DNA from: Corynebacterium sp. HMSC074A01
GTDB taxonomy: Bacteria > Actinomycetota > Actinomycetes > Mycobacteriales > Mycobacteriaceae
DNA length: 64,000 nt
NCBI RefSeq assembly: GCF_001831515.1
Contig: NZ_KV825601.1
Location: 46,351-110,350, forward strand
Reading direction: 5' to 3'
Of the stretch, positions 1 through 64,000 are shown piece after piece. Position 1 is the first letter of the stretch, and each line of letters starts with the position of its first letter. Both the position numbers and the translations under genes were made by a program. The notes beneath the pieces were generated by a model. That model was not told the origin of the DNA. It saw nothing but the letters and a program-made list of their open reading frames with translations, and ran no database searches.

Positions 1-1068
1 CACGAGCGGATTTCCATCGTCACCGGCCCGCGTGGCATTGGCAAGACCGTACTCCTCAACGAGTTCGAGGAGGCCGCACGGCAACAGTCTTGGATTGTGA
101 TCTCGGAAACCACCACCGAGCATTTCAACGAGCGCATCCGCGACACGTTGCTCCGGAAGATGCGAGAAGCACAGCCGGATAATGCCCGGCTTGGCAGTAT
201 CAATCTCCCCTTCGGCTGGGGCGGCCTGAGCTTCGATCGTACCGCCGACCAAGCCCCGCCTCCCTCGCTGCGGTCCACGCTGGAGGAGTGCTTTGCGCTT
301 CTAGAGCAGATGGATCAGCAGCGCGGCCAGGCACCCACCGGCATCCTCATCACGCTGGATGAGCTGCATTACGCGTATATGAGCGACATCATTGAGTTCG
401 GCACAACAATGCAGCACATGATCCGCGAAGACCGCGAAATCGCCGTCGCGATGGCGGGCATCCCTGGCGCAGTGAAGCCCCTGCTCGCTGCAAACGAGGG
501 ACGCAATCCGGTCACCTTCCTTCGCCGCGCGAATCGGATCGAGATGGGGCTCGTGCCGCTTGCCGACGTCGCTGACGCCCTCGAAGCTCCCGCTCGCGAA
601 GTGGATATCGCGTGGACCCCAGAGGCGCTCGCGCTCGGTACCGAAGCGACTGGCGGCTACCCGTTTATGATCCAGCTCGTCGGGCAACACGCGTTCCGCA
701 GCGCACACGAGGGCATTATCGACGAATCGGCAGTGCGTGCGGGCATCGTCACCGCCCGCCGTAAGCTTGGCGAGCTCGTGCACGAGCCGTCCTTAGCTGA
801 TCTCTCCGATGTCGACCGCACGTTCTTGACCGCCATGTCGCAAGACGACGGCCCGTCGCGTATGGCAGACATCGCCGAGCGAATGGGCGTGGATACCCAG
901 TATGCAGGCACGTACAGGAGGCGCCTCATCGAAGCCGAGATGATCCGGCCGACCGGGCGTGGCTTTGTGGATTATGAGCTCCCCTATATCCGGGAGTATC
1001 TCCGCGACCACCCGGCGGCTGATGCAATGGAGCAGCTGTCCTTTCCCCCAGAAAACCACAAGGCCTAG
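1..1068 (+). CDS. ATP-binding protein (AAA/P-loop ATPase), 5' end outside window
   Basis: The reading frame is open from the first base, so the start lies upstream. The visible part opens with a P-loop (GPRGIGKT, residues about 9-16 of the fragment), followed by a probable Walker B strand (LITLDELH, about 116-123). The C-terminal part (about 250-345) looks like a winged-helix module (DIAERMGVDTQYAGTYRRRL). This domain order is typical of archaeal-type STAND/AAA ATPases that regulate or accompany other proteins; the client is not evident. The next gene starts 22 bases downstream on the same strand. The family-level call is firm, the function is not. Confidence 0.8.
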   Translation, partial: HERISIVTGPRGIGKTVLLNEFEEAARQQSWIVISETTTEHFNERIRDTLLRKMREAQPDNARLGSINLPFGWGGLSFDRTADQAPPPSLRSTLEECFALLEQMDQQRGQAPTGILITLDELHYAYMSDIIEFGTTMQHMIREDREIAVAMAGIPGAVKPLLAANEGRNPVTFLRRANRIEMGLVPLADVADALEAPAREVDIAWTPEALALGTEATGGYPFMIQLVGQHAFRSAHEGIIDESAVRAGIVTARRKLGELVHEPSLADLSDVDRTFLTAMSQDDGPSRMADIAERMGVDTQYAGTYRRRLIEAEMIRPTGRGFVDYELPYIREYLRDHPAADAMEQLSFPPENHKA

Positions 1069-1090
1069 CGCTGCCCACTAGACTGTCCGC

Positions 1091-1861
1091 ATGACGATTT
1101 TGCACTCTGTAGACTTTGGCCCCCGCGACGCCCAGCCGGTGGTGTTCCTCGGCTCCATCGCCTCGACCACCGATATGTGGCTGCCGCAGCTGGATTCCCT
1201 GTCCAAGGACTTCCGTGTCATCGCCATCGACCACCCCGGCCACGGCCAGTCCCCCGACCCGCAGGCACTGCCGGGCGAGACCACCATCAACGACCTGGCC
1301 AACAACGTGCTCGACACCCTGGATGTGCTCGGGGTCGACGAGTTCGCCATCGTCGGGCTCTCCCTCGGCGGGGCGATCGCACAGTACCTCACCGCGACCA
1401 GCGGGCGAGTGACCAAGGCGGTCTTCATGTGCACCGCTCCCTACTTCGGTGGCCCGGACAAGTGGGTGCCGCGCGCGGAAGAAACCCGCGCCGAGGGCAT
1501 GGAAACCCGCGCGCGCGGCGCGATCGAGCTGTGGCTCACGCCTGAGTACCGCGCCAGCCACCCCGCACTTACCGACGCGCTGACCAGGATGATCCTGTCC
1601 ACCCGCGGCGAGGGCTACGCCGTCGGCGCCGATGCCCTGGCCGGGTGGGACTACACCGAGGAGCTTGGCAACATCACCGTGCCAGTGCTCACTATCTCCG
1701 GCGCGGTCGACCCCTCCACCCCGCCCGAGGTGGTCCACGCGATTGCGGAGCACGTCGGCGGCGAGGCGGAGTCCATCACCCTCAGCTCCGGCGGGCACGT
1801 CCCCACCGTGGAGGTGCCGGAGGAAGTCACGCGCGCGCTGCGTACCTTCCTCTCGGCTTAG
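1091..1861 (+). CDS. pcaD: 3-oxoadipate enol-lactonase
   Basis: This is an alpha/beta hydrolase of 256 aa, the usual size for PcaD. The nucleophile elbow GLSLGGA, an acid in GAVDPSTPPE and a histidine in GGHVPT form the catalytic triad. PcaD hydrolyses 3-oxoadipate enol-lactone to 3-oxoadipate, the step where the catechol and protocatechuate branches merge. Alpha/beta hydrolases are hard to tell apart by sequence alone. The assignment rests on similarity to PcaD together with catA, catB, catC, pcaIJ and pcaF nearby, which otherwise would lack this step. Confidence 0.8.
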   Translation: MTILHSVDFGPRDAQPVVFLGSIASTTDMWLPQLDSLSKDFRVIAIDHPGHGQSPDPQALPGETTINDLANNVLDTLDVLGVDEFAIVGLSLGGAIAQYLTATSGRVTKAVFMCTAPYFGGPDKWVPRAEETRAEGMETRARGAIELWLTPEYRASHPALTDALTRMILSTRGEGYAVGADALAGWDYTEELGNITVPVLTISGAVDPSTPPEVVHAIAEHVGGEAESITLSSGGHVPTVEVPEEVTRALRTFLSA

Positions 1862-1882
1862 GAACAGAGGAAGGGTATTAGT

Positions 1883-1930
1883 CGAAGCCTCGGAACAAAT
1901 GGTTCCGGGGCTTCGCTTACCCCGGAACCA
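1883..1930. terminator. Overlapping alternative hairpins after pcaD
   Basis: Segment B (1901-1915) can pair with upstream segment A (1883-1896, CGAAGCCTCGGAAC) or with downstream segment C (1920-1929), giving a perfect 10-bp stem GGTTCCGGGG/CCCCGGAACC. A further GGTTCCG lies at 1951-1957. The site is between the convergent pcaD and kdgT-like genes, so a bidirectional terminator is the simplest reading. There is no long T-tract. Confidence 0.55.
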
Positions 1931-2008
1931 ACGGGGCGTCTAGCAATTATGGTTCCGTACTCAGTTTCAACGACCCGCTAGTCCCGTCGAGAATCGTTTA
2001 GTGTACGG

Positions 2009-3115
2009 CTACTCTTTCTCATGGAGATAAGCAGCGCCGGGAAGGCGACTTCCACTTTCCACAAAGCTCAGATGCGTTGCCTTGCGTTCATCACTCTGGT
2101 TTCCTTCATTCTCCGCCGCACCGAAAAGCTCATCTTCCTTGACTGGATCGACTCCGCGACGTTGCTGCCACTTCGCGATGAAAGCAACAAGGAACGGAGT
2201 AAGGAACGTAGTAACAACTACTGCAGTTGCCACTTGAGCAGTAGCTTCGCCAACGATTGACTGGTAGGCGGGGTCAATTTGCGCAATAGCTGCCGGAGTT
2301 GCAATAGCATTTCCTGCCACTGCTGATTCGGCAGCTCCACCGACCAAGTTTCGAGTTTCTTTGGGGTGTCGCTTAACTCGATGCCACAGGTAGATCGCGC
2401 CAATGGTGGCACTACCGGAAAACAGGAGAACCACGAATCCCAGGAATACGCCCGCCAAACCGGAGCGAATCAGTTCACCAAAATCAATCCCTGCGCCGAT
2501 CGCAAAGCCCGCGAAAGGGATAATGAGCTGCTCGCCTGGCTTCAGAAACTCTCGAGCCAGAGTAGAGGTGTTTCCGAGAACGAATCCAATTACTAACGGA
2601 AGAATCGCTGCGACTAGTGACTGCACAGGAAAATCTGCCAATCCCGCAGCACCAAGCGCAATCATCGTCAAGAATGGTCCGTCATTTATTGAAAGAACCG
2701 AAATGGCTCCCTTATCGGTTTTCGAGCCAAACTGCGAAGTAAGCGCTACGTAAAGTGAGCCGCTCGAATTCGACATTGCTGCCACTACGGCCAGCGGGAG
2801 CAGCCCCCACAATGTGCCATCGGGAGTAAGAAACGCGATCCCGAGTCCAACAGCGACGGCAACGGCGAGCTTTGCCACCAGCAAGACAGCCCCTTTCTCC
2901 AACGAAGGAACTGCCGATTTGATATTGATCTGAGAGCCTACTGCAACGAAAAACAGCGCAATCAGCACCGTTGTCCCATCGCGGAAAAGAGCCGTGGTAA
3001 AACTACCAATCTCAAGAGCTTCACCGGCAAATGTATTTGTCAACGCTCCGGCGAGTAGCGGCACCACCATTAGGGCACCGGGGATTTTCCCAATTTTTCT
3101 CAATAATGTATCCAC
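2009..3115 (-). CDS. kdgT: 2-keto-3-deoxygluconate permease family transporter
   Basis: The protein (368 aa) is highly hydrophobic with about ten membrane segments. It has KdgT features throughout: an N-terminal KIPGALMVVPLLAGAL, a VAAMSNSSGSLY loop matching the family's AAMDxTNGGLY, and a late GNAIATPAAIAQIDPAY. KdgT proteins are proton symporters for 2-keto-3-deoxygluconate. The start is a GTG preceded by GGAG at a good distance. The gene is clearly AT-richer than its neighbours and interrupts an otherwise aromatic-acid locus, which suggests acquisition by transfer. The C-terminal 35-40 residues are an unusual polar tail. The true substrate is unknown and could be an aromatic-derived acid. 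Confidence 0.75.
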   Translation of the reverse strand: MDTLLRKIGKIPGALMVVPLLAGALTNTFAGEALEIGSFTTALFRDGTTVLIALFFVAVGSQINIKSAVPSLEKGAVLLVAKLAVAVAVGLGIAFLTPDGTLWGLLPLAVVAAMSNSSGSLYVALTSQFGSKTDKGAISVLSINDGPFLTMIALGAAGLADFPVQSLVAAILPLVIGFVLGNTSTLAREFLKPGEQLIIPFAGFAIGAGIDFGELIRSGLAGVFLGFVVLLFSGSATIGAIYLWHRVKRHPKETRNLVGGAAESAVAGNAIATPAAIAQIDPAYQSIVGEATAQVATAVVVTTFLTPFLVAFIAKWQQRRGVDPVKEDELFGAAENEGNQSDERKATHLSFVESGSRLPGAAYLHEKE

Positions 3116-3412
3116 AATGGTTCTCCAGTTTCAGTTGTCTAATGACGAACTACATTTTCTTCCTGCTACCTAAATTGATTTCGATACTGCTGATTGGTTG
3201 GACTGTCCTTCGTCCTTCTGCAGGGGAGCATCCTCACTGGCCGCCGCTCCCAATTTCAACGACGGATTCGCGAAGTAAAGAGCCACTTAGAAATTGAGCT
3301 CAGGTGCGGAACCCGATGTACAGATTCCGCACCCCTGACTTATCAGTGAGATCTAATGCGCCCAAGTCCATCGCAGATCACCCGACTACGCGAAGGACCT
3401 GGCACTCAAAAA
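3116..3412. other. Intergenic region upstream of kdgT-like gene
   Basis: AT-rich stretch between the catB stop and the kdgT-like start. It contains the hairpin noted at 3303-3333 and presumably the kdgT promoter. No credible gene was seen in either strand. Confidence 0.5.
3303..3333 (-). terminator. Hairpin downstream of catB
   Basis: A perfect 9-bp inverted repeat, GGTGCGGAA (3303-3311) and TTCCGCACC (3325-3333), with a 13-nt loop. It lies about 80 bases past the catB stop, so it may end the catAB transcript. It lacks a strong T-tract. Confidence 0.4.
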
Positions 3413-4561
3413 TCATTGCCGCGTGAAGTGCTCGATCTTGTCCCAGTCCGGCTCGAGCCCGAGTCCCGGACCTTCGGGCAGGCGCACCACGCCATCGGAG
3501 TAGTCCAGCTGCTCGGTGGTGTAGCTCTCCTTGAGTAGCAGCGGGCCAAAGAGCTCCGAGCCGAAGGTGATCTCCGGGGTTGTGCAGGCAAAGTGCAGCG
3601 AGGCGGCGGTGCCGAACGGCCCCTCGAGTGAGGTCGCGCCGTGGCAGGCCAGGCCTGCTGCGCCTGCGATGGCCGCGGCTTTCTTCGATTCCAGCAGGCC
3701 GCCGAGCTTGGTGGTCTTGATCGCCACGACGTCGGCAGCTTTCGCCTGCACGACCGCGAGCGCATCGGCCGGGGAGCAGACGGACTCGTCCGCCATCACG
3801 GGCACGCCGATGCGAGTGGTCAGCTCTCGCAGCGTGTCCAGCTCGTGGGCTGGGGTGGGCTGTTCGAAGAGTTCCACGCCGGCGTCGGCAAGCCGCGGGA
3901 GGTAGCGCAGCGCGGTGAGGCGGTCCCAGCGCGCGTTGACGTCGATACGCAGGCCCACCTCCTTGCCGGAGTTACGCAGCTCGGCGGCGAGGCTGGCGAT
4001 GCGACGGGTATCCCGATCCGGGTCGCCGGCCCCCATCTTCAGTTTGAAGGATCGCGTGCCCATAGTCTCCATGCGCTCGGTGATCTCCGCGACAGCCTCC
4101 TCGAGCGGGAGCACGCCGAGCGCCCAGGTCAGGTCGATCTCGTCGCGGACGCGCCCGCCGAGCAGGTCGCGCACCGGGACGTCGAGCGCTCGCGCCCAGG
4201 CGTCGTGCATGGCGACGTCGCAAGCGGCCTTGGCAAAGCGCATGTTGGCCACTACGGCCTCGAAGTCCTGCATGATACCGGCGAGCTCGTTGACCTGGCG
4301 GCCCACCATGACGGGCGCGAGGTAGCGCTCGACGATCACCTGCATGGTTTCGGCGGATTCGCCACCCCACCATGGGCCACCGGGGACCACACCCTCGCCG
4401 TAGCCGGTCACGCCTCCGGAAAGATGCACACTGACCAGCAGGATCGGCTGCGCGGTGGCGGTGTAGGTGGCAAAACCGTGGGGACGGAAGAGAGGGACGT
4501 CGAGAAGGCGGGTTTCCACGCGTTCGATGCGCAGATCAGCATCAGTATTCATAGTTGTCAC
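3413..4561 (-). CDS. catB: Muconate cycloisomerase
   Basis: Enolase-superfamily enzyme that converts cis,cis-muconate to muconolactone. Visible signatures are the K-x-K acid/base motif in SFKLKMG, metal ligands in LRIDVNA, ELFEQP and VMADES, and the second catalytic lysine in VAIKTTKLGG. The chosen GTG start (382 aa) has AAGGA seven bases upstream. An in-frame ATG three codons later (at 4552) is the alternative; the open frame extends further but without an RBS. It follows catA on the same strand after about 107 bases, so the two are probably cotranscribed. Confidence 0.9.
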   Translation of the reverse strand: MTTMNTDADLRIERVETRLLDVPLFRPHGFATYTATAQPILLVSVHLSGGVTGYGEGVVPGGPWWGGESAETMQVIVERYLAPVMVGRQVNELAGIMQDFEAVVANMRFAKAACDVAMHDAWARALDVPVRDLLGGRVRDEIDLTWALGVLPLEEAVAEITERMETMGTRSFKLKMGAGDPDRDTRRIASLAAELRNSGKEVGLRIDVNARWDRLTALRYLPRLADAGVELFEQPTPAHELDTLRELTTRIGVPVMADESVCSPADALAVVQAKAADVVAIKTTKLGGLLESKKAAAIAGAAGLACHGATSLEGPFGTAASLHFACTTPEITFGSELFGPLLLKESYTTEQLDYSDGVVRLPEGPGLGLEPDWDKIEHFTRQ

Positions 4562-4668
4562 GCTGTTGTCCTTATATATGTTGTGGGGCAGAGTACGGGT
4601 CAAGGCCCCACGCCAATGTATGGCGGGGGCCTTCATCCAGGTAAGGAAGCGACGAAACTAGCTTGTGA

Positions 4669-5910
<1,242 letters not shown>

Positions 5911-7386
5911 ATGACGGCCGCGACATCCGCACGAGACATCCTTTCCCGCGCACTCGACGACCGCCCGGAGGAGGGCATCGTCCGCGTCAACCGCGAGATC
6001 TTCACCGATGAGGAGATCTTTGAACTGGAAATGAAGTACATCTTCGAGGGCAACTGGCTCTTCCTCGCCCACGAATCCCAGATCCCCAACCCAGGCGACT
6101 ACTTCACCACCAACATTGGCCGCCAGCCGGTGGTGATCACCCGCTCCAAGGACGGCGAGCTCAACTGCCTGATCAACGCTTGCTCCCACCGCGGCGCAAT
6201 GCTCTGCCGCAAGAAGGTAGATAACCGCCTGACCATCACCTGCCCCTTCCACGGCTGGACCTTCTCCAACGACGGCACCTTGATCAAGGTCAAGGACGAA
6301 AAGGACGGCGGCTACCCGGATAACTTCAACACCGACGGCTCCCACAACCTGCGCGTTGTACCGAAGTTCGAGTCCTACCGCGGCTTCCTCTTCGGCTCGC
6401 TGAGCGCCGACGTCGTCCCGCTCGAGGATCACCTGGGCGACGCCAAGGTCTTCTTGGACATGCTCATCGACCAGTCGCCGGAGGGCCTCGAGGTGCTCAA
6501 GGGCGCTTCCACCTACACCTTCGACGGCAACTGGAAGCTGCAGGCAGAAAACGGAGCCGACGGCTACCACGTCTCCTCCACCCACTGGAACTACGCGGCA
6601 ACCACCTCACGCCGCACCACCGGCGACTCCAAGAACGACACCAAGGCGATGGACGCCGGCAAGTGGGGCGAGCAGGGCGGCGGCTACTTCTCTTTCCCCA
6701 ACGGCCACCTTGCACTCTGGTCGACCTGGTCCAACCCGGAGGACCGCCCGCTCTTCGACCGCCTGGACACGCTCAAGGAGCTCCACGGCGAGGCCCGCGG
6801 CGAGTTCATGGTGGGCGCTTCGCGCAACCTGTGCCTGTACCCGAATGTCTACATCATGGACCAGTTCTCCACGCAGATCCGCCGCTTGGAGCCGAAGGGC
6901 GTCGACCAGACCGAGGTGACCATCTACTGCATCGCCCCCAAGGGCGAATCGGCTGAGGCGCGCGCAAAGCGCATCCGCCAGTACGAAGACTTCTTCAACG
7001 CCACCGGTATGGCCACCCCGGACGATTTGGAGGAGTTCCGCTCCTGCCAGAAGACCTACCAGGCATCCTCTTTCCCCTGGAACGACATGACACGCGGGCA
7101 GAAGCAGCAGGTCGAGGGCCAGAACGAGAAGGCCAAAGAGCTCGGCATGAACACGGTGCTCTCCTCCGGCGCCCGCACCGAGGACGAGGGTCTCTACCCC
7201 ATCCAGCACGGCTACTGGGAAGAAGTCATGCTGAGTGCGATCGAGCGCGAAGAGTCCGGCGAGGCTAAGGAAGTAGCTAATGACCGGGACTCCTCAGCGG
7301 CGACCGTCGAAAAGGCGAAGCAGCGCGCCGCAGCCAAGGCCGCAGCCGCCTCCGAGCGCCCAGCACGTCGCCGTCGTCGTAGGTAG
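5911..7386 (+). CDS. benA: Benzoate 1,2-dioxygenase, large (alpha) subunit
   Basis: Rieske non-haem iron oxygenase that makes the cis-diol of benzoate. The Rieske ligands are C91, H93, C111 and H114 (CSHRG and CPFHGW). The mononuclear iron site is in NGADGYHVSSTHW. The ATG at 5911 with an AAAGGGG RBS is preferred over an in-frame GTG 45 bases upstream; it gives 491 aa. The last ~35 residues form an Ala/Lys-rich tail ending in six arginines, beyond the usual catalytic domain end. First gene of benABCD. Confidence 0.93.
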   Translation: MTAATSARDILSRALDDRPEEGIVRVNREIFTDEEIFELEMKYIFEGNWLFLAHESQIPNPGDYFTTNIGRQPVVITRSKDGELNCLINACSHRGAMLCRKKVDNRLTITCPFHGWTFSNDGTLIKVKDEKDGGYPDNFNTDGSHNLRVVPKFESYRGFLFGSLSADVVPLEDHLGDAKVFLDMLIDQSPEGLEVLKGASTYTFDGNWKLQAENGADGYHVSSTHWNYAATTSRRTTGDSKNDTKAMDAGKWGEQGGGYFSFPNGHLALWSTWSNPEDRPLFDRLDTLKELHGEARGEFMVGASRNLCLYPNVYIMDQFSTQIRRLEPKGVDQTEVTIYCIAPKGESAEARAKRIRQYEDFFNATGMATPDDLEEFRSCQKTYQASSFPWNDMTRGQKQQVEGQNEKAKELGMNTVLSSGARTEDEGLYPIQHGYWEEVMLSAIEREESGEAKEVANDRDSSAATVEKAKQRAAAKAAAASERPARRRRRR

Positions 7387-7418
7387 CCAGCCCCCTCAAC
7401 TTTTCAAGGAGAACCCCC

Positions 7419-7916
7419 ATGTCACAGACCATTTCCCGCACCGAGATTGAAGACTTTCTCTACTACGAGGCGCGCCTTCTGGACGACCGCAACTTCGAAG
7501 AGTGGCTCGAGTGCTACCGCGAAGACGCCGAGTACTGGATGCCAGCCTGGGACGTTGACGACACGCTCACCCAGGACCCGCAGCAGGAGATCTCGCTGAT
7601 CTACTACCCCACCCGCGCGGGACTGGAAGACCGCGTTTTCCGTATCCGCACGGAGCGCTCCTCGGCAACCTCGATCCCGGAGCCGCGCACCAACCACAAC
7701 ATCACCAACGTGGAAATCCTCGAGCGCCGCGACGGCGAGGTGGATATCCGCTTCAACTGGATCTCCTACTACTTCCGCTACAACCACACCGACCACTACT
7801 TCGGCACGACCTTCCTCACCCTGGATACCAGCGGGGAGAAACTGCGCATTGCGAAGAAGAAGATCGTGCTGAAGAACGACTACATCCACCACGTCGTGGA
7901 CATCTACCAGGTCTAA
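7419..7916 (+). CDS. benB: Benzoate 1,2-dioxygenase, small (beta) subunit
   Basis: Small subunit (165 aa) of the alpha3-beta3 ring-hydroxylating oxygenase, with the SnoaL-like fold typical of the family (LLDDRNFEEWLECY, then DAEYWMP). It has a structural role and no cofactor of its own. AAGGAGA precedes the ATG. It lies 32 bases after benA and 10 before benC in a clear operon. Confidence 0.93.
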   Translation: MSQTISRTEIEDFLYYEARLLDDRNFEEWLECYREDAEYWMPAWDVDDTLTQDPQQEISLIYYPTRAGLEDRVFRIRTERSSATSIPEPRTNHNITNVEILERRDGEVDIRFNWISYYFRYNHTDHYFGTTFLTLDTSGEKLRIAKKKIVLKNDYIHHVVDIYQV

Positions 7917-7926
7917 GGAGCCCACC

Positions 7927-8988
7927 ATGACTGCACCAGAAATCACCCAGTACAAGGTTGCGCTCGCCTTCGAAGACGGTGTCACCCGCTTCATCGATTG
8001 CGCCGAAGACGAGACGATCGCGGATGCCGCCTACCAGGCCAAGATCAACATCCCCTTCGACTGCCGCGACGGTGCCTGCGGTACTTGCAAGGCGTTTTGC
8101 GACGCCGGCGACTTCGAAGAAGGCGACTACGTCGACGACGCCCTGAGCGCCGATGAAGCTGCCGACGGCTACATCCTCGCCTGCCAGACCAAGCCGCTGA
8201 CCGACATGGTCGTCCACATCGCCTCAACCTCCGAGATGGCCAAGACCGGCACGCAGACCTTCGAAGGCGAGATCGTGGATCTCACCCGCCTGGGCAGCTC
8301 CATCTACCGCCTCGGCGTGAAGGTGGACAATAACGAGGCGCTTAACTTCCTGGCCGGCCAGTACGTCAACATCACCGTCCCGGGCAGCGAGGACCACCGC
8401 TCCTATTCCTTCTCCTCGGATGTCTCCGACGACGTGGCGACGTTTTTGATCAAGCACACCCCGAGCGGGCTCATGTCCACCTACCTGGATGAACGCGCAA
8501 AGGTGGGCGATCGCCTCAAGCTGGAAGGGCCGGTCGGTTCCTTCTTCCTGCGCGAGCCGCTCGACCCGATCCTGCTGCTCGCGGGTGGTACCGGACTTGC
8601 CCCCATCATGGCAATCCTGGAGAAGCTCTCCCGCGACGAGAAGCTCGACGTGCCGGTGCGTCTGATCTACGGTGCAACCTTTGCCGACGAGCTGGTGGAG
8701 CTGGAGCGCCTCGACGGGTTCAAGGAAACACTCCCGGACTTCGACTACACCACCGTGCTGGCCGACCCGGAGGCGGAGCACGAGCGCAAGGGCTACGTCA
8801 CTGACCACTTGGATGCTTCCGAGCACCTGCACGATGGCGAGGCCGACGTCTACCTGTGCGGCCCGCCGCCGATGGTGGAAGCCGTGCGCACCTACCTGGA
8901 AGCACAAGCCACGCCGCCGCGCAACTTCTACTTCGAGAAGTTCAACCCGACCGTGCCATCCGCGCCCAAAGAGTCGCAGGAGGTGTAA
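7927..8988 (+). CDS. benC: Benzoate 1,2-dioxygenase electron-transfer component (ferredoxin reductase)
   Basis: Passes electrons from NADH to BenAB. The N-terminal plant-type [2Fe-2S] ferredoxin domain shows the CRDGACGTC ligand cluster with a distal cysteine in ILACQ. It is followed by an FAD domain (RSYSFSS) and an NAD-binding domain (LLLAGGTGLAPIMA, YLCGPPPMV). This 2Fe-2S / FAD / NAD order is that of BenC/XylZ. Length 353 aa is close to the family norm. Confidence 0.93.
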   Translation: MTAPEITQYKVALAFEDGVTRFIDCAEDETIADAAYQAKINIPFDCRDGACGTCKAFCDAGDFEEGDYVDDALSADEAADGYILACQTKPLTDMVVHIASTSEMAKTGTQTFEGEIVDLTRLGSSIYRLGVKVDNNEALNFLAGQYVNITVPGSEDHRSYSFSSDVSDDVATFLIKHTPSGLMSTYLDERAKVGDRLKLEGPVGSFFLREPLDPILLLAGGTGLAPIMAILEKLSRDEKLDVPVRLIYGATFADELVELERLDGFKETLPDFDYTTVLADPEAEHERKGYVTDHLDASEHLHDGEADVYLCGPPPMVEAVRTYLEAQATPPRNFYFEKFNPTVPSAPKESQEV

Positions 8989-8994
8989 GCACAA

Positions 8995-9858
8995 GTGGCT
9001 GGACACCACGAGACGCAAAGTGAAGTGGGCGCAGTTCCCGCCGCCGATGTGGACGACCAGGCCACCGGCCTGTTCACCCCAAGTCGCTTCCGCCACCAGA
9101 GCGTACTGATTACCGGTGCCGCCCAGGGCATCGGCCGCGCGGTGGCAGAGCGAATCGCGCGCGAAAACGGCTCAGTGTTCCTAGTGGACCGCTCCGAGAT
9201 CGTACATGAGGTCGCCGAGTCGCTCTGCGAGCTCACCTGTGGCGCGGTTGGCTCGGCCACAGCGGATCTGGAGACCTTCGCCGGAGCGCAGGACGCGGTG
9301 GCGCAGGCACGGGAGGCCGTCGGCTCTCTCGACGTGTGCATCAACAACGTGGGCGGCACGATCTGGGCCAAGCCCTTCGAGCACTACTCGGAAGAGGAGA
9401 TCACCAAGGAGATCAACCGCTCGCTGTTTACCACCCTGTGGTCAGTGCGCGCGGAGCTACCGGAGCTGATTGCCAACGGCGGCGGCACGATCGTCAATGT
9501 CTCCTCCGTGGCCACGCGCGGGGTCAATCGCGTGCCGTACGCAGCCTCCAAGGGCGGGGTGAACGCGCTGACCTCAGCGCTTGCGCTGGAGGCGGCAGAG
9601 AAAAACGTCCGCGTCGTGGCCACCGCCCCGGGCGGCACGCTCGCCCCGGAGCGCCGCGTGCCGCGTGGCCCGGGCCCGGAAGGCGAGCAGGAAAAGCAGT
9701 GGTACCAGCAGATCGTGGATCAGACTATCGATTCCACTGTGATGGGCCGCTACGGCACGCTCGACGAGCAGGTCGCGCCGATCGTGTTCCTCGCCTCCAA
9801 GGAGGCCAGCTACATCACTGGTTCCGTCCTCCCCGTTGCGGGCGGCGACCAAGGTTAG
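8995..9858 (+). CDS. benD: 1,6-dihydroxycyclohexa-2,4-diene-1-carboxylate dehydrogenase
   Basis: Short-chain dehydrogenase (287 aa) that oxidises and decarboxylates the benzoate cis-diol to catechol. It has TGAAQGIG for NAD binding, NNVGG, the catalytic Ser region (VNVSS) and YAASK. The start is GTG, with AGGAGGTG overlapping the end of benC, which implies translational coupling. Some 20 N-terminal residues precede the Rossmann fold. Confidence 0.92.
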   Translation: MAGHHETQSEVGAVPAADVDDQATGLFTPSRFRHQSVLITGAAQGIGRAVAERIARENGSVFLVDRSEIVHEVAESLCELTCGAVGSATADLETFAGAQDAVAQAREAVGSLDVCINNVGGTIWAKPFEHYSEEEITKEINRSLFTTLWSVRAELPELIANGGGTIVNVSSVATRGVNRVPYAASKGGVNALTSALALEAAEKNVRVVATAPGGTLAPERRVPRGPGPEGEQEKQWYQQIVDQTIDSTVMGRYGTLDEQVAPIVFLASKEASYITGSVLPVAGGDQG

Positions 9859-9873
9859 CGTAAGTTACACAAC

Positions 9874-12501
9874 ATGCAGGATGGGATGTTAACTGAGTCA
9901 TACCTCGAGCGGGAGATCCAGCATGCACTGCTCTCCCTACCTGAGGGCGTCGGCTACGCCGCCCTAGTCTCTGGCCCAGCAGGGGCGGGCAAGTCCGACA
10001 TGGTGGCACGGCTGACTACCCCGTTGACCGACTGGAAGAGAGTCCAGGTTGGCGCACTCGAGTGGGAGCAGGACAACGAGGGCTACATCCAACGCATCGT
10101 GGAAGGCCGACTCGGCCACCCACTTGTCCCCGCCCCGGATGAGGGATACGACCCGGCGCCGCTGATTTGCGTGGATCACGCGCAGTGGGCTGACCGGGCG
10201 TCGATACGTGCCCTGCTCAGCGCGGTCCGCTCGGTGTCTGCGGGTAACGCTGCGCTACTGCTTACCGTCGATTCCGACGCGGACCCGCTCGAGCTGCGCA
10301 GCGCAGTCGACGCGGTCTTTGAGATCCCGCCAATGGACACCGGCGAGGTGCAGCGCTTCATATCTCAAGCGGTCGGCGCAAGTATCACGGCGCAAACTGC
10401 CACGCAGATGCGCGTGATCACCGGCGGCAATCCCGCCTATGTTCGCCAGCTGCTGGGGCAATATCCGGCGGACCACTGGAGCACCGAGGCCCCACTTTTG
10501 CGCGTTCCCGACGACTGGCACGCCGCACTTTTGCGCCGCTGCCCAGAGGCGGAGCAGCGGAAAATGCGGGAGCTTCTTCTCGCCACTGCGCTGGTCAGCT
10601 ACGACGATGGCCCCCAGCCGCTTACCCTTTTAGAGTCCATCCTGCCCGGGATGGAGGAGACGTTTTCCGCCGCACTCAACGCCGGAGTACTGGGTATCCA
10701 CCTGTTGGGTGGACAGCGCTTCGTCTACTTCCGCCACACCACCGATCGCGCCGCCGTGCGCGCCGGCGCCGACATCCCGTTTATGCGGGCGCTCCACGCA
10801 AAAGCCGCCACGTTCTATACCAACCGCGGTAACCTGAACGCGTCTACCTTCCACTGGGCGCAGAGCCAGCCCGCGCGCGATCCGAACGTCACCCGCGCGC
10901 TGCTAGAGCGCGCCGCCGCACTCGGCAGGGCCGGGCAGTGGTTAGACGCCGCCCGTTTCCAGCTGCTCGCAGCTACCATTGCCCAGAACGTGAACTTGGA
11001 GGAACGCCACACGCTCTCGGCCGTCGAGTCCCTCATTTCTGGCTCCGATATCCGGCAGGCCAAACTGCACGCGTCCACATTGCCGGCCACGGATGTCGAC
11101 CCGCACGTCGATTCGGTCCGAGGCTTCTTGGCCATCCATGAGGGCCAGCGCAACGCCGCCGACACGCTGCTGGAACGCGCCTGGAACGAGGCAGGCAAGG
11201 CAGAGGAGACAGCCCCGCTGCGGGCGTCGATAGCCGCGCGCCGCACGCTGTTCCACCTGCACGAGTGGGAGCCGGAAGAGATCATCCGGTGGGCGAATAT
11301 CACCCGCCGCGAAGCCGGCGAAGACTTTCTGACCATCGCCGACACCCGCTACCTTTCCACGATGGCCGAAGGCGTGCTGCGCGGCACGATCCCTACTTAC
11401 GAAGAGGAGCCGCGTGAGACTCCGGTGCTCGCGTTTCGACGCGAGATGACCCTGGGCTGGTTCAACACAGTCCACGACAATCTCGCCGAGGCACGGCAGC
11501 GCCTCCAGGTCACCACCCGGCAGGAGGGCGCGCACCGCATCGTGGTGTGGATGGATGCGTGGCTCGCCCGCACCCTTTACTTGCTGGGCGAACCGGGCAA
11601 CGCGCTGCAGGTCGTCGAGCGGGGACTCTCCCGCGCGGAGCAGCACGGACTTGAGTTCCTCTCCCCGCTGCTGCTGTGGACGGGCACCGCCTGCGCCCAG
11701 CTACGCGGTGAGCACTCGCTGGCTGCCTCGTATACCAACCGTCTCACGCTCAACGAGGACGCGTTCGTCATTCAGCGGGTTCCCGCGCTGCTCACCCAGC
11801 TGCGCAGCGCGCTTGCGAAGAGCGATTACCGCACGGCGGTACGCTTCGGCCGTGAGCTCGCCGTCATTCAGGAGCGCACGGACATCTCCCAGCCCGGCTT
11901 CTGGCCCTGGGAGGACCTCTACGCCCGGGCACTTTTGGCCACCGGGGAGCACGAGAAGGCAGAGGCCGTGCTCGAGGAGGCCGAGGCGCGCGCTGCGACA
12001 AGCCACATCGACTCCGTCCACGCGCGCCTGGCCGTGCCGCGCGCCAATCTCTTGATCCAGCGGGGCGACACCGCAGCTGGGCTGCGCACCTTCCAGGACG
12101 CGGTCGAGCGCCTGCAGTTCCGGCAGCTGCCCGCGGCCGAGTCGACCTTGTTATTTGCCTATGGGCGCGCTTTACGACGCCTCGGGCGACGCAAGCAGGC
12201 CGACGACGCACTCGCCCAGGCCTCTTCTCTCTTTCAAGCGATGGGCGCGCACGAACTCGTCGCCCTGGCGGACCGAGAGCGGCGCGCAGGCGGGCTCGGC
12301 GAGCGGGTCAATGGCTTTGCCGGGCTGACCCCGCAGGAGGAAGAGATCGCCCGGGCGGTGGCGACCGGCGCTTCAAATAAGGAGGTGGCAAACGAGTTCT
12401 ACCTTTCCACCAAGACTGTGGAATACCATTTGACCAGGGTGTACCGGAAGCTTGGGATCCGTTCCCGCAACGAGCTTGCGAGCGCACTCGAACGTAAATA
12501 A
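9874..12501 (+). CDS. benR: LuxR-family (LAL-type) ATP-binding transcriptional regulator, BenR-like
   Basis: Large regulator of 875 aa. A Walker A motif (SGPAGAGKS, about residues 32-40) and a Walker B strand (LICVDHAQW) mark an N-terminal STAND ATPase domain. A long helical-repeat region follows. A C-terminal LuxR helix-turn-helix (LTPQEEEIARAV ... STKTVEYHLTRVYRKLG) occupies about 812-870. The gene follows benD by 15 bases. Corynebacterial BenR proteins have this architecture and position and activate ben genes. That this one does the same is inference from context. Confidence 0.85.
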   Translation: MQDGMLTESYLEREIQHALLSLPEGVGYAALVSGPAGAGKSDMVARLTTPLTDWKRVQVGALEWEQDNEGYIQRIVEGRLGHPLVPAPDEGYDPAPLICVDHAQWADRASIRALLSAVRSVSAGNAALLLTVDSDADPLELRSAVDAVFEIPPMDTGEVQRFISQAVGASITAQTATQMRVITGGNPAYVRQLLGQYPADHWSTEAPLLRVPDDWHAALLRRCPEAEQRKMRELLLATALVSYDDGPQPLTLLESILPGMEETFSAALNAGVLGIHLLGGQRFVYFRHTTDRAAVRAGADIPFMRALHAKAATFYTNRGNLNASTFHWAQSQPARDPNVTRALLERAAALGRAGQWLDAARFQLLAATIAQNVNLEERHTLSAVESLISGSDIRQAKLHASTLPATDVDPHVDSVRGFLAIHEGQRNAADTLLERAWNEAGKAEETAPLRASIAARRTLFHLHEWEPEEIIRWANITRREAGEDFLTIADTRYLSTMAEGVLRGTIPTYEEEPRETPVLAFRREMTLGWFNTVHDNLAEARQRLQVTTRQEGAHRIVVWMDAWLARTLYLLGEPGNALQVVERGLSRAEQHGLEFLSPLLLWTGTACAQLRGEHSLAASYTNRLTLNEDAFVIQRVPALLTQLRSALAKSDYRTAVRFGRELAVIQERTDISQPGFWPWEDLYARALLATGEHEKAEAVLEEAEARAATSHIDSVHARLAVPRANLLIQRGDTAAGLRTFQDAVERLQFRQLPAAESTLLFAYGRALRRLGRRKQADDALAQASSLFQAMGAHELVALADRERRAGGLGERVNGFAGLTPQEEEIARAVATGASNKEVANEFYLSTKTVEYHLTRVYRKLGIRSRNELASALERK

Positions 12502-12523
12502 GACATATCGAAAGGACACACAC

Positions 12524-12814
12524 ATGCTGTTTCTCGCACGAATGGACGTCACCTTCCCCGAGTCCCTGACCCCTGAGCAGGTGGCCGACTTCCAGGCACA
12601 AGAAAAGGAGTACTCGGGCAACCTCCAGCGCCAGGGCACCATGAAAGGTATCTGGCGGGTAGTTGGCGAGTACTCCAATTATTCGATTTACGACGTTCGT
12701 GACAACGATGAGTTGCACGCCGTGCTCTCCGGGTTCCCCATGTACCCCTACATGAAGATTAAGGTCACCCCCTTGGCCGACCACCCGAACGTGACGGACG
12801 CCGTGGCGTACTAG
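12524..12814 (+). CDS. catC: Muconolactone delta-isomerase
   Basis: Converts muconolactone to 3-oxoadipate enol-lactone. The 96-aa protein shows CatC hallmarks: MLFLARMDV at the start, QRQGTMKGIWRVVGEYSNYS, and LHAVLSGFPMYPYMKIKVTPL. AAAGGA precedes the ATG; the longer open frame runs back into benR and is rejected. It lies 22 bases after benR, so it is apparently the last gene of the ben run rather than being beside catB. Confidence 0.95.
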   Translation: MLFLARMDVTFPESLTPEQVADFQAQEKEYSGNLQRQGTMKGIWRVVGEYSNYSIYDVRDNDELHAVLSGFPMYPYMKIKVTPLADHPNVTDAVAY

Positions 12815-12820
12815 CTGGCG

Positions 12821-12904
12821 CTAGTGGGCGCTACGGCTGGCCGCTGCGATCGCACGGAGAACAGTGTTGGTCTCGTGGGTCAGGAAGATCTTCCAGAACT
12901 TCAT
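12821..12904 (-). CDS. Tiny 27-aa peptide gene with strong promoter
   Basis: An ATG (12904) is preceded by AAGGAGA at seven bases and by a near-consensus promoter (12947-12975), and opens a 27-codon frame ending in TAG. The peptide begins MKFWKIFLTHETNTV and ends SRSAH. Its N-terminal half is basic and aromatic, potentially an amphipathic helix. It has no gene downstream on its strand, being convergent with catC, so it is not an obvious leader peptide. I recognise no family. The joint promoter, RBS and frame make it a real candidate despite its size. Confidence 0.6.
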   Translation of the reverse strand: MKFWKIFLTHETNTVLRAIAAASRSAH

Positions 12905-12931
12905 TGCACTTCTCCTTTCAATTCGCCTGTT

Positions 12932-12948
12932 GTTAACTTTGTGTTAAC
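12932..12948. promoter_or_regulatory. Paired GTTAAC palindromes over the tiny gene's start region
   Basis: GTTAAC occurs at 12932-12937 and 12943-12948, 11 bp apart, overlapping the -10 and the expected transcription start of the 27-aa gene. Two self-complementary hexamers one helical turn apart suggest a repressor operator. The regulator is unknown. Confidence 0.4.
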
Positions 12949-12975
12949 CATAGGGAATTAGTTGGTGGATGTCAA
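12947..12975 (-). promoter_or_regulatory. Near-consensus sigma-A promoter for the 27-aa gene
   Basis: On the minus strand TTGACA (12975-12970), a 17-bp spacer and TATGGT (12952-12947). This is among the closest matches to consensus noticed in the window. The leader to the ATG at 12904 is roughly 35 nt and contains the RBS. Confidence 0.65.
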
Positions 12976-13003
12976 GCATTGTGCCACGCCTACTATCGGA
13001 GAA

Positions 13004-13050
13004 AACAATAAAACACCCCGCCGACCACGGAAAACGTGGTTGACGGGGCG
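13004..13050 (-). terminator. Rho-independent terminator of pcaIJ
   Basis: Read on the minus strand: a GC-rich stem CCCCGTCAACCACG pairing with CGTGGTCGGCGGGG around a TTTTC loop, followed by GTGTTTTATTGTTTT. It starts some 30 bases after the pcaJ stop. This is a textbook terminator. Confidence 0.85.
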
Positions 13051-13077
13051 TCGATAATTGCGGGCCCTACCTCGCAG

Positions 13078-13716
13078 CTACACGGCAACCTCGAAAGGAG
13101 CCTCGGTTGCCTCGCGGACGGACTCGACGGTCTCGCCCGGCGCGACCTCGAGCAGGGTGAGCCCCTTCATCGGATCCACCTTGAAGACCGCAAGGTTGGT
13201 AATGATCAGGTCGACACACTTCGCGCCGGTCAGCGGCAGGCGGCACTCCTCGAGCACCTTGGATGCGCCCTTTTTGGTGGTGTGCTCCATGAGCAGGATG
13301 ATTTCCTTGGCGCCGTGGACCAGGTCCATCGCACCGCCCATGCCCTTGACCATCTTGCCCGGGATCATCCAGTTGGCCAGGTCGCCATACTGGGAGACCT
13401 CCATCGCGCCGAGGACGGCGACGTCGATCGCGCGGGAGCGAATCATGCCGAAAGAATCGGAGGATGAGAAGAAGGAGCCGCCGTTGGCCACCGTGATGGT
13501 TTCCTTGCCGGCGTTAATCAGCTCCGGATCCACCTCGTCCTCGTGCGGGTAGGCACCGACGCCGAGGATGCCGTTCTCGGAGTGCAGCACCACCTCGATC
13601 CCCTCGGGCAGAAAGCCCGGGATCAGCGTGGGCATACCGATGCCCAGGTTGACGTACTGGCCGTCGCGCAGCTCCTTCGCTGCGCGTGCCGCCATTTCTT
13701 CGCGGTTCCAGCTCAT
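13078..13716 (-). CDS. pcaJ: 3-oxoadipate CoA-transferase, beta subunit
   Basis: Class I CoA-transferase subunit (212 aa) that carries the catalytic glutamate in the SENG motif ([11 protein letters not shown]). GIGMPTLIP and [11 protein letters not shown] are further family signatures. With PcaI it transfers CoA from succinyl-CoA to 3-oxoadipate. The ATG directly follows the pcaI stop codon, indicating translational coupling. A generic succinyl-CoA:3-ketoacid transferase is the alternative, but the pca context favours PcaJ. Confidence 0.88.
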
Positions 13717-14460
13717 TTACTTGCTCACCGTCCTAAACTCGATGCCTGTTTCTTGCGGGCCAACCTCAACAACGCGGTCAACGTAGATACCGGGCAGGTC
13801 CACCTCTGCCGGGTCGATGGTGTCCACGACTTCCTCCGCCTGGACGATGGTGGTCTTGCCGCAAGTGGCAACGTCGGGGTTGAAGTTGCGGGCCGTCTTA
13901 TTAAAGACGAGGTTGCCGTAGCGGTCCGCCTTCTTTGCGTGCACAAACGAGAAGTCCGGGGTCAGCGCCTCTTCCAGCACGTACTGCTCACCGTTGAACT
14001 CGCGGATCTCCTTCGGCTTGGAGTACTCGGCGATCGAGCCGTCCGGGTTGTAACGCACCGGGATCTCGCCGCTAGCCAGCGGGGTGCCCACGCCCGCCTT
14101 GGTGTAGAAGGCGGGCACGCCGGCGCCGCCTGCACGCATCCGCTCGGCAAGCGTGCCCTGCGGGGTGAACTCCACGGTGAGCTCACCCTCGAGGTACTGG
14201 CGCGCGTACTCCTTGTTAGTCCCCAGGTAGGAGCCGATGGAGCGGGCGATCTTGCCGTCCTTCAGCAGCAGGCCAAGGCCAAAGCCGTCGGTTCCCAGGT
14301 TATTGGAGATGATGGTCAACTCACCGGCGCCCTGCTTACGCAGCGCGTCGATGAGACGGGCAGGGATGCCGACGAGACCGAAGCCGCCGACGGCGATCGA
14401 GGCGCCGTCGCCGATATCAGCCACCGCCTCGTCGATTGATGTCACAACTTTGTTCAGCAT
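13717..14460 (-). CDS. pcaI: 3-oxoadipate CoA-transferase, alpha subunit
   Basis: Alpha subunit (247 aa) of the same CoA-transferase. It shows the glycine-rich GGFGLVGIPARLI near the N terminus and ADRYGNLVFNKTARNFNP in the second half. GGTGGAG precedes the ATG. It is divergent from pcaR, which probably controls it through the shared intergenic region. Confidence 0.88.
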   Translation of the reverse strand: MLNKVVTSIDEAVADIGDGASIAVGGFGLVGIPARLIDALRKQGAGELTIISNNLGTDGFGLGLLLKDGKIARSIGSYLGTNKEYARQYLEGELTVEFTPQGTLAERMRAGGAGVPAFYTKAGVGTPLASGEIPVRYNPDGSIAEYSKPKEIREFNGEQYVLEEALTPDFSFVHAKKADRYGNLVFNKTARNFNPDVATCGKTTIVQAEEVVDTIDPAEVDLPGIYVDRVVEVGPQETGIEFRTVSK

Positions 14461-14538
14461 GACTCCACCCTAGCGCCCGTTCGAAGACTGCACAAGGGTT
14501 CTCAACGCGAACATTTTTGGAGTACAGTGGGATGCAGC

Positions 14539-14561
14539 GCACATTCCAGTGCGCAATGTGC
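14539..14561. promoter_or_regulatory. Candidate PcaR operator
   Basis: Perfect 7-bp inverted repeat GCACATT (14539-14545) and AATGTGC (14555-14561), with a nested GCGCAC/GTGCGC pair (14537-14554). It lies in the divergent pcaI/pcaR region, 50 bases before the pcaR ATG. IclR regulators bind such palindromes. Binding by PcaR is inferred from position. Confidence 0.5.
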
Positions 14562-14611
14562 CCCGTGACATGGCGCGCAAAAACGCCCCTGAGCTGCAAA
14601 AAGGAGACCCG

Positions 14612-15379
14612 ATGCAAGTACAAACCGTGCAGTCGCTGGTCCGTGGTCTTGCGGTCATCCGCGCTTTCGACGCCGAGCACCCCCGTCGCACCCTCGCACA
14701 GGTTGCCGACGCGACCGGGCTCGCCCGCGCGACCACGCGCCGCTTTCTGCACACGCTCATCGCCGAGGGCTACGCCGCCACCGACGGTGCAGAGTTCTGG
14801 CTCACCCCGAAAATGCTGGAACTGGGCTACGCCTACCTCTCCAGCCTCGGGCTGCCAACTATCGCGCAGCCGCATCTGGAGGCGCTCTCGCGCACGCTCA
14901 ACGAGTCCTGCTCGCTGTCCGTGCTCGACGGATCTGACGTGGTTTACGTCGCGCGCTCCGCGGCCAGCCGCATCATGAGCGTGAACATCACCATCGGCAC
15001 CCGCTTCCCAGCGCACGCGACCTCCATGGGGCGCGTCCTCCTGGCGGGGCTCGACGATGCGCAAATTGACGAGTACCTCGCCGACCCCCTCGAACCGATC
15101 ACCCCGTCGACCATCACGGACCCGGACACCCTGCGCAGCGCGCTGCGCAACATCCGGGATGCCGGCTGGTGCGTGGTGGATCAGGAGCTCGAGGCGGGAC
15201 TGCGCTCGATCGCCGCCCCCGTACGCGACTCCACGGGCAGGACGGTCGCCGCGGTCAACGTCTCCACCCACGTGGCGGCGCACCCCTACGAACAGCTTGT
15301 GGACAACCTCTTGCCGCAGCTGCTCAACACCGCCGAGGCCATCACCCGTGACCTCATGGCCACGCACAACAACGTCTAA
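14612..15379 (+). CDS. pcaR: IclR-family transcriptional regulator, PcaR-like
   Basis: 255 aa with an N-terminal winged helix (RTLAQVADATGLARATTRRFLHT) and the C-terminal IclR effector domain (GTRFPAHATSMGRVLLAG, then GWCVVDQELEAGLRSIAAPV). The ATG at 14612 has AAGGAG; an upstream in-frame ATG lacks one. PcaR proteins control beta-ketoadipate genes, and this one sits between pcaI and pcaF, each about 20-150 bases away. Confidence 0.87.
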   Translation: MQVQTVQSLVRGLAVIRAFDAEHPRRTLAQVADATGLARATTRRFLHTLIAEGYAATDGAEFWLTPKMLELGYAYLSSLGLPTIAQPHLEALSRTLNESCSLSVLDGSDVVYVARSAASRIMSVNITIGTRFPAHATSMGRVLLAGLDDAQIDEYLADPLEPITPSTITDPDTLRSALRNIRDAGWCVVDQELEAGLRSIAAPVRDSTGRTVAAVNVSTHVAAHPYEQLVDNLLPQLLNTAEAITRDLMATHNNV

Positions 15380-15397
15380 TCCCTGAAAGGACTACTC

Positions 15398-16615
15398 ATG
15401 AACCAGCCAGAGATCGTCATTTGCAACCCGAAGCGCACCGCAGTCGGCCGCTACGGCGGCGCGTTTGTCGGCGTGCCTGTCCAAGAGCTCGCCGCGACCG
15501 TCGTCACCGAGGTCATCAAGGAGGCGGGCATCGAAGGCTCGCTTATCGACGACATCATCCTCGGCCAGGCCTCCCCCAACGGTGCCGCGCCTGCCCTGGG
15601 CCGCGTGGTCGCCCTCGACGCAGAACTGGGCGTAGACGTCCCCGGCATGCAGCTGGACCGCCGTTGCGGCTCCGGCCTGCAGGCAGTGGCCACTGCCGCA
15701 GCCCACATCGCCTCCGGCGCGGCCGACCTGATCATCGCCGGCGGTGCCGAGTCCATGTCGAACACCGAGTACACGGTGGACGGCAAGATCCGCTGGGGTG
15801 CCAAGGGCGGCAACCTCGAGTTCAAGGACCGCCTGCAGGAGGGCCGCGAGCAGGCCGGCGGCAAGCACCACCCGATCCCGGGCGGCATGATCGAGACCGC
15901 CGAGAACCTGCGCGATGAATACTCCATTGCCCGCGACCGCCAGGACACACTCGCCGTGAACTCCCACAAGCTCGCCGCCGCAGCCCAGGAGGCGGGCAAG
16001 TTCGACGAGGAAATCGTCCCCGTCTCTGTCCCGCAGCGCAAGGGCGACCCGATCGTGGTGGACAAAGACGAGCACATCCGCCCGAACACCTCCACCGAGT
16101 CCTTGGCCAAGCTGCGCCCGGTCATGGGTAAGAAGCTGGACGGTGCCACCGTGACCGCCGGCAACGCCTCCGGCCAGAACGACGGTGCCGCCGCCATGAT
16201 CGTGACCACGCGCGAGAAGGCCGAAGAGCTGGGCCTTAACCCGGCTGCCGTCCTGCGCGGCTGGGCCGTCGCCGGCGTGGCCCCGGAGACCATGGGCATC
16301 GGTCCGGTCGCCGCGACCGAGAAGCTCTTTGACCGCCTCGGTATCTCCTTCGACGACATCGATCTCATCGAGCTCAACGAGGCCTTCGCCGCCCAGGCCC
16401 TGGCGGTGCTGGACGCCTGGGGCATCTCCGAGGACGACCCGCGCGTCAACCCGGTCGGCTCCGGCATCTCGCTCGGCCACCCCGTGGGTGCCACCGGCGC
16501 CCGCATGCTGGTCACCGCCTCCCACGAGATGCAGCGCACCGACGCCAAGCGCGCCCTGGTGACCATGTGCATCGGCGGTGGCCAGGGCTTGGCCGCGGTG
16601 ATTGAGAAGGCGTAA
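15398..16615 (+). CDS. pcaF: 3-oxoadipyl-CoA thiolase
   Basis: Thiolase of 405 aa with the nucleophilic cysteine in LDRRCGSGLQAV, the NEAFAAQ loop, GHPVGATGARM and the C-terminal CIGGGQG. It cleaves 3-oxoadipyl-CoA to succinyl-CoA and acetyl-CoA, the last step of the pathway. AAAGGA lies seven bases before the ATG. An acetyl-CoA acetyltransferase would look similar; position beside pcaR and pcaIJ supports PcaF. Confidence 0.87.
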   Translation: MNQPEIVICNPKRTAVGRYGGAFVGVPVQELAATVVTEVIKEAGIEGSLIDDIILGQASPNGAAPALGRVVALDAELGVDVPGMQLDRRCGSGLQAVATAAAHIASGAADLIIAGGAESMSNTEYTVDGKIRWGAKGGNLEFKDRLQEGREQAGGKHHPIPGGMIETAENLRDEYSIARDRQDTLAVNSHKLAAAAQEAGKFDEEIVPVSVPQRKGDPIVVDKDEHIRPNTSTESLAKLRPVMGKKLDGATVTAGNASGQNDGAAAMIVTTREKAEELGLNPAAVLRGWAVAGVAPETMGIGPVAATEKLFDRLGISFDDIDLIELNEAFAAQALAVLDAWGISEDDPRVNPVGSGISLGHPVGATGARMLVTASHEMQRTDAKRALVTMCIGGGQGLAAVIEKA

Positions 16616-16643
16616 ACCGACGAGCAAGGGACGGTGTAACCCT

Positions 16644-17894
16644 ATGACAGCGCCCCATCTCACAGCGCTCGGAGCCATTGAGCGCCCGACGCGCCAGCGC
16701 CCAAGCCTTAGAGACATACGGCGCGACCTCGGCCCGCTTGAAATAGGCAACGGGCTGGTCGCGCTCATCTTCTCCGCCTCGGGTCCGATCGCCGTCATTC
16801 TCGCGGCAGCGACGGCTGGCAACCTCTCACCAGACGAGACCTCATCCTGGATTCTCGGAGCCTTCCTGGGCAACGGCCTGCTGACGCTGTTTCTCACCTG
16901 GCTCTATCGGACGCCGTACGCGTTCTTCTGGACGATCCCCGGCACAGTACTTGTCGGAGACGCGCTCACGCACCTCGCGTTCGCGGAAGTCATTGGCGCG
17001 TACGTCGCCACCGCGGTGCTCGTCTTCCTCCTCGGCTGGACTGGCCTCATCGGAAGATTCATGGCGGTGCTGCCGCCCACCATCGTGCAGGCGATGGTGG
17101 CGGGTATCTTCCTCCACTTCGGACTCGGGCTGATCGAAGTGGCTATCGACGACCCACCGATCGTCCTGCCGATGATCCTGGTGTTTGTCCTGCTCTCCAT
17201 CAATCATCCGGCGGTGCAGGGCATCGCGCGCTTCGCCCCGGCCGTTGCCGTGGCCGCCATCGTCGGCACCGCGCTCGCGTTTATGCTCGGCCGGGTCTCG
17301 GAGGGCATCCTCGACAACGGGATCTTCGCCCAGTCGGAGCTGATCATGCCGCAGTTCAGCTGGGCAGCCATGGTCGAGCTGGTGTTGCCGCTGGCCATCA
17401 CAGTCGTGGTGGTGCAAAACGGCCAGGGTGTCGCCGTGCTCACCGCGGCCGGGCACAGGCCGGGCGTGAACTTGGCCTCGGCAGCCGCCGGACTGGTATC
17501 ACTCCCGATGGCTTTCATCGGCAACGTAACGACCTGCCTGGCCGGCCCCACTAACGCCTTGATTGTCTCTGGCCCCAATCGCTCGCGGCACTACGCCGCA
17601 GCGATGGTCACGGCCATCGGCGCGATCGCCGTCGGGTTGGCGTCGCCAGCGTTCGTCGGCTTCATGCTGGCCATGCCGGCGTCCTTCATCGCAGCACTCG
17701 CGGGCATTGCGATGCTGAATTCGCTGAAGAATGCCTTCCTCGCAGGCTTTTCGGGCCAGTACCCCTTCGGCGCGCTGGTGTGCTTTTTGATCACGGTCTC
17801 CGAGTTCAAATTCCTCAGCATCACCTCTCCCTTTTGGGGCCTGATCATCGGGTGCGCGATCGCGTTTCTCATGGATGATCGCGCGTCGAAGTAG
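16644..17894 (+). CDS. benE: Benzoate transporter, BenE family
   Basis: Integral membrane protein (416 aa, about 12 predicted segments) of the BenE family of benzoate/proton symporters. Family features include NGLVALIFSASGPIAVIL near the start, the conserved TPYAFFWTIPGTVLVG, and the late GNVTTCLAGPTNALI. The ATG at 16644 follows a weak RBS; the open frame overlaps the pcaF end and was trimmed. No BenK-type MFS importer is visible nearby, so BenE is probably the local uptake route. Confidence 0.88.
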   Translation: MTAPHLTALGAIERPTRQRPSLRDIRRDLGPLEIGNGLVALIFSASGPIAVILAAATAGNLSPDETSSWILGAFLGNGLLTLFLTWLYRTPYAFFWTIPGTVLVGDALTHLAFAEVIGAYVATAVLVFLLGWTGLIGRFMAVLPPTIVQAMVAGIFLHFGLGLIEVAIDDPPIVLPMILVFVLLSINHPAVQGIARFAPAVAVAAIVGTALAFMLGRVSEGILDNGIFAQSELIMPQFSWAAMVELVLPLAITVVVVQNGQGVAVLTAAGHRPGVNLASAAAGLVSLPMAFIGNVTTCLAGPTNALIVSGPNRSRHYAAAMVTAIGAIAVGLASPAFVGFMLAMPASFIAALAGIAMLNSLKNAFLAGFSGQYPFGALVCFLITVSEFKFLSITSPFWGLIIGCAIAFLMDDRASK

Positions 17895-17942
17895 ATTGCG
17901 GCTGCCTTGCCGGATGGGCAATCCACCGGGATACTCGGTGCC

Positions 17943-18221
17943 ATGAACAATTCCAAGATGGATCTTCTGCTTGGCATCCTGGCGATTGTCGTCGCCGGGC
18001 TTGCCGTCGTGTTCCTCTCCGGCTCGATCGGCGTGTTCACGGCGATCGGTGCCGCGCTCGTCGGGGTGGTGCTGCTGATTCGCGCGGCTCAATCGGAAGG
18101 CGACGAAGCGCCTGCCGATCCCCTGCACCTGGAAAACAGCGAAGAGGCGGGCTTCGACTGGGACGCGCACTACCAGCGCGAATTCGGCAACCCCGACGAC
18201 AACCCGTACAGCCAGCGCTAA
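17943..18221 (+). CDS. Small membrane protein, unknown function
   Basis: 92 aa with two adjacent hydrophobic helices (about residues 7-27 and 29-46) and then an acidic, aspartate-rich cytoplasmic-type tail ending in NPDDNPYSQR. I recognise no named family. It follows benE by about 50 bases on the same strand, but nothing ties it to benzoate uptake. Confidence 0.6.
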   Translation: MNNSKMDLLLGILAIVVAGLAVVFLSGSIGVFTAIGAALVGVVLLIRAAQSEGDEAPADPLHLENSEEAGFDWDAHYQREFGNPDDNPYSQR

Positions 18222-18411
18222 TAGTCATATCGCTGCCAGTGCGCAGCACGAGGGTCTTCTCAAGCCGCCGCCTGATCTAGAAAACGAGACACGTTGTACG
18301 GCTTTCCCTGTGGACGGCCGCTTTCACGACGCTGTACGCGCTGCCCGCGCACAGCGACTCGATGTGTGTTGCCCCCGTTCCAAGCGCGTAGACAGACATT
18401 GCCCATGAGGC

Positions 18412-18423
18412 AAGGCATGCCTT
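18412..18423. promoter_or_regulatory. Palindrome AAGGCATGCCTT at siderophore gene promoter
   Basis: A perfect 12-bp palindrome between a plausible -35 (TTGCCC, 18399-18404) and the -10 (TAGAAT, 18423-18428) of the binding-protein gene. It resembles a degenerate iron-box half and could be a second DtxR contact. Confidence 0.4.
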
Positions 18424-18435
18424 AGAATACTTTCG

Positions 18436-18454
18436 TTAGGTTAGCTATGCCTAA
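18436..18454. promoter_or_regulatory. DtxR iron box upstream of siderophore-binding protein gene
   Basis: TTAGGTTAGCTATGCCTAA matches 15 of 19 positions of the DtxR/IdeR consensus, with both outer arms intact. It overlaps the expected transcription start downstream of TAGAAT. Iron-loaded DtxR would repress the gene. Confidence 0.85.
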
Positions 18455-18490
18455 CTCGATATTCTTTAACCATCTACGGAAGGTGCAACC

Positions 18491-19444
18491 TTGGCACTCT
18501 TTACCTCTCGTCCCTTCAAGGCAATCGCAGCCACTGTCACCGCGGCATTCATGCTTGCCAGCTGTTCGAGCGAAGCAAGCGGCCCAACAGCCGCTCCCGA
18601 AGCTTCCGATGCCAACGGGTCAGACGAGCGCATCGTGGCACTGGGTCTTGGCGACGTCGATACGCTCCTTGCCCTGGGCGAGCAACCGGTCGGTTACGCC
18701 ACCTGGGAGCAAGAGGGCTCGGGCGATCCCTCCGGACTTGGACCGTGGGCCAAGGACAAGCTCACGGTCAACCCGAACCCAATCCGTGATACCACCACCG
18801 AATTCAGCACCGACACTGCGGAAAAGGTGGCCTCGCTCAACCCGACACAAATCATTGCAGTAAACAGCGGTCTCGAGGACGACAAGAAGGCACTGCTCGA
18901 GCAGATCGCGCCAACCACCTTCCACTCGGATGAGTACCAGGATTGGCAGGTCCCTTGGGATGCACAGGTCAAAGAGATCTCCAAGGCCGTAGACAAGGAA
19001 GACGAAGGTCAAAAGCTTATCGACGACGCCGAGCAGGCATTCGAAGACTTCCGCGAAGCACACCCAGAGCTGCAGGGGAAAACAGCGGTCATCGGCATGC
19101 CTTACGACGGGAAGTTCGGTGTGTACACCGCTGGCGACGGCCGCGGCTCCTTCATCGAAAAACTGGGCTTCAAGATTCCGGAGAAGTTCAACGGTGATGG
19201 CTCCAGCTTCTTCCTCGACTGGTCGCCCGAGAACTACGCAGATTTCAACGACGTGGACTACCTCTTCGTGTTGGACTACTACGGCGCGATCGATGCGCTG
19301 AAGAATGACGAGAACTTCATGGACCTTGACGTCAACAAGCGTGGCGGGCTCTATTGGCTCGACACCGACACGGCCAACGCAATGAGCATGCCCAACCCCC
19401 TCACTATCCCGTACGCAATCGAGCAATTCGAGCAACAGCTCTAG
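18491..19444 (+). CDS. Iron-siderophore ABC transporter substrate-binding lipoprotein
   Basis: FecB/FepB-type binding protein (317 aa). The N-terminal signal ends in a lipobox (MLASC|S), so it is anchored to the outer face of the membrane. The body carries the Peripla_BP_2 pattern (ERIVALGLGDVDTLLALG, then LNPTQIIAVNSG). TTG is the start, with GGAAGG upstream. It converges with the ABC ATPase gene 20 bases away and carries its own DtxR box, so the two transcription units of the importer are co-regulated by iron. Confidence 0.88.
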   Translation: MALFTSRPFKAIAATVTAAFMLASCSSEASGPTAAPEASDANGSDERIVALGLGDVDTLLALGEQPVGYATWEQEGSGDPSGLGPWAKDKLTVNPNPIRDTTTEFSTDTAEKVASLNPTQIIAVNSGLEDDKKALLEQIAPTTFHSDEYQDWQVPWDAQVKEISKAVDKEDEGQKLIDDAEQAFEDFREAHPELQGKTAVIGMPYDGKFGVYTAGDGRGSFIEKLGFKIPEKFNGDGSSFFLDWSPENYADFNDVDYLFVLDYYGAIDALKNDENFMDLDVNKRGGLYWLDTDTANAMSMPNPLTIPYAIEQFEQQL

Positions 19445-19463
19445 GCATTTCAGGGGAGGGTGC

Positions 19464-20234
19464 CTACCGAGGGACGACCAGTGGGCCACCGCTCACTGGG
19501 TCTGACGCCACAACCGCAGGCAGATCGAAAACGCGGCTCAGCAAAGACTCCGTGACTACCTCGGTAGGCGCACCGACCGCACGAACCTCGCCACGACGCA
19601 TCACGATGAGCTGATCCGAGTAGCGTGCGGCGAGGTTCAAATCATGCAACACCATGAGCACAGTTCGCCCCTCCTGATCAGCGAGGCGACGTACAAGCGA
19701 CAAGACCTCGACGGAGTGAGACAAATCGAGGTACGTCGTCGGCTCGTCCAAAAATACAAGCGGAGTGTCCTGCGCTAAGACCATCGCGATCCAGGCGCGC
19801 TGGCGCTGTCCGCCAGAAAGCCGCTCGAGCGGACGGTCTGCAAACTCTGCAATATTGGTCAGCTCCATCACTGCATCGACCGCACGCGCATCCTCAGCAG
19901 AGGCCTGCCGTAGCCAGGACTGATGCGGGTGGCGTCCACGGCTGACTAAGTCACGGACCGTGAGTCCCTCGGGGGCGACAGGCGTCTGTGGCAGTACTGC
20001 AAGCTGGCGCGCAATCTCGCGGCGCTTCAGTTTCGCCGTGTCCACGCCGTTCAGCGTGACCGTGCCACCCTCGCATGCAATAAGCCCTGCTGTAGCTCGC
20101 AACAGCGTTGACTTGCCGCAACCATTCGGACCGATGATTGTGGTGACCCCACCTTGAGGCACGTCGAGGTCAATGCCGTCAACAATGACGGAAGCGCCAT
20201 AACTCACCTTGAGATTTCGAACTTGAAGCATCAT
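19464..20234 (-). CDS. Iron-siderophore ABC transporter ATP-binding protein
   Basis: FecE/FepC-type ATPase (256 aa). Walker A is GPNGCGKST, the signature LSGGQRQRAW, Walker B LVFLDEPTTYLD and the switch histidine is in LMVLHDLNLA. The ATG overlaps the TGA of the upstream permease (ATGA), so translation is coupled. Last gene of the SIP-permease-permease-ATPase operon. Confidence 0.92.
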   Translation of the reverse strand: MMLQVRNLKVSYGASVIVDGIDLDVPQGGVTTIIGPNGCGKSTLLRATAGLIACEGGTVTLNGVDTAKLKRREIARQLAVLPQTPVAPEGLTVRDLVSRGRHPHQSWLRQASAEDARAVDAVMELTNIAEFADRPLERLSGGQRQRAWIAMVLAQDTPLVFLDEPTTYLDLSHSVEVLSLVRRLADQEGRTVLMVLHDLNLAARYSDQLIVMRRGEVRAVGAPTEVVTESLLSRVFDLPAVVASDPVSGGPLVVPR

Positions 20235-21226
20235 ACGGACACCTTTCGTGTTGCACGTAGCAGCGTGTAGAGCAGCGCTGTGCCACCAATCGCAGTTGTA
20301 GCTATACCTACCGGCAGGTTCCCGGGCACCAGGGTGCGCACCGCTAAGTCAGCGCCGGACACGATCGCCGCGCCAGCGAGCATCGCTGTTCCTAAAGGCG
20401 GCGTTGCTGCTTGCGTGATCTTGCGTCCGATCTGTGGCGCAACAAAGGCCACGAAAGCTATCGGGCCAGAGGCTGCGACGGCCACCGATGCCAGCACTAC
20501 AGCCATGAGCATGAGGATGAGTTGCATATGCCGTGGCTCCACCCCGAGGCCAGCAGCCGTATCCTCGCCTAATGAGAGTGCCTGAAGATTGAAGGCTGCC
20601 CAACGCAAGAGCGGAACGACGACTGCCAGCGCAATGAGTACGGCGAGTGCATCGCGCCAGTTCGAAGAACCCACCGAACCGGTGATCCACGCCTGCGCTT
20701 TGCCTACATCGCGATAATCGGCGCGAACGAGCAGGAACGAGTTGTAGGCCATCGCTAACGCGTTGATGATGATCCCGGCGAAGACAAGTTGGAAAGATCC
20801 GAGACCCGCGCCACGGCTCAGCCACCAGATTGCCGCAGACACTGCCAATCCACCGAGGAACGCACTGAACGGGACCCCCAGAAGATGCAGCAGCATTCCG
20901 GAGCTTCCACCAGCAAGTAACGCAGTCAACGCGAAAGCGGAGGCACCCGAGGTGACGCCCAGAATATCTGGGCTCGCCAATGGATTCCTCGTGATGGTCT
21001 GGAAGATCGCCCCCGCAAAACCCAGCGCAGCTCCTACTCCCAAAGCTGTCACTACCCGCGGCAGACGCCACTCAATAATCACCGTACGAGCCAATTCCGT
21101 GGTTTGGCCCATGAGCGTAGAAACAACATCCCGGACCGTAAGCTCGAAGTCTCCGACCATGACACCCCCAAGGGCCGCGGCGAGAGCCAACACCGCAAGG
21201 ACACCATTCGTCACGAAAACCCGCAT
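20231..21226 (-). CDS. Iron-siderophore ABC transporter permease
   Basis: FecCD-family permease with about nine or ten membrane segments. Family motifs include RLPRVVTALGVGAALGFAGAIFQTITRNPLASPDILGV (start and end of that stretch are clearly conserved) and PIAFVAFVAPQIGR. The ATG at 21226 overlaps the TGA of the preceding permease by one base; a GTG one codon earlier is possible. It forms a heterodimer with the neighbouring permease. Confidence 0.9.
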   Translation of the reverse strand: MRVFVTNGVLAVLALAAALGGVMVGDFELTVRDVVSTLMGQTTELARTVIIEWRLPRVVTALGVGAALGFAGAIFQTITRNPLASPDILGVTSGASAFALTALLAGGSSGMLLHLLGVPFSAFLGGLAVSAAIWWLSRGAGLGSFQLVFAGIIINALAMAYNSFLLVRADYRDVGKAQAWITGSVGSSNWRDALAVLIALAVVVPLLRWAAFNLQALSLGEDTAAGLGVEPRHMQLILMLMAVVLASVAVAASGPIAFVAFVAPQIGRKITQAATPPLGTAMLAGAAIVSGADLAVRTLVPGNLPVGIATTAIGGTALLYTLLRATRKVSV

Positions 21227-22248
21227 CACAGTTTCGCCCCTTTACGCAAAAGGTACAGGGCGAACGGGGCGCCAACAAAGGCGAGCGTGATACCCACCTG
21301 CAATTCGCCGGGCCTGGCGATGATGCGTCCGATAACGTCGGCAAGCAACAGCAGCGATGCCCCCGCCAGCGCGGAACACGGCAGCACCCAGCGGTAATCT
21401 GGCCCCGTAAAGGCGCGCACTAGGTGCGGAACGACCAGGCCGACGAACCCGATCGGGCCCGCCCCAGCCACCGCGGCACCAGTGAGCAATGCAACGACGA
21501 TGATGCCCACGGCCCGCGCGATGTTCACTCTCACGCCAAGTGCACTGGCCACGTCGTCTCCCAAGTTCAGGAGGTTCACCTGATGTGCCGTGCCAAAGGC
21601 GAGCACAAGCCCTAGGAGCATCACCGGGGCAAGCACCGCGACTACCTGCATGTCGCGCCCAGCGATAGCGCCCGCTGTCCAAAACCGCATCTCATTGAGG
21701 CTTTGCGTATTCGTCAGCACGATACCACTGGTAAGCGCACTACAGACCGCGCCCAGCGCAGACCCTCCGAGCACGACCATGATCGGGGACGATCCCAGGC
21801 TCCTCATGCTAAGCGCGAACACGAGCGCCACCGCGAGTATTGCGCCGAGGAAGCCCACTCCAACAGTGCCCAACACCGTCATGGAGCCGTGAAAGGAAAT
21901 AGCTGCCGCCACTGCGAGCGCCGCACCGGGCCCTACGCCCAGCAGGTTTGTGTCTGCGAGCGGGTTTCGGGTGTGGCCCTGCAGCAGCGCCCCCGCTGTA
22001 CCTAGCGCTGCCCCTACCAACAGGCCGAGCAGGGTGCGCGGAACTCGAAGTTGTGCGATGATCTTCGCCTCGTCGCTGGCCGCCTCGAGTTGTTCGGCGC
22101 CTCCCGAGAACGCCAGCGTGATTCCGTCGCGAACCGCGCTCACCGTTGCCCCGAACCCCATTTCGCGCGCCCCGAACAGAAGCGACACTAATGCTGCGCA
22201 CACGGTGAAAGCCGCAAGGAAAGCGACAAGCCCTACACGTTTATCCAC
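21226..22248 (-). CDS. Iron-siderophore ABC transporter permease
   Basis: Second FecCD-family permease (340 aa). It has the RVPRTLLGLLVGAALGTAG motif, GHTRNPLADTNLLGV and the late GPIGFVGLVVPHLVR. The start is GTG, 12 bases after the SIP stop. Its one-base overlap with the next permease and their shared family show an obligate pair. Confidence 0.9.
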   Translation of the reverse strand: MDKRVGLVAFLAAFTVCAALVSLLFGAREMGFGATVSAVRDGITLAFSGGAEQLEAASDEAKIIAQLRVPRTLLGLLVGAALGTAGALLQGHTRNPLADTNLLGVGPGAALAVAAAISFHGSMTVLGTVGVGFLGAILAVALVFALSMRSLGSSPIMVVLGGSALGAVCSALTSGIVLTNTQSLNEMRFWTAGAIAGRDMQVVAVLAPVMLLGLVLAFGTAHQVNLLNLGDDVASALGVRVNIARAVGIIVVALLTGAAVAGAGPIGFVGLVVPHLVRAFTGPDYRWVLPCSALAGASLLLLADVIGRIIARPGELQVGITLAFVGAPFALYLLRKGAKL

Positions 22249-22260
22249 GTTGTAACCCCG

Positions 22261-23163
22261 TTATCGCCAGTACCCCATAAACGACACGTGGTGGCGAGGC
22301 ACACCCGCTTCTTTCACCAGGAGCCGCCGCATCGCCGTCACAGCCGTGCTCTTCCCTGCGATCCAGTAGTAGGTATGCCCTGCAGTACCCGAAGCGGGGG
22401 CGATAGATTCACCGCCGCTGGAGTACGTGGGTGTCTCCCAGACCATGTCGAGAAGGGCCTCATCAACTGGCTCTAGTCTTCCAGCTCCCGAAGATACTGA
22501 GACACAGCGAGATGCGACATCGTCTTGCAGTTGTGCACGAAGTAAATCCCCGTGGTCGACGTCGCGGTGTTCGCGGAAGTGCCAGCGGACGTCGACCTGC
22601 GCAGGGGCGTCGATGGGCACATGGTTGCCGGCCGGTACCTCAATGTCAGCAGACCCGGCGAGGCCTCCGGGCCAATCCTCCAAGATGCGGGCTATTGCTG
22701 GAAGCGCGGTTTCGTCACCATAGAGGCATGCCATTGCTGCAGACCCCGGATTGAATTCGATGCCAACACCGGAATCATCGTCGCGGGTCGGCCCAATTAT
22801 CAGGAGCTGCTGGCCAGGTTGCGCGTCCTCCGCCCATGCCGAGGCGGGGCCGGGGTTGTCACTGTGCAGAACAAAATCCACATCCAGCTCATCCGGTTCA
22901 CCGGCGCATCGCCGGAATTCTCGAATCGAGTAGGTACGGAGGTGCCCGCGCGTGTGCTCCGGCATACCGCGCCACGCGTCCCACCACCCTTCCTCCGGAA
23001 GGCTGAGCACTCCACTGGCGGGCGGGATCAGCAGCTTGATGCGCAAATCCCTGATAGGTACGGCAGGCCCCATTGCATCGACCCCGGTGAACGTCACTCG
23101 TTGGAAATTCGGCGCGACGCGTTCACTACGGGCGACGGTTGCAAGGAAAGGTCTAAAACTCAC
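22261..23163 (-). CDS. Siderophore-interacting protein (NADPH-dependent ferric-siderophore reductase)
   Basis: SIP/ViuB-family flavoprotein of 300 aa. It has FAD-binding features (RVTFTGVD, then HLRTYSIREFR) and the C-terminal YYWIAGKSTAVTAMRR. These enzymes reduce and release iron from siderophores in the cytoplasm, and this gene heads the transporter operon. The start is GTG: the TATAAT -10 lies only seven bases before it, so the mRNA appears leaderless. Some of the central region is divergent from what I recall of the family. Confidence 0.87.
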   Translation of the reverse strand: MSFRPFLATVARSERVAPNFQRVTFTGVDAMGPAVPIRDLRIKLLIPPASGVLSLPEEGWWDAWRGMPEHTRGHLRTYSIREFRRCAGEPDELDVDFVLHSDNPGPASAWAEDAQPGQQLLIIGPTRDDDSGVGIEFNPGSAAMACLYGDETALPAIARILEDWPGGLAGSADIEVPAGNHVPIDAPAQVDVRWHFREHRDVDHGDLLRAQLQDDVASRCVSVSSGAGRLEPVDEALLDMVWETPTYSSGGESIAPASGTAGHTYYWIAGKSTAVTAMRRLLVKEAGVPRHHVSFMGYWR

Positions 23164-23170
23164 CCTGCAG

Positions 23171-23194
23171 ATTATATAGGATTGCCTTACCTAA
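23171..23194 (-). promoter_or_regulatory. DtxR iron box and -10 of the siderophore operon
   Basis: On the minus strand TTAGGTAAGGCAATCCTAT (23194-23176) matches 14 of 19 positions of the DtxR consensus. It abuts a perfect TATAAT (23176-23171). The GTG of the SIP gene is seven bases beyond, placing the transcription start at or next to the start codon. Confidence 0.8.
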
Positions 23195-23221
23195 AGGAAG
23201 AAGGGCGGGCGACCGGACCCT

Positions 23222-23335
23222 TTAATACCCATGCGCCTGGTTCAGTGCCTCGCCGTGCCCGAAGTGCGGGCGCAGGTGGTTATCAAACAGGGACAGGACC
23301 GCACCGATGGCCATCTGCATGTTCAAGCGCTGGCG
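23222..23335 (-). pseudogene. Remnant of a glf 3' end
   Basis: The minus strand encodes about 35 codons ending in TAA that closely match the C terminus of the intact Glf at 26792. The shared core includes [17 protein letters not shown] and GEALNQA. Upstream the similarity decays within a few codons and no start exists. It is therefore a short, diverged duplicate of the gene's tail, on the same strand as glf and 3.6 kb away. Confidence 0.8.
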
Positions 23336-23385
23336 GACGCCCCCGCCTCAGCAGGACCCAACGTTCACACAAATTGCGAACATAG

Positions 23386-23829
23386 CTGCAACAGTCAAGC
23401 ACGAAAACCACTGCTGAGCCCAGCGCACAGGAGGCCGTCTCCCCTGCCGCGGATACGCTGGTCGCCAAGCTGATGCGGGAAGACGTCTACGCCCTGTCGC
23501 CGAACGACACGATCCGCCATGCGCTGCACATGTTCGTGGACAAGCGGATTTCTGGCGTGCCGTTGCTTAGCGACGACCGCACGCTGGCCGGTTTCGTCTC
23601 AGACGGGGACGTACTCGACGTGATCGGCGACTCCGTGCCGGCCTTCACCACGCCGTACGCGCTGCTCGCACACAACGACTCGACAGAGTTCGGTACTGAC
23701 GTGGCCGCTGTTCTCGGCCGACCGGTCTCGTCGTTAGCAACGATGACTCCGTCGTTCGTCGTTGGCATCATCAATCGCTCCGACATCAACCGCTACCTCG
23801 TTTCGACGTTTGTGCCGGTCGCTGGGTAG
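23386..23829 (+). pseudogene. Truncated CBS-domain protein remnant
   Basis: One nearly complete CBS motif (VAKLMREDVYALSPNDTIRHAL then RISGVPLLSDD and LAGFVSDGDVLDVIG) is followed by the last strand and helix of a second (VVGIINRSDINRYLV). About 40 residues are missing between TMTPS and FVVGI. The frame is open back to a TAG at 23383-23385 with no good start or RBS, and the upstream part, probably a membrane domain, is absent. It therefore looks like a gene broken at its 5' end and internally deleted. A short translated product from the ATG at 23473 cannot be excluded. Confidence 0.7.
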
Positions 23830-23852
23830 CGCAACGCAACGGGCCGGAGCCT

Positions 23853-23980
23853 GAGAGTTGTTGGAGAGTTGTTTGAAACAACTCCAAACAACTCTCAAAC
23901 AACTTCACCTCAAAACAATCCAGTAAATGCACTGTTTCTGCAGCTCAACATAGTTGTTTTGAGTTGTTCTGGGTTGTTTT
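23853..23980. repeat. Direct repeat copy R1 (GTTGTT/AACAAC array)
   Basis: A ~115-bp core (from 23866) aligned with R2 at 25742-25854 in the same orientation. Order: palindrome GAGTTGTTTGAAACAACTC, further AAACAACT half-sites, a central block CAGTAAATGC-CTGTTTCTGCAG shared with R2, then three GTTGTT half-sites in the opposite sense. R1 carries one additional upstream GTTGTT. It ends 22 bases from the stop codon of the AlbA_2/HATPase gene. Confidence 0.88.
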
Positions 23981-24002
23981 GCTGACGGTCTGGCGTCTCT
24001 GG

Positions 24003-25714
24003 TTAAGTAGAAACCCATCGGACGCCTGGCCCCCGCTTAGGGCTATCGTGAGCGATCTTTGCTTTACCCAAATCTCTAAGGTGCCGGAGGAGCCGACTTA
24101 CCGATTGCCTCTCAACACCTAATTCTTCAGCAACTTCACGAGCATTCAGAGCATTCCCTTCACGGAGCTGAGCGATAATCCAGTCCTCCGTCGTTACCGC
24201 ACTGACTACAGAGGATGCTTCACCGTCAAAAGCGGCTCTGGCTTGCGCGGACAATATCCATTCAGGAGCATCCCTCAGCTGCTCCAGGAAGCCCTGCCTT
24301 GCATACCATCCTAAGGTTTCCTGGGCCTGCGCCTCCGAGACTTGCATAAGCCGAGCTGCAGTAGAAGTCATCAAGATCTGATTATTTGCCAAATGGCGTG
24401 TAACCAAGAGTCCATTCACACTATCGAAAATGGCATCCCCAAATGTTGAACGCAGCTGATATAGCGCCTTGATGAAATCTTGATCCACCTCACCAGAAGG
24501 CAAAGTAACCTCAACAAACGGCCCATCAGTGTTCAGACTCGGGGTTTGCCTGCCGCTTGAGAGCATAGAGACCCACATGCGGTCGAAACCGCGCGACGAT
24601 TCCTCAGCGAGACTCAACTGCCTTAAAGCCCCCATGAGCACTGGGTTCCGCGGAATAGATTGGGTGGTCAAAATTCTTTCTTTACGAACACCCACTGGAA
24701 GGCTGCCAGGAGACCACACTGTCAAGCTGGTGGGAGACTGGTCTACGACTATTGCTGCGGTAGCTCCCCAATCGCGGTGAGCAAACGCATTGGAAACAAC
24801 TTCGTCAACCGCCATCGTCGGGAACGCAGGAATCGGGAACTCCTGCCCATTCGGGAGCTGGACTCGAGCGATTTCCTGAGATGTATGGTCCGTGATGAGC
24901 GCGCGGAGGCGTTCGGAAGCTGTAATTAACGGTGCCGAGATCTCGGTCACCTTTGGATCACCACTGGGCACCTCCCGAAGAAGGTGACGAACTACCGACC
25001 GGTTATTTAACGGCTGCATGAAGAGTATTTCCGCTGCGAAAGTCAGTCCTCCATCAGGCTTTAGCAGGCCTAACTCACTGCATAGTTCGAGCCCCGTCCG
25101 CGGAACCGGTGAGCTGTCACCCAAGGCTTTTTCCGATTGGCTAGGAGAACTCTCGCCCGCTCGACGGCTTGCAGATCCAATTCTTCAGGCCCTCGCCTCG
25201 ACGCCATAGCACTGAAATCTGGATTGGCGCGTGCCAGATGGATACTCCGACGCTCGTCTTCCCCGAGTGGGACACAGCTTTTCCCTACACGCTTGCTCGC
25301 TTGACCTTTGGATCGTTGGTAGAGCGCCATCCCTCGCGGAACACGCAAGATTATCAAACGCGCATCGCACCACTGGATTTCAAAAGCTTCTACTTGGATA
25401 TGTGGCTGGGTCTTACTGTAGATCTTCTCCACCAACCAGTCGCAAGCACGGTCAGTTCCAGTAAACGCAGATGGCCCCGACTTCTTGTCGTTAACACCAA
25501 GGACGATGTATGCGACTCCGCCATCCGCGTTGGAAAAGCAAATAACTTCGTCGACGAGAAATTCTATTAAGCCCGCATCGGGATTCTTGTTCATCGGATG
25601 CACAGCGGGGTCTTCCTTGAAGTCCAATATCTGCGATTCCCTACTGCTGGCGTTCTCACCAGCTTCAATCGCAGAAAGCGCTTCCCTTACAACCTCAAAC
25701 TCCGCATCGACCAT
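24003..25714 (-). pseudogene. AlbA_2 (Schlafen-type) / HATPase_c_4 / wHTH regulator, frameshifted
   Basis: Two overlapping open frames read as one ~570-aa protein. The 5' part (25714-25070) holds an AlbA_2 DNA-binding domain (SQILDFKEDP, then CFSNADGGVAYIVLGV). The 3' part (25124-24003) holds an ATPase-like domain (VDEVVSNAFAHRDWG, TVWSPGSLP, IPRNPVLMGAL) and a C-terminal winged helix (NAREVAEELGVERQSVSRLLRHLR). The frame breaks at a run of five A/T (25128-25132); one more A restores ANRKKALGDSS. A real mutation, a sequencing error or -1 frameshifting at G-AAA-AAG are all possible. The gene is AT-richer than its surroundings. An ATG at 25714 without RBS suggests a leaderless start. Confidence 0.75.
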
Positions 25715-25741
25715 GCAATGAGCATAACAGGAGTAATACAC

Positions 25742-25854
25742 GAGTTGTTTGAAACAACTCAAAACAACTCTGAAACAACTTCCGCTCACAACGACCCAGT
25801 AAATGCGCTGTTTCTGCAGATCGACATAGTTGTTTGGAGTTGTTCAGAGTTGTG
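25742..25854. repeat. Direct repeat copy R2 (GTTGTT/AACAAC array)
   Basis: Partner of R1. It has the same order of motifs: palindrome GAGTTGTTTGAAACAACTC (25742-25760), two further AACAACT half-sites, the central block, and three GTTGTT-type half-sites. It lies 28 bases upstream of the AlbA_2 gene's start, so it is also that gene's promoter region, and 28 bases from the EamA stop. Confidence 0.88.
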
Positions 25855-25881
25855 CATTACTCACCGCATTGCCCTGACAAC

Positions 25882-26781
25882 TCACGCCACGCGGGATTCT
25901 TTCGCCCCGCGCCACGTAATGATCGCGCCGGCCGCAGCAATCAACGCAATGCCTGCTGCCATGGAGCATGTGATCTGGTCCCCAGAGAAGGCCCAGCCCA
26001 CAATCGCGCCGATAACCGGGTCCAGCGCGAAAAGCGTGCCAACAACCGCCGCCGAGACAATGCCGGCAGCGATCGTGTCCATAACAAAAGGGACCACCGC
26101 GCCGATGAAGCCCGAGAGCACAATGGTGCCCCACATCGAGCCGTGCACATGCGGTGCCGTGGAAACAGCAAAGGGCGCAAGCACGAGCGCCGCGACGACC
26201 ACCGACAGCGCCAAATCCGGCATCCCGCCGCCCTCGGCATTACCCATACGGGCAGCGAAGAGGGTGTAGATACCGAAGAACGCCGCACCAACTGCGGCAA
26301 AAGCAACGCCGACGATGTCAAGGTCGTTGGAGGGTTGGGCGATCAGGGCGACGCCCACGAACGCGGCGATGGCCCACAGGCGGGAGCACCACATCTTCAG
26401 GCCAAGAAAAGAAACGACGCAGGGGCCGAGGAAGTCGATGGTCACGGCCACACCCTGCGGAAGACGGGCGATGGCCTGGTACAGCATCACGTTCATCAAC
26501 CCGATGGCGACGCCGTAAACCACGATATTGATCACCCGGGCGCGCGTCATACCCGATAACCGCGGCCGGAACAGCAGCACCATAATGACGGCGGCAGCGG
26601 CCATGCGCAGGCCCGAGACGCCCGGCGCGCCCACCGTCGGCAACATGTCAGTCACGAGCACCGCCGCGGCCTGGGTGCCAATCGATCCGATGAGCACCAG
26701 AAAAATGGGGGCTGCGGGAAGCCCGAAGAAGAAGTCTACGCCCCGTCGGGAAGCGGCATGCTGTCTCTGTTTATGGGACAC
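25882..26781 (-). CDS. EamA-family (DMT superfamily) metabolite exporter, RhtA-like
   Basis: Ten hydrophobic segments in two five-helix repeats across 299 aa, typical of EamA/RhtA exporters for threonine, homoserine or related metabolites (GVSGLRMAAAAVIM, then LYQAIARLPQGVAVTIDFLGPC and FALDPVIGAIVGWAFSGD). GTG start with no strong RBS, 10 bases after the glf stop, so coupling with glf is likely. The substrate cannot be read from sequence. Confidence 0.82.
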   Translation of the reverse strand: MSHKQRQHAASRRGVDFFFGLPAAPIFLVLIGSIGTQAAAVLVTDMLPTVGAPGVSGLRMAAAAVIMVLLFRPRLSGMTRARVINIVVYGVAIGLMNVMLYQAIARLPQGVAVTIDFLGPCVVSFLGLKMWCSRLWAIAAFVGVALIAQPSNDLDIVGVAFAAVGAAFFGIYTLFAARMGNAEGGGMPDLALSVVVAALVLAPFAVSTAPHVHGSMWGTIVLSGFIGAVVPFVMDTIAAGIVSAAVVGTLFALDPVIGAIVGWAFSGDQITCSMAAGIALIAAAGAIITWRGAKESRVA

Positions 26782-26791
26782 CCACGCAAGA

Positions 26792-28072
<1,281 letters not shown>

Positions 28073-28133
28073 CTACACTGCACAACAGATAACTTTCTTC
28101 ACATTTGCCCCAGCAATATCCAGGAGTCTTCCC

Positions 28134-30089
28134 GTGCACCAACGTAAACGCTTGAACAGGGCGTCCACCCGGACCGCGCCCTGGCGTACCGCAATCCTGG
28201 CCGCACTTCTGACCGTGGCGATGGTCGTCACGGCCGCTTTCAGCGGCGACAACATCCTGCGAGTGCAATCCGTCGGCGGCCCGGATAAAGAGGTGTACAC
28301 GGATACCGCCTCATTCGCGTCCGGTAACGACACCACCGTCGACGACGCCGCCGTCAAGACCCAGGGCGGCGAAAAAGAAGTCCGCCGCGTGGTCAAGGAG
28401 TTCTCGCGCGACCGCGAGTTCACCATGTTTGGCCTGACCTGGAAGGGCGACCGCGACGTGGTCGCCTACGTGCGCGCGCAAAAGGCGGACGGCTCCTGGT
28501 CCGAGTGGTACGAGATGGACCACGCCGACAACACTGGTAGCGACACCTTCGGCACCGAGCCGATCTTTGTCGAGCCCACCAAGCGCATCCAGGTCTCCAC
28601 TGGCAACGTCGACCTGCTCGACGGCGGGCGCACCGACTCCAACGCGCCGACCACCGCTAAGGACATCGAAGCCGTCTTCCTCGACGGCGGCACCGGCACC
28701 TCTGGCGGTATCGCCCCGGCTGCGGATTCGTACACCCGCGGCATGCCCAAGGTGGTCTCCCGCGCGCAGTGGGGCGCAGGGGCCTCATCCAACCCCACGT
28801 ACACCGAGCCGGTCACCGCGGCGACGGTCCACCACACCGCGGGTTCCAACAACTACACCGAGGCGCAGGCCCCCGGCATCGTGCGCGGCATCTGGACGTA
28901 CCACGCACGGAACCTGGGTTGGGGCGACATCGGCTACAACGCGCTGGTGGATAAGTACGGCAACATCTACGAGGGCCGCGCAGGCGGCCTGGATCGCGCC
29001 GTACAGGGGGCCCACGTCGGCGGGTTCAACACGAATACCTGGGGTGTGTCCATGCTGGGCAACTATGAAACCGCCACCCCCACCACCGCGAGCGTCAACG
29101 CGATGGGCGAGATCATCGGCTGGAAGGCGGCCGTGGCAGGCTTCGACCCGATGGGCTCGAACTACCACTACGCCGACTTCAACTTCCGCGGCTCCCGCTA
29201 CTCGGCAGGCCAGGGCGCGATGTTCCCCAACATCAACGCGCACCGCGACTTCCACTACAACGCCTGCCCGGGCCAGAACCTCTACAACCGGATGGGCGAC
29301 ATCCGCCGCGTGGCCAACAACAAGTACAAAAGCCTCGGTGGTTCCCGCGGCCCCAGCGGAATCGTCGACTCCCTCCTGGGCGGCGGCAACGCCGGAACTG
29401 ACCCGAACAACCCAGACGTAGAAGCCACCGACACCACCGTCGGCGACCTCTCCTCCGCGCTCGGCTCCAGCGAGAGCAATACGCAGACCGAGACCGTCGT
29501 CAACGAGGACGGCACCACCACGACCGTGGTCCGCCCGGCAGAGGGCACGCAGACCAGCGGGCTTTCCCTGTCCGGGCTCGCGTCCGGCGACGCCGTGGCG
29601 ATCGCGGCTGCGGCCGGTACCCTACTCGGCCTGGTCATCCTGTACGCCAACTCCCGCGGCATGCTGCCCGGCGGCGCGAAGTCCGTCGCAGGTATGGAGC
29701 TCATGCCCGGCCTGACGGTGCAGCAGGTCACCCCGTACATCGGCCCGGCGCTGCAGACGCTTGGCAAGCAGGACCTGGCCAATGTCTGGTACCAGTTCGA
29801 GCCGACGCTTGGCGCGCTCGTCGCCGGTGTTGGCGGCCCACAGGTCGGCGGCCGCACCTATGCCTTCTACAAGGGCGGCGTGGGTATCCAGGACCGCCAA
29901 GGCCAGATCTTCACGCTGGCAGGCAAGATCGCGGACGCCTGGCTGCAGCAGGGCATGGATGCCGGCCCGCTCGGTATGCCGACGTCGCGCGAGCGCACGC
30001 TTGGCGACGGCACCGTGGCCGTCACCTTCCAGGGCGGTTCCATCACCTACAACCCGGTGCACAACGCGGTCAACATCACGACCAACTAG
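28134..30089 (+). CDS. Secreted N-acetylmuramoyl-L-alanine amidase / PGRP with LGFP repeat
   Basis: 651 aa from a GTG with AGGAG seven bases upstream. A basic N terminus and hydrophobic segment (about 18-36) mark export. An Amidase_2/PGRP domain (about 202-385) shows zinc-ligand regions VHHTAGSNNY and HRDFHYNACPG. After a Gly/Thr-rich linker comes a second hydrophobic stretch (about 485-500). One LGFP-type repeat (AWLQQGMDAGPLGMPTSRE) follows near the C terminus and is expected to tether it to arabinogalactan. It should cleave peptide stems from peptidoglycan. Confidence 0.88.
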   Translation: MHQRKRLNRASTRTAPWRTAILAALLTVAMVVTAAFSGDNILRVQSVGGPDKEVYTDTASFASGNDTTVDDAAVKTQGGEKEVRRVVKEFSRDREFTMFGLTWKGDRDVVAYVRAQKADGSWSEWYEMDHADNTGSDTFGTEPIFVEPTKRIQVSTGNVDLLDGGRTDSNAPTTAKDIEAVFLDGGTGTSGGIAPAADSYTRGMPKVVSRAQWGAGASSNPTYTEPVTAATVHHTAGSNNYTEAQAPGIVRGIWTYHARNLGWGDIGYNALVDKYGNIYEGRAGGLDRAVQGAHVGGFNTNTWGVSMLGNYETATPTTASVNAMGEIIGWKAAVAGFDPMGSNYHYADFNFRGSRYSAGQGAMFPNINAHRDFHYNACPGQNLYNRMGDIRRVANNKYKSLGGSRGPSGIVDSLLGGGNAGTDPNNPDVEATDTTVGDLSSALGSSESNTQTETVVNEDGTTTTVVRPAEGTQTSGLSLSGLASGDAVAIAAAAGTLLGLVILYANSRGMLPGGAKSVAGMELMPGLTVQQVTPYIGPALQTLGKQDLANVWYQFEPTLGALVAGVGGPQVGGRTYAFYKGGVGIQDRQGQIFTLAGKIADAWLQQGMDAGPLGMPTSRERTLGDGTVAVTFQGGSITYNPVHNAVNITTN

Positions 30090-30111
30090 GCACCAATCAG
30101 GCACCAATCAG
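30090..30111. repeat. Tandem 11-bp duplication
   Basis: GCACCAATCAG occurs twice head-to-tail, right after the amidase stop and running into the glpK stop codon. Probably replication slippage. Confidence 0.8.
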
Positions 30112-31580
30112 GCCAGGTCGTAGGAGCGGCGCACCGCGTCCTCCCACCGCGCCACAAGCCGGTCCCTTTCGGGGCCGGCCCACGTGTTTTTCCAGGTGGT
30201 GGTCTCGCCGAGGGACAGCGGGGCGTCGATAAGCTTGGCCCCAATGCCCGCCGCTGAGGCAGCCCCCATCACGGTGGTTTCCGTGTTGGCGGGGCGCTCG
30301 ACGTCGATGCCGAGGATGTCGGCCTGCAGCTGCATGAGCAGGTCGTTCGTGGTCATCCCGCCGTCGACGCGCAGCGCGGTTGGCTCGCCGCCCATCGCGC
30401 ACACGACTTCGCGGGCCTGCAGGCAGGTGGCCTCGAGCGCGGCGCGGGCGATGTGGCGGCGGTCCACGAAGCGGGTCAGGCCGGTGATCACCCCGCGCGC
30501 GTCCGGGCGCCAGCGCGGGGCGAAGAGGCCGGAAAAGGCCGGGACGATCACCACTCCGCCCGAGGTCTCCACCTGCGCGGCGAGCGTCTCGGACTCGGCC
30601 GCGGTGCGCAGCAGGCCAAGCTGGTCGCGCAGCCACTGGATGAGCGAGCCGCCGACGGCGACCGAGCCCTCCTGCGCGTACACGGGGGCCTGACCCTCGA
30701 TCTGGTAGGCCACTGTGGTGAGCAGTCCGCGCTCGCTGATCTGCGGCGTTTCACCCGTGTTGAGCAGCATGAACAGGCCGGTGCCGTAGGTCATTTTCGC
30801 CTGGTTCTCCGCCAGACACCCCTGCCCGAACAGGGCCGCCTGCTGGTCGCCCAACACGCCGGTGATCGGCACGCCCGCGAGCGGGCCCCGGCGGCGCACG
30901 GTGCCAAAGTGGCTGACCGAGGGCCGGATCTCCGGCAGGATTTCCGGCGGTACGCCAATCTCGCGGCACAGCTCCGGGTCCCACTCGAGGGTGCGCAGAT
31001 CCATGAGCAGGGTGCGCGAGGCATTCGTGACGTCGGTGACGTGCACCGCGTTCTCCGGTTCGCGGGCACCGCCGGTGAGGTTCCAGATCAGCCAGGTATC
31101 AATCGTCCCGGCGAGCAACTCGCCCGCCTCGGCGCGCTCTCGCGCCCCTTCGACGTTGTCCAGGATCCACGCCCACTTCGGCCCTGCCGGGTATGAGTTG
31201 TACAAAAGGCCCGTGCGCGCCAAGTACACGTCCTGTGTCGTGCCCGCGTCTGGTTTCGGGTTGGTGCGCGTGTCCTGCCACACGATCGCGCGGTGGATCG
31301 GGACGCCTGTGGCCTTGTCCCAAATCACGGCCGTCTCGCGCTGGTTAGTCAGGCCGAGGGCTGCGATGTCTTCTTCCGCGATGTCGGCCTCGGCCATCGC
31401 CTCGCTCAGTGCGCGGCGGGTGTTGCGCCAGATCTCCAGCGCATCGTGCTCCACCCACCCCTCGCGCGGCAGGTGCTGGGTGTGCTCGAACTGTGCCTGG
31501 GCGACGACGTTGCCGCGCGTATCCGTAAACACCACGCGGGTAGAAGTTGTGCCCTGGTCAATGGCCGCGATGAGAGACAT
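30108..31580 (-). CDS. glpK: Glycerol kinase
   Basis: FGGY-family kinase of 490 aa that phosphorylates glycerol to glycerol-3-phosphate. [11 protein letters not shown] phosphate-binding loop at the start, WDKATG..IVWQDTR, the [14 protein letters not shown] stretch, and [15 protein letters not shown]. The ATG at 31580 starts directly at the domain; the longer open frame is not used. Last of the serS-plsC-HAD-glpK run. Confidence 0.93.
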
Positions 31581-31608
31581 GCCGCCAATTGTATGGGGCC
31601 GCTTGCGC

Positions 31609-32436
31609 TTAGAACCAGTGCTCCAGCACCTGTGCCACCCCGTCCTCCTCGTTGGAGGCGGTGACATAGTCCGCAGCGTCCAACAGTGCGGGCGCGGAAT
31701 TCGCCATGGCCACGCCCATCCCGGCCCAGGCGAGCATCTCTAGGTCGTTGGGCATATCCCCGAAAGCGATGACTTGGGAGGGCTCGATGCCGTATTCGGC
31801 CGCGAGCACCGACGCCCCGCTCGCCTTGTTGATGCCGGGGTGCGACAACTCAATGAGACCCTCGTCCATGGAGTAGGTCAGGTGCGCGTCCTCCGGCTCG
31901 ATCACCTGGGCGAGCAGGTCGAACATTTCCGCAGACTGCAGCTGCGGTGCGCGGACCAGCAGTTTGGCGGCGGGCTGCGAGGTGATCTCGGCGACAGTGC
32001 CGACGCCAAAGGCGGTGTCCCAGGCGTCTCGGTTGTACTCGGGTGTGGTGAGGAAGCACTCCTCCTCCGGGTCGAGCGCGCTCTGCCCCACGCGCTCCAC
32101 CCCATAGCCGTGTTGGATGTTCAAGGGGCGCAGCGCCTCGTCGATTGCCTCGACGACGCGGCCCATAGTCTCCGGCGCCAGCTCAAAGGAGCGCAGCACC
32201 GTGTCCTCTACGGGGTCGTAGACCACCGCGCCGTTCGCGCAGACGCACGTGGGAGCGATGGGCAGCTGGTCAAGCACCGGGAGCAGCCAGCGGTGGGGAC
32301 GCCCAGTGGCCAGGGCGAACTTTGCTCCCGAGCGCACCGCGCGAACCACCACGTCGCGCAGCCTTGGGGTCACCCGGCCTGCCGGGTTGATGAAGGTGCC
32401 GTCGATGTCGCTAATGATGAGCTGGGGAGCATGCAT
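31609..32436 (-). CDS. HAD-superfamily (Cof-type) phosphatase
   Basis: 275 aa. Motif I is [10 protein letters not shown], motif [10 protein letters not shown], and motifs III/IV are the late lysine region ([17 protein letters not shown]) and [16 protein letters not shown]. These make it a Cof/HAD-IIB hydrolase acting on small phosphorylated metabolites. It lies between plsC (6 bases away) and glpK, so a sugar- or glycerol-phosphate substrate is plausible but unproven. Confidence 0.88.
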
Positions 32437-32442
32437 GGTCTC

Positions 32443-33306
32443 TCACGTGCCTTTCTTGGCCTGCTTCGCGGCCTTCTTTGCTTTGCGCTGCGCGCGTTCG
32501 CGCTCGTAGATCTCGGCCGCTTCCTCCAGCGTCGGGGCACCGCCGCCTAAAGAGGCTGGCACCCACTTATCACCGGGGGCGAAGGGCCCGAATTCCTGCT
32601 CGTATTCGGTGCGGGACTGCTCGAGCATGTGCTGCATCGTCTGCTTCAGGCGGCGGGTGTCCTCCTCCGCGTTGCCGCTGAGCGCAACCGGGGCGCCGTA
32701 GCGCACGATCACCGGCACGCCGCGCAGCTGCTTGGGCAGGTCCTTGGTCCAGATTCGGTGCGAACCCCAAATCACGCAAGGAATCAGCGGGGCGTCGGCC
32801 TGCGCAGCGATGCGCGCCGCGCCCGTCTTGAAGTCTGCGAGCTCAAAGGAGCGCGAGATGGTGCCTTCCGGGAAGATGCCAACGAGGTACCCATCGCGCA
32901 CGTTGCGCACCGCGGCGTCCACCGCCGAGGCACCGTTTTCCCGATCCACCGGCACGTGCTTCATCGCGCGCAGGATGCTCCCGAGCACGGGCTTTTCAAA
33001 CACGCTCTGCTTAGCCATAAAGCGCACGAGGCGCTCGCCGTGGACCAGGGGCCCGGTGCCGGTAAGCATGAAGTCGTAGTAGCCGGTGTGGTTGCCGGCG
33101 ATGATCGCCCCGCCGCGGGCGGGTATATGCTCCGCCCCCTCGATGCGCACGCTGATGCGCTGCAGCCGCAGCAGCCACTTAAACAGGTGCACTGTAAAGG
33201 GGTAGAGCCGCTCCTTTGACTCCTCCGGGTGCGCGGCAGGCTGCGTATAGGCCGCTGGTACCAGCAGGCCGTGCAGCTTCTTCATGGCGCGGGAGGTCAT
33301 GCTCAT
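32443..33306 (-). CDS. plsC: Lysophospholipid (1-acylglycerol-3-phosphate) acyltransferase
   Basis: PlsC-family acyltransferase with the NHTGYYD (NHx4D) catalytic motif and the FPEGTIS acceptor motif; 287 aa. It adds the second acyl chain in phosphatidate synthesis at the membrane. A lysine/alanine-rich tail closes it. The ATG follows the serS TAG with no gap, so translation is probably coupled. Confidence 0.88.
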   Translation of the reverse strand: MSMTSRAMKKLHGLLVPAAYTQPAAHPEESKERLYPFTVHLFKWLLRLQRISVRIEGAEHIPARGGAIIAGNHTGYYDFMLTGTGPLVHGERLVRFMAKQSVFEKPVLGSILRAMKHVPVDRENGASAVDAAVRNVRDGYLVGIFPEGTISRSFELADFKTGAARIAAQADAPLIPCVIWGSHRIWTKDLPKQLRGVPVIVRYGAPVALSGNAEEDTRRLKQTMQHMLEQSRTEYEQEFGPFAPGDKWVPASLGGGAPTLEEAAEIYERERAQRKAKKAAKQAKKGT

Positions 33307-34560
33307 CTACGCCCCGAGGACTTCCTTGCCTACCCACGGCTGCAGCGCTGCGGGCACACGGACGGAGCCGTCCGCCTGCTGGTTATTTTCCAGGATGGCC
33401 ACGAGCCAGCGAGTGGTGGCCAAGGTGCCGTTGAGGGTGGCCGCGGTCTGGGTCTTGCCGTTCTCATCGCGGTAGCGGATGTTCAGGCGGCGCGCCTGGA
33501 AGGTCGTGCAGTTCGAGGTAGAAGTCAGCTCACGGTAGGTGTCCTGCGAGGGCACCCAGGCCTCAGTATCGAACTTGCGGGCTGCCGACGAGCCCAGGTC
33601 GCCCGCGGCAACGTCGATGATGCGGTAGGGCACCTCCACGGCGGCCAACATCTCGCGCTCCAGACCGAGCAGTTTCTGGTGCATCTCCTCGGCGTCTTCC
33701 GGCTTGCAGTAGGCAAACATCTCGAGCTTGTCGAACTGGTGGACGCGCAGAATACCCCTGGTGTCCTTGCCGTAGGAGCCAGCCTCGCGGCGGAAGCAGG
33801 AGGACCAACCTGCGTAGAGCAGCGGGCCGTCGGAAAGGTCGATGATCTCGTCCTGGTGCAGGCCCGCGAGCGCGACCTCGGAGGTGCCGACCAGGTACAT
33901 GTCGTCGCGCTCGAGATAGTAGATCTCCTCGTCGTGCTCGTCGAGGAAGCCGGTACCCTGCATGATCTCGGGGCGGACCAGCACCGGCGGGACCATGAGC
34001 TTAAACCCGGCCTCGCGCGCCTTCTGCGCGGCCAGCATCAGCATGCCCAGCTGCATCCAGGCACCGTCACCAGCGAGGTAGTAGAAACGCGCGCCGCCGA
34101 TCTTGGTGCCGCGCTTCATGTCAATGATGCCCAGAGACTCACCAAGATCCAGGTGGTCTTTGACCTCAAAGTCAAACTCCGGCACCTCGCCGACGTGCTC
34201 GAGGACCACGAAGTCCTCCTCGCCACCGGCCGGTGCGCCCTGGGTGGGGTTGGGGATCTTGTACTGCAGCTCGTTGACCTTCGCCTCCGCTTCAGCCTGT
34301 GCGGCCTCCGCCTCCTTCACACGCGCCTTAAGCTCGTTGGAGCCCTCCAGCAGCGCGGGGCGCTCCTCCGGGGAAGCCTGGCCGATCTTCTTGCCAAAGG
34401 CCTTCTGCTCGCCGCGCAGCTCATCGGCAGCCTGGATGGCGCTGCGGCGCTTTTCATCAGCGGCAATGAGCTGGTCTACCAGGGCCGGGTCCTCGCCGCG
34501 GGCGGTTTGGGACTGGCGGACAACGTCAGGGTTTTCGCGCAGAAACTTCAGATCAATCAC
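33307..34560 (-). CDS. serS: Seryl-tRNA synthetase
   Basis: Class II aminoacyl-tRNA synthetase, 417 aa. An N-terminal coiled-coil arm ([12 protein letters not shown] ... [13 protein letters not shown]) is followed by class II motif 2 ([18 protein letters not shown]) and motif 3 ([20 protein letters not shown] region). The GTG at 34560 gives the canonical start (V/M)IDLKFLREN; the upstream frame is not conserved. Confidence 0.96.
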
Positions 34561-34650
34561 AAATGCATACTCTACCTTGTCCCTCACAGCCGCGGCCGCG
34601 TCTGCACAAAAGCGGTGGACTGGTCATAACCAGCGGAGTAGGGTGGAAGT

Positions 34651-35370
34651 ATGATTACCGACGGCCCGACCCCAAAGCACGCCCAGTTGCGGGCGCTTTT
34701 GGAGCGCCGCTGCGCCGAAGAACTCAGCCCCGGTGATCTACTGCCCGGGGAACGCACCCTGGAAGAGGAATACGGGGTCTCGCGGATTACGGTGCGCCGC
34801 GCCATCGGGGATCTGGTCGCCGCGGGCAAGCTGCGTCGGGTGCGCGGCAAGGGCACGTTCGTCGCCCCCGCTCCCCTGGTCAGCCGCCTGCACCTGGCGA
34901 GCTTTTCGCAGGAGATGGCCCAGCAGCGGGTGAAGGCGGCGTCGGAAATCTTGCGGGCCACCACCGCCTTAGCCCCCGCGCAGGTCGCGGCCTTCTTCGG
35001 CACGAGCCCGGAGACCCCGCACATCCAGCTGCGCCGCCTGCGATTGGGCGACGGCGAACCCTATGCCGTCGATAACGCCTGGTACAACGCGCAGCTGGTA
35101 CCCGATCTGCTGGAGCAGGACGTCAGGCAGTCTGTCTACACGCTGCTCGAGGAGCACTACCGGTTGCCCATCACGGAGGCCGAGCAGACCGTCACCGCCG
35201 CCAGCGCCACCGAGGCCACCGCCCCGCTTCTCGACGTCGCGTGTGGCACCGCCCTGCTCCACATCGCCCGCTTCGCCCGCAGCGGTTCGCACGCGGTGGA
35301 GTTCTGCGCCTCCTTATACCGCTCGGACCGGTACTGGCTGACCACGCGCGTTGGACGCGAGTCCGCGTGA
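34651..35370 (+). CDS. farR: GntR-family (HutC/FadR-UTRA) transcriptional regulator, FarR-like
   Basis: 239 aa. The N-terminal winged helix is GDLLPGERTLEEEYGVSRITVRRA, and a UTRA effector domain fills the rest (QLRRLRLGDGEPYAVDNAWY). It is divergent from serS with a 90-bp gap, the same place as FarR in C. glutamicum, a fatty-acyl-responsive regulator of amino-acid genes. Naming relies mainly on this recalled gene order. Confidence 0.7.
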   Translation: MITDGPTPKHAQLRALLERRCAEELSPGDLLPGERTLEEEYGVSRITVRRAIGDLVAAGKLRRVRGKGTFVAPAPLVSRLHLASFSQEMAQQRVKAASEILRATTALAPAQVAAFFGTSPETPHIQLRRLRLGDGEPYAVDNAWYNAQLVPDLLEQDVRQSVYTLLEEHYRLPITEAEQTVTAASATEATAPLLDVACGTALLHIARFARSGSHAVEFCASLYRSDRYWLTTRVGRESA

Positions 35371-35388
35371 CGGGAATAGTATAGGGGC

Positions 35389-36438
35389 ATGGCTTCCAAT
35401 TCCAGCGCCGTGCGCGCGTTCTTCGTCGCCCTGCTTGCCGGGACGGTCGGCATGGGTTCGTACGCCATGACCACGGGCACCGATGCTGGCGGCAACGGCA
35501 CCGAAGGCGGCCAGCAGGCGCAGCACGGCGATGCAGCTCCCGCCCCATTTACCACTGCCGACCAGGGTTCCTGCCTGACCTGGACCGTAGGCGAAGGCGG
35601 GGCGATCAGCGGATTTGAGCAGACCGACTGCGCGGGCGAGCACCGCTTCGAGGTGGCCTCGCGCCAGGACCTGGCGGTCTACCCCACCTCCGAGTTCGGC
35701 GAGAACGCGCCGATGCCCAACCCGACGCGCCAAGCGCAACTGCGCGAGGAGCTGTGCGGTGCCTCCACCGTCCGCTACTTAGAGGGCCGCTACGACCCGC
35801 ACGGGCGTTACTCGATTGCCCCGATCCTGCCACCGGCGAGCGCGTGGGAGGCCGGGGATCGCACAATGCTGTGCGGGCTGCAGGAAACCGACCGTACCGG
35901 CGAGCCGATCCTGACCACCGGCCGCGTGGCCGAGCAGGACCAGGCCCGCACCTTCGAGCCGGGCGAGTGCGTGGCTATCGACGGGGCAAATAGTCTGTCC
36001 GTCGTGGACTGCGCCGCCGCTCACCAGATGGAGATCACCAGCAAGGTCGATTTGGCCCCTGTCTTCCCGGAAGGCACGCCTTCGGTGGAGGACCAGGACA
36101 AGCACCTGGGCGATGTGTGTACGAAGGCCGCCCACGACTACCTGGGCAGCGAGGAGAACCTGTACCAGATTTCGCTGCAGCCCTTCTGGACCACCCAGCA
36201 GCCGGCCGCGTGGGACGGTGGTTCGCACAGTGTGAACTGCGCGCTGGTCTTCTCCTCGCCGGAGGGAGGGTTCGCCGAGCTGACCGGCACCGCCACGGGC
36301 GGCAAGGAGGTCTTGCGTATCGACGGCAACCCGCCACCAGATCGCCCGAAGCGCCGCCCGCTGCGCGAGCACCAGGCTCCGCCGGCACCGGAAGCAGCGC
36401 CCCCGGCACCGCCGGCACCGGAGGAAGCCCCGCAGTAA
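35389..36438 (+). CDS. Septum-formation family exported protein
   Basis: 349 aa. A hydrophobic N-terminal segment (about 8-26) is followed by two repeats of the Septum_form pattern (GSCLTW..TDCAGEHRFEVA and GECVAIDG..VDCAAAHQMEIT), with paired cysteines suited to an extracellular fold. It ends in a Pro/Ala-rich tail. Exact function is unknown. Its stop overlaps the next gene's ATG. Confidence 0.78.
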   Translation: MASNSSAVRAFFVALLAGTVGMGSYAMTTGTDAGGNGTEGGQQAQHGDAAPAPFTTADQGSCLTWTVGEGGAISGFEQTDCAGEHRFEVASRQDLAVYPTSEFGENAPMPNPTRQAQLREELCGASTVRYLEGRYDPHGRYSIAPILPPASAWEAGDRTMLCGLQETDRTGEPILTTGRVAEQDQARTFEPGECVAIDGANSLSVVDCAAAHQMEITSKVDLAPVFPEGTPSVEDQDKHLGDVCTKAAHDYLGSEENLYQISLQPFWTTQQPAAWDGGSHSVNCALVFSSPEGGFAELTGTATGGKEVLRIDGNPPPDRPKRRPLREHQAPPAPEAAPPAPPAPEEAPQ

Positions 36439-36785
36439 TGGTGGAGGTGACCAACGAGGAGTTCGAGGCGATGATCAACGACGCGCTCGACACCATCCCG
36501 GACTCCTTTGCCCAGCACATGACCAACATGGTCATCTTGGCCCGCGACTACAACGAGGACCAGCCCGGCCTGCTCGGCCTGTTCGAGGGCGTGCCGCTGC
36601 CGGAGCAGCACTCCAACCACACCGGCTTCCTCCCTGATGCGGTGTTCATCTACAAGGAACCGCTCGAAGCGATGTGCGCCACGGTGGAGGAGCTACGCCA
36701 CGAGGTCAAGGTGACGGTACTGCACGAGGTGGGCCACTACTTCGGCATGGAAGAACACGAGCTGCACGAGCTCGGCTGGGGTTAG
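36438..36785 (+). CDS. Metallopeptidase family protein (minimal zincin)
   Basis: 115 aa with the zinc motif HEVGHYFGMEEHEL (HExxH...E), characteristic of the small actinobacterial zincin-like family. The ATG overlaps the preceding TAA by one base, and the stop overlaps the convergent pheA stop by four. Intracellular, substrate unknown. Confidence 0.85.
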   Translation: MVEVTNEEFEAMINDALDTIPDSFAQHMTNMVILARDYNEDQPGLLGLFEGVPLPEQHSNHTGFLPDAVFIYKEPLEAMCATVEELRHEVKVTVLHEVGHYFGMEEHELHELGWG

Positions 36786-37687
36786 CGCGCCCGCCCGCTG
36801 CGCACGGCTTCGACCCAATCCGTGGCCGCCGCGATGCGGGCATCGCGCACCGGCGTGGGCTCCCCCACCACGCGCGGCCAGGAGCCGAGGAAGCGGATGC
36901 GCGAGGCCCGCAGGTAGACCCCGCGCAGCGCCTCGGCCACGGGCGCGTCGTCAATGTGGCCGACGATGTCGGCAAAGAAGTTGTACGTGTTCGGCTCCTC
37001 GCGCGTTGGGCGCGACTCAATACGCGACAGGTCCACGCCGCGGTAGGCGAACTCCTGCAGGATGCCGACCAGGCTGCCGGGCTCGTTGACGGTCTGGAAG
37101 ACGATGGAGGTGCGGTCGTTGCCCGTGCGCTGCGGTGGGGTGTCCACAGGCCCGGCGAGCACGAAGCGGGTGCGCGCCGCCTCCAGGTCCGCCACGTTGC
37201 GGGCATGCACCTCGAGCCCGAAGAGCTCCGCGGCGCGCTCAGGGGCAGCTGCGACATCGGCACCGCCCTCGGCCACGAGCGCAGCTGCGGCCGCGTTTGA
37301 CGTCGCCGCCTGGAAGCTCGCCTGCGGGGCGTGCTCGCCCATCCACCGCTTCACCTGCTGGTAGGCGACGGGGTGGGTGGCAAACCGGTGGGCGTCGGCA
37401 AGCGAGGCTCCTGGGCGCGTCATGATTGCGAAGGCGATCTCGAGCTCGGTCTCTGCGAAGATCTGGACGCCCGGGGTGGCCAGCAGCGCGTCCGAGGTGG
37501 TGGTCACCGCCCCGTCGACGGAGTTCTCAATCGCCATCACGGCGCGCTCGGCGCGGCCTTCCGCGACCGCGGCGAGTGCCTCGGCGGGCGAGTCCACGGG
37601 CACGAGCTCCGCTTCGGGCAATTTGAAGGCGTGCACCGCCTGCTCGGTGAAGGTGCCGGCCGGTCCCAGATACGCGATTCGGGTCAT
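36782..37687 (-). CDS. pheA: Prephenate dehydratase
   Basis: Monofunctional enzyme (301 aa) of phenylalanine synthesis. It starts RIAYLGPAGTFTEQAV, has the catalytic-domain motif (TRFVLAG) and a C-terminal ACT domain with ESRPTREEPNTYNFFAD, the phenylalanine-sensing ESRP motif. Feedback inhibition by Phe is expected. Confidence 0.95.
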   Translation of the reverse strand: MTRIAYLGPAGTFTEQAVHAFKLPEAELVPVDSPAEALAAVAEGRAERAVMAIENSVDGAVTTTSDALLATPGVQIFAETELEIAFAIMTRPGASLADAHRFATHPVAYQQVKRWMGEHAPQASFQAATSNAAAAALVAEGGADVAAAPERAAELFGLEVHARNVADLEAARTRFVLAGPVDTPPQRTGNDRTSIVFQTVNEPGSLVGILQEFAYRGVDLSRIESRPTREEPNTYNFFADIVGHIDDAPVAEALRGVYLRASRIRFLGSWPRVVGEPTPVRDARIAAATDWVEAVRSGRAR

Positions 37688-37704
37688 GGGCTTAAAGTTA
37701 TCGC

Positions 37705-38439
37705 ATGCGCCGCCGACTCATCATCGAAATTATTCTCGTGCTCGCCGTCACCTTCGGTTCCAGTGGGCTTCGCTCGTGCCTCAAGCTTATCGACGCCTAC
37801 CTCACCGCCCCCTTAAACGAGCAGTCCACCACCCTGGTGCAGCCCTCTTCCTCCGTCAGCTGGCTAGACCTGGCGCTGCAGCTCACCTCTGCCGGCACGC
37901 TGGTGGCGTGGGGCGCGCTCGCCTGGTTTCTGCTGGGAAGCCGCTGGTGCTGGCCGAAGTGGAGGGATCTCGCGCACGGGGCGGGGCTGGCCGCCGTGAT
38001 CGGGTTGCCGGGTCTGGCGTTCTACGTGGCCGCGGTCCACCTGGGCTTGTCGAAGGTGGTGGTGCCCGCTACCGACGCGGTGCAGATCCCGACCTCGCTT
38101 ATCTGGGCCTTCGCCAACGGGTTTGGCGAAGAGGTCGTGGTGGTGGCCTACCTGGTCACCCGCCTTCTGCAGCTTGGTGCCCACCCCTGGCAGGTGGTAG
38201 CGGCCTCTTCGGCGCTGCGCGGCTCTTACCACCTCTACCAGGGGATTTCCGCGGGCCTGGGCAACATCGTGATGGGCGTGGTCTTCGCCGCCTACTTCCT
38301 GTGGCGGAACAAAGGCAAAGAGTCCGCGGCCGCAGACTGGATCGCGCCCGTGTGGGCGCTGGTGCTCGCCCACTTTCTCATCGACGCTGTGGCATTTATC
38401 GGTTACCCGCTTGTCGACCTCTCCCGGCTGGGGATCTAG
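37705..38439 (+). CDS. CPBP-family intramembrane glutamic protease
   Basis: 244 aa with about seven membrane helices. Conserved catalytic motifs are E142-E143 (FGEEV), H176 (RGSYHLYQG) and H223/D227 (AHFLID). These Abi/CaaX-like proteases cleave within the membrane; the substrate is unknown. It is divergent from pheA with a 17-bp gap. Confidence 0.88.
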   Translation: MRRRLIIEIILVLAVTFGSSGLRSCLKLIDAYLTAPLNEQSTTLVQPSSSVSWLDLALQLTSAGTLVAWGALAWFLLGSRWCWPKWRDLAHGAGLAAVIGLPGLAFYVAAVHLGLSKVVVPATDAVQIPTSLIWAFANGFGEEVVVVAYLVTRLLQLGAHPWQVVAASSALRGSYHLYQGISAGLGNIVMGVVFAAYFLWRNKGKESAAADWIAPVWALVLAHFLIDAVAFIGYPLVDLSRLGI

Positions 38440-38520
38440 CGGCAGCATTCCCGGCGAACTCCCAGCGCGCGGCGCTACGAACAGGTAGGCCACATCCGCC
38501 ACAGCCGTTACACTAAGTGC

Positions 38521-39762
38521 ATGTCTTCGACGCCGCGCTCCAACGACCCCCGCGACCACGCGGGGGAATACGTGATGGGCAAGGACGGGAAGCCACTGGT
38601 CGACCGCTACGGCAGGCCGATCCGCCGCCGCCCGGTCCAGCGCCCAAGCCAGCCCCACGCCCCGGAGCGCCCGGAGCGCACCCACCAGGTCCCCGAGTTC
38701 ACGCGCGTGGAACGGCCCCAGCCTGCGCAGCGGCCCCCGCGTCCGCGCCAGGAGTTCCCCGAGTACCAGCCGCGCCGCACACCAACGTACTCGCGGCCCG
38801 CACCCGAGCCAGTGCCGGCGCAGGTATCAAGGCGGCGTCAGCGGGGTCCGACGCCGCGGCGGCGTCGTAAAGCAAAAGCCCCTGGCTGCGCCACCATCCT
38901 GGCGATCTTGCTGGTGCTGCTCGTCGCGGGCACCCTGCTTACCGACGCCCGCCTCACCCGCACCCAAGCGCTCCCCGAACAGCGAATCGCGAACACCGCC
39001 GGCACGAACTGGCTTTTGGTCGGCTCCGACTCGCGCACGGGCCTGAGCGAGAAGGACGTGGAAAGGCTCGGCACCGGCGGGGACCTGGGCACGACCCGCA
39101 CCGACACGATCATGCTGCTGCACATCCCTCTGCGCGGCGAAGCGACACTCATCTCCATCCCACGCGACTCGTACGTGCCGATCCCCGGCTACGGATACGA
39201 CAAGATCAACGCCGCCTTCGCCTTCGGCGGGGCGCCACTACTCGCCCAGACGGTGGAGGAAAACACAGGGCTGCGCGTAGACCGCTACGCCGAAATCGGC
39301 ATGGGCGGACTGGCGAATGTGGTCGACGCCGTCGGCGGCGTGGAGATCTGCGTGTCAGAAGCCATCGATGATCCGCTGGCCAACCTCAACGTGCAGCCGG
39401 GATGCCAGAAGATGGACGGCGCGACCAGCCTGGGCTACGTGCGCACCCGCGCCACCGCCCAGGGCGACCTGGACCGCGTGATGCGGCAGCGCGAGTTCCT
39501 CAGCGCGCTGCTGGATCGGGTCACCTCGCCGGCAGTGCTGGTCAACCCCTTCCGCCTCGTGCCGCTCATGTGGACCGCGCCGACCATGTTCGTGGTGGGC
39601 ACAGGCGACCACATCTGGCACCTCGCGCGTATCCCGCTCGCCATGAGCAGCGGGCTCAACGCGGTGACGATCCCGCTCGGCGGGTTCCAGGACACCGAGG
39701 TGGGCAACGTGGTGCTCTGGGACAACGCCGCAGCTGAAGAGCTCTTCGCCTCGTTGAGGTAG
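38521..39762 (+). CDS. lcpB: LytR-CpsA-Psr (LCP) family cell-wall glycopolymer ligase
   Basis: 413 aa. A long Pro/Arg-rich cytoplasmic region (to ~120) precedes one membrane helix (about 122-142) and the LCP catalytic domain (LLVGSDSRTGLS, TDTIMLLHIP, SIPRDSYVPIPG, GYVRTRATAQGDLDR). LCP enzymes attach arabinogalactan to peptidoglycan. A TACACT -10 six bases before the ATG indicates a leaderless mRNA. The symbol reflects gene order as in C. glutamicum (pheA region) and is tentative. Confidence 0.87.
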   Translation: MSSTPRSNDPRDHAGEYVMGKDGKPLVDRYGRPIRRRPVQRPSQPHAPERPERTHQVPEFTRVERPQPAQRPPRPRQEFPEYQPRRTPTYSRPAPEPVPAQVSRRRQRGPTPRRRRKAKAPGCATILAILLVLLVAGTLLTDARLTRTQALPEQRIANTAGTNWLLVGSDSRTGLSEKDVERLGTGGDLGTTRTDTIMLLHIPLRGEATLISIPRDSYVPIPGYGYDKINAAFAFGGAPLLAQTVEENTGLRVDRYAEIGMGGLANVVDAVGGVEICVSEAIDDPLANLNVQPGCQKMDGATSLGYVRTRATAQGDLDRVMRQREFLSALLDRVTSPAVLVNPFRLVPLMWTAPTMFVVGTGDHIWHLARIPLAMSSGLNAVTIPLGGFQDTEVGNVVLWDNAAAEELFASLR

Positions 39763-39786
39763 AGACTCAGTCAGAAAGGAGGAGCG

Positions 39787-39906
39787 ATGGAACCGGAACC
39801 ACTCACCGGTGCCGATGTGCTTGAACTGATCTCGGAGGACACCCCTGGTTTCTGGGATGTCCTGGAGGAACCCGACGACTCTCCCCCTACAGGTAGTCGT
39901 AGTTGA
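39787..39906 (+). CDS. Small acidic 39-aa protein, unknown
   Basis: An ATG preceded by AAAGGAGGAGCG, an almost perfect RBS, opens 39 codons 24 bases after the LCP gene. The peptide begins MEPEPLTGADVLELISEDTP and is strongly acidic with GFWDVLEEP in the middle. Its last 20 bases overlap the end of ugpC on the other strand. Probably cotranscribed with the LCP gene. No family recognised. Confidence 0.6.
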   Translation: MEPEPLTGADVLELISEDTPGFWDVLEEPDDSPPTGSRS

Positions 39907-41017
39907 TCTCCGTGTCCGGGGCGAAGAAGACGCAGCCACCCTCCATCGGGCGCAGGTAGATCGTGTCGCCCTGGTCCACGGTGATGCCGCGCGGCACCTT
40001 GACCGTGATGCGGTCGCCGCGCACTGCGATCTTCTCGTCGGCTTGCTCCTGGCGGTGCCCGTACACGTAGTGCTCGGAGCCTAAGTGCTCCACGATGTCG
40101 ACGGCCACCGGCATCCCGTACTCTTCGCCCGGCTGGTTCACGCCGATGATCTCCCAGTTCTCCGGGCGCACGCCCACGATGACTCGGTCGGATTGCACCT
40201 TCGCCATCTGGTCTGCGGGCATCCGGTAGTCCAGCGCGTGGTCCTTGCCGCCGACGACGCGGCCGTCGATAACCGGCACCTGCTCGATCAGCGTCATGGC
40301 GGGCGAGCCGATGAAGCTGGCCACGAAGGTATTGCCGGGGTTCTCGTAGAGCGTCTTCGGGGAATCGACCTGCTGGATGATGCCGTTGTTCAGCACGCAG
40401 ACGCGATCGCCCATGGTCATCGCCTCGGTCTGGTCGTGGGTGACGTAGACGGTGGTAGCGCGCAGCTCGCGCTGCAGCTGCAGGATCTGGGCGCGGGTAG
40501 ACACGCGCAGCTTCGCGTCCAGGTTGGACAGCGGCTCGTCCATAAGGAAGACCTTCGGCTGGCGCACGATCGCGCGCCCCATCGCCACGCGCTGGCGCTG
40601 GCCGCCCGACATGGCGGAGGGCTTGCGGTCGAGCAGGTCCTCGAGCTCGAGCATCTTCGCGGCGAACGCGACGCGCTCGTCGATCGTCGCCTTGTCCGTT
40701 TTCGCGTTCTGCAGGGCGAACGCCATGTTCTGGCGCGCCGTCATGTTGGGGTAGAGCGCGTAGGACTGGAACACCATGGCTACGTCGCGGTCGCGTGAGC
40801 GGGTTTCGGTCACGTCCGCGCCGTCGATAAGCACCTGCCCCTCGTCCACCGGCTCGAGGCCAGCGAGCATGCGCAGGGTGGTGGACTTGCCGCAGCCGGA
40901 GGGCCCGACGAGTACCAGGAACTCGCCGTCGGCGATCTCCAAGTTGAGGCGGCTGACCGCCGGGGGCTTTTCCGGATCATAGATCCTGGAGGCCTGGCGG
41001 AATTCAACAGTAGCCAT
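39887..41017 (-). CDS. ugpC: Glycerol-3-phosphate ABC transporter ATP-binding protein
   Basis: MalK/UgpC-type ATPase, 376 aa. Walker A GPSGCGKST, signature MSGGQRQRVAMGRA, Walker B VFLMDEPLSNLD, switch VYVTHDQTEAM, and a C-terminal OB-like regulatory domain (VIVGVRPENWEI). Such ATPases can serve several sugar importers. Last gene of ugpAEBC. Confidence 0.85.
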   Translation of the reverse strand: MATVEFRQASRIYDPEKPPAVSRLNLEIADGEFLVLVGPSGCGKSTTLRMLAGLEPVDEGQVLIDGADVTETRSRDRDVAMVFQSYALYPNMTARQNMAFALQNAKTDKATIDERVAFAAKMLELEDLLDRKPSAMSGGQRQRVAMGRAIVRQPKVFLMDEPLSNLDAKLRVSTRAQILQLQRELRATTVYVTHDQTEAMTMGDRVCVLNNGIIQQVDSPKTLYENPGNTFVASFIGSPAMTLIEQVPVIDGRVVGGKDHALDYRMPADQMAKVQSDRVIVGVRPENWEIIGVNQPGEEYGMPVAVDIVEHLGSEHYVYGHRQEQADEKIAVRGDRITVKVPRGITVDQGDTIYLRPMEGGCVFFAPDTEINYDYL

Positions 41018-41037
41018 GGTGTCCTTTCAGTCCCTTA

Positions 41038-42360
41038 CTACAGCTTCGGCGTGATATCGCGGTCGATCACGTCCTGGGTTTCCTTCTGCAGATCCTCGAA
41101 GGCCTGCTCCACGTCCTGGCCGCCAACGGTGATGCGATCGAGCACGCCGCCGATGCGCTGGCCGCCGCCCGGTACGAAGACGCGGGCGTAATCCTGCGGC
41201 TTGGTGTTCTCGTTCAGCTGCTTGATTGCAGTCTCGGCATTCGGGTTCTCCTCCAGGAACTTCTTCTCCTCCGGATCCTCCAGAGCGTCCTTGCGCACCG
41301 GCATGTAGCCCGTGGCCTGGGAAAACTTGATGGTGTTTTCGGTGTTGGTGAGGAAGTCGATGAACTTCACGGCGTTCGCCTTGCGCTCATCGGAAATGCC
41401 GGCCGGTACCGCCAGGCCCGCGCCGCCAGTAGCTGCCGACGGGCCGGGGCCCGGCAGGTAGGTGGTGATGAACGGGATGGTCGCGGTCTCGTTCAGCCCG
41501 CCCAGGGAGCCGGTGGACTGAAGCAGCCCGGCAGCCTTGCCGGAGCCAAAGGCGACGGTCGGGTCGGTGGCGATCTCGATGTGGCCTTCCTGGACCTGCT
41601 CCTGCAGGAACTTGCCAGCCTCGATGGACTCCGGCGAGGTGAAGTTCGGCTCCCACTCATCGGAGTAGGAACCGCCGAAGGCCCAGATCATGCCCTGGAA
41701 GTACCAGTCCAGGTAGTTGGAGCCGTCCGGCACGACCACAGCGGGCTTGTCCAGCTTGTCCTTGATGGCGGTGGCCCACTCATCAAACTCCTCCCAGCTC
41801 TCCGGGCCGCGGTCGGTAGGTAGGCCGGCTGCCTCCAGGTCATCGGTGTTCCAGTACATGAGGTTGGTGGAACGGGAGTAGGGCACGCCGTAGTGCTTGT
41901 CGTTGTAGGTGTAGTCCTCACGCAGGGTGTCGACGTAGCTATCGGCGTCGATGTTGTTCATCTCCCACAGCTCGTCCAGCGGCGCGGTCGCGTCGTTGAG
42001 TGCGAAGTTGAACCAGGTCACGTCGGAGGCGATCACCACGTCCGGCAGGTCGCCGCCGGCCAGGGCGGCGTTGAAGCGCTGTGCGACCTCCTCGTAGTTG
42101 GAGCCTGCGGTAACCAGCTTCACTTTCAGGTCCGGGTTCTCCTCCTCGAACGCGGCGATGAGCTCTTCCTCCATGTCCTTAGACGAACCGGGGTGGTTGG
42201 ACCAGAAGGTAATGGTGTTCGCGTCGCCGGACTCAGCGGACTCGGAGCCGCCGTTGGAGTCATTCGACGCGGTGGTGGAGCCGCCAGCGCAGGCGGCCAG
42301 GGTGATGGTGGTCAGCAGTGCGGCGCCGAGAGCGGCGAAGCGCTTGGTGTTACGAGACAT
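41038..42360 (-). CDS. ugpB: Glycerol-3-phosphate ABC transporter substrate-binding lipoprotein
   Basis: Family 1 extracellular solute-binding protein (440 aa) with a lipobox (LAAC|AGG). The mature part has the UgpB pattern (ITFWSNHPGSSKDMEEELIAAFEEENPD in pieces, then VPYSRSTNLMYWN and the C-terminal ATGYMPVRKDAL). AAGGAG precedes the ATG. A different sugar or glycerophosphodiester ligand is possible; the two upstream GDPD genes support glycerol-3-phosphate. Confidence 0.82.
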   Translation of the reverse strand: MSRNTKRFAALGAALLTTITLAACAGGSTTASNDSNGGSESAESGDANTITFWSNHPGSSKDMEEELIAAFEEENPDLKVKLVTAGSNYEEVAQRFNAALAGGDLPDVVIASDVTWFNFALNDATAPLDELWEMNNIDADSYVDTLREDYTYNDKHYGVPYSRSTNLMYWNTDDLEAAGLPTDRGPESWEEFDEWATAIKDKLDKPAVVVPDGSNYLDWYFQGMIWAFGGSYSDEWEPNFTSPESIEAGKFLQEQVQEGHIEIATDPTVAFGSGKAAGLLQSTGSLGGLNETATIPFITTYLPGPGPSAATGGAGLAVPAGISDERKANAVKFIDFLTNTENTIKFSQATGYMPVRKDALEDPEEKKFLEENPNAETAIKQLNENTKPQDYARVFVPGGGQRIGGVLDRITVGGQDVEQAFEDLQKETQDVIDRDITPKL

Positions 42361-42414
42361 GGGAATACTCCTTGAAGTGGTGTGTGAAGAGGTCGGTGGT
42401 GCGGGGTCAGGGGG

Positions 42415-43362
42415 TCAGCCCTTGACCGCGCCCGCGGTCAGGCCCTTAATCATCGGCTTCTGTAACAGGAGGAAGACGATGAGCATGGGTAGCGTGGTCA
42501 AAACGGTGCCGGCCATGACCGGGGCCCAGTTGGTCACACCCTCCGCATCTTGCAGGCGGGTCAGGCCGACCGGCAGCGTGGCCGCCGCGGTCGTATCCGT
42601 GATTAGGAAGGGCCAGAGGTACTGGTTCCACTCGTTGACCACGGTGATCAGTACGAACGCGGAGAGCGTGGGCCAGGACATGGGCAGCACGACACGGAAA
42701 AGTGTGGTGAAGAATCCGGCACCGTCCATCCGCGCCGCCTCCAGAATCTCCGGCGGCAGCGACTGGAAGTGGTTGCGCATGAGGAAGGCACCGAAGGCCA
42801 CGCCGGCCAGCGGGATGATCACGCCCGAGTAGGTATCGCGCCAGCCCAGCGAGGCCACCAGTGAGTAGTTCGAGATAATGGTGATCTGGTTGGGCACCAT
42901 CAGCGCGGCAATAACCAGGAGGAACAGCAGGTTGCGGCCGGGGAAGCGCAGGAACGCGAAGGCATAGGCCGAGAGCACCCCGAGGACGACCTCAACCACG
43001 GTGAGCACCAGGGTGATGATCAGCGAGTTCTTCAGGTAGCTGGCAAAGCCGGAGGTCTGCCACACATACGAGTAGTTCTCCGCCATGAACGGGTCGGGCC
43101 AGAAGGTGATCGGGTCCGAGTAGACGCCCTGGAAGGACTTAAAGCTGGTAATGAAGATGAAGTACAGCGGCACCATGATCAAAAGCACGGTGCACACCAG
43201 CGCGAAGTAGCCGATTGCTTTGACCACGGGGCTCGTATGGTCCACCGGCTCACCCTTGCGCTTGCGCTGGGCATCGGTGATCACCGGCTCGGCGTCCGAC
43301 TGCGTACCGGGCACCGGCGGCAGGACCTTGGCGACTGCGGGGATGGATTGTTTTGCGGACAT
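42415..43362 (-). CDS. ugpE: Glycerol-3-phosphate ABC transporter permease
   Basis: 315 aa, six membrane helices, with the EAA loop (ILEAARMDGAGFFTTLFRVVLPMSWP) that contacts the ATPase. A hydrophilic N-terminal extension of about 45 residues precedes helix 1. ATG directly follows the ugpA stop. Confidence 0.85.
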   Translation of the reverse strand: MSAKQSIPAVAKVLPPVPGTQSDAEPVITDAQRKRKGEPVDHTSPVVKAIGYFALVCTVLLIMVPLYFIFITSFKSFQGVYSDPITFWPDPFMAENYSYVWQTSGFASYLKNSLIITLVLTVVEVVLGVLSAYAFAFLRFPGRNLLFLLVIAALMVPNQITIISNYSLVASLGWRDTYSGVIIPLAGVAFGAFLMRNHFQSLPPEILEAARMDGAGFFTTLFRVVLPMSWPTLSAFVLITVVNEWNQYLWPFLITDTTAAATLPVGLTRLQDAEGVTNWAPVMAGTVLTTLPMLIVFLLLQKPMIKGLTAGAVKG

Positions 43363-44328
43363 CTACTTCTCCATCCTTTCCTGCAGCTTGATCTGCGCCA
43401 CAGTAACGACCAGCACCACCAGGAACATGATGGTGGCCACCGCGGCACCGTAGCCCGCACGGTTGTTAATGAACGTCTCCTGGTAGACCTGGAACACCAT
43501 CGTGGAGGTGCCGTAGCCGAAGGGCCCGCCGCCGGTCATGACGTTGATGATGTCGAAGACCTGGAAGGAGTTGAGCAGCACCGTGATCAGCAGGAAGAAG
43601 GTGGTTCCGCGCAGCTGCGGCAGCACGACGCGGAAGAAGTGACGGACCGGCGGAGTCCCGTCGATCTCCGAGGCCTCATCCAAGTCGCGGCGACGCCCCT
43701 GTAGCGCGGCGAGGTAAATAACGAAGACGTAGCCGACGTTCTTCCAGATATACGTCACCGTGATCATAAACAGCGCCCAGTTCTGCTGCTGGTAGAAGTT
43801 GGGCACTTCCACCCCGATCAGCCCCAGAAAGTACTGGATAAGCCCGTAGTTAGGGTCGAAGACGAATTGGAAGGCCACACCGATCGCGGCACCGGCGATG
43901 ACGTAGGGCGCAAACACCATGGAGCGCACCGCCGAGCGCCCGAACAGCTTCTGGTCCAGCAACAGCGCGAGCGCCAGGCCCAGCACCATGGAGCCCACGA
44001 CCGCGAAGAACGTAAACACGAAGGTGTTAAACACCACGCGGGAGGTATCCGATGCTTGGAACCAGTCAATGTAGTTGCGCAGGCCCACGAACTGCATCGT
44101 GGGCGAGGAGATGTTCCAGTCGTAGAAGGAGATGCGGATGTTATCTACCAGCGGACGGTAGGTAAACAGGATAAGCAGCGCAAGGTTCGGCCCGATGAGC
44201 AGGGCCGCGAGCCCAACCTGGCGCCAGTCCACCTTCCGCTTCCGCGGGGTGCGCGCAAAGTCCGCGGACACCTCCGGGACTTCGGAGACCGCGGGAATGC
44301 GCGCGCCTAGCTGCTGTGAAGTTTGCAT
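43363..44328 (-). CDS. ugpA: Glycerol-3-phosphate ABC transporter permease
   Basis: 321 aa, six helices and an EAA loop (DLDEASEIDGTPPVRHFFRVVLPQL). YRPLVDNIRISFYDWN is typical for UgpA/MalF-type permeases. Pairs with UgpE. The leader upstream of the ATG contains one arm of a 9-bp inverted repeat (44330-44338 / 44404-44412). Confidence 0.85.
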   Translation of the reverse strand: MQTSQQLGARIPAVSEVPEVSADFARTPRKRKVDWRQVGLAALLIGPNLALLILFTYRPLVDNIRISFYDWNISSPTMQFVGLRNYIDWFQASDTSRVVFNTFVFTFFAVVGSMVLGLALALLLDQKLFGRSAVRSMVFAPYVIAGAAIGVAFQFVFDPNYGLIQYFLGLIGVEVPNFYQQQNWALFMITVTYIWKNVGYVFVIYLAALQGRRRDLDEASEIDGTPPVRHFFRVVLPQLRGTTFFLLITVLLNSFQVFDIINVMTGGGPFGYGTSTMVFQVYQETFINNRAGYGAAVATIMFLVVLVVTVAQIKLQERMEK

Positions 44329-44329
44329 A

Positions 44330-44412
44330 CGGGAGAGGCTAAGGGGGCTGGGTAAACCCTCGGTATACGGCAGGTAGTTTCTGAGAGAATTGCCGTTGAA
44401 TTTCCTCTCCCG
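44330..44412 (-). promoter_or_regulatory. Inverted repeat in the ugpA leader
   Basis: CGGGAGAGG (44330-44338) and CCTCTCCCG (44404-44412) are perfectly complementary and 65 bp apart in the gap between the DUF5926 gene and ugpA. If transcribed through, the arm next to the ugpA ATG would be paired, which might limit translation. A start within the gap is the alternative. Confidence 0.35.
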
Positions 44413-44419
44413 CTCGTGA

Positions 44420-45334
44420 CTAGATGGTCACCTGACGGGACTTGATGTTGTCCAGCTGCTTGCGCTCATCGGCGTTGAGCTGCGCATCGTTGGCGTATTC
44501 CGCCTCGATCTTCGCGTTCAGCGTCTCCAGCGCCTCCTTGTAGGACTCCGGCGCGACCTCCGGGTCCAGGTCCCACACGGGCACGACCACGCCGTGCGTG
44601 CGGAAGGCACCGGCAAACTTCGTGCCCTCGCCCAGCACCAGCTCGCCCTTCGCGGCGATGCGAGCAAGCGCCGCGAGCATCTTGGCCTCGTTGTCCTCGG
44701 TGCGGATCCAGCGGATGTGCGCCTTACCGCCACCCGGGTTGACCCACCACACAGCGCCCGGGACCTCTGCCTCGACCTGCGCGGAAGGCCACACCGCGTC
44801 GTTGGCCTGGGTCATCGCCTGACGCAGCTGCGCGGGGACGTCCTCGCCCTCGGCGAACCACCAGTTGAAGTCGGGGTAGGTGGTCACCTGTGGGGTCCAC
44901 GCCGCGTCGATAAGCGAGGAAAGCTCCGGCTGGCTCCCATCCGCGGCGGTGGATTGCAGCGACTCGCCGGGCTTCGCCTTGAGCGCCCACTGCAGGGCAA
45001 AGGCGAGGTCGCGGCCCGGGTTCTGCGAGTGGGACGCGGCCTGCAGTGCCACGAGGCGCTCGCCGCCCTGCGCCTCCTCGCGCACAAGCGCCGCGCCCGC
45101 ACCAGGCAGCACCGTCACCAGCGTCACTTCAGTCCCATCAACCTCAAGCTTTGCGCTTGCCGACGGCACGAACTCCTGCATCGCGATCAAGTCCGCCTCA
45201 GCAGCCAGCCCGCCAAAGGGACGCGGGTCCTTCTGCAGCGCCTCACGCTCCTTGGCGCGCGCGGCCAGCTTCGCCTGGCGGCGGGTCATGCCCTCGGGCA
45301 GATCTTCTTGCTTCTTACGCTTCTTCTTTGCCAT
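44420..45334 (-). CDS. DUF5926 family protein
   Basis: 304 aa with a very basic start (MAKKKRKKQEDLPEGMTRRQ) and an alpha/beta-looking body (FALQWALKAKPGESL, YPDFNWWFAEGEDVP, AVWWVNPGGGKAHIRW). An actinobacterial family of unknown function, here placed between two GDPD genes and ugpA. Its start overlaps the end of the preceding GDPD gene by 20 bases. Confidence 0.75.
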   Translation of the reverse strand: MAKKKRKKQEDLPEGMTRRQAKLAARAKEREALQKDPRPFGGLAAEADLIAMQEFVPSASAKLEVDGTEVTLVTVLPGAGAALVREEAQGGERLVALQAASHSQNPGRDLAFALQWALKAKPGESLQSTAADGSQPELSSLIDAAWTPQVTTYPDFNWWFAEGEDVPAQLRQAMTQANDAVWPSAQVEAEVPGAVWWVNPGGGKAHIRWIRTEDNEAKMLAALARIAAKGELVLGEGTKFAGAFRTHGVVVPVWDLDPEVAPESYKEALETLNAKIEAEYANDAQLNADERKQLDNIKSRQVTI

Positions 45335-46019
45335 GCGACAAATCTACCGCAAGCTGCGGCAGGTCTGTTGCCATGAGCTCCACTCCGTGCGTAAGGCACC
45401 AGTTCATCTCGCGTGGTTGGTTCACCGTCCACACGTATGCGGGCTCACGCATCGACTCGCGCTGCGCCTGTGAAATCGAGGGGCCCAGGCCAGTTGCGCC
45501 GCGAAGGTCGGTGGGCAGCTCAGCGGAGGGATCGCAGAGCAAGAAGGAGGGCACTTGCGGCAAAAGTGTGCGGAAGCGCTCGATCGCCTCCGGGTGAAAG
45601 GAGATGCAGGCCACCTGCTCGCCGTCATCCATCCCGCGGGCGCGCACGATATCCGCTACGGCCTCATCCAACCGCGCGCCAAAGGGCGAGGGGTGCTTGG
45701 TCTCAATCAGCACCCGCTTGCCCGGGTGAGCGGCGACGAGCTCTAGCAGCTCGTCGAGCAGCATTATCTGCTCCGGGGAATCCTCCGTGCCGAAATTCAG
45801 CTCGCGCAGCTGCGCAAGCTCCAGCTCGGCCACGGCCCCCGTGCCGTTCGAGGTGCGGTCTACAGTCAGGTCGTGGATGATCACCACGTGCCCGTCTTTG
45901 GTCATGTTCACGTCGCACTCAACGCCCGCGATGTCGAGCGCCAGCGACTGCGCAAACGCGCCGCGCGTGTTCTCACGAGTGTCGCCATTGTTGCCGCGAT
46001 GGGCGATAATGCCGGTCAT
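45315..46019 (-). CDS. Glycerophosphodiester phosphodiesterase
   Basis: GDPD of 234 aa. Catalytic motifs: IIAHRGNNGDTRENT (HR...E), ECDVNMTKDGHVVIIHD (ExD...H) and IETKHPSPFG. It hydrolyses glycerophosphodiesters to glycerol-3-phosphate and an alcohol. The ATG overlaps the TGA of the upstream paralogue; the longer frame into that gene is rejected. No signal peptide, so it acts in the cytoplasm. Confidence 0.9.
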   Translation of the reverse strand: MTGIIAHRGNNGDTRENTRGAFAQSLALDIAGVECDVNMTKDGHVVIIHDLTVDRTSNGTGAVAELELAQLRELNFGTEDSPEQIMLLDELLELVAAHPGKRVLIETKHPSPFGARLDEAVADIVRARGMDDGEQVACISFHPEAIERFRTLLPQVPSFLLCDPSAELPTDLRGATGLGPSISQAQRESMREPAYVWTVNQPREMNWCLTHGVELMATDLPQLAVDLSHGKEEA

Positions 46020-46786
46020 CAGGCCTGCACCGTCGCCGGGGTCTGCGTACGCACAGATTGCGCCCTTGCAAAGGTATCCAGCGCCAGATTCGGCAGGTCG
46101 GTGGCCAGCACGTCCACCTTGTTGTCCAGGCACCACATCATCTGCCGCGGCGTATTGACCGTCCAGGTATACGTCTTCAAACCGCGCAGTCTCAGCAGCT
46201 GCTTCTTCGCTTGCAGGTGCTGGATGGCCGGGCCCACCCCGTAGGGGCGCGAGAACATCGCGTTGCCCGGGTTCCACTTCTTCTCCCGCAGGCGGAAGAG
46301 GTAATAGGTCTCCAGCTGCGGCGCCATGCGGGTGAAGTAGCGAATGGCTTTGTGGGAAAAGGAGATGATGTGCATGCGCTCGTCGTCAAGCAGCTTGGCG
46401 TAGGCCAACGCACGCAGGGTCTGCTCGTCCACCTCGGGACCGTAGATGGTGGGGTGCTTCGTCTCGATGTAGAGGTGCTTGTCCGGGTAGTCCTGCATGA
46501 GCTCGAGCAGTTCTTCGAGCAGCATGATCTGTTGCGGATCTTCCTCGGTGCCGCAGTTGAGCTCGCGCAGCTGCGCAAAGTCGAGGCAGTCGACGCGCCC
46601 ACGTCCGTTGGTGGTGCGCGAAACATTTGTGTCGTGGAAGACCACGAGCCTGCCGTCGCGGCTCAGCCGCACATCGCATTCAATGCCATGAATGGGAAGT
46701 TTCAGCGCTTCTTCAAACGCTCGCCTGGTCAGCTCAGGGTACATGCCGGAGAATCCGCGGTGCGCAACGATGTGTGTCTGGCTCAC
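46019..46786 (-). CDS. glpQ: Glycerophosphodiester phosphodiesterase
   Basis: Second GDPD (255 aa) with VAHRGFSGMYPELT, ECDVRLSRDGRLVVFHD and IETKHPTIYG. The GTG start at 46786 has GGAG upstream; the long frame before it has no homology. It heads the run GDPD-GDPD-DUF5926-ugpAEBC. The paralogues look like a tandem duplication that has since diverged. Confidence 0.88.
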   Translation of the reverse strand: MSQTHIVAHRGFSGMYPELTRRAFEEALKLPIHGIECDVRLSRDGRLVVFHDTNVSRTTNGRGRVDCLDFAQLRELNCGTEEDPQQIMLLEELLELMQDYPDKHLYIETKHPTIYGPEVDEQTLRALAYAKLLDDERMHIISFSHKAIRYFTRMAPQLETYYLFRLREKKWNPGNAMFSRPYGVGPAIQHLQAKKQLLRLRGLKTYTWTVNTPRQMMWCLDNKVDVLATDLPNLALDTFARAQSVRTQTPATVQA

Positions 46787-46842
46787 AGTCTCCAAACCTA
46801 CAACGGGTTTACGCCCCGCGCGACTTGTAAAACTTTGCCATA

Positions 46843-48696
46843 ATGCGGTACATGCGCGTTGCCAAGCTTTTCGACGCCCGCCGTGCGATCCAACGCGCCC
46901 GGGACCGCTACAGTTTCGACCACCACGGCCTGCTCGCCGCCCCGCTCGCGGCGGTCGAGGTGCTCGCTGACCTCTCCCCCGTCGTGCGCATGCGCGGGCT
47001 GCGCCGCCTGCCGAATTCCTTCCGCTCCGGCGTCGTTGGCGCCGAAATCGCCACCTGGGGCGCGGTGTCTCCCTCGCTGCTTCCCAGGCGGTGGTGGACG
47101 ACGGCCGCGAACGTGGCGATCTGCCAGGCGGTGGGCCATATGCTCGGCACAGGTGCAGGCAGCATCGCCCGGGCCGTGGGAGCCAGCGGACCGCGGGGCA
47201 AGAACGCAAACCCGGCGCGCATCGCCATGAGCGCGCTTACTGTGGCGGCCTACGCATCCGCTGCCCGCGCACACGCGAAGCAGAAGACACTGGTGAGCAC
47301 GCCGCACCCGGTCAAAAGGGGCGAAACGCTCGTTGGTCTTTCGCTCGGCACGCTTGGCTACGGAGCGATGCTGCTTGTGGGCGAGGTCGTGCAAGCTTCC
47401 GTCGACCGCGTCAATGCGGTCTTCGGTCGCAAGCTTCCACCGGTGACGTCTTGGCCGCTGGCCATTCTCGCGGTGGCGGGCGGCGCTTACGTTTTTGCGG
47501 ACCGGCTGGTGGTGCGCAACTTTATGTCCACCGTGTACAAGGAGGCCGAGGAGCTCAACCGCGAGTTCTTAAGCGGAGCGCCGCAGCCGCACGAGCCGCA
47601 GCGTTCCGGCTCACCTGCCTCTGCGGAGCCGTGGCGCACGATGGGCAGGCAGGGCCGCGCCGTGGTGTCGGGCGGGCCGCGCGCGCACGACATCGCGCGC
47701 GTGCTCGAGGCACCCTTGGACGAGGTCAAGGAGCCGATCCGCATCTTCATCGGGCTGCGCGACGGCGAGCGCAGCCGCAGCTACGAGGAGATGGCCGAGG
47801 CCGCGCTACGCGAGATGGATCGCACGGGTGCCTGGGAGCGCGGGCACATCGCCGTGATGTCATCGGCCGGCACGGGCTGGATCAATGACTTTCACACCTC
47901 GGGCTTCGAGTTCGTCGCCCGCGGCGACAGCGCGATCGTGGCGATGCAGTACTCGTATGTGCCCTCGCTGTACTCCTACCTGGCGGATCGTGAGTCGGCG
48001 GTGCAGTCTTCGCGCCTGCTTATCGACGCTATCCGGAAACGCATCTCCCGCCTCGACACCCCCACCCCGCCGAAGCTGTACGTCGGCGGCGAGTCCCTTG
48101 GTGCCTACGGGGTCGCGGATGCGTTCCAGGATCCGGAGCAGCTCTTGTCGCGTACCTCGGGTGGTGTGTTTACCGGGGCACCGGGTTTTTGCAGCACGCT
48201 GACCACGCTGACCCAGCGGCGCGAGCAGGGCAGCCCGCAGCGCTTGCCGGTGGTCGACGGTGGCCGTCACTTCCGCTTCATCGCGCACCCGGACCACCTG
48301 GAGCACGATTTCGCCGGCAAGGCCTACGACGCCGAGTGGGAGCTCCCGCGCGCCGTGTTCGCGCAGCACGCCTCCGATCCGGTGGTGTGGTGGGACGCCG
48401 CGCTGCTGTGGCGGGCCCCCGACTGGTTGAAAGAGCCCGGCTCTCGCGGCGTACCGGCCCCCGCGGCGCAGCACTTGGATGTGTTGCACACGCTGCGCTG
48501 GTGGCCTTTTGTCACCTTCTGGCAGGTGGGCATCGACCAGGTCAGCTCGAACGAGTACGACGCCCCGCACGGGCACAACTACCACGCGGAAACAGTCGCT
48601 GCCTGGAACAAGGTGCTCGACGGCGGACTCACCCAAGGCGAGCTCGCACGCGTCAACCGGTGGATCCACGCGGACTCAACCAAGCTGCGCGCCTAG
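46843..48696 (+). CDS. Membrane alpha/beta-hydrolase, Abhydrolase_9 family
   Basis: 617 aa. The N-terminal half holds several hydrophobic helices (Abhydrolase_9_N type). The C-terminal half is an alpha/beta hydrolase with the nucleophile elbow GGESLGAYG and a C-terminal histidine region (APHGHNYHAE). The family is common in mycolate-containing actinobacteria and its substrate is not established. It is divergent from glpQ with a 56-bp gap. Confidence 0.8.
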   Translation: MRYMRVAKLFDARRAIQRARDRYSFDHHGLLAAPLAAVEVLADLSPVVRMRGLRRLPNSFRSGVVGAEIATWGAVSPSLLPRRWWTTAANVAICQAVGHMLGTGAGSIARAVGASGPRGKNANPARIAMSALTVAAYASAARAHAKQKTLVSTPHPVKRGETLVGLSLGTLGYGAMLLVGEVVQASVDRVNAVFGRKLPPVTSWPLAILAVAGGAYVFADRLVVRNFMSTVYKEAEELNREFLSGAPQPHEPQRSGSPASAEPWRTMGRQGRAVVSGGPRAHDIARVLEAPLDEVKEPIRIFIGLRDGERSRSYEEMAEAALREMDRTGAWERGHIAVMSSAGTGWINDFHTSGFEFVARGDSAIVAMQYSYVPSLYSYLADRESAVQSSRLLIDAIRKRISRLDTPTPPKLYVGGESLGAYGVADAFQDPEQLLSRTSGGVFTGAPGFCSTLTTLTQRREQGSPQRLPVVDGGRHFRFIAHPDHLEHDFAGKAYDAEWELPRAVFAQHASDPVVWWDAALLWRAPDWLKEPGSRGVPAPAAQHLDVLHTLRWWPFVTFWQVGIDQVSSNEYDAPHGHNYHAETVAAWNKVLDGGLTQGELARVNRWIHADSTKLRA

Positions 48697-49334
48697 ATAC
48701 CGCAAGCCACCCCGGTGGAGTGGTGCGGGCAGTAGCCGTTTGGCACCTTATACAAGTACTGCTGGTGCTCGTCCTCGGCCAGGTAGTAGTCCACGCCAGC
48801 GCGGACCTCGGTGGTCATCTCCCCGTAGCCCGCCTGGCTCAGCTGTGCGCCGTAGGCGTCGCACCACTGTTGAATTTGGGCCGCCTCTTCCTCGGTGTCC
48901 GGGTAGAAGGCGGAACGGTACTGTGTGCCCGTGTCGTTGCCCTGGCGGTAGCCCTGCGTCGGGTCGTGCGCCTCGAGTGCGGTGCGCACCAGCTCCTTCA
49001 GGCTGATCTTTTCCGGGTCGTAGACCACCTCAACGACTTCCGTGTGGTTGGTTTTGCCGGTGCACACTTCTCCGTAGGTGGGGTTCGGGGTCACGCCGCC
49101 GCCGTAGCCAACCGAGGTGGACTCGACGCCGTCGAGCTCCCAGAACATCTTTTCCACGCCCCAGAAGCAGCCGATACCCAGGCGCAGGCGGCGCTGTCCT
49201 GGCCTCCACGGGCCGGTGATCGGGGTGCCCAATACGGCGTGCGGCTGCGGCGCAGCAAGGATCGGCTCACTGCGGCCGGGCAGGGTCTGCTCGGCGGGGA
49301 GGAGGCGTGGTGTTGGCGCAAAAAGAAAACCCAT
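48693..49334 (-). CDS. msrA: Peptide-methionine (S)-S-oxide reductase
   Basis: 213 aa with the catalytic Cys56 in GIGCFWG and resolving cysteines near the C terminus (GYCPHHSTGVACGI). The long N-terminal arm MGFLFAPTPR...PHAVLGTPITGPW is typical of corynebacterial MsrA and sets the ATG at 49334. It repairs oxidised methionine and is divergent from sodA, an arrangement conserved in corynebacteria. Confidence 0.95.
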   Translation of the reverse strand: MGFLFAPTPRLLPAEQTLPGRSEPILAAPQPHAVLGTPITGPWRPGQRRLRLGIGCFWGVEKMFWELDGVESTSVGYGGGVTPNPTYGEVCTGKTNHTEVVEVVYDPEKISLKELVRTALEAHDPTQGYRQGNDTGTQYRSAFYPDTEEEAAQIQQWCDAYGAQLSQAGYGEMTTEVRAGVDYYLAEDEHQQYLYKVPNGYCPHHSTGVACGI

Positions 49335-49383
49335 AGTTCCCACAACGTACACGTCCGGGAAGGATATTCCGCGGATAATTTCA

Positions 49384-49411
49384 TTGCAGGAAATCAAGAT
49401 TTGGCTACTAT
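49384..49411 (+). promoter_or_regulatory. sodA promoter
   Basis: TTGCAG (49384-49389), 16-bp spacer, TACTAT (49406-49411). The leader to the sodA ATG is about 35 nt and carries AAAGGA. Confidence 0.6.
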
Positions 49412-49450
49412 GGGCTTCGTCATCACAAGCTGACGAAAGGATTTAGCACA

Positions 49451-50053
49451 ATGGCTGTTTACGAGCTTCCGGATCTCCCGTACGCATACGATGCACTGGA
49501 GCCGCACATCTCCGAAGAGATTATGACGCTGCACCACGACAAGCACCACGCAACCTACGTTGCTGGCGCAAACGCTGCGCTCGAGGCACTCGAGGCAGAG
49601 CGCAACGGCGAGGCTAACCCGGACAAGCTGCGCGCACTGTCCAAGAACCTCGCGTTCAACCTGGGTGGCCACACCAACCACTCCATCTTCTGGAAGAACA
49701 TGGCACCGAACGCTGGTGGCAACCCGACCGGCGAGATCGCTGAGGCCATCGACCGCGACTTCGGTTCCTTCGAGGCATTCCAGAAGCAGTTCGCGGGCGT
49801 CGCTACCGGCCTGCAGGGCTCCGGCTGGGCTGTGCTCGGCTACGACCACATCGCTGGCCGCCTGATCATCCAGCAGCTGACCGACCAGCAGGGCAACATC
49901 TCCGTTGACTTCACCCCGGTCCTCATGCTGGACATGTGGGAGCACGCCTTCTACCTCCAGTACAAGAACGTCAAGGCTGACTACGTCAAGGCTTGGTGGA
50001 ACGTTGTGAACTGGGACGACGTCAACGAGCGCTACGCCGCTGCGTCCAAGTAA
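49451..50053 (+). CDS. sodA: Superoxide dismutase (Mn/Fe type)
   Basis: 200 aa. Metal ligands by family alignment are H28, H77, D161 and H165 (DMWEHAFYLQY). PDLPYAYDALEPHI and HHDKHHATYV are diagnostic. GHTNHSIFW and the downstream NAGGNPTGE favour manganese. No signal peptide is present. A strong terminator follows directly. Confidence 0.97.
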   Translation: MAVYELPDLPYAYDALEPHISEEIMTLHHDKHHATYVAGANAALEALEAERNGEANPDKLRALSKNLAFNLGGHTNHSIFWKNMAPNAGGNPTGEIAEAIDRDFGSFEAFQKQFAGVATGLQGSGWAVLGYDHIAGRLIIQQLTDQQGNISVDFTPVLMLDMWEHAFYLQYKNVKADYVKAWWNVVNWDDVNERYAAASK

Positions 50054-50075
50054 GCCCTAATCACACCTGGGTGAA

Positions 50076-50104
50076 ACGCCCGCGCCAGTGGCGCGGGCGT
50101 TTTT
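50076..50104 (+). terminator. sodA terminator
   Basis: Perfect 11-bp GC stem ACGCCCGCGCC/GGCGCGGGCGT with a 3-nt loop, then TTTTTCT. 22 bases after the sodA stop. Confidence 0.93.
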
Positions 50105-50134
50105 CTATGCCTCCAAGGCCCGCAGCGCAAACAC

Positions 50135-50172
50135 AACGCCCGCCGCATCAGGAGGTGCATGCGGCGGGCGTT
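50135..50172. terminator. Second strong hairpin after sodA
   Basis: A 14-bp perfect stem AACGCCCGCCGCAT/ATGCGGCGGGCGTT with a 10-nt loop. It is insulated from sodA by the first terminator. It may be a second terminator or block read-through into the iron-boxed MFS gene. Confidence 0.6.
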
Positions 50173-50221
50173 GTAGTTCACTAGATTCACGACGAGTCCT
50201 GTAAGGAACCCGCCTATTACT

Positions 50222-50240
50222 TTAGGTTAGGCTCACCTTA
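50222..50240 (+). promoter_or_regulatory. DtxR iron box upstream of MFS gene
   Basis: TTAGGTTAGGCTCACCTTA matches 16 of 19 positions of the DtxR consensus, the best of the three boxes here. It lies 70-90 bases before the MFS start and after the sodA terminators. Confidence 0.85.
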
Positions 50241-50313
50241 TCGCGCAAGGGTTTAGGTGAAAAACTTTTCAAGTCGTTGCGCCGCCGCCCGAAATGGAGA
50301 ACCATGGGACGGT

Positions 50314-51492
50314 ATGAGAAAAGGGTCAATGGAGTATCGCCGGGCGTCGATAGGCATGCTGCTCGTGGGGCTCGCGATCTTCTCTTCCCTCTACGCCACC
50401 CAGGCGCTGCTTCCCACGCTCACCCGAGAGATGGACATCGAACCCTCCACGGCGGCGTTGACGGTGTCCGCGGCCACCGGTGCGCTGGCGATCTGCGTCG
50501 TCCCGGCCTCCATCCTGTCCGAGAAGTTCGGGCGCGGACGAGTGCTGATCATCTCCGCGCTCGCCGCCACCGCACTCGGGCTCGCCCTCCCACTGGCGCA
50601 AACCATCGGCCAGCTCGTCGTACTCCGCGCCGTCCAGGGCGCGCTGCTCGCCGGCACCCCCGCCGTCGCAATGGCGTGGCTTTCTGAAGAACTGGACGAG
50701 CGCGACCTCGCCGGCGCGATGGGCCTTTACATCGCGGGCACCTCCGTCGGCGGGCTCACCGGCCGCCTCATCCCCGCCTTCATGCTGGAAATCACCGGCT
50801 GGCGTTGGGCGCTGGCCACCAGCGCGGCGGTGAGCCTGGCACTCGCCATCGCAACCGCGCTGCTTTTGCCGGAGCAGCGAAACTTCCGCCCCAAGGCCTC
50901 GATCCGCCCGGGCGCGGAGTTCCGCGCCGTGGCCCGGCATTTGGGCAACCCCCGCCTTGTGGGGCTGGTGGCCACCGCGTTTATCGCCATGGGCGTGTTC
51001 GTCTCCATGTACAACTTCTTTGGCTTCCGCGCTATCAACGACTTCGGCCTGGCCCCCTCGCTCGCCGGGCTGACATACGTGATGTACCTCTCCGGCACCT
51101 GGTCCAGCGCCCGCGCCGGTACCTTCGTTTCCCGCTTCGGCCGCGGCCGCGTCGTGCTCGCCGCTGCAGTACTCATGCTCACCGGCGCGCTCGTCGGTGC
51201 CAGCGGCAACCTCTACGTCACGCTTGCCGGCCTGCTCATCTTCACCGCCAGCTTCTTCGCTCTGCACTCCACTGCCTCCGGGTGGGTCGGGCTCATCGCG
51301 GATAAGGACCGTGCGGAGGCATCGAGCCTGTACGTCTTCTGCTACTACATGGGCTCTTCGCTTTTGGGCGCGACCACTGGTTGGGCCTTCGAGGCGCTCT
51401 CCTGGCCTGGCTTCGTCGGCGTGCTCGCGGCCATGCTCGCCGTACTCATCGCCATTGCCGCAGCTCTCGCCGTGGCGGAGAAGCGCCTATAG
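50314..51492 (+). CDS. MFS transporter (12 TM), iron-box controlled
   Basis: About 392 aa with twelve hydrophobic segments of a drug-H+ antiporter type (SSLYATQALLPTLTREM at the start, LSEKFGRGRVLI in loop 2-3, RAVQGALLAGTPAVAMAWL). The upstream DtxR box suggests derepression in low iron, so siderophore or iron-chelate export is a reasonable inference. The start is uncertain: ATGs at 50314 and 50329 are both plausible, and the open frame begins at 50257. Confidence 0.82.
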   Translation: MRKGSMEYRRASIGMLLVGLAIFSSLYATQALLPTLTREMDIEPSTAALTVSAATGALAICVVPASILSEKFGRGRVLIISALAATALGLALPLAQTIGQLVVLRAVQGALLAGTPAVAMAWLSEELDERDLAGAMGLYIAGTSVGGLTGRLIPAFMLEITGWRWALATSAAVSLALAIATALLLPEQRNFRPKASIRPGAEFRAVARHLGNPRLVGLVATAFIAMGVFVSMYNFFGFRAINDFGLAPSLAGLTYVMYLSGTWSSARAGTFVSRFGRGRVVLAAAVLMLTGALVGASGNLYVTLAGLLIFTASFFALHSTASGWVGLIADKDRAEASSLYVFCYYMGSSLLGATTGWAFEALSWPGFVGVLAAMLAVLIAIAAALAVAEKRL

Positions 51493-52995
51493 CAGGGGCA
51501 GGCCCGGCGCACCCGCGTCTAAGAACTCGCGCACCGCGCGGGTGGCGCGGCAGTCGTCCTCGTTGTACTGCAAAAGCGTCGCCCGCGCTTCCGCTCCCAT
51601 TTCATCCTCGCGGCGCGCTTGCCTGCGCAAGGCTACCGACGCCTCGCCGTCCACATCATCATCCTCCCAGGTAAAGCCGACGACAGGGCCGAGCACCTTC
51701 AACCCCAGCCCGTCAGTGCCCACCAAATGTTGGCGCACGTGCGCGAAGACGTCGACCCACTCGTCAGAGGCGATAAACGCCTGGACCTCAGCCAGCTCCA
51801 CGGTGTCGAAGCGCTTCGCCGAGGATTTGAGCCAGTGGTTCTCCCCGCCAGCGGCGTAGCAGTAGGCCGCAAAGGTCTTGCCCTCCGCGTGCGCGGCATC
51901 GCGGCGCGCCATCAGCCAGCGCCAGAACTCGGTAAAGTTGCGCTCTTCCGCCTCGCCGCCGACCTCCTCCCAGATAACGAAGGGGTGGTAGGCCTCGCCG
52001 TCGAAGGCACCCCACAGGTACGCACCCTGGTCCAGGTAGGCCTCCATGTCCACATCGATCTCCACGTCCGCGCGCAGTACGCGCACCGGGCCGCGGCGCT
52101 TGAGCACTGGCACACCCTCGCGCCAGGCCTGCGCGATGCGTGAGGCGTCGCCCGCGTCGGCGTCGATAAGCTGGCCCACGGTGTGAATACCGCGCTCGCG
52201 CCACTGATCGGCGCGGCCGCCGGAGAACACGAGCGAGATGTCGTCCATCTCCTCGAGCTTTTCTCCGCACAGCGGCCAGAAGCGGCAGGTCGCGCACTGC
52301 TTCAGCCGACGCGGCTCGGGCGGGATCGGGGTTTCCAGCGCGCGTTTGAGCGGGGGGATGAACCGGGCAAGCTCGCCGACATAGGCGCGCTCGCGGTCCT
52401 GGCCGATCACGCCGCCGCGGCCTGAAGCTTTCTCCCCAAGCAGCAGGTGCGCCATAGCGAGCGTGTAGCCGTCGATGGTGTGGTGGCGCGGCTTCGCCTG
52501 CACCTCAAGCGGCGCGCCCAGGCCCAGCCTGCCGGTGGGCACCATCAACGCTAAAGACGCCGGATCCTTGCGCGCTACGCGATGGTTCGACACGATCACC
52601 GGCATATACCCCGCGTCAGTGCGCACCAGCACGTCGATCTCGCACACGACGCGGACGCCGTCAATCTCGCCGCATAACACCGCCCGCGTAATCAGGTGTG
52701 CGCCGTGGCGCAGCGCCTCCCGCGTCTGCCCGTCGCGAAGCTCAAGCTCGTCCGAAGTATCGGCGGGGGTGAGGTCGACGCGGACGAAGGCCTTGCCCCG
52801 CCCGTCGCCCACCGCGCGCTTGACCGGCAGCGCCGCGAACACCAGCGCCCGGGCCGCAGCGAGCTGTGCCTGACGCGACTGGCCCGCCGGGGTGGGGCCG
52901 ACCTCCGGGTGGGCCAAACGCTGGCGCAACCGGTACCTGCAGCCCACGAGATCTGCGGGGCGGACCTGAAACGGCTCATTCACAATAGTGACCAC
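51487..52995 (-). CDS. RecB-like nuclease (TM0106 family)
   Basis: About 502 aa. The N-terminal half has a PDDEXK-like core (CEIDVLVRTDAGYMPVIVSN) and a cysteine cluster (CATCRFWPLCGEK), as in RecB/Cas4-like nucleases with Fe-S sites. The C-terminal half is an RNase H-like 3'-5' exonuclease (DVEIDVDMEAY, ALLQYNEDDCRATRAV). The start is ambiguous between GTGs at 52995 and 52983. No CRISPR array is nearby. The stop overlaps the convergent MFS stop. Confidence 0.82.
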   Translation of the reverse strand: MVTIVNEPFQVRPADLVGCRYRLRQRLAHPEVGPTPAGQSRQAQLAAARALVFAALPVKRAVGDGRGKAFVRVDLTPADTSDELELRDGQTREALRHGAHLITRAVLCGEIDGVRVVCEIDVLVRTDAGYMPVIVSNHRVARKDPASLALMVPTGRLGLGAPLEVQAKPRHHTIDGYTLAMAHLLLGEKASGRGGVIGQDRERAYVGELARFIPPLKRALETPIPPEPRRLKQCATCRFWPLCGEKLEEMDDISLVFSGGRADQWRERGIHTVGQLIDADAGDASRIAQAWREGVPVLKRRGPVRVLRADVEIDVDMEAYLDQGAYLWGAFDGEAYHPFVIWEEVGGEAEERNFTEFWRWLMARRDAAHAEGKTFAAYCYAAGGENHWLKSSAKRFDTVELAEVQAFIASDEWVDVFAHVRQHLVGTDGLGLKVLGPVVGFTWEDDDVDGEASVALRRQARREDEMGAEARATLLQYNEDDCRATRAVREFLDAGAPGLPLL

Positions 52996-53060
52996 AATAC
53001 CTGCCTGGCGGGTAAGATCGGCGGCAGCGAAAAACAACACCACAAAGGAGTACCTCCCCA

Positions 53061-53693
53061 ATGGGACTTTTTGAAGCCATCCGTAAAGCCCGCGCGCGCA
53101 CCAAGGCCGAGATTAAGGCCGCCGAGGCCCGCGCCCGCAAGCTGGCCAAGGAGCAGGCGAAGGCGGACCAGAAGACCGCCCAGCTTTTAGACAAGGCAGA
53201 GAAGCGCCTCCTGAAGGAGGAGAAGAAGGGGCTCAAGCGCAAGCGCAAGCACGAGGAAAAGCTGGCTAAGGCGCACCTCAAGCGCATCGAGGAGTCCGGC
53301 CTGACCCAGAAGAAGGCGAAGCAGTGGGTCAGCGCTTCCCGCATCCTTGTGCCGGTACTGCTGCCGCTGGCGTACAAGGCCTACACCTCCTACCAACAGA
53401 ACCGCATCAACACCCGCGCCGCAGGCATTGGCGTTGATCCGCAGGATCTCGCCCGCCACTCCGGGCGCGGGGCAGAGCTCAAGGCGCGTATCGACGCGCT
53501 GCGCACCTCCCTCGAGCACTCCGAGTCCCTGCCCTCGGGCTTTAAGGGCGATGCGAAGGTTCGCCTCAACACGCTAGCGCGCAACGTGCGCGACGCGGAG
53601 CACCTCAACCCGGAGCAGCGCCGCCTGGCCTACGCTTCCGTAGAGGACGAGCTGGCCGAGCTCGGCGCCGAGATCACGAAGAAGGCGAACTAG
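53061..53693 (+). CDS. DUF6474 family protein, coiled coil with one membrane helix
   Basis: 210 aa. Residues about 5-85 are an uninterrupted Lys/Glu/Ala-rich coiled coil. A short hydrophobic segment follows (ILVPVLLPLAYKAY) and then a helical C-terminal domain. AAAGGAG precedes the ATG. Conserved in corynebacteria, function unknown. Confidence 0.78.
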   Translation: MGLFEAIRKARARTKAEIKAAEARARKLAKEQAKADQKTAQLLDKAEKRLLKEEKKGLKRKRKHEEKLAKAHLKRIEESGLTQKKAKQWVSASRILVPVLLPLAYKAYTSYQQNRINTRAAGIGVDPQDLARHSGRGAELKARIDALRTSLEHSESLPSGFKGDAKVRLNTLARNVRDAEHLNPEQRRLAYASVEDELAELGAEITKKAN

Positions 53694-53694
53694 T

Positions 53695-54333
53695 TTAGAG
53701 CACGCCCTGTTCGCGCGCCGAGGCCACCGCGGAGGTGCGCGAGCGCACACCCAGCTTGTCGTAAATATGCACCAGGTGCGACTTCACCGTCGCCTCGGAG
53801 AGCATGAGCTGCTGTCCGATCTCCCGGTTCGAGCTGCCCTCGGCCACTAGCTGCAGCACCTGCAGCTCGCGCGGGGTCAGCGAGGAACGCGGGGCCTTTT
53901 CGCGCGTGGCCAGCTTCTCGCGCACCACCGGCGACAGCGTCGCATCCCCCTTCGCGGCGGATCGCACGGCGGCGAGCAGCTCCTCCGGCGGGGCGTCTTT
54001 GAGCAGGTAGCCCACCGCGCCCGCCTCGATCGCGCCGAGGATGTCGGCATCCGTGTCGTAGTTGGTCACCACCAGTACCTGCGGCGGGTTGCCCATGGCG
54101 CTGCGGATCCGCGCGGTGGCCTGCGCCCCGGTGGTTACCCGCGAGCCCTCGGCACCCGCGCCGAAGCGCAGGTCCATGAGGATGACGTCGATGCCGCCAG
54201 CCAGCGCGGTCGCGATCGCCGCCTCCGCCGTGGCCACCTCGCCCACGACACGGATGTCCTCGTCGACTTCCAACACGGAGCGCAGTCCCAGCCGCACAAT
54301 CTCGTGGTCATCGGCCAGCAGCACCCGAATCAT
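53695..54333 (-). CDS. hrrA: Response regulator of a haem-type two-component system (HrrA-like)
   Basis: NarL/LuxR-type regulator, 212 aa. Receiver with D54 as phosphoacceptor (VILMDLRFG) and a C-terminal LuxR helix-turn-helix (LTPRELQVLQLVAEG...LSEATVKSHLVHIYDKLG). VLVVTNYDTDADILGAIEAGAVGYLLKDAPP closely resembles HrrA/ChrA of corynebacteria. Starts inside hrrS (26-bp overlap). Position after msrA-sodA matches hrrSA in C. glutamicum; ChrA is the alternative. Confidence 0.82.
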   Translation of the reverse strand: MIRVLLADDHEIVRLGLRSVLEVDEDIRVVGEVATAEAAIATALAGGIDVILMDLRFGAGAEGSRVTTGAQATARIRSAMGNPPQVLVVTNYDTDADILGAIEAGAVGYLLKDAPPEELLAAVRSAAKGDATLSPVVREKLATREKAPRSSLTPRELQVLQLVAEGSSNREIGQQLMLSEATVKSHLVHIYDKLGVRSRTSAVASAREQGVL

Positions 54334-55606
54334 GGTCCACCTCTCCACTCCCCTCGACACCCGCCGAGGACTTGGCATCATTCTTTCGATTGACATTACC
54401 CGGTACCGCCACCGAAAGCGCCGTCGGCCCGCCGGGCGCGGACTCCACCACCAGCTTTCCGCCCAGCTCGGCGGCACGCGAGCGCATCGCGTCTAAACCC
54501 AGGTGCCCCAGCCCCGCCGGCTTTGCCGCTTGCGCCTCCGGGTCGAAACCGCGGCCGTTGTCCACCACGTCCAGGCGCACCTCGTCCGGCCCGTACGTCA
54601 GCGTCACCCGCATCCTCGTCCCGCCCGAGTGCTTCACCGCGTTCGCCATCGCCCCTTGCGCGATGCGCAAAAGCCCGGCCTCGGTGCGCATGGGCAGCTG
54701 TGCCACCTCGCCGTCGGTCTCCACCTCAATGTCCATGTCGCTGGCGGTTGCTAAGTCTTCGGCGATGCGCCCGAGCGCCTCGCTTAGCGACGTCTCCGTC
54801 AACGGCGCCGGTGCCAGCGCCGCAATCATCGCCCGCGTCTCCGCCAAGTTATTCGACGCCGCCCGGCGCGCCGTCTCCATCCGCTTCAGCGGTGCCTCCA
54901 ACTGCTCCTTAGGGATCCCCGCGTTGACCAGGTCGCGCTCGGCGGCGTGCAACAGCATCTGGATGGACGAGAGGTTTTGCGCCACCGTGTCGTGGATCTC
55001 GTGGGCGAGGCGCTCGCGCTCCTGCGCCACGCCGGCGGCGCGCTCGGTGGCAACCAATTTGTCCTGGGTGGACAGGAGCTCGTCGATAAGCTGCTCCCGC
55101 TCCTTGCTCACCCGACCGATGGTGGTAAACGCGTAGTTGATTGCCACGACCACCACCGCCGAGAGCACGGGGCCGAGCACGCCGCCGAGGGTGAGCCCGG
55201 TGGGGATCTGGATGGCGATCGAGATCGCCAGCCCGACCGCTACGAGCACCAGCCCGCGCCAGTTGTTGAAGGCGCGCAGCACGACGAAGAACAGGATGAA
55301 CACCCAGTACACCGCCACCGGCGAGAACGTGATGTCGGCGACCCACAGGGCGAGAAGCGCCGCGCACCAGACCGCGCGCACAGGCCGGCCCCACCGGTGC
55401 ATTTCCACCATCCCGTAGAACAGGACGAAGGTGAAGGTGGCCACAAGCACGATCTGCAGCAGCGCCAGGTTCAGCGGCATCCGGGTCGTCGCGCCCAGGG
55501 AGACCATGACGAGGCAGACCGCCAGCACTGTGATGCCGGTATCCAACGCCTTATTGTCCGGCACATCTGCGGACGTGTGGGCCAGGCTCGCTAGTCTTAA
55601 GCTCAT
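54308..55606 (-). CDS. hrrS: Sensor histidine kinase (HrrS-like)
   Basis: 432 aa. About six hydrophobic segments in the N-terminal half form the sensor, followed by a HisKA_3 domain (ERLAHEIHDTVAQNLSSIQ) and an HATPase domain (NAVKHSGGTRMRV, VVDNGRGFDPEA, GLGHLGLDAMRSRA). HrrS-type kinases sense haem in the membrane. The ATG shares the CATG with the divergent lipoprotein start, implying leaderless or misassigned starts; a GTG about 13 codons inside is an alternative. Confidence 0.82.
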   Translation of the reverse strand: MSLRLASLAHTSADVPDNKALDTGITVLAVCLVMVSLGATTRMPLNLALLQIVLVATFTFVLFYGMVEMHRWGRPVRAVWCAALLALWVADITFSPVAVYWVFILFFVVLRAFNNWRGLVLVAVGLAISIAIQIPTGLTLGGVLGPVLSAVVVVAINYAFTTIGRVSKEREQLIDELLSTQDKLVATERAAGVAQERERLAHEIHDTVAQNLSSIQMLLHAAERDLVNAGIPKEQLEAPLKRMETARRAASNNLAETRAMIAALAPAPLTETSLSEALGRIAEDLATASDMDIEVETDGEVAQLPMRTEAGLLRIAQGAMANAVKHSGGTRMRVTLTYGPDEVRLDVVDNGRGFDPEAQAAKPAGLGHLGLDAMRSRAAELGGKLVVESAPGGPTALSVAVPGNVNRKNDAKSSAGVEGSGEVDHDSGAAGR

Positions 55607-56162
55607 GCGTCTGAGATTACCCACCGCCCTCGTTGCCGCGGGCCTCGCGCTCGCCGCCTGCAGCGCCGAAACGGAGACCCCGGAAGCGCCGAGCGAAACG
55701 ACGGCCGCCGCGCCTGACCAGGGGCTGCCCGTCGAGACCCTGCCGGAGACGCAGCGTACCGACTGGGCCGAGTGCCCCTACCTGGACACCGAGTGGGTCG
55801 CGCAGACCAACGGTCAGCGCGTGACCGGGGTGGGCATCGACTCCCGCTTCGACACACCCGCCTGCCAGTTCTGGTCCTACCCGGAAGAGCCGCAGCTGAC
55901 GGTGATCGTGCGCCACATGGCCTCACCCCAGGAGTCGATGGCGGTGGTGGACTGGGCCACCCCGGTGGACTTCACTGCGCCAGCCGACCAGCCCCCGGGG
56001 TGGAACGGCGGGCGCCACGGCGGCGGCGAAGTACCAAACCGCATCGGCGCAGCGTACTCGGTCGCGCGCGGCACGCACGCAGTGACGGTGTTTACTAACC
56101 AGGACGAGTCGGTCAAGGCACAGCGCGTGGCGGAACAGGTCATCGCTACGCTGGGACTGTGA
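55605..56162 (+). CDS. DUF2020 lipoprotein
   Basis: 185 aa. Lipobox LALAAC|SAE, then an acidic linker and a domain (WAECPYLDTEWVAQTNGQRV, then ACQFWSYPEEPQLTVIV) of the corynebacterial DUF2020 family. Surface-exposed lipoprotein of unknown role, next to the haem-sensing pair. A TAGTCT -10 seven bases before the ATG suggests a leaderless mRNA. Its TGA overlaps the next GTG start by four bases. Confidence 0.8.
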   Translation: MRLRLPTALVAAGLALAACSAETETPEAPSETTAAAPDQGLPVETLPETQRTDWAECPYLDTEWVAQTNGQRVTGVGIDSRFDTPACQFWSYPEEPQLTVIVRHMASPQESMAVVDWATPVDFTAPADQPPGWNGGRHGGGEVPNRIGAAYSVARGTHAVTVFTNQDESVKAQRVAEQVIATLGL

Positions 56163-57163
56163 CTGAGCGCAACCCGAAACCCCGCACGAACCTGCCCACT
56201 GACACAGAGATCGCCGTCGCCGCCATCGTCTTCCGCGATGATGCAGGCCGCGTCCTGTGCGTCCGCAAGCACTCCAGCCCGCGCTTCCAGCTGCCCGGCG
56301 GCAAGCTCGAGGCCGGCGAGACTACTGTCGACGCCGCGCTGCGCGAGACCCGCGAAGAGGTCGGGCTTGACGTCGACCGTGGGAACCTAAGCTACCTCGG
56401 CACCTTCAGCGCCGAGGCCTCGAACGAGCCCGGGCACACGGTCACTTCCACCGTCTACGTTCATCCAATGCCTTCGAGCTCCCCGCAGGCCGCCGCGGAG
56501 ATCGCCGAGACCGCCTGGATCGACCCGAATGCGCCCGCAGGACACGCACTCGCACCCCTGCTGGCTACCCGGATCTTCCCGGCTCTTAACGACCGCCGGA
56601 TCCAGTCCGTCACCGTCTTCGCCGGTGCCAACCCCGGCACGGATCCGGCGCACCTTGAGCTGGCGCGCCGCCTCGGCCAGGCACTTGGGGAGCACCGGAT
56701 GACGCTGGTGTACGGCGGCAGCAAGCTGGGGCTCATGGGGGAGGTAGCCAAGGGGGCGCACGCGCACAAGGGCACCACCGTCGGCGTGCTCACCACGCAC
56801 CTGGCCAACTACGAGCTAAAGTACGAGGGCCTCGACCGCCTCGAGCTGGTGGGCTCCATGTCGGAGCGCAAAGCCATGATGAGCCAGCTCGGCGAGGCAT
56901 TCGTGGCGCTGCCCGGCGGCACGGGCACGCTCGACGAGTTCTTCGAGGAGTGGACGAACCAGCAGCTCGGCACGCACACCAAGCCAATCGGGCTGCTCGG
57001 CCGCACGTTCTGGCAGCCGCTGATAGACATGGTCGACCACATGGTGGCCCACGGGTTTGTGCGCCAAACCGACCGCGACCACCTCATCGTGGCCGACGAG
57101 CCGGAAGAGATGATCCAGAAGCTGCAGGCCTGGCTGCCGCCGGTGCCGCGCTGGACTGACTAG
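56159..57163 (+). CDS. Nudix hydrolase / LOG (cytokinin riboside 5'-phosphate phosphoribohydrolase) fusion
   Basis: 334 aa. Residues about 15-140 are a Nudix domain with the box at 47-70 (GGKLEAGE ... RETREEVGL). Residues about 148-334 are a LOG/lysine-decarboxylase-like domain with VYGGSKLGLMG, SERKAMM and the diagnostic PGGTGTLDE (252-260). LOG enzymes release a base from nucleoside monophosphates, and Nudix enzymes cleave nucleoside diphosphate compounds, so a two-step nucleotide clean-up is plausible. GTG start; overlaps the DUF2020 gene. Confidence 0.85.
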   Translation: MTERNPKPRTNLPTDTEIAVAAIVFRDDAGRVLCVRKHSSPRFQLPGGKLEAGETTVDAALRETREEVGLDVDRGNLSYLGTFSAEASNEPGHTVTSTVYVHPMPSSSPQAAAEIAETAWIDPNAPAGHALAPLLATRIFPALNDRRIQSVTVFAGANPGTDPAHLELARRLGQALGEHRMTLVYGGSKLGLMGEVAKGAHAHKGTTVGVLTTHLANYELKYEGLDRLELVGSMSERKAMMSQLGEAFVALPGGTGTLDEFFEEWTNQQLGTHTKPIGLLGRTFWQPLIDMVDHMVAHGFVRQTDRDHLIVADEPEEMIQKLQAWLPPVPRWTD

Positions 57164-57312
57164 ACGGCTACGTCGTTATACGGCATCTGCGCGGAGACCC
57201 ACGGGAACACGACCTCCATCAGCAGGAAGAACACTGCCACGGCGATCACGAGGGCGATCAGCGTCTTCACCCAGGTGTTGCCCGGCAGCTTGCGCCATAG
57301 TGCTGCGTACAT
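57160..57312 (-). CDS. Small conserved membrane protein after sortase
   Basis: 50 aa, single membrane helix (about residues 15-36), starting MYAALWRKLPGNTWVK and ending VFPWVSAQMPYNDVAV. AGGAGG lies nine bases before the ATG, overlapping the sortase end. A small protein of this type follows class E sortases in many actinobacteria. Its stop shares the CTAG with the convergent Nudix-LOG stop. Confidence 0.78.
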   Translation of the reverse strand: MYAALWRKLPGNTWVKTLIALVIAVAVFFLLMEVVFPWVSAQMPYNDVAV

Positions 57313-57314
57313 CT

Positions 57315-58112
57315 TTACTTCACCTCCTGCATCGCGGTGGGGAGCGTCTGCTGCTCCGGGTTCTTGGGCAGCACCTCGGTGCGCATCGCGTGCACGATCA
57401 TGCGCTCCGCGTTGGAGAACTGCGGGTGACAGGTGGTCAGCGTGATGATGCCCTCCATGCCATCGACCACTTCCATCGAAGGCGTTTCCGGCATCGGGTT
57501 AATCACGTTGATGTCGCCCGGCAGCGTGATGTGGCGGCCCTGCACCGCGCCGTAGTCGCCGGTAGCCACGCGCTCGTTCATCTCCGTAGGCAGGCAACCC
57601 GCGGTTTCGGCGCGGCGCTCGTCCGGCTGCTGCGACATCGGCAGCACCCGGTAAGTCACCCACTGGGTCTGCGTTTCCACCACGATCGCGTCGCAAGCGT
57701 TGAGCCCGCCGAGGTCATTGAACGGCGCGCCCTTGCCCACGCGGTGCCCGGCCACGGCGAAGTTGCCGTCCTCGCCCGGCATCTGCGTGTCCGGGTAGCG
57801 CCCCGGCCCGGTGAGCAGCTCCTTTTCCTGCACGCCCTCGATGATGGCGAACTCGTAGTCTGGGCCGAAGGCGGGGATGTACATGCGCGCAAACGCGTCG
57901 CCAAGCGCCGGTGCCTTCACTTCGCGGGGGTTGACCCAGCCCTCGCCCCACTGCTCGCTCAGCGAATGCTGCGCCTCGTTTTGCATCTTGCCTGCGGCGA
58001 TGTTGGTCCAGAAGGATTCGTAGAAGGCAAAAAGCAAAAGGAGCGCGCCCGTGGTAAGCAGGAGCTCCCCGATCACTTGCGACGCGCGTATCCGGTGTGG
58101 CGACTGAGGCAT
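57315..58112 (-). CDS. Class E sortase
   Basis: 265 aa. One N-terminal membrane helix (about 14-34) and a sortase domain with the catalytic His in FAVAGHRVG, Cys in ITLTTCHPQF and Arg in AERMIVHA. Class E sortases anchor surface proteins with LAxTG-like signals. No substrate is encoded in the window. Two bases from the small membrane gene. Confidence 0.9.
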   Translation of the reverse strand: MPQSPHRIRASQVIGELLLTTGALLLLFAFYESFWTNIAAGKMQNEAQHSLSEQWGEGWVNPREVKAPALGDAFARMYIPAFGPDYEFAIIEGVQEKELLTGPGRYPDTQMPGEDGNFAVAGHRVGKGAPFNDLGGLNACDAIVVETQTQWVTYRVLPMSQQPDERRAETAGCLPTEMNERVATGDYGAVQGRHITLPGDINVINPMPETPSMEVVDGMEGIITLTTCHPQFSNAERMIVHAMRTEVLPKNPEQQTLPTAMQEVK

Positions 58113-58178
58113 GGCCTAACATTAACCCAGTCGTCGCCGTCACCTGTAACGCACAATCCGAGAGGAGATTCCACACGC

Positions 58179-59300
58179 ATGCTGGAAGTCCTGGTCTACC
58201 CGGTCGCTGCGGTGATCAAAATGTGGCATTGGCTACTCGTGCACCTGCTGCACATGGACGCCTCGGCCGCCTGGGTCGCCTCAGTGCTCCTACTCGTGGT
58301 GACGGTTCGCGCGCTCGTGCTGCCTTTCGCCATGGCGCAGTACCGCGTCGGCCGCACCTCCTTCCTCATGCGGCCGCACCTCGCGCGCATCGAGAAGGAG
58401 TACGGCAGCGCCACTACGCCCGAGGCTATCGCCGCGGAAAAACGGGAGCGGAAGCAGGTCCAGGAGGACCACAATTACAGCCTCGCCGCCGGCTGCGTCC
58501 CCGCGCTCGTGCAGTTCCCCGTCTTCATTGGCCTGTATCGCCTGCTCCGCTGGATGGCCGTGCCCACGGATGGCGACGGCCACCGCATCGGCATCCTTAG
58601 CGACCAGGACCTCGAGACCTTCCGCGCCGCCACGCTTTTCGACGCCCCCTTGCCCGCCTATGTGGCCATGAGCCCCGAACACCTCGCAGCGCTCGGCACG
58701 ACGGAAGCACAGGTGCGCGCCGTGGCCCTGCCGATGGTGATCGCCGCCGTGATCTTTACGTGCACCAACCTCGCCATCTCCCAGCTGCGCAACCGCTCCA
58801 CCCTGGACTGGGAGACAGCCATGACGCGCAAGAGCTACCACTTCCTGTGGTGGATGATCCCGCTCGTCGCGCTCGGCCTGGCCACCGCCGGGCTGGCCGG
58901 CATCGTCCCGGTAGCGATCCTGCTGTACTGGGTGAGCAACAACCTCTGGACGATGACGCAAACCGCGGCGCTGTGGGCCTGGACGGTCCGCACAATGCCC
59001 GCCGAGGAGATGCACCGCGAGTACTGGCGTGAGGCGAAGGAGCGCACCGCCGGTGCCAAACAAGAAAAGGTACAGCGCAAGCGGTCACGCCGCGCGCTGC
59101 GCCGCCGCGCCGTGCTCCACCCCAGCCAGGCTGGCGACGCCCTTGCGCAACTGCGCGCCGAAAAGCAGGAGCGGAAAGCGGAAAAGCTGCGCGAGAAGCA
59201 GGAGCGCAAGGAGCTGCAAAAGGCTCGCAACGAGGCGAGCAGGCAACTCGCGCAGCAACGGAAGGCTGAAAAGGCTGAAAAATCCGAGGATGCAGACTAG
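58179..59300 (+). CDS. YidC/Oxa1-family membrane protein insertase paralogue
   Basis: 373 aa. The Oxa1 core of about five helices (VLLLVVTVRALVLPFAMAQYR, then GCVPALVQFPVFIGLYRLLR and the late VPVAILLYWVSNNLW) is followed by an 80-residue Lys/Arg/Glu-rich helical tail suited to ribosome contact. ATG with GAGGAG nine bases upstream. It is not beside rpmH/rnpA, so it is probably a second copy. Confidence 0.85.
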   Translation: MLEVLVYPVAAVIKMWHWLLVHLLHMDASAAWVASVLLLVVTVRALVLPFAMAQYRVGRTSFLMRPHLARIEKEYGSATTPEAIAAEKRERKQVQEDHNYSLAAGCVPALVQFPVFIGLYRLLRWMAVPTDGDGHRIGILSDQDLETFRAATLFDAPLPAYVAMSPEHLAALGTTEAQVRAVALPMVIAAVIFTCTNLAISQLRNRSTLDWETAMTRKSYHFLWWMIPLVALGLATAGLAGIVPVAILLYWVSNNLWTMTQTAALWAWTVRTMPAEEMHREYWREAKERTAGAKQEKVQRKRSRRALRRRAVLHPSQAGDALAQLRAEKQERKAEKLREKQERKELQKARNEASRQLAQQRKAEKAEKSEDAD

Positions 59301-59926
59301 ATGGAGTAGTCGGCAGGCGGCGCGCCGAGCTCGGATTCGGCGAGGTCACGCGCCTTCTGCAGCGGGGACACGTCGCGCATAAATCGCGCCCCGGTCATGC
59401 CGCCGTCGAGGAAGATGAGCAGCTCGTCCGCTTGCTTGGAAGAGTCGTACCCGTTCTTGGCGGTGAGCAGCTCGGTGATGGTGCCGTGCATCCACTTCCG
59501 GTGGTTGCGGCAGGTCTCCACGATGCGGTGCTCGGATTCGGTCTCCGGGCGGGGGTACTCGGTCGCGGCGTTGAGGAAAGGCGAGCCGCGGAACTCGCGC
59601 TGCGGCTCCGTTTCAATGGCCATGTCGAAGAAAGCGAGCACCTTCTCGTCCGTCGTTGAGGCTTTGACGGCGCGCTCCTCCCAGCGCTGGCGGTACTCCT
59701 CATCCATGCGCTCGAGGTAGGCGATAACCAGGTTGTCCTTGGAGCCGAGCAGGCTGTACAGGGAGGCCTTGGCCACGTCCGCCTCGCGCAGGATGCGGTC
59801 GATGCCGATGACGCGGATGCCCTCCTCGGTAAACAGCTTGGTGGCTGCGTCGAGGAGGCGCTGCCGCGGGCTCGGCCGATTGCGACGCCGCGCGGTCGTC
59901 TTCTTCTTCGCCGTCCCACTGCTCAC
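59297..59926 (-). CDS. mcbR: TetR-family regulator of sulfur/methionine metabolism, McbR
   Basis: 209 aa. RRRNRPSPRQRLLDAATKLF and the following GIRVIGIDRILREADVAKAS, as well as the terminal APPADYSI, match corynebacterial McbR as I recall it. McbR represses methionine, cysteine and sulfur-uptake genes and responds to S-adenosylhomocysteine. GTG start with AAGGAG 10 bases upstream. Its stop shares the CTAG with the convergent YidC stop. Confidence 0.9.
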   Translation of the reverse strand: MSSGTAKKKTTARRRNRPSPRQRLLDAATKLFTEEGIRVIGIDRILREADVAKASLYSLLGSKDNLVIAYLERMDEEYRQRWEERAVKASTTDEKVLAFFDMAIETEPQREFRGSPFLNAATEYPRPETESEHRIVETCRNHRKWMHGTITELLTAKNGYDSSKQADELLIFLDGGMTGARFMRDVSPLQKARDLAESELGAPPADYSI

Positions 59927-59955
59927 TAGGTGCTCACTCCTTGGATGCTGCTCGC

Positions 59956-59978
59956 TTGTCTCGTCTCAATATAGACAA
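59956..59978. promoter_or_regulatory. Candidate McbR autoregulatory operator
   Basis: TTGTCT (59956-59961) and AGACAA (59973-59978) form a perfect 6-bp inverted repeat, 30 bases upstream of the mcbR start. It resembles the AGAC/GTCT arms of known McbR sites, with a longer spacer. Confidence 0.45.
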
Positions 59979-60055
59979 ACCGGTACGTACACACCAGCCG
60001 TACCGGTGAAATACATTCTCGGACACGTGTTAGCGCGCACGTTGGCGCGCACGAA

Positions 60056-60085
60056 AAATGCCCCCGGTATGTACCAGGGGCATTT
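60056..60085 (-). terminator. Terminator of the GlsB gene
   Basis: On the minus strand AAATGCCCC pairs with GGGGCATTT, followed by TTTTTCG. It begins 17 bases after the small membrane gene's stop. Confidence 0.8.
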
Positions 60086-60101
60086 GCGTAACGGCGAGGC
60101 G

Positions 60102-60371
60102 TTAGCCGCGTTTGTTCGTGACCAGGTTGACGATCCACAGCAGCACTACCGCGCCAAGCAGGCAGGTAAGGAAGCTGAAGAACAAGCCGCCACCGGCGAC
60201 GTCAACACCAAACAGGCCGAGAAGCCAGCCGCCAAGGAAGCCGCCGATCACGCCGACGACGATGTTCAGGCCGATGCCCATCTGCGCATCGCGGCCCTGA
60301 ATCTTGGAGCCAATCCAGCCTGCGAGGCCGCCGATAATAATCCAACCAATGAATCCCAGTGAGGGTGCCAT
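60102..60371 (-). CDS. GlsB/YeaQ/YmgE-family stress-response membrane protein
   Basis: 89 aa, three glycine-rich membrane helices (FIGWIIIGGLAGWIGSKIQG and NIVVGVIGGFLGGWLLG). A widespread stress-induced family of unknown mechanism. AAGGGA precedes the ATG. Own terminator downstream. Confidence 0.87.
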   Translation of the reverse strand: MAPSLGFIGWIIIGGLAGWIGSKIQGRDAQMGIGLNIVVGVIGGFLGGWLLGLFGVDVAGGGLFFSFLTCLLGAVVLLWIVNLVTNKRG

Positions 60372-60470
60372 AGTAAGTTCCGTCCCTTCTTAAAAAATAT
60401 TTCGGTTACGGACCCCATTATGCATACCTTTTATGCCTGCCGCATGGACAGGCAGTCAAAGGGGGCTGAA

Positions 60471-61391
60471 TTACTCCTCCGGACGCACCACCATCATCGG
60501 GCACGGAGCGGACTGCAGCAGCGCGCGCGAGGTGGATCCGAGCAGCATGCCCTTGAAGCCGCCGCGGCCATGCGAGCCCGTGACCAGCAGCTGGGCACCC
60601 TCGGCAGCCTCCGTCAGCGCGCGGACCGGGCGGTCGCGAGTGATGACGGTACGTACCTGCACGTCCGGGTACTTCTCACGCAGCTCGCCGAGGGTCTCCT
60701 CCAGCAGAGCTTCCTTTTCCTTCTGAACCGCGGCCCAGTGGTCGTCGGAAACGGAGAAGCCCGCGCCCGGCGCCTGTACTTGCGTATCAATCCAGGTGTG
60801 CACAGCAACCAGCTCAGCGCCGCGCGCGTTGGCCTCCTCGAAGGCGTACTCGGTTGCGCGCTGGGAAACCTCGGAGCCGTCCACACCAACCACGACGGGG
60901 CCGTACTTGGTTTCATCCGTGACGTTGCTGTCCTCGCGGATCACCACCACCGGGCAGGATGCGTGGGAGACCACAGCGCCGGATACAGAACCCAGCACCA
61001 TGCCAGACAGGCCACCCAGACCGCGGGAGCCCATGACCACCATCGTGGAGTTGCGGGACATCTCCAGCAGCATGTCGATCGGGGAGCCCTCAGCCACGGC
61101 GTGTCCGATCTTGATGTCCGGGGCGACCTCGAGCGCGATCTCGCGCGCCTCATCGATCTTCTGCAGGGTCTCGCGCTGCAGGTCGTCGAAAAGCTCCTGC
61201 GGCGGGACCATGCCCTCGGCGTAGAGGAACTGCGGCATGGTGTAGCTCGAAGCCAGGCGCAGCGGGACGCCGCGCTTCATCGCGGTGTTTGCTGCCCAAC
61301 GGACAGCGGTTTGCGACGCCGGGCTGCCATCCACCGCGACAACGACGATGTCCTCACGGTCTTCCAGGTTTTCTCGTTCTTCGCGGCTCAT
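60471..61391 (-). CDS. uspA: Universal stress protein with two Usp domains
   Basis: 306 aa with tandem UspA domains (about 10-150 and 160-306), each ending in the ATP-binding motif (GSRGLGGLSGMVLGSVSGAV and GSHGRGGFKGMLLGSTSRAL). Cytoplasmic stress factor. Position near mcbR matches uspA3 of C. glutamicum, but the paralogue number is not certain. Confidence 0.9.
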   Translation of the reverse strand: MSREERENLEDREDIVVVAVDGSPASQTAVRWAANTAMKRGVPLRLASSYTMPQFLYAEGMVPPQELFDDLQRETLQKIDEAREIALEVAPDIKIGHAVAEGSPIDMLLEMSRNSTMVVMGSRGLGGLSGMVLGSVSGAVVSHASCPVVVIREDSNVTDETKYGPVVVGVDGSEVSQRATEYAFEEANARGAELVAVHTWIDTQVQAPGAGFSVSDDHWAAVQKEKEALLEETLGELREKYPDVQVRTVITRDRPVRALTEAAEGAQLLVTGSHGRGGFKGMLLGSTSRALLQSAPCPMMVVRPEE

Positions 61392-61455
61392 ATCTCCAGC
61401 CTTTCAGTAGTTCTTACTGGTTATATCCTCTAGTGTACCCGGTAGACGACGGTTT

Positions 61456-61602
61456 TTACTTGGGAATCTCCACCGGCGCAGCAGCCTCCGCGTTGGCAGG
61501 GAAGAAGAGTTCGTAGAGGAAGGTCATCACATCAGCGATCGACTTCCCGATACCGCCAGAAAAGAACTGAACCAGCGGGTCAAGCATTGCTCCAATATCC
61601 AT
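61456..61602 (-). CDS. Small hydrophobic 48-aa protein, porin-like in character
   Basis: Begins MDIGAMLDPLVQFFSGGIGK and ends AAAPVEIPK. No classical signal peptide; the body could form one amphipathic or membrane helix with an acidic face. Corynebacterial PorA/PorH peptides have this size and character, but I see no clear sequence match. No RBS is visible and the start is 22 bp from the divergent pseudouridine synthase start, so a leaderless mRNA is likely. A downstream ATG (residue 6) is an alternative. Confidence 0.5.
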   Translation of the reverse strand: MDIGAMLDPLVQFFSGGIGKSIADVMTFLYELFFPANAEAAAPVEIPK

Positions 61603-61624
61603 GCCGGATACGCTACTACACACT

Positions 61625-62611
61625 ATGGCCCGCAAGAAGAGTAAAGCTGCCCCTCCACTGCCCCCGCGCGGCGGCCTCGGAGCCTCGCGCGTGCGCGTGC
61701 CGGACACTCTTGCCCCGGTCACGGCACTGGAATTCCTCTCCGAGGTGGTAGCCACGCAGCGGCACCGCCACCCGGAAGATACCCCCGAAGCGGTAATGCA
61801 GCGCTTCACAGATGGGCAAGTTGTGCTTCGCGACGCCACCCCGCTCACCCCCGACGCCATCCTTTCACCCGGCACCGATGTCTTCTTCTACCGCCGCCCC
61901 GCCCCCGAGCGCGCCGTGCCCTACGAGATCACCACCGTCTTCGAGGACGAAGACATCCTAGTGATCAATAAGCCACCATTTTTGGCCACAATGCCACGGG
62001 CCGCCCACATCACCGAGACTGCTACCGTTCGCCTGCGTCGCGCCACCGGCAACGAGGAACTCACACCAGCCCACCGCCTCGATCTTATGACCTCGGGATT
62101 GTTGCTCTTCACGAAACGTCGTGAGCTCCGTGGCCCCTACCAGGAACTCTTCGCACTCCGGGAGGTGCGCAAACAGTACACGGCGGTGGCCGAGTTGCGG
62201 GACGTCGGGATTGGAACATGGTCGCACCGGATCAGCAAAGTTCACGGTGAAGTAGCGGCAACTCTAGTTCCGGGCAAACCGAACGCGATTACGCATGTGC
62301 GAAGTGTGACGCCGATTGACGAGTCCACGACCGCGGGTCTCGCTGCCACCTACAACGTGGATACTCCGCTCGCGACCTATCTGTTGGAGCCGGTCACCGG
62401 TAAGACCCATCAGCTGCGCATCCAGATGTCCGCATCCGGTATGCCAATTCTCGGTGACCCGATCTACCCCGACGTCCATCCGTTCGGATCTGAGGACTTC
62501 GCACGACCGATGTTGCTCACGTCGGTATTTCTCGGGTTTACCGATCCCCTTTCAGGTGCTGAGCGCGCGTTTAGCGCGGACCCGTGGTTACCCGGGGCTA
62601 CACAAAAGTAA
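61625..62611 (+). CDS. RluA-family pseudouridine synthase
   Basis: 328 aa. Catalytic Asp in HRLDLMTSGLLLF, with ILVINKPPFLATMP and TGKTHQLRIQMSASGMPILGDPIYP. Modifies uridines in rRNA or tRNA; the site cannot be told. Some 80 N-terminal residues include a weak S4-like part. No RBS; leaderless start probable. Confidence 0.9.
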   Translation: MARKKSKAAPPLPPRGGLGASRVRVPDTLAPVTALEFLSEVVATQRHRHPEDTPEAVMQRFTDGQVVLRDATPLTPDAILSPGTDVFFYRRPAPERAVPYEITTVFEDEDILVINKPPFLATMPRAAHITETATVRLRRATGNEELTPAHRLDLMTSGLLLFTKRRELRGPYQELFALREVRKQYTAVAELRDVGIGTWSHRISKVHGEVAATLVPGKPNAITHVRSVTPIDESTTAGLAATYNVDTPLATYLLEPVTGKTHQLRIQMSASGMPILGDPIYPDVHPFGSEDFARPMLLTSVFLGFTDPLSGAERAFSADPWLPGATQK

Positions 62612-62669
62612 CCCCGCAGTCGACCAATCGATTGGAAGCCAGCGGGGTCAATCCAGCGGTACAGGTCCG

Positions 62670-63314
62670 TTACGGAAGCATCGCCGCGATGTTTGCCGGC
62701 AGCATCGGCTTCAACGTCGGAAGTGCTGCAGCAATACCGCCAAGCACCACAAGGAGGACACCCGCAGCAACGACTCCGATGCCAGCGTCGTTCAGCTTGC
62801 CATCTTCGGTACTCAGCGCGTTCTTGCCATCGCCTTCATCGGGATTCTTCCCGTTGTCAGAGGATGAGCCCCCGTCATCACCAGGATTGGGCTGAGGATC
62901 TTGCTGACCCGGCTTCGGCTTGGGATTCGGGTTGGGCTTCGGCTTCGGTTTACCCGGAGACTGAGCACTTTCACATTGAGCCAAACCAGACTTCATAGTT
63001 TTCAGAATGCCTTCGGCCTGACGGACCAACTCATCATAGTCTGCAATAGACCGAGGGTTAGTGGCGCTCGCGCGAAGCTTCTTTGCATCTTGAAGACCCT
63101 TTTCGGATACAGCAATCGACTCCTTAATCTGCGCGATGGTCGCAGTTGCAGAGGGGCCAAAGTTGTAAGATCGTTGCTCTTGGGCAGAGAATGTCATGAC
63201 ACAGGCACCGTCAGAGTTCACCTTTACAGTGACGGCGTGTGAGTGCGGAGCTGCAACACCTGTCAGAATGAGACCGGCAGCAACTGCACTAGCTGCAGAG
63301 CGCTTGAAAGACAT
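62670..63314 (-). CDS. Secreted cell-surface protein with Pro/Lys/Asn repeat and C-terminal anchor
   Basis: 214 aa, ATG with AGGAG eight bases upstream. Signal peptide (about 1-27, ending SHA), a helical domain with two cysteines, a repetitive linker (PKPKPNPNPKPKPGQQD), an acidic/Ser-rich stretch, and a C-terminal hydrophobic helix (GIGVVAAGVLLVVLGGIAAA). The layout is that of an exported wall-spanning, membrane-anchored protein. Function unknown. AT-richer than its neighbours. Confidence 0.78.
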   Translation of the reverse strand: MSFKRSAASAVAAGLILTGVAAPHSHAVTVKVNSDGACVMTFSAQEQRSYNFGPSATATIAQIKESIAVSEKGLQDAKKLRASATNPRSIADYDELVRQAEGILKTMKSGLAQCESAQSPGKPKPKPNPNPKPKPGQQDPQPNPGDDGGSSSDNGKNPDEGDGKNALSTEDGKLNDAGIGVVAAGVLLVVLGGIAAALPTLKPMLPANIAAMLP

Positions 63315-63704
63315 GATTAAAGTCTCCTGGAATTTAGAGGGGTAGGGACTGACGACCGACTGGACGCCTACCAATAAATTAAATGACACATGTATTGTTC
63401 GCAATAGCAAAGTACTAAAAAGACGAAAACTTTAAGCGCGGTCCGGTATGGCGCTAGCTCCGTTTGGCCCCACCCCGCCTGTAATCGGTACACGGTGGGT
63501 TGGGTGGGGTCGCGCCGCGGGAGGGTGGAATGATGTTGCGTTGGATTTCTAGCGAGCAGGCACAACACCATTGCAATGCGGGCTCGTGACACAATGAATC
63601 CACACCCGGGGGGATACACGCAGATCGCCGACAGAAAACCTGGCCTCACACCACACCGCGGCATACACACTCACCAGCACTCAAACATACCGGAGCACAA
63701 TGCG
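63315..63704. other. Intergenic region between surface-protein gene and rRNA operon end
   Basis: Contains the promoter of the surface-protein gene (AT-rich around 63360-63420) and GC-rich sequence after 63430. No convincing gene or tRNA was seen. Confidence 0.5.
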
Positions 63705-63749
63705 AAAGCACCCCGCACGCCGGGGTGTTTCCGGTGTGCGGGGTGCTTT
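63705..63749 (-). terminator. rRNA operon terminator
   Basis: Long inverted repeat AAAGCACCCCGCACGCCGG / CCGGTGTGCGGGGTGCTTT around a 7-nt loop, directly after the 5S 3' end on the minus strand. Confidence 0.8.
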
Positions 63750-63764
63750 TGTTTGAAGTTGTTG

Positions 63765-63882
63765 GGTCGGCGGTAACCTACTCTCCCACACCCTCCCGAG
63801 TGCAGTACCATCGGCGCGGGCGGGCTTAGCTTCCGGGTTCGGAATGGGACCGGGCGTTTCCCCGCCGCCATCAACCACCGAC
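63765..63882 (-). rRNA. rrf: 5S ribosomal RNA
   Basis: Read on the minus strand: GTCGGTGGTTGATGGCGG at the 5' end pairs with ACCGCCGAC at the 3' end (helix I). The internal CCCATTCCGAACCCGGAAG and GGTACTGCACTCGGGAGG are diagnostic of 5S. Ends are accurate to a few bases. Confidence 0.92.
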
Positions 63883-64000
63883 ACACCTTGTGGGGCATGC
63901 CAGTCAACCAACGAGCGTGTTGGTTGTTGATAGACACAGTATTCTTTTTGTTTGTGTTGACACGTGGTGTGTTGTGTCAGTGACTGCATAGTGGACGCGA
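63883..64000 (-). other. 23S-5S spacer of the rRNA operon
   Basis: AT-rich spacer on the minus strand leading into 5S. The 23S gene should end just beyond the window edge. It contains CAACCAACACG/CGTGTTGGTTG, typical of processing stems (about 63906-63930). Confidence 0.6.

Follow-up and report, generated by a model that had tools for sequence, protein, structure and literature searches.

A Schlafen-type gene bracketed by two direct repeats (R1 and R2) lies between the ends of a CBS-domain gene and an EamA transporter gene (Table 1) in the window, i.e., the whole stretch of 64,000 nucleotides from Corynebacterium sp. HMSC074A01 that was analyzed.

Table 1. Positions of the repeats, the gene parts and the neighboring genes in the window.
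Feature	Start	End	Strand	Remarks
Left neighbor, CBS-domain gene	23473	23829	+	Its end forms the left unit border
R1	23866	23977	+	Direct repeat 3′ of the gene; G+C 38%
Layout of R1				Palindrome GTTGTTTGAAACAAC, AACAACT half-sites, variable spacer, core GCAGCTCAACATA, three GTTGTT sites
3′ gene part, other frame	24003	25124	−	GHKL ATPase (HATPase_c_4) and winged-helix region
5′ gene part	25070	25714	−	SLFN_AlbA_2 domain (Pfam) with acids E26, D31 and D76; frame lost by frameshift
Candidate extended −10 (TGTTATGCT)	25721	25729	−	6 nt before the ATG, directly downstream of R2
R2	25742	25853	+	Direct repeat 5′ of the gene; G+C 42%
Right neighbor, EamA transporter gene	25882	26781	−	Its end forms the right unit border

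R1 and R2 are 88% identical over 112 bp in direct orientation (E 7e-33). The distance between the gene stop and R1 is 26 bp, that between the gene start and R2 is 28 bp. The G+C content of the window is 64%, so that both repeats are A+T-rich. With R1 as query, the only matches in the 2.55-Mb genome were R1 itself, R2 and the palindromic part of R1. As a control, segments from either side at distances above 2 kb from the gene were compared; of 60 pairs, none aligned at E<1e-6 and three did so at approximately 3e-6. The two direct repeats described in the original prediction are therefore real. The AACAAC and GTTGTT half-sites and the palindrome are also present as claimed, with the AACAAC sites 10 to 11 bp and the GTTGTT sites 10 bp apart. 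The proposed repeat bounds were confirmed with respect to the alignment along the whole length, but a left end at 23853 takes in an additional GTTGTT that is missing from R2. The central block CTGTTTCTGCAG, which had been called conserved, varies across the units, and the common core is approximately GCAGSTCAnnATAGTTGTT. To the left of the unit, a stretch of 38 residues (23228-23341) is 76% identical to the protein encoded at 26792-28033, presumably a UDP-galactopyranose mutase; a relic of a rearrangement is a possible origin of this stretch.

What had been read as one gene in the window consists of two overlapping ORFs in different frames of the minus strand. This split was classified as a frameshift, since a relative (locus L043), whose identity to the two ORFs is 95% and 96%, has a single ORF. 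One long ORF was found in 17 of the 19 loci of relatives that were read, the genes of L033 and L038 being interrupted; in L033 (7172-9500) the gene is split by an insert of approximately 0.6 kb. The gene in the window is broken and only its repeats look intact. The SLFN_AlbA_2 domain was detected in the window ORF with 53.2 bits (Pfam cut-off 25.3), and the model of an intact relative gives the domain order SLFN_AlbA_2, GHKL ATPase and winged helices, which in the window is distributed over the two frames. The acidic residues at positions 26 (E), 31 (D/E) and 76 (D) are conserved across 14 aligned relatives. For rat SLFN13, an excerpt of PMC5862951 gives the acids E205, E210 and D248, to which E26, D31 and D76 of the window can be likened by spacing alone.

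In a fold comparison with the model of the intact relative, the SLFN fold resembled the nuclease domains of Schlafen and SAMD9 proteins, and no recombinase was among the fold matches listed for it. Neither window ORF had a Pfam match to a transposase (Y1 transposase at E<=0.001), and for the intact relative NCBIfam gave only helix-turn-helix transposase matches of 15 bits, far below the cut-off. A unit with no recognizable transposase, as predicted from the sequence, is in line with the Pfam and NCBIfam results above cut-off. PADLOC 2023 gave partial matches only, chiefly to pAgo and Aga models. The SLFN domain may act as an RNase and the unit as an anti-phage effector.

Bacterial Schlafen proteins were described, in an excerpt of PMC12839542, as a combination of an SLFN RNase with a minimal histidine kinase and a wHTH, with an association to BREX-type loci across at least 1017 taxa. 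The protein of the unit belongs to these proteins by its SLFN_AlbA_2 domain with three catalytic-type acids and by the GHKL ATPase and C-terminal winged helix that the intact relative carries in one protein. The domain order (SLFN_AlbA_2, GHKL, winged helix) is the same as in that excerpt, whereas the bracketing repeats, which the excerpt does not mention, and an extra terminal winged helix distinguish the unit (PMC12839542). The match to DIP2311 of C. diphtheriae (PDB 3LMM) extends to residue 500 and does not reach the terminal winged helix. Shorter homologues (L106-L112, L118 and L119) had no two-sided repeats and are taken to be of the DIP2311 type. At L110, where the shorter homologue lacks the terminal helix, an R-like site (44 bits) was found downstream only, approximately 340-464 bp after the gene.

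The presence of two-sided repeats follows that of the terminal winged helix, which was called at 40 bits or more. Two-sided repeats (E<1e-7) were found in 30 of the 40 loci with this helix and in 3 of the 29 loci without it (Fisher p 1e-7, uncorrected for kinship). At the looser threshold of E<1e-5 the numbers were 31 of 40 and 6 of 29 (p 3e-6). The three helix-less loci with two-sided repeats are L121, L122 and L097. The absence of the helix is uncertain for L076, L078, L097, L114 and L119 (stops inside the match) as well as for L100 and L102 (short). For ten of the 40 helix proteins the second repeat was absent or weak and an R-like match was kept upstream, which is weak in L067, L071 and L098 (12-21 bits). 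The terminal winged helix would bind the half-sites, whose phasing is 10-11 bp.

The aligned copies of the repeat have a common order of GTTGTTT, AACAACT sites spaced by 10-11 bp, a spacer whose sequence varies, a core (approximately GCAGSTCAnnATA) and two to three GTTGTT sites spaced by 10 bp. Some copies start with ATTTCCCCAGG or finish with TATTACTC. AGTTGTT is the majority half-site. The half-site ATATCTTT was identified in L084, L090, L094 and L096 and, mixed, in L085, AATTGTT in L099, AGTTCTT in L091 and GTTTCGACA in L088. Both direct copies of a unit have an identical half-site class, and the class varies by lineage. The predicted recognition helix contains AG in the ATATCTTT/AATTGTT clade and V[TS] or I[TS] in most others; by sequence comparison, a change in this helix appears to accompany the half-site change in one clade only. 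For 28 of 38 repeats (19 units with both copies above 30 bits) the best match was the partner copy of the same unit, and the pair in L082 is 100% identical over 108 bp. The close pair L066/L080 showed the opposite pattern, with 95% and 98% identity between orthologous repeats compared to 84% and 87% between the copies within a unit. Beside the unit of L099, a 48-bp piece recurs twice nearby (929 and 2985), perhaps as a separate small repeat family.

Upstream of the gene, the motif TGnTAnnnT was found 6-8 nt before the ATG, with half-sites of the repeat just upstream, in 10 of the 10 regions that start at the start codon (the window and nine relatives). The count excludes eight of the 18 available upstream regions, which begin at the edge of the match. 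A scan with the strict sigma-70 consensus detected no promoter. Protein bound at R2 would block the promoter abutting the ATG and repress its own gene.

Further copies, for which a BLASTN search had been proposed, exist: R1 as DNA query matched 30 of 201 genomes of the genus (own genome included), several of them twice at a distance of approximately 1.9 kb. Using a sequence model of the repeat, matches were obtained in 66 of 242 genus genomes (own included). At least 99 sites were counted by hand among the matches listed for these 242 genomes. They comprise at least 29 same-strand pairs at a distance of 1.6-2.0 kb; among the remaining sites listed are at least four tandem pairs, at least one pair 1.0 kb apart and at least 31 singles. 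Two of the 29 pairs are not full units (G156 with one partial repeat and no family protein, G012 with a gene remnant only). Several of the singles belong to genes with one repeat, and G625, G024, G186 and G620 are among those left unread.

A protein-alignment scan of 84,980 species genomes resulted in 79 loci from the best 80 of 383 relatives. Repeats were analyzed in 70 loci, namely 68 of the 79 plus the window and L161, with L130-L140 (11 loci) left out. An upstream/downstream direct repeat was found in 38 of these 70 loci (E<1e-5), four of which were discarded: L116, L117 and L123 (59-62% identity, G+C-rich) and L097 (repeat unlike the others). The two-repeat units fall into approximately 19 flank clusters by our own count, 12 of them in Corynebacterium and the others in further actinobacteria such as Actinomyces and Rothia (tblastx, 150 bits), although part of the flank differences may reflect host divergence and not movement. 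The proteins of L084 and L090 are 84% identical and belong to different flank clusters. Further hosts are Rothia, Actinomyces, Arcanobacterium and Trueperella records and unplaced actinobacterial MAGs. In a scan of the phylum, 8 of 396 genomes (own included) matched at E<=1e-30; of the seven loci from other genomes, short repeats occur in L161 (38 bp) and L163 (29 bp), and none stands out in the other five.

Two planctomycete MAGs (L121 and L122) encode a homologue of 27-28% identity between direct repeats with TCATT half-sites, with only 6-8 bits for the terminal winged helix. At L057 (4390-6121), a DNA methyltransferase-like gene, recognized by eye, is flanked on both sides by R-like clusters, of which one is partial. 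Carriage by phages or plasmids was considered and discarded: 28 plasmid and 16 phage records matched, all with less than 60% identity. In IMG/VR, 50 stretches fit a pattern and none of them encodes a relative.

The repeat also occurs without the gene. By tblastn, no family protein was found beside the repeat in 15 of 26 regions read, most of which had been picked for holding a single repeat; together with L042, L044 and L045 this gives 18 regions with gene-less repeats. Gene remnants were identified in L205 (approximately the last 24 codons), in L213 (approximately the first 26 codons, between two repeats) and in L200 (pieces). L039 lies approximately 320 bp from a contig end, and the repeats of L218 and L219 are weak (29 and 26 bits). 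According to the original prediction, repeats scattered without such genes would speak against a unit. Such repeats do exist, literally, in the 18 regions, and they fit gene loss, since several of them sit where relatives have the unit.

The window carries the full unit, whereas at the same locus a single repeat separates the CBS and EamA gene ends in both G060 and G104; in G141 the EamA side is as in the window and the CBS end was recognized by eye. The full unit of G060 at L099 corresponds to a solo repeat in G025 (L210), with flanks 96% and 89% identical, and that of G129 to a solo repeat in G614, with flanks 90% and 93% identical, which G064 and G083 match partly. The flanks of the solo repeats of G610 and G122 match those of the G190 and G159 units. 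The reverse case is given by G025: next to the EamA gene at which G060 has a solo repeat, G025 carries the gene, with the CBS side unmatched and one intact repeat. The interior of the solo repeat is R1-like on the left and R2-like on the right for window/G060 and G129/G614, with differing switch points. Matches to R1 and R2 are mixed for G190/G610 and G060/G025, and the interior is uninformative for G055/G141 (near-identical copies) and window/G104 (diverged). These interiors weakly favor homologous recombination over one fixed crossover point.

No repeat-free site alignable across both borders was found among the G122 unit, the CBS-EamA site and locus X. Other lineages do not have the gene pairing of the CBS-EamA site, the neighbors differ at the G122 site and a truncated repeat persists at locus X, so that no target duplication can be stated for these sites. 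The G122 unit (L059, 6379-8330) adjoins the end of an MFS-type transporter gene, as recognized by eye; relatives have approximately 1.6 kb with other ORFs there.

The unit is probably a Schlafen cassette that is gained and lost; the protein encoded in it is predicted to bind both repeats and repress its gene. Homologous recombination between the two repeats would remove the gene while one repeat stays, and solo repeats could serve as points of re-entry for an incoming copy. The cassette possibly serves phage defense. The original prediction had offered a mobile unit and a regulator flanked by its own operator arrays as alternatives. The former agrees with the approximately 19 flank clusters and with solo repeats where relatives have the unit. 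The latter agrees with repeats that track the terminal winged helix, with half-sites that vary by lineage and with the position of R2 just upstream of the recurrent −10 motif. Both ideas are supported and fit together without competing.

Movement of the unit by its own protein, with the SLFN-GHKL-winged-helix protein pairing and cutting the repeats and no other enzyme involved, is unlikely. It would account for the one gene per unit, the repeats bracketing both ends, the acidic residues 26, 31 and 76 conserved across the 14 aligned relatives, half-site classes that differ along with the protein and the 84%-identical L084 and L090 proteins in different flank clusters. However, the fold matches of the SLFN domain are nuclease domains of Schlafen and SAMD9 proteins with no recombinase among those listed, the R1/R2 switch points in solo repeats vary from case to case and no target duplication was found. 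A related reading, which we regard as doubtful, is a new class of single-gene mobile elements in Actinomycetota and perhaps beyond (the two planctomycete MAGs with TCATT-type repeats), in which the protein would recognize its own end repeats and both regulate and mobilize the unit, with solo repeats as footprints.

Two operator arrays that loop the DNA over the gene and have no role in movement would explain the phased half-sites, the candidate promoter adjoining R2 and the co-occurrence with the winged helix; solo repeats would then be ordinary deletion scars. The approximately 19 flank clusters, the occurrence of full units and solo repeats at corresponding sites of several genomes and near-identical repeat pairs such as that of L082 (100% over 108 bp) make this purely regulatory role quite improbable. 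For the repeats as a structured RNA, e.g., an antitoxin RNA for a Schlafen RNase, the large hairpin suggested in the original prediction received support from the folding energy, as the predicted folds of five copies are more stable than those of shuffled sequences (z -3.3 to -4.8). The covariation term is nearly zero (0.07), with a two-sided change in 1 of 15 pairs, and no terminator-like site was found in 23800-26000. The hairpin was rejected on the covariation result, and an RNA function is very improbable.

The proposed gain-and-loss cassette shares features with several known systems. RAYT/REP elements consist of a single gene, with a Y1 transposase, bracketed by palindromic repeats. The unit resembles them in the single gene between palindromic repeats, but no Y1 transposase was found in it, and its repeats are direct, approximately 110-190 bp long and operator-like. 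With integron gene cassettes, whose attC end boxes read RYYYAAC ... GTTRRRY, it shares a single gene and recombination-type sites as direct repeats. Unlike these cassettes, it has two sites per unit and no attC end boxes, the half-sites reading GTTGTTT; for the integron integrase, the best match to TIGR02249 in this genome was 97 bits compared to a cut-off of 265. LTR elements have long direct terminal repeats and leave solo LTRs at matching sites. The long direct terminal repeats and the single repeats at matching sites are similar in the unit, whereas no reverse transcriptase domain was found and its repeats are predicted to bind its own protein. No description of a repeat-bracketed Schlafen unit was found in the excerpts of the PMC literature covered. 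The Schlafen protein family is known; what is new, as far as these searches show, is its arrangement between its own repeats with solo repeats left behind.

Through the unit, a bacterial Schlafen family that has received little study is linked with a defined DNA site, and natural half-site variants are available together with their cognate proteins for specificity tests. The arrangement points to a way in which a single immune-type gene could be gained and lost although it brings no transposase, and solo repeats would represent a readable record of past carriage.
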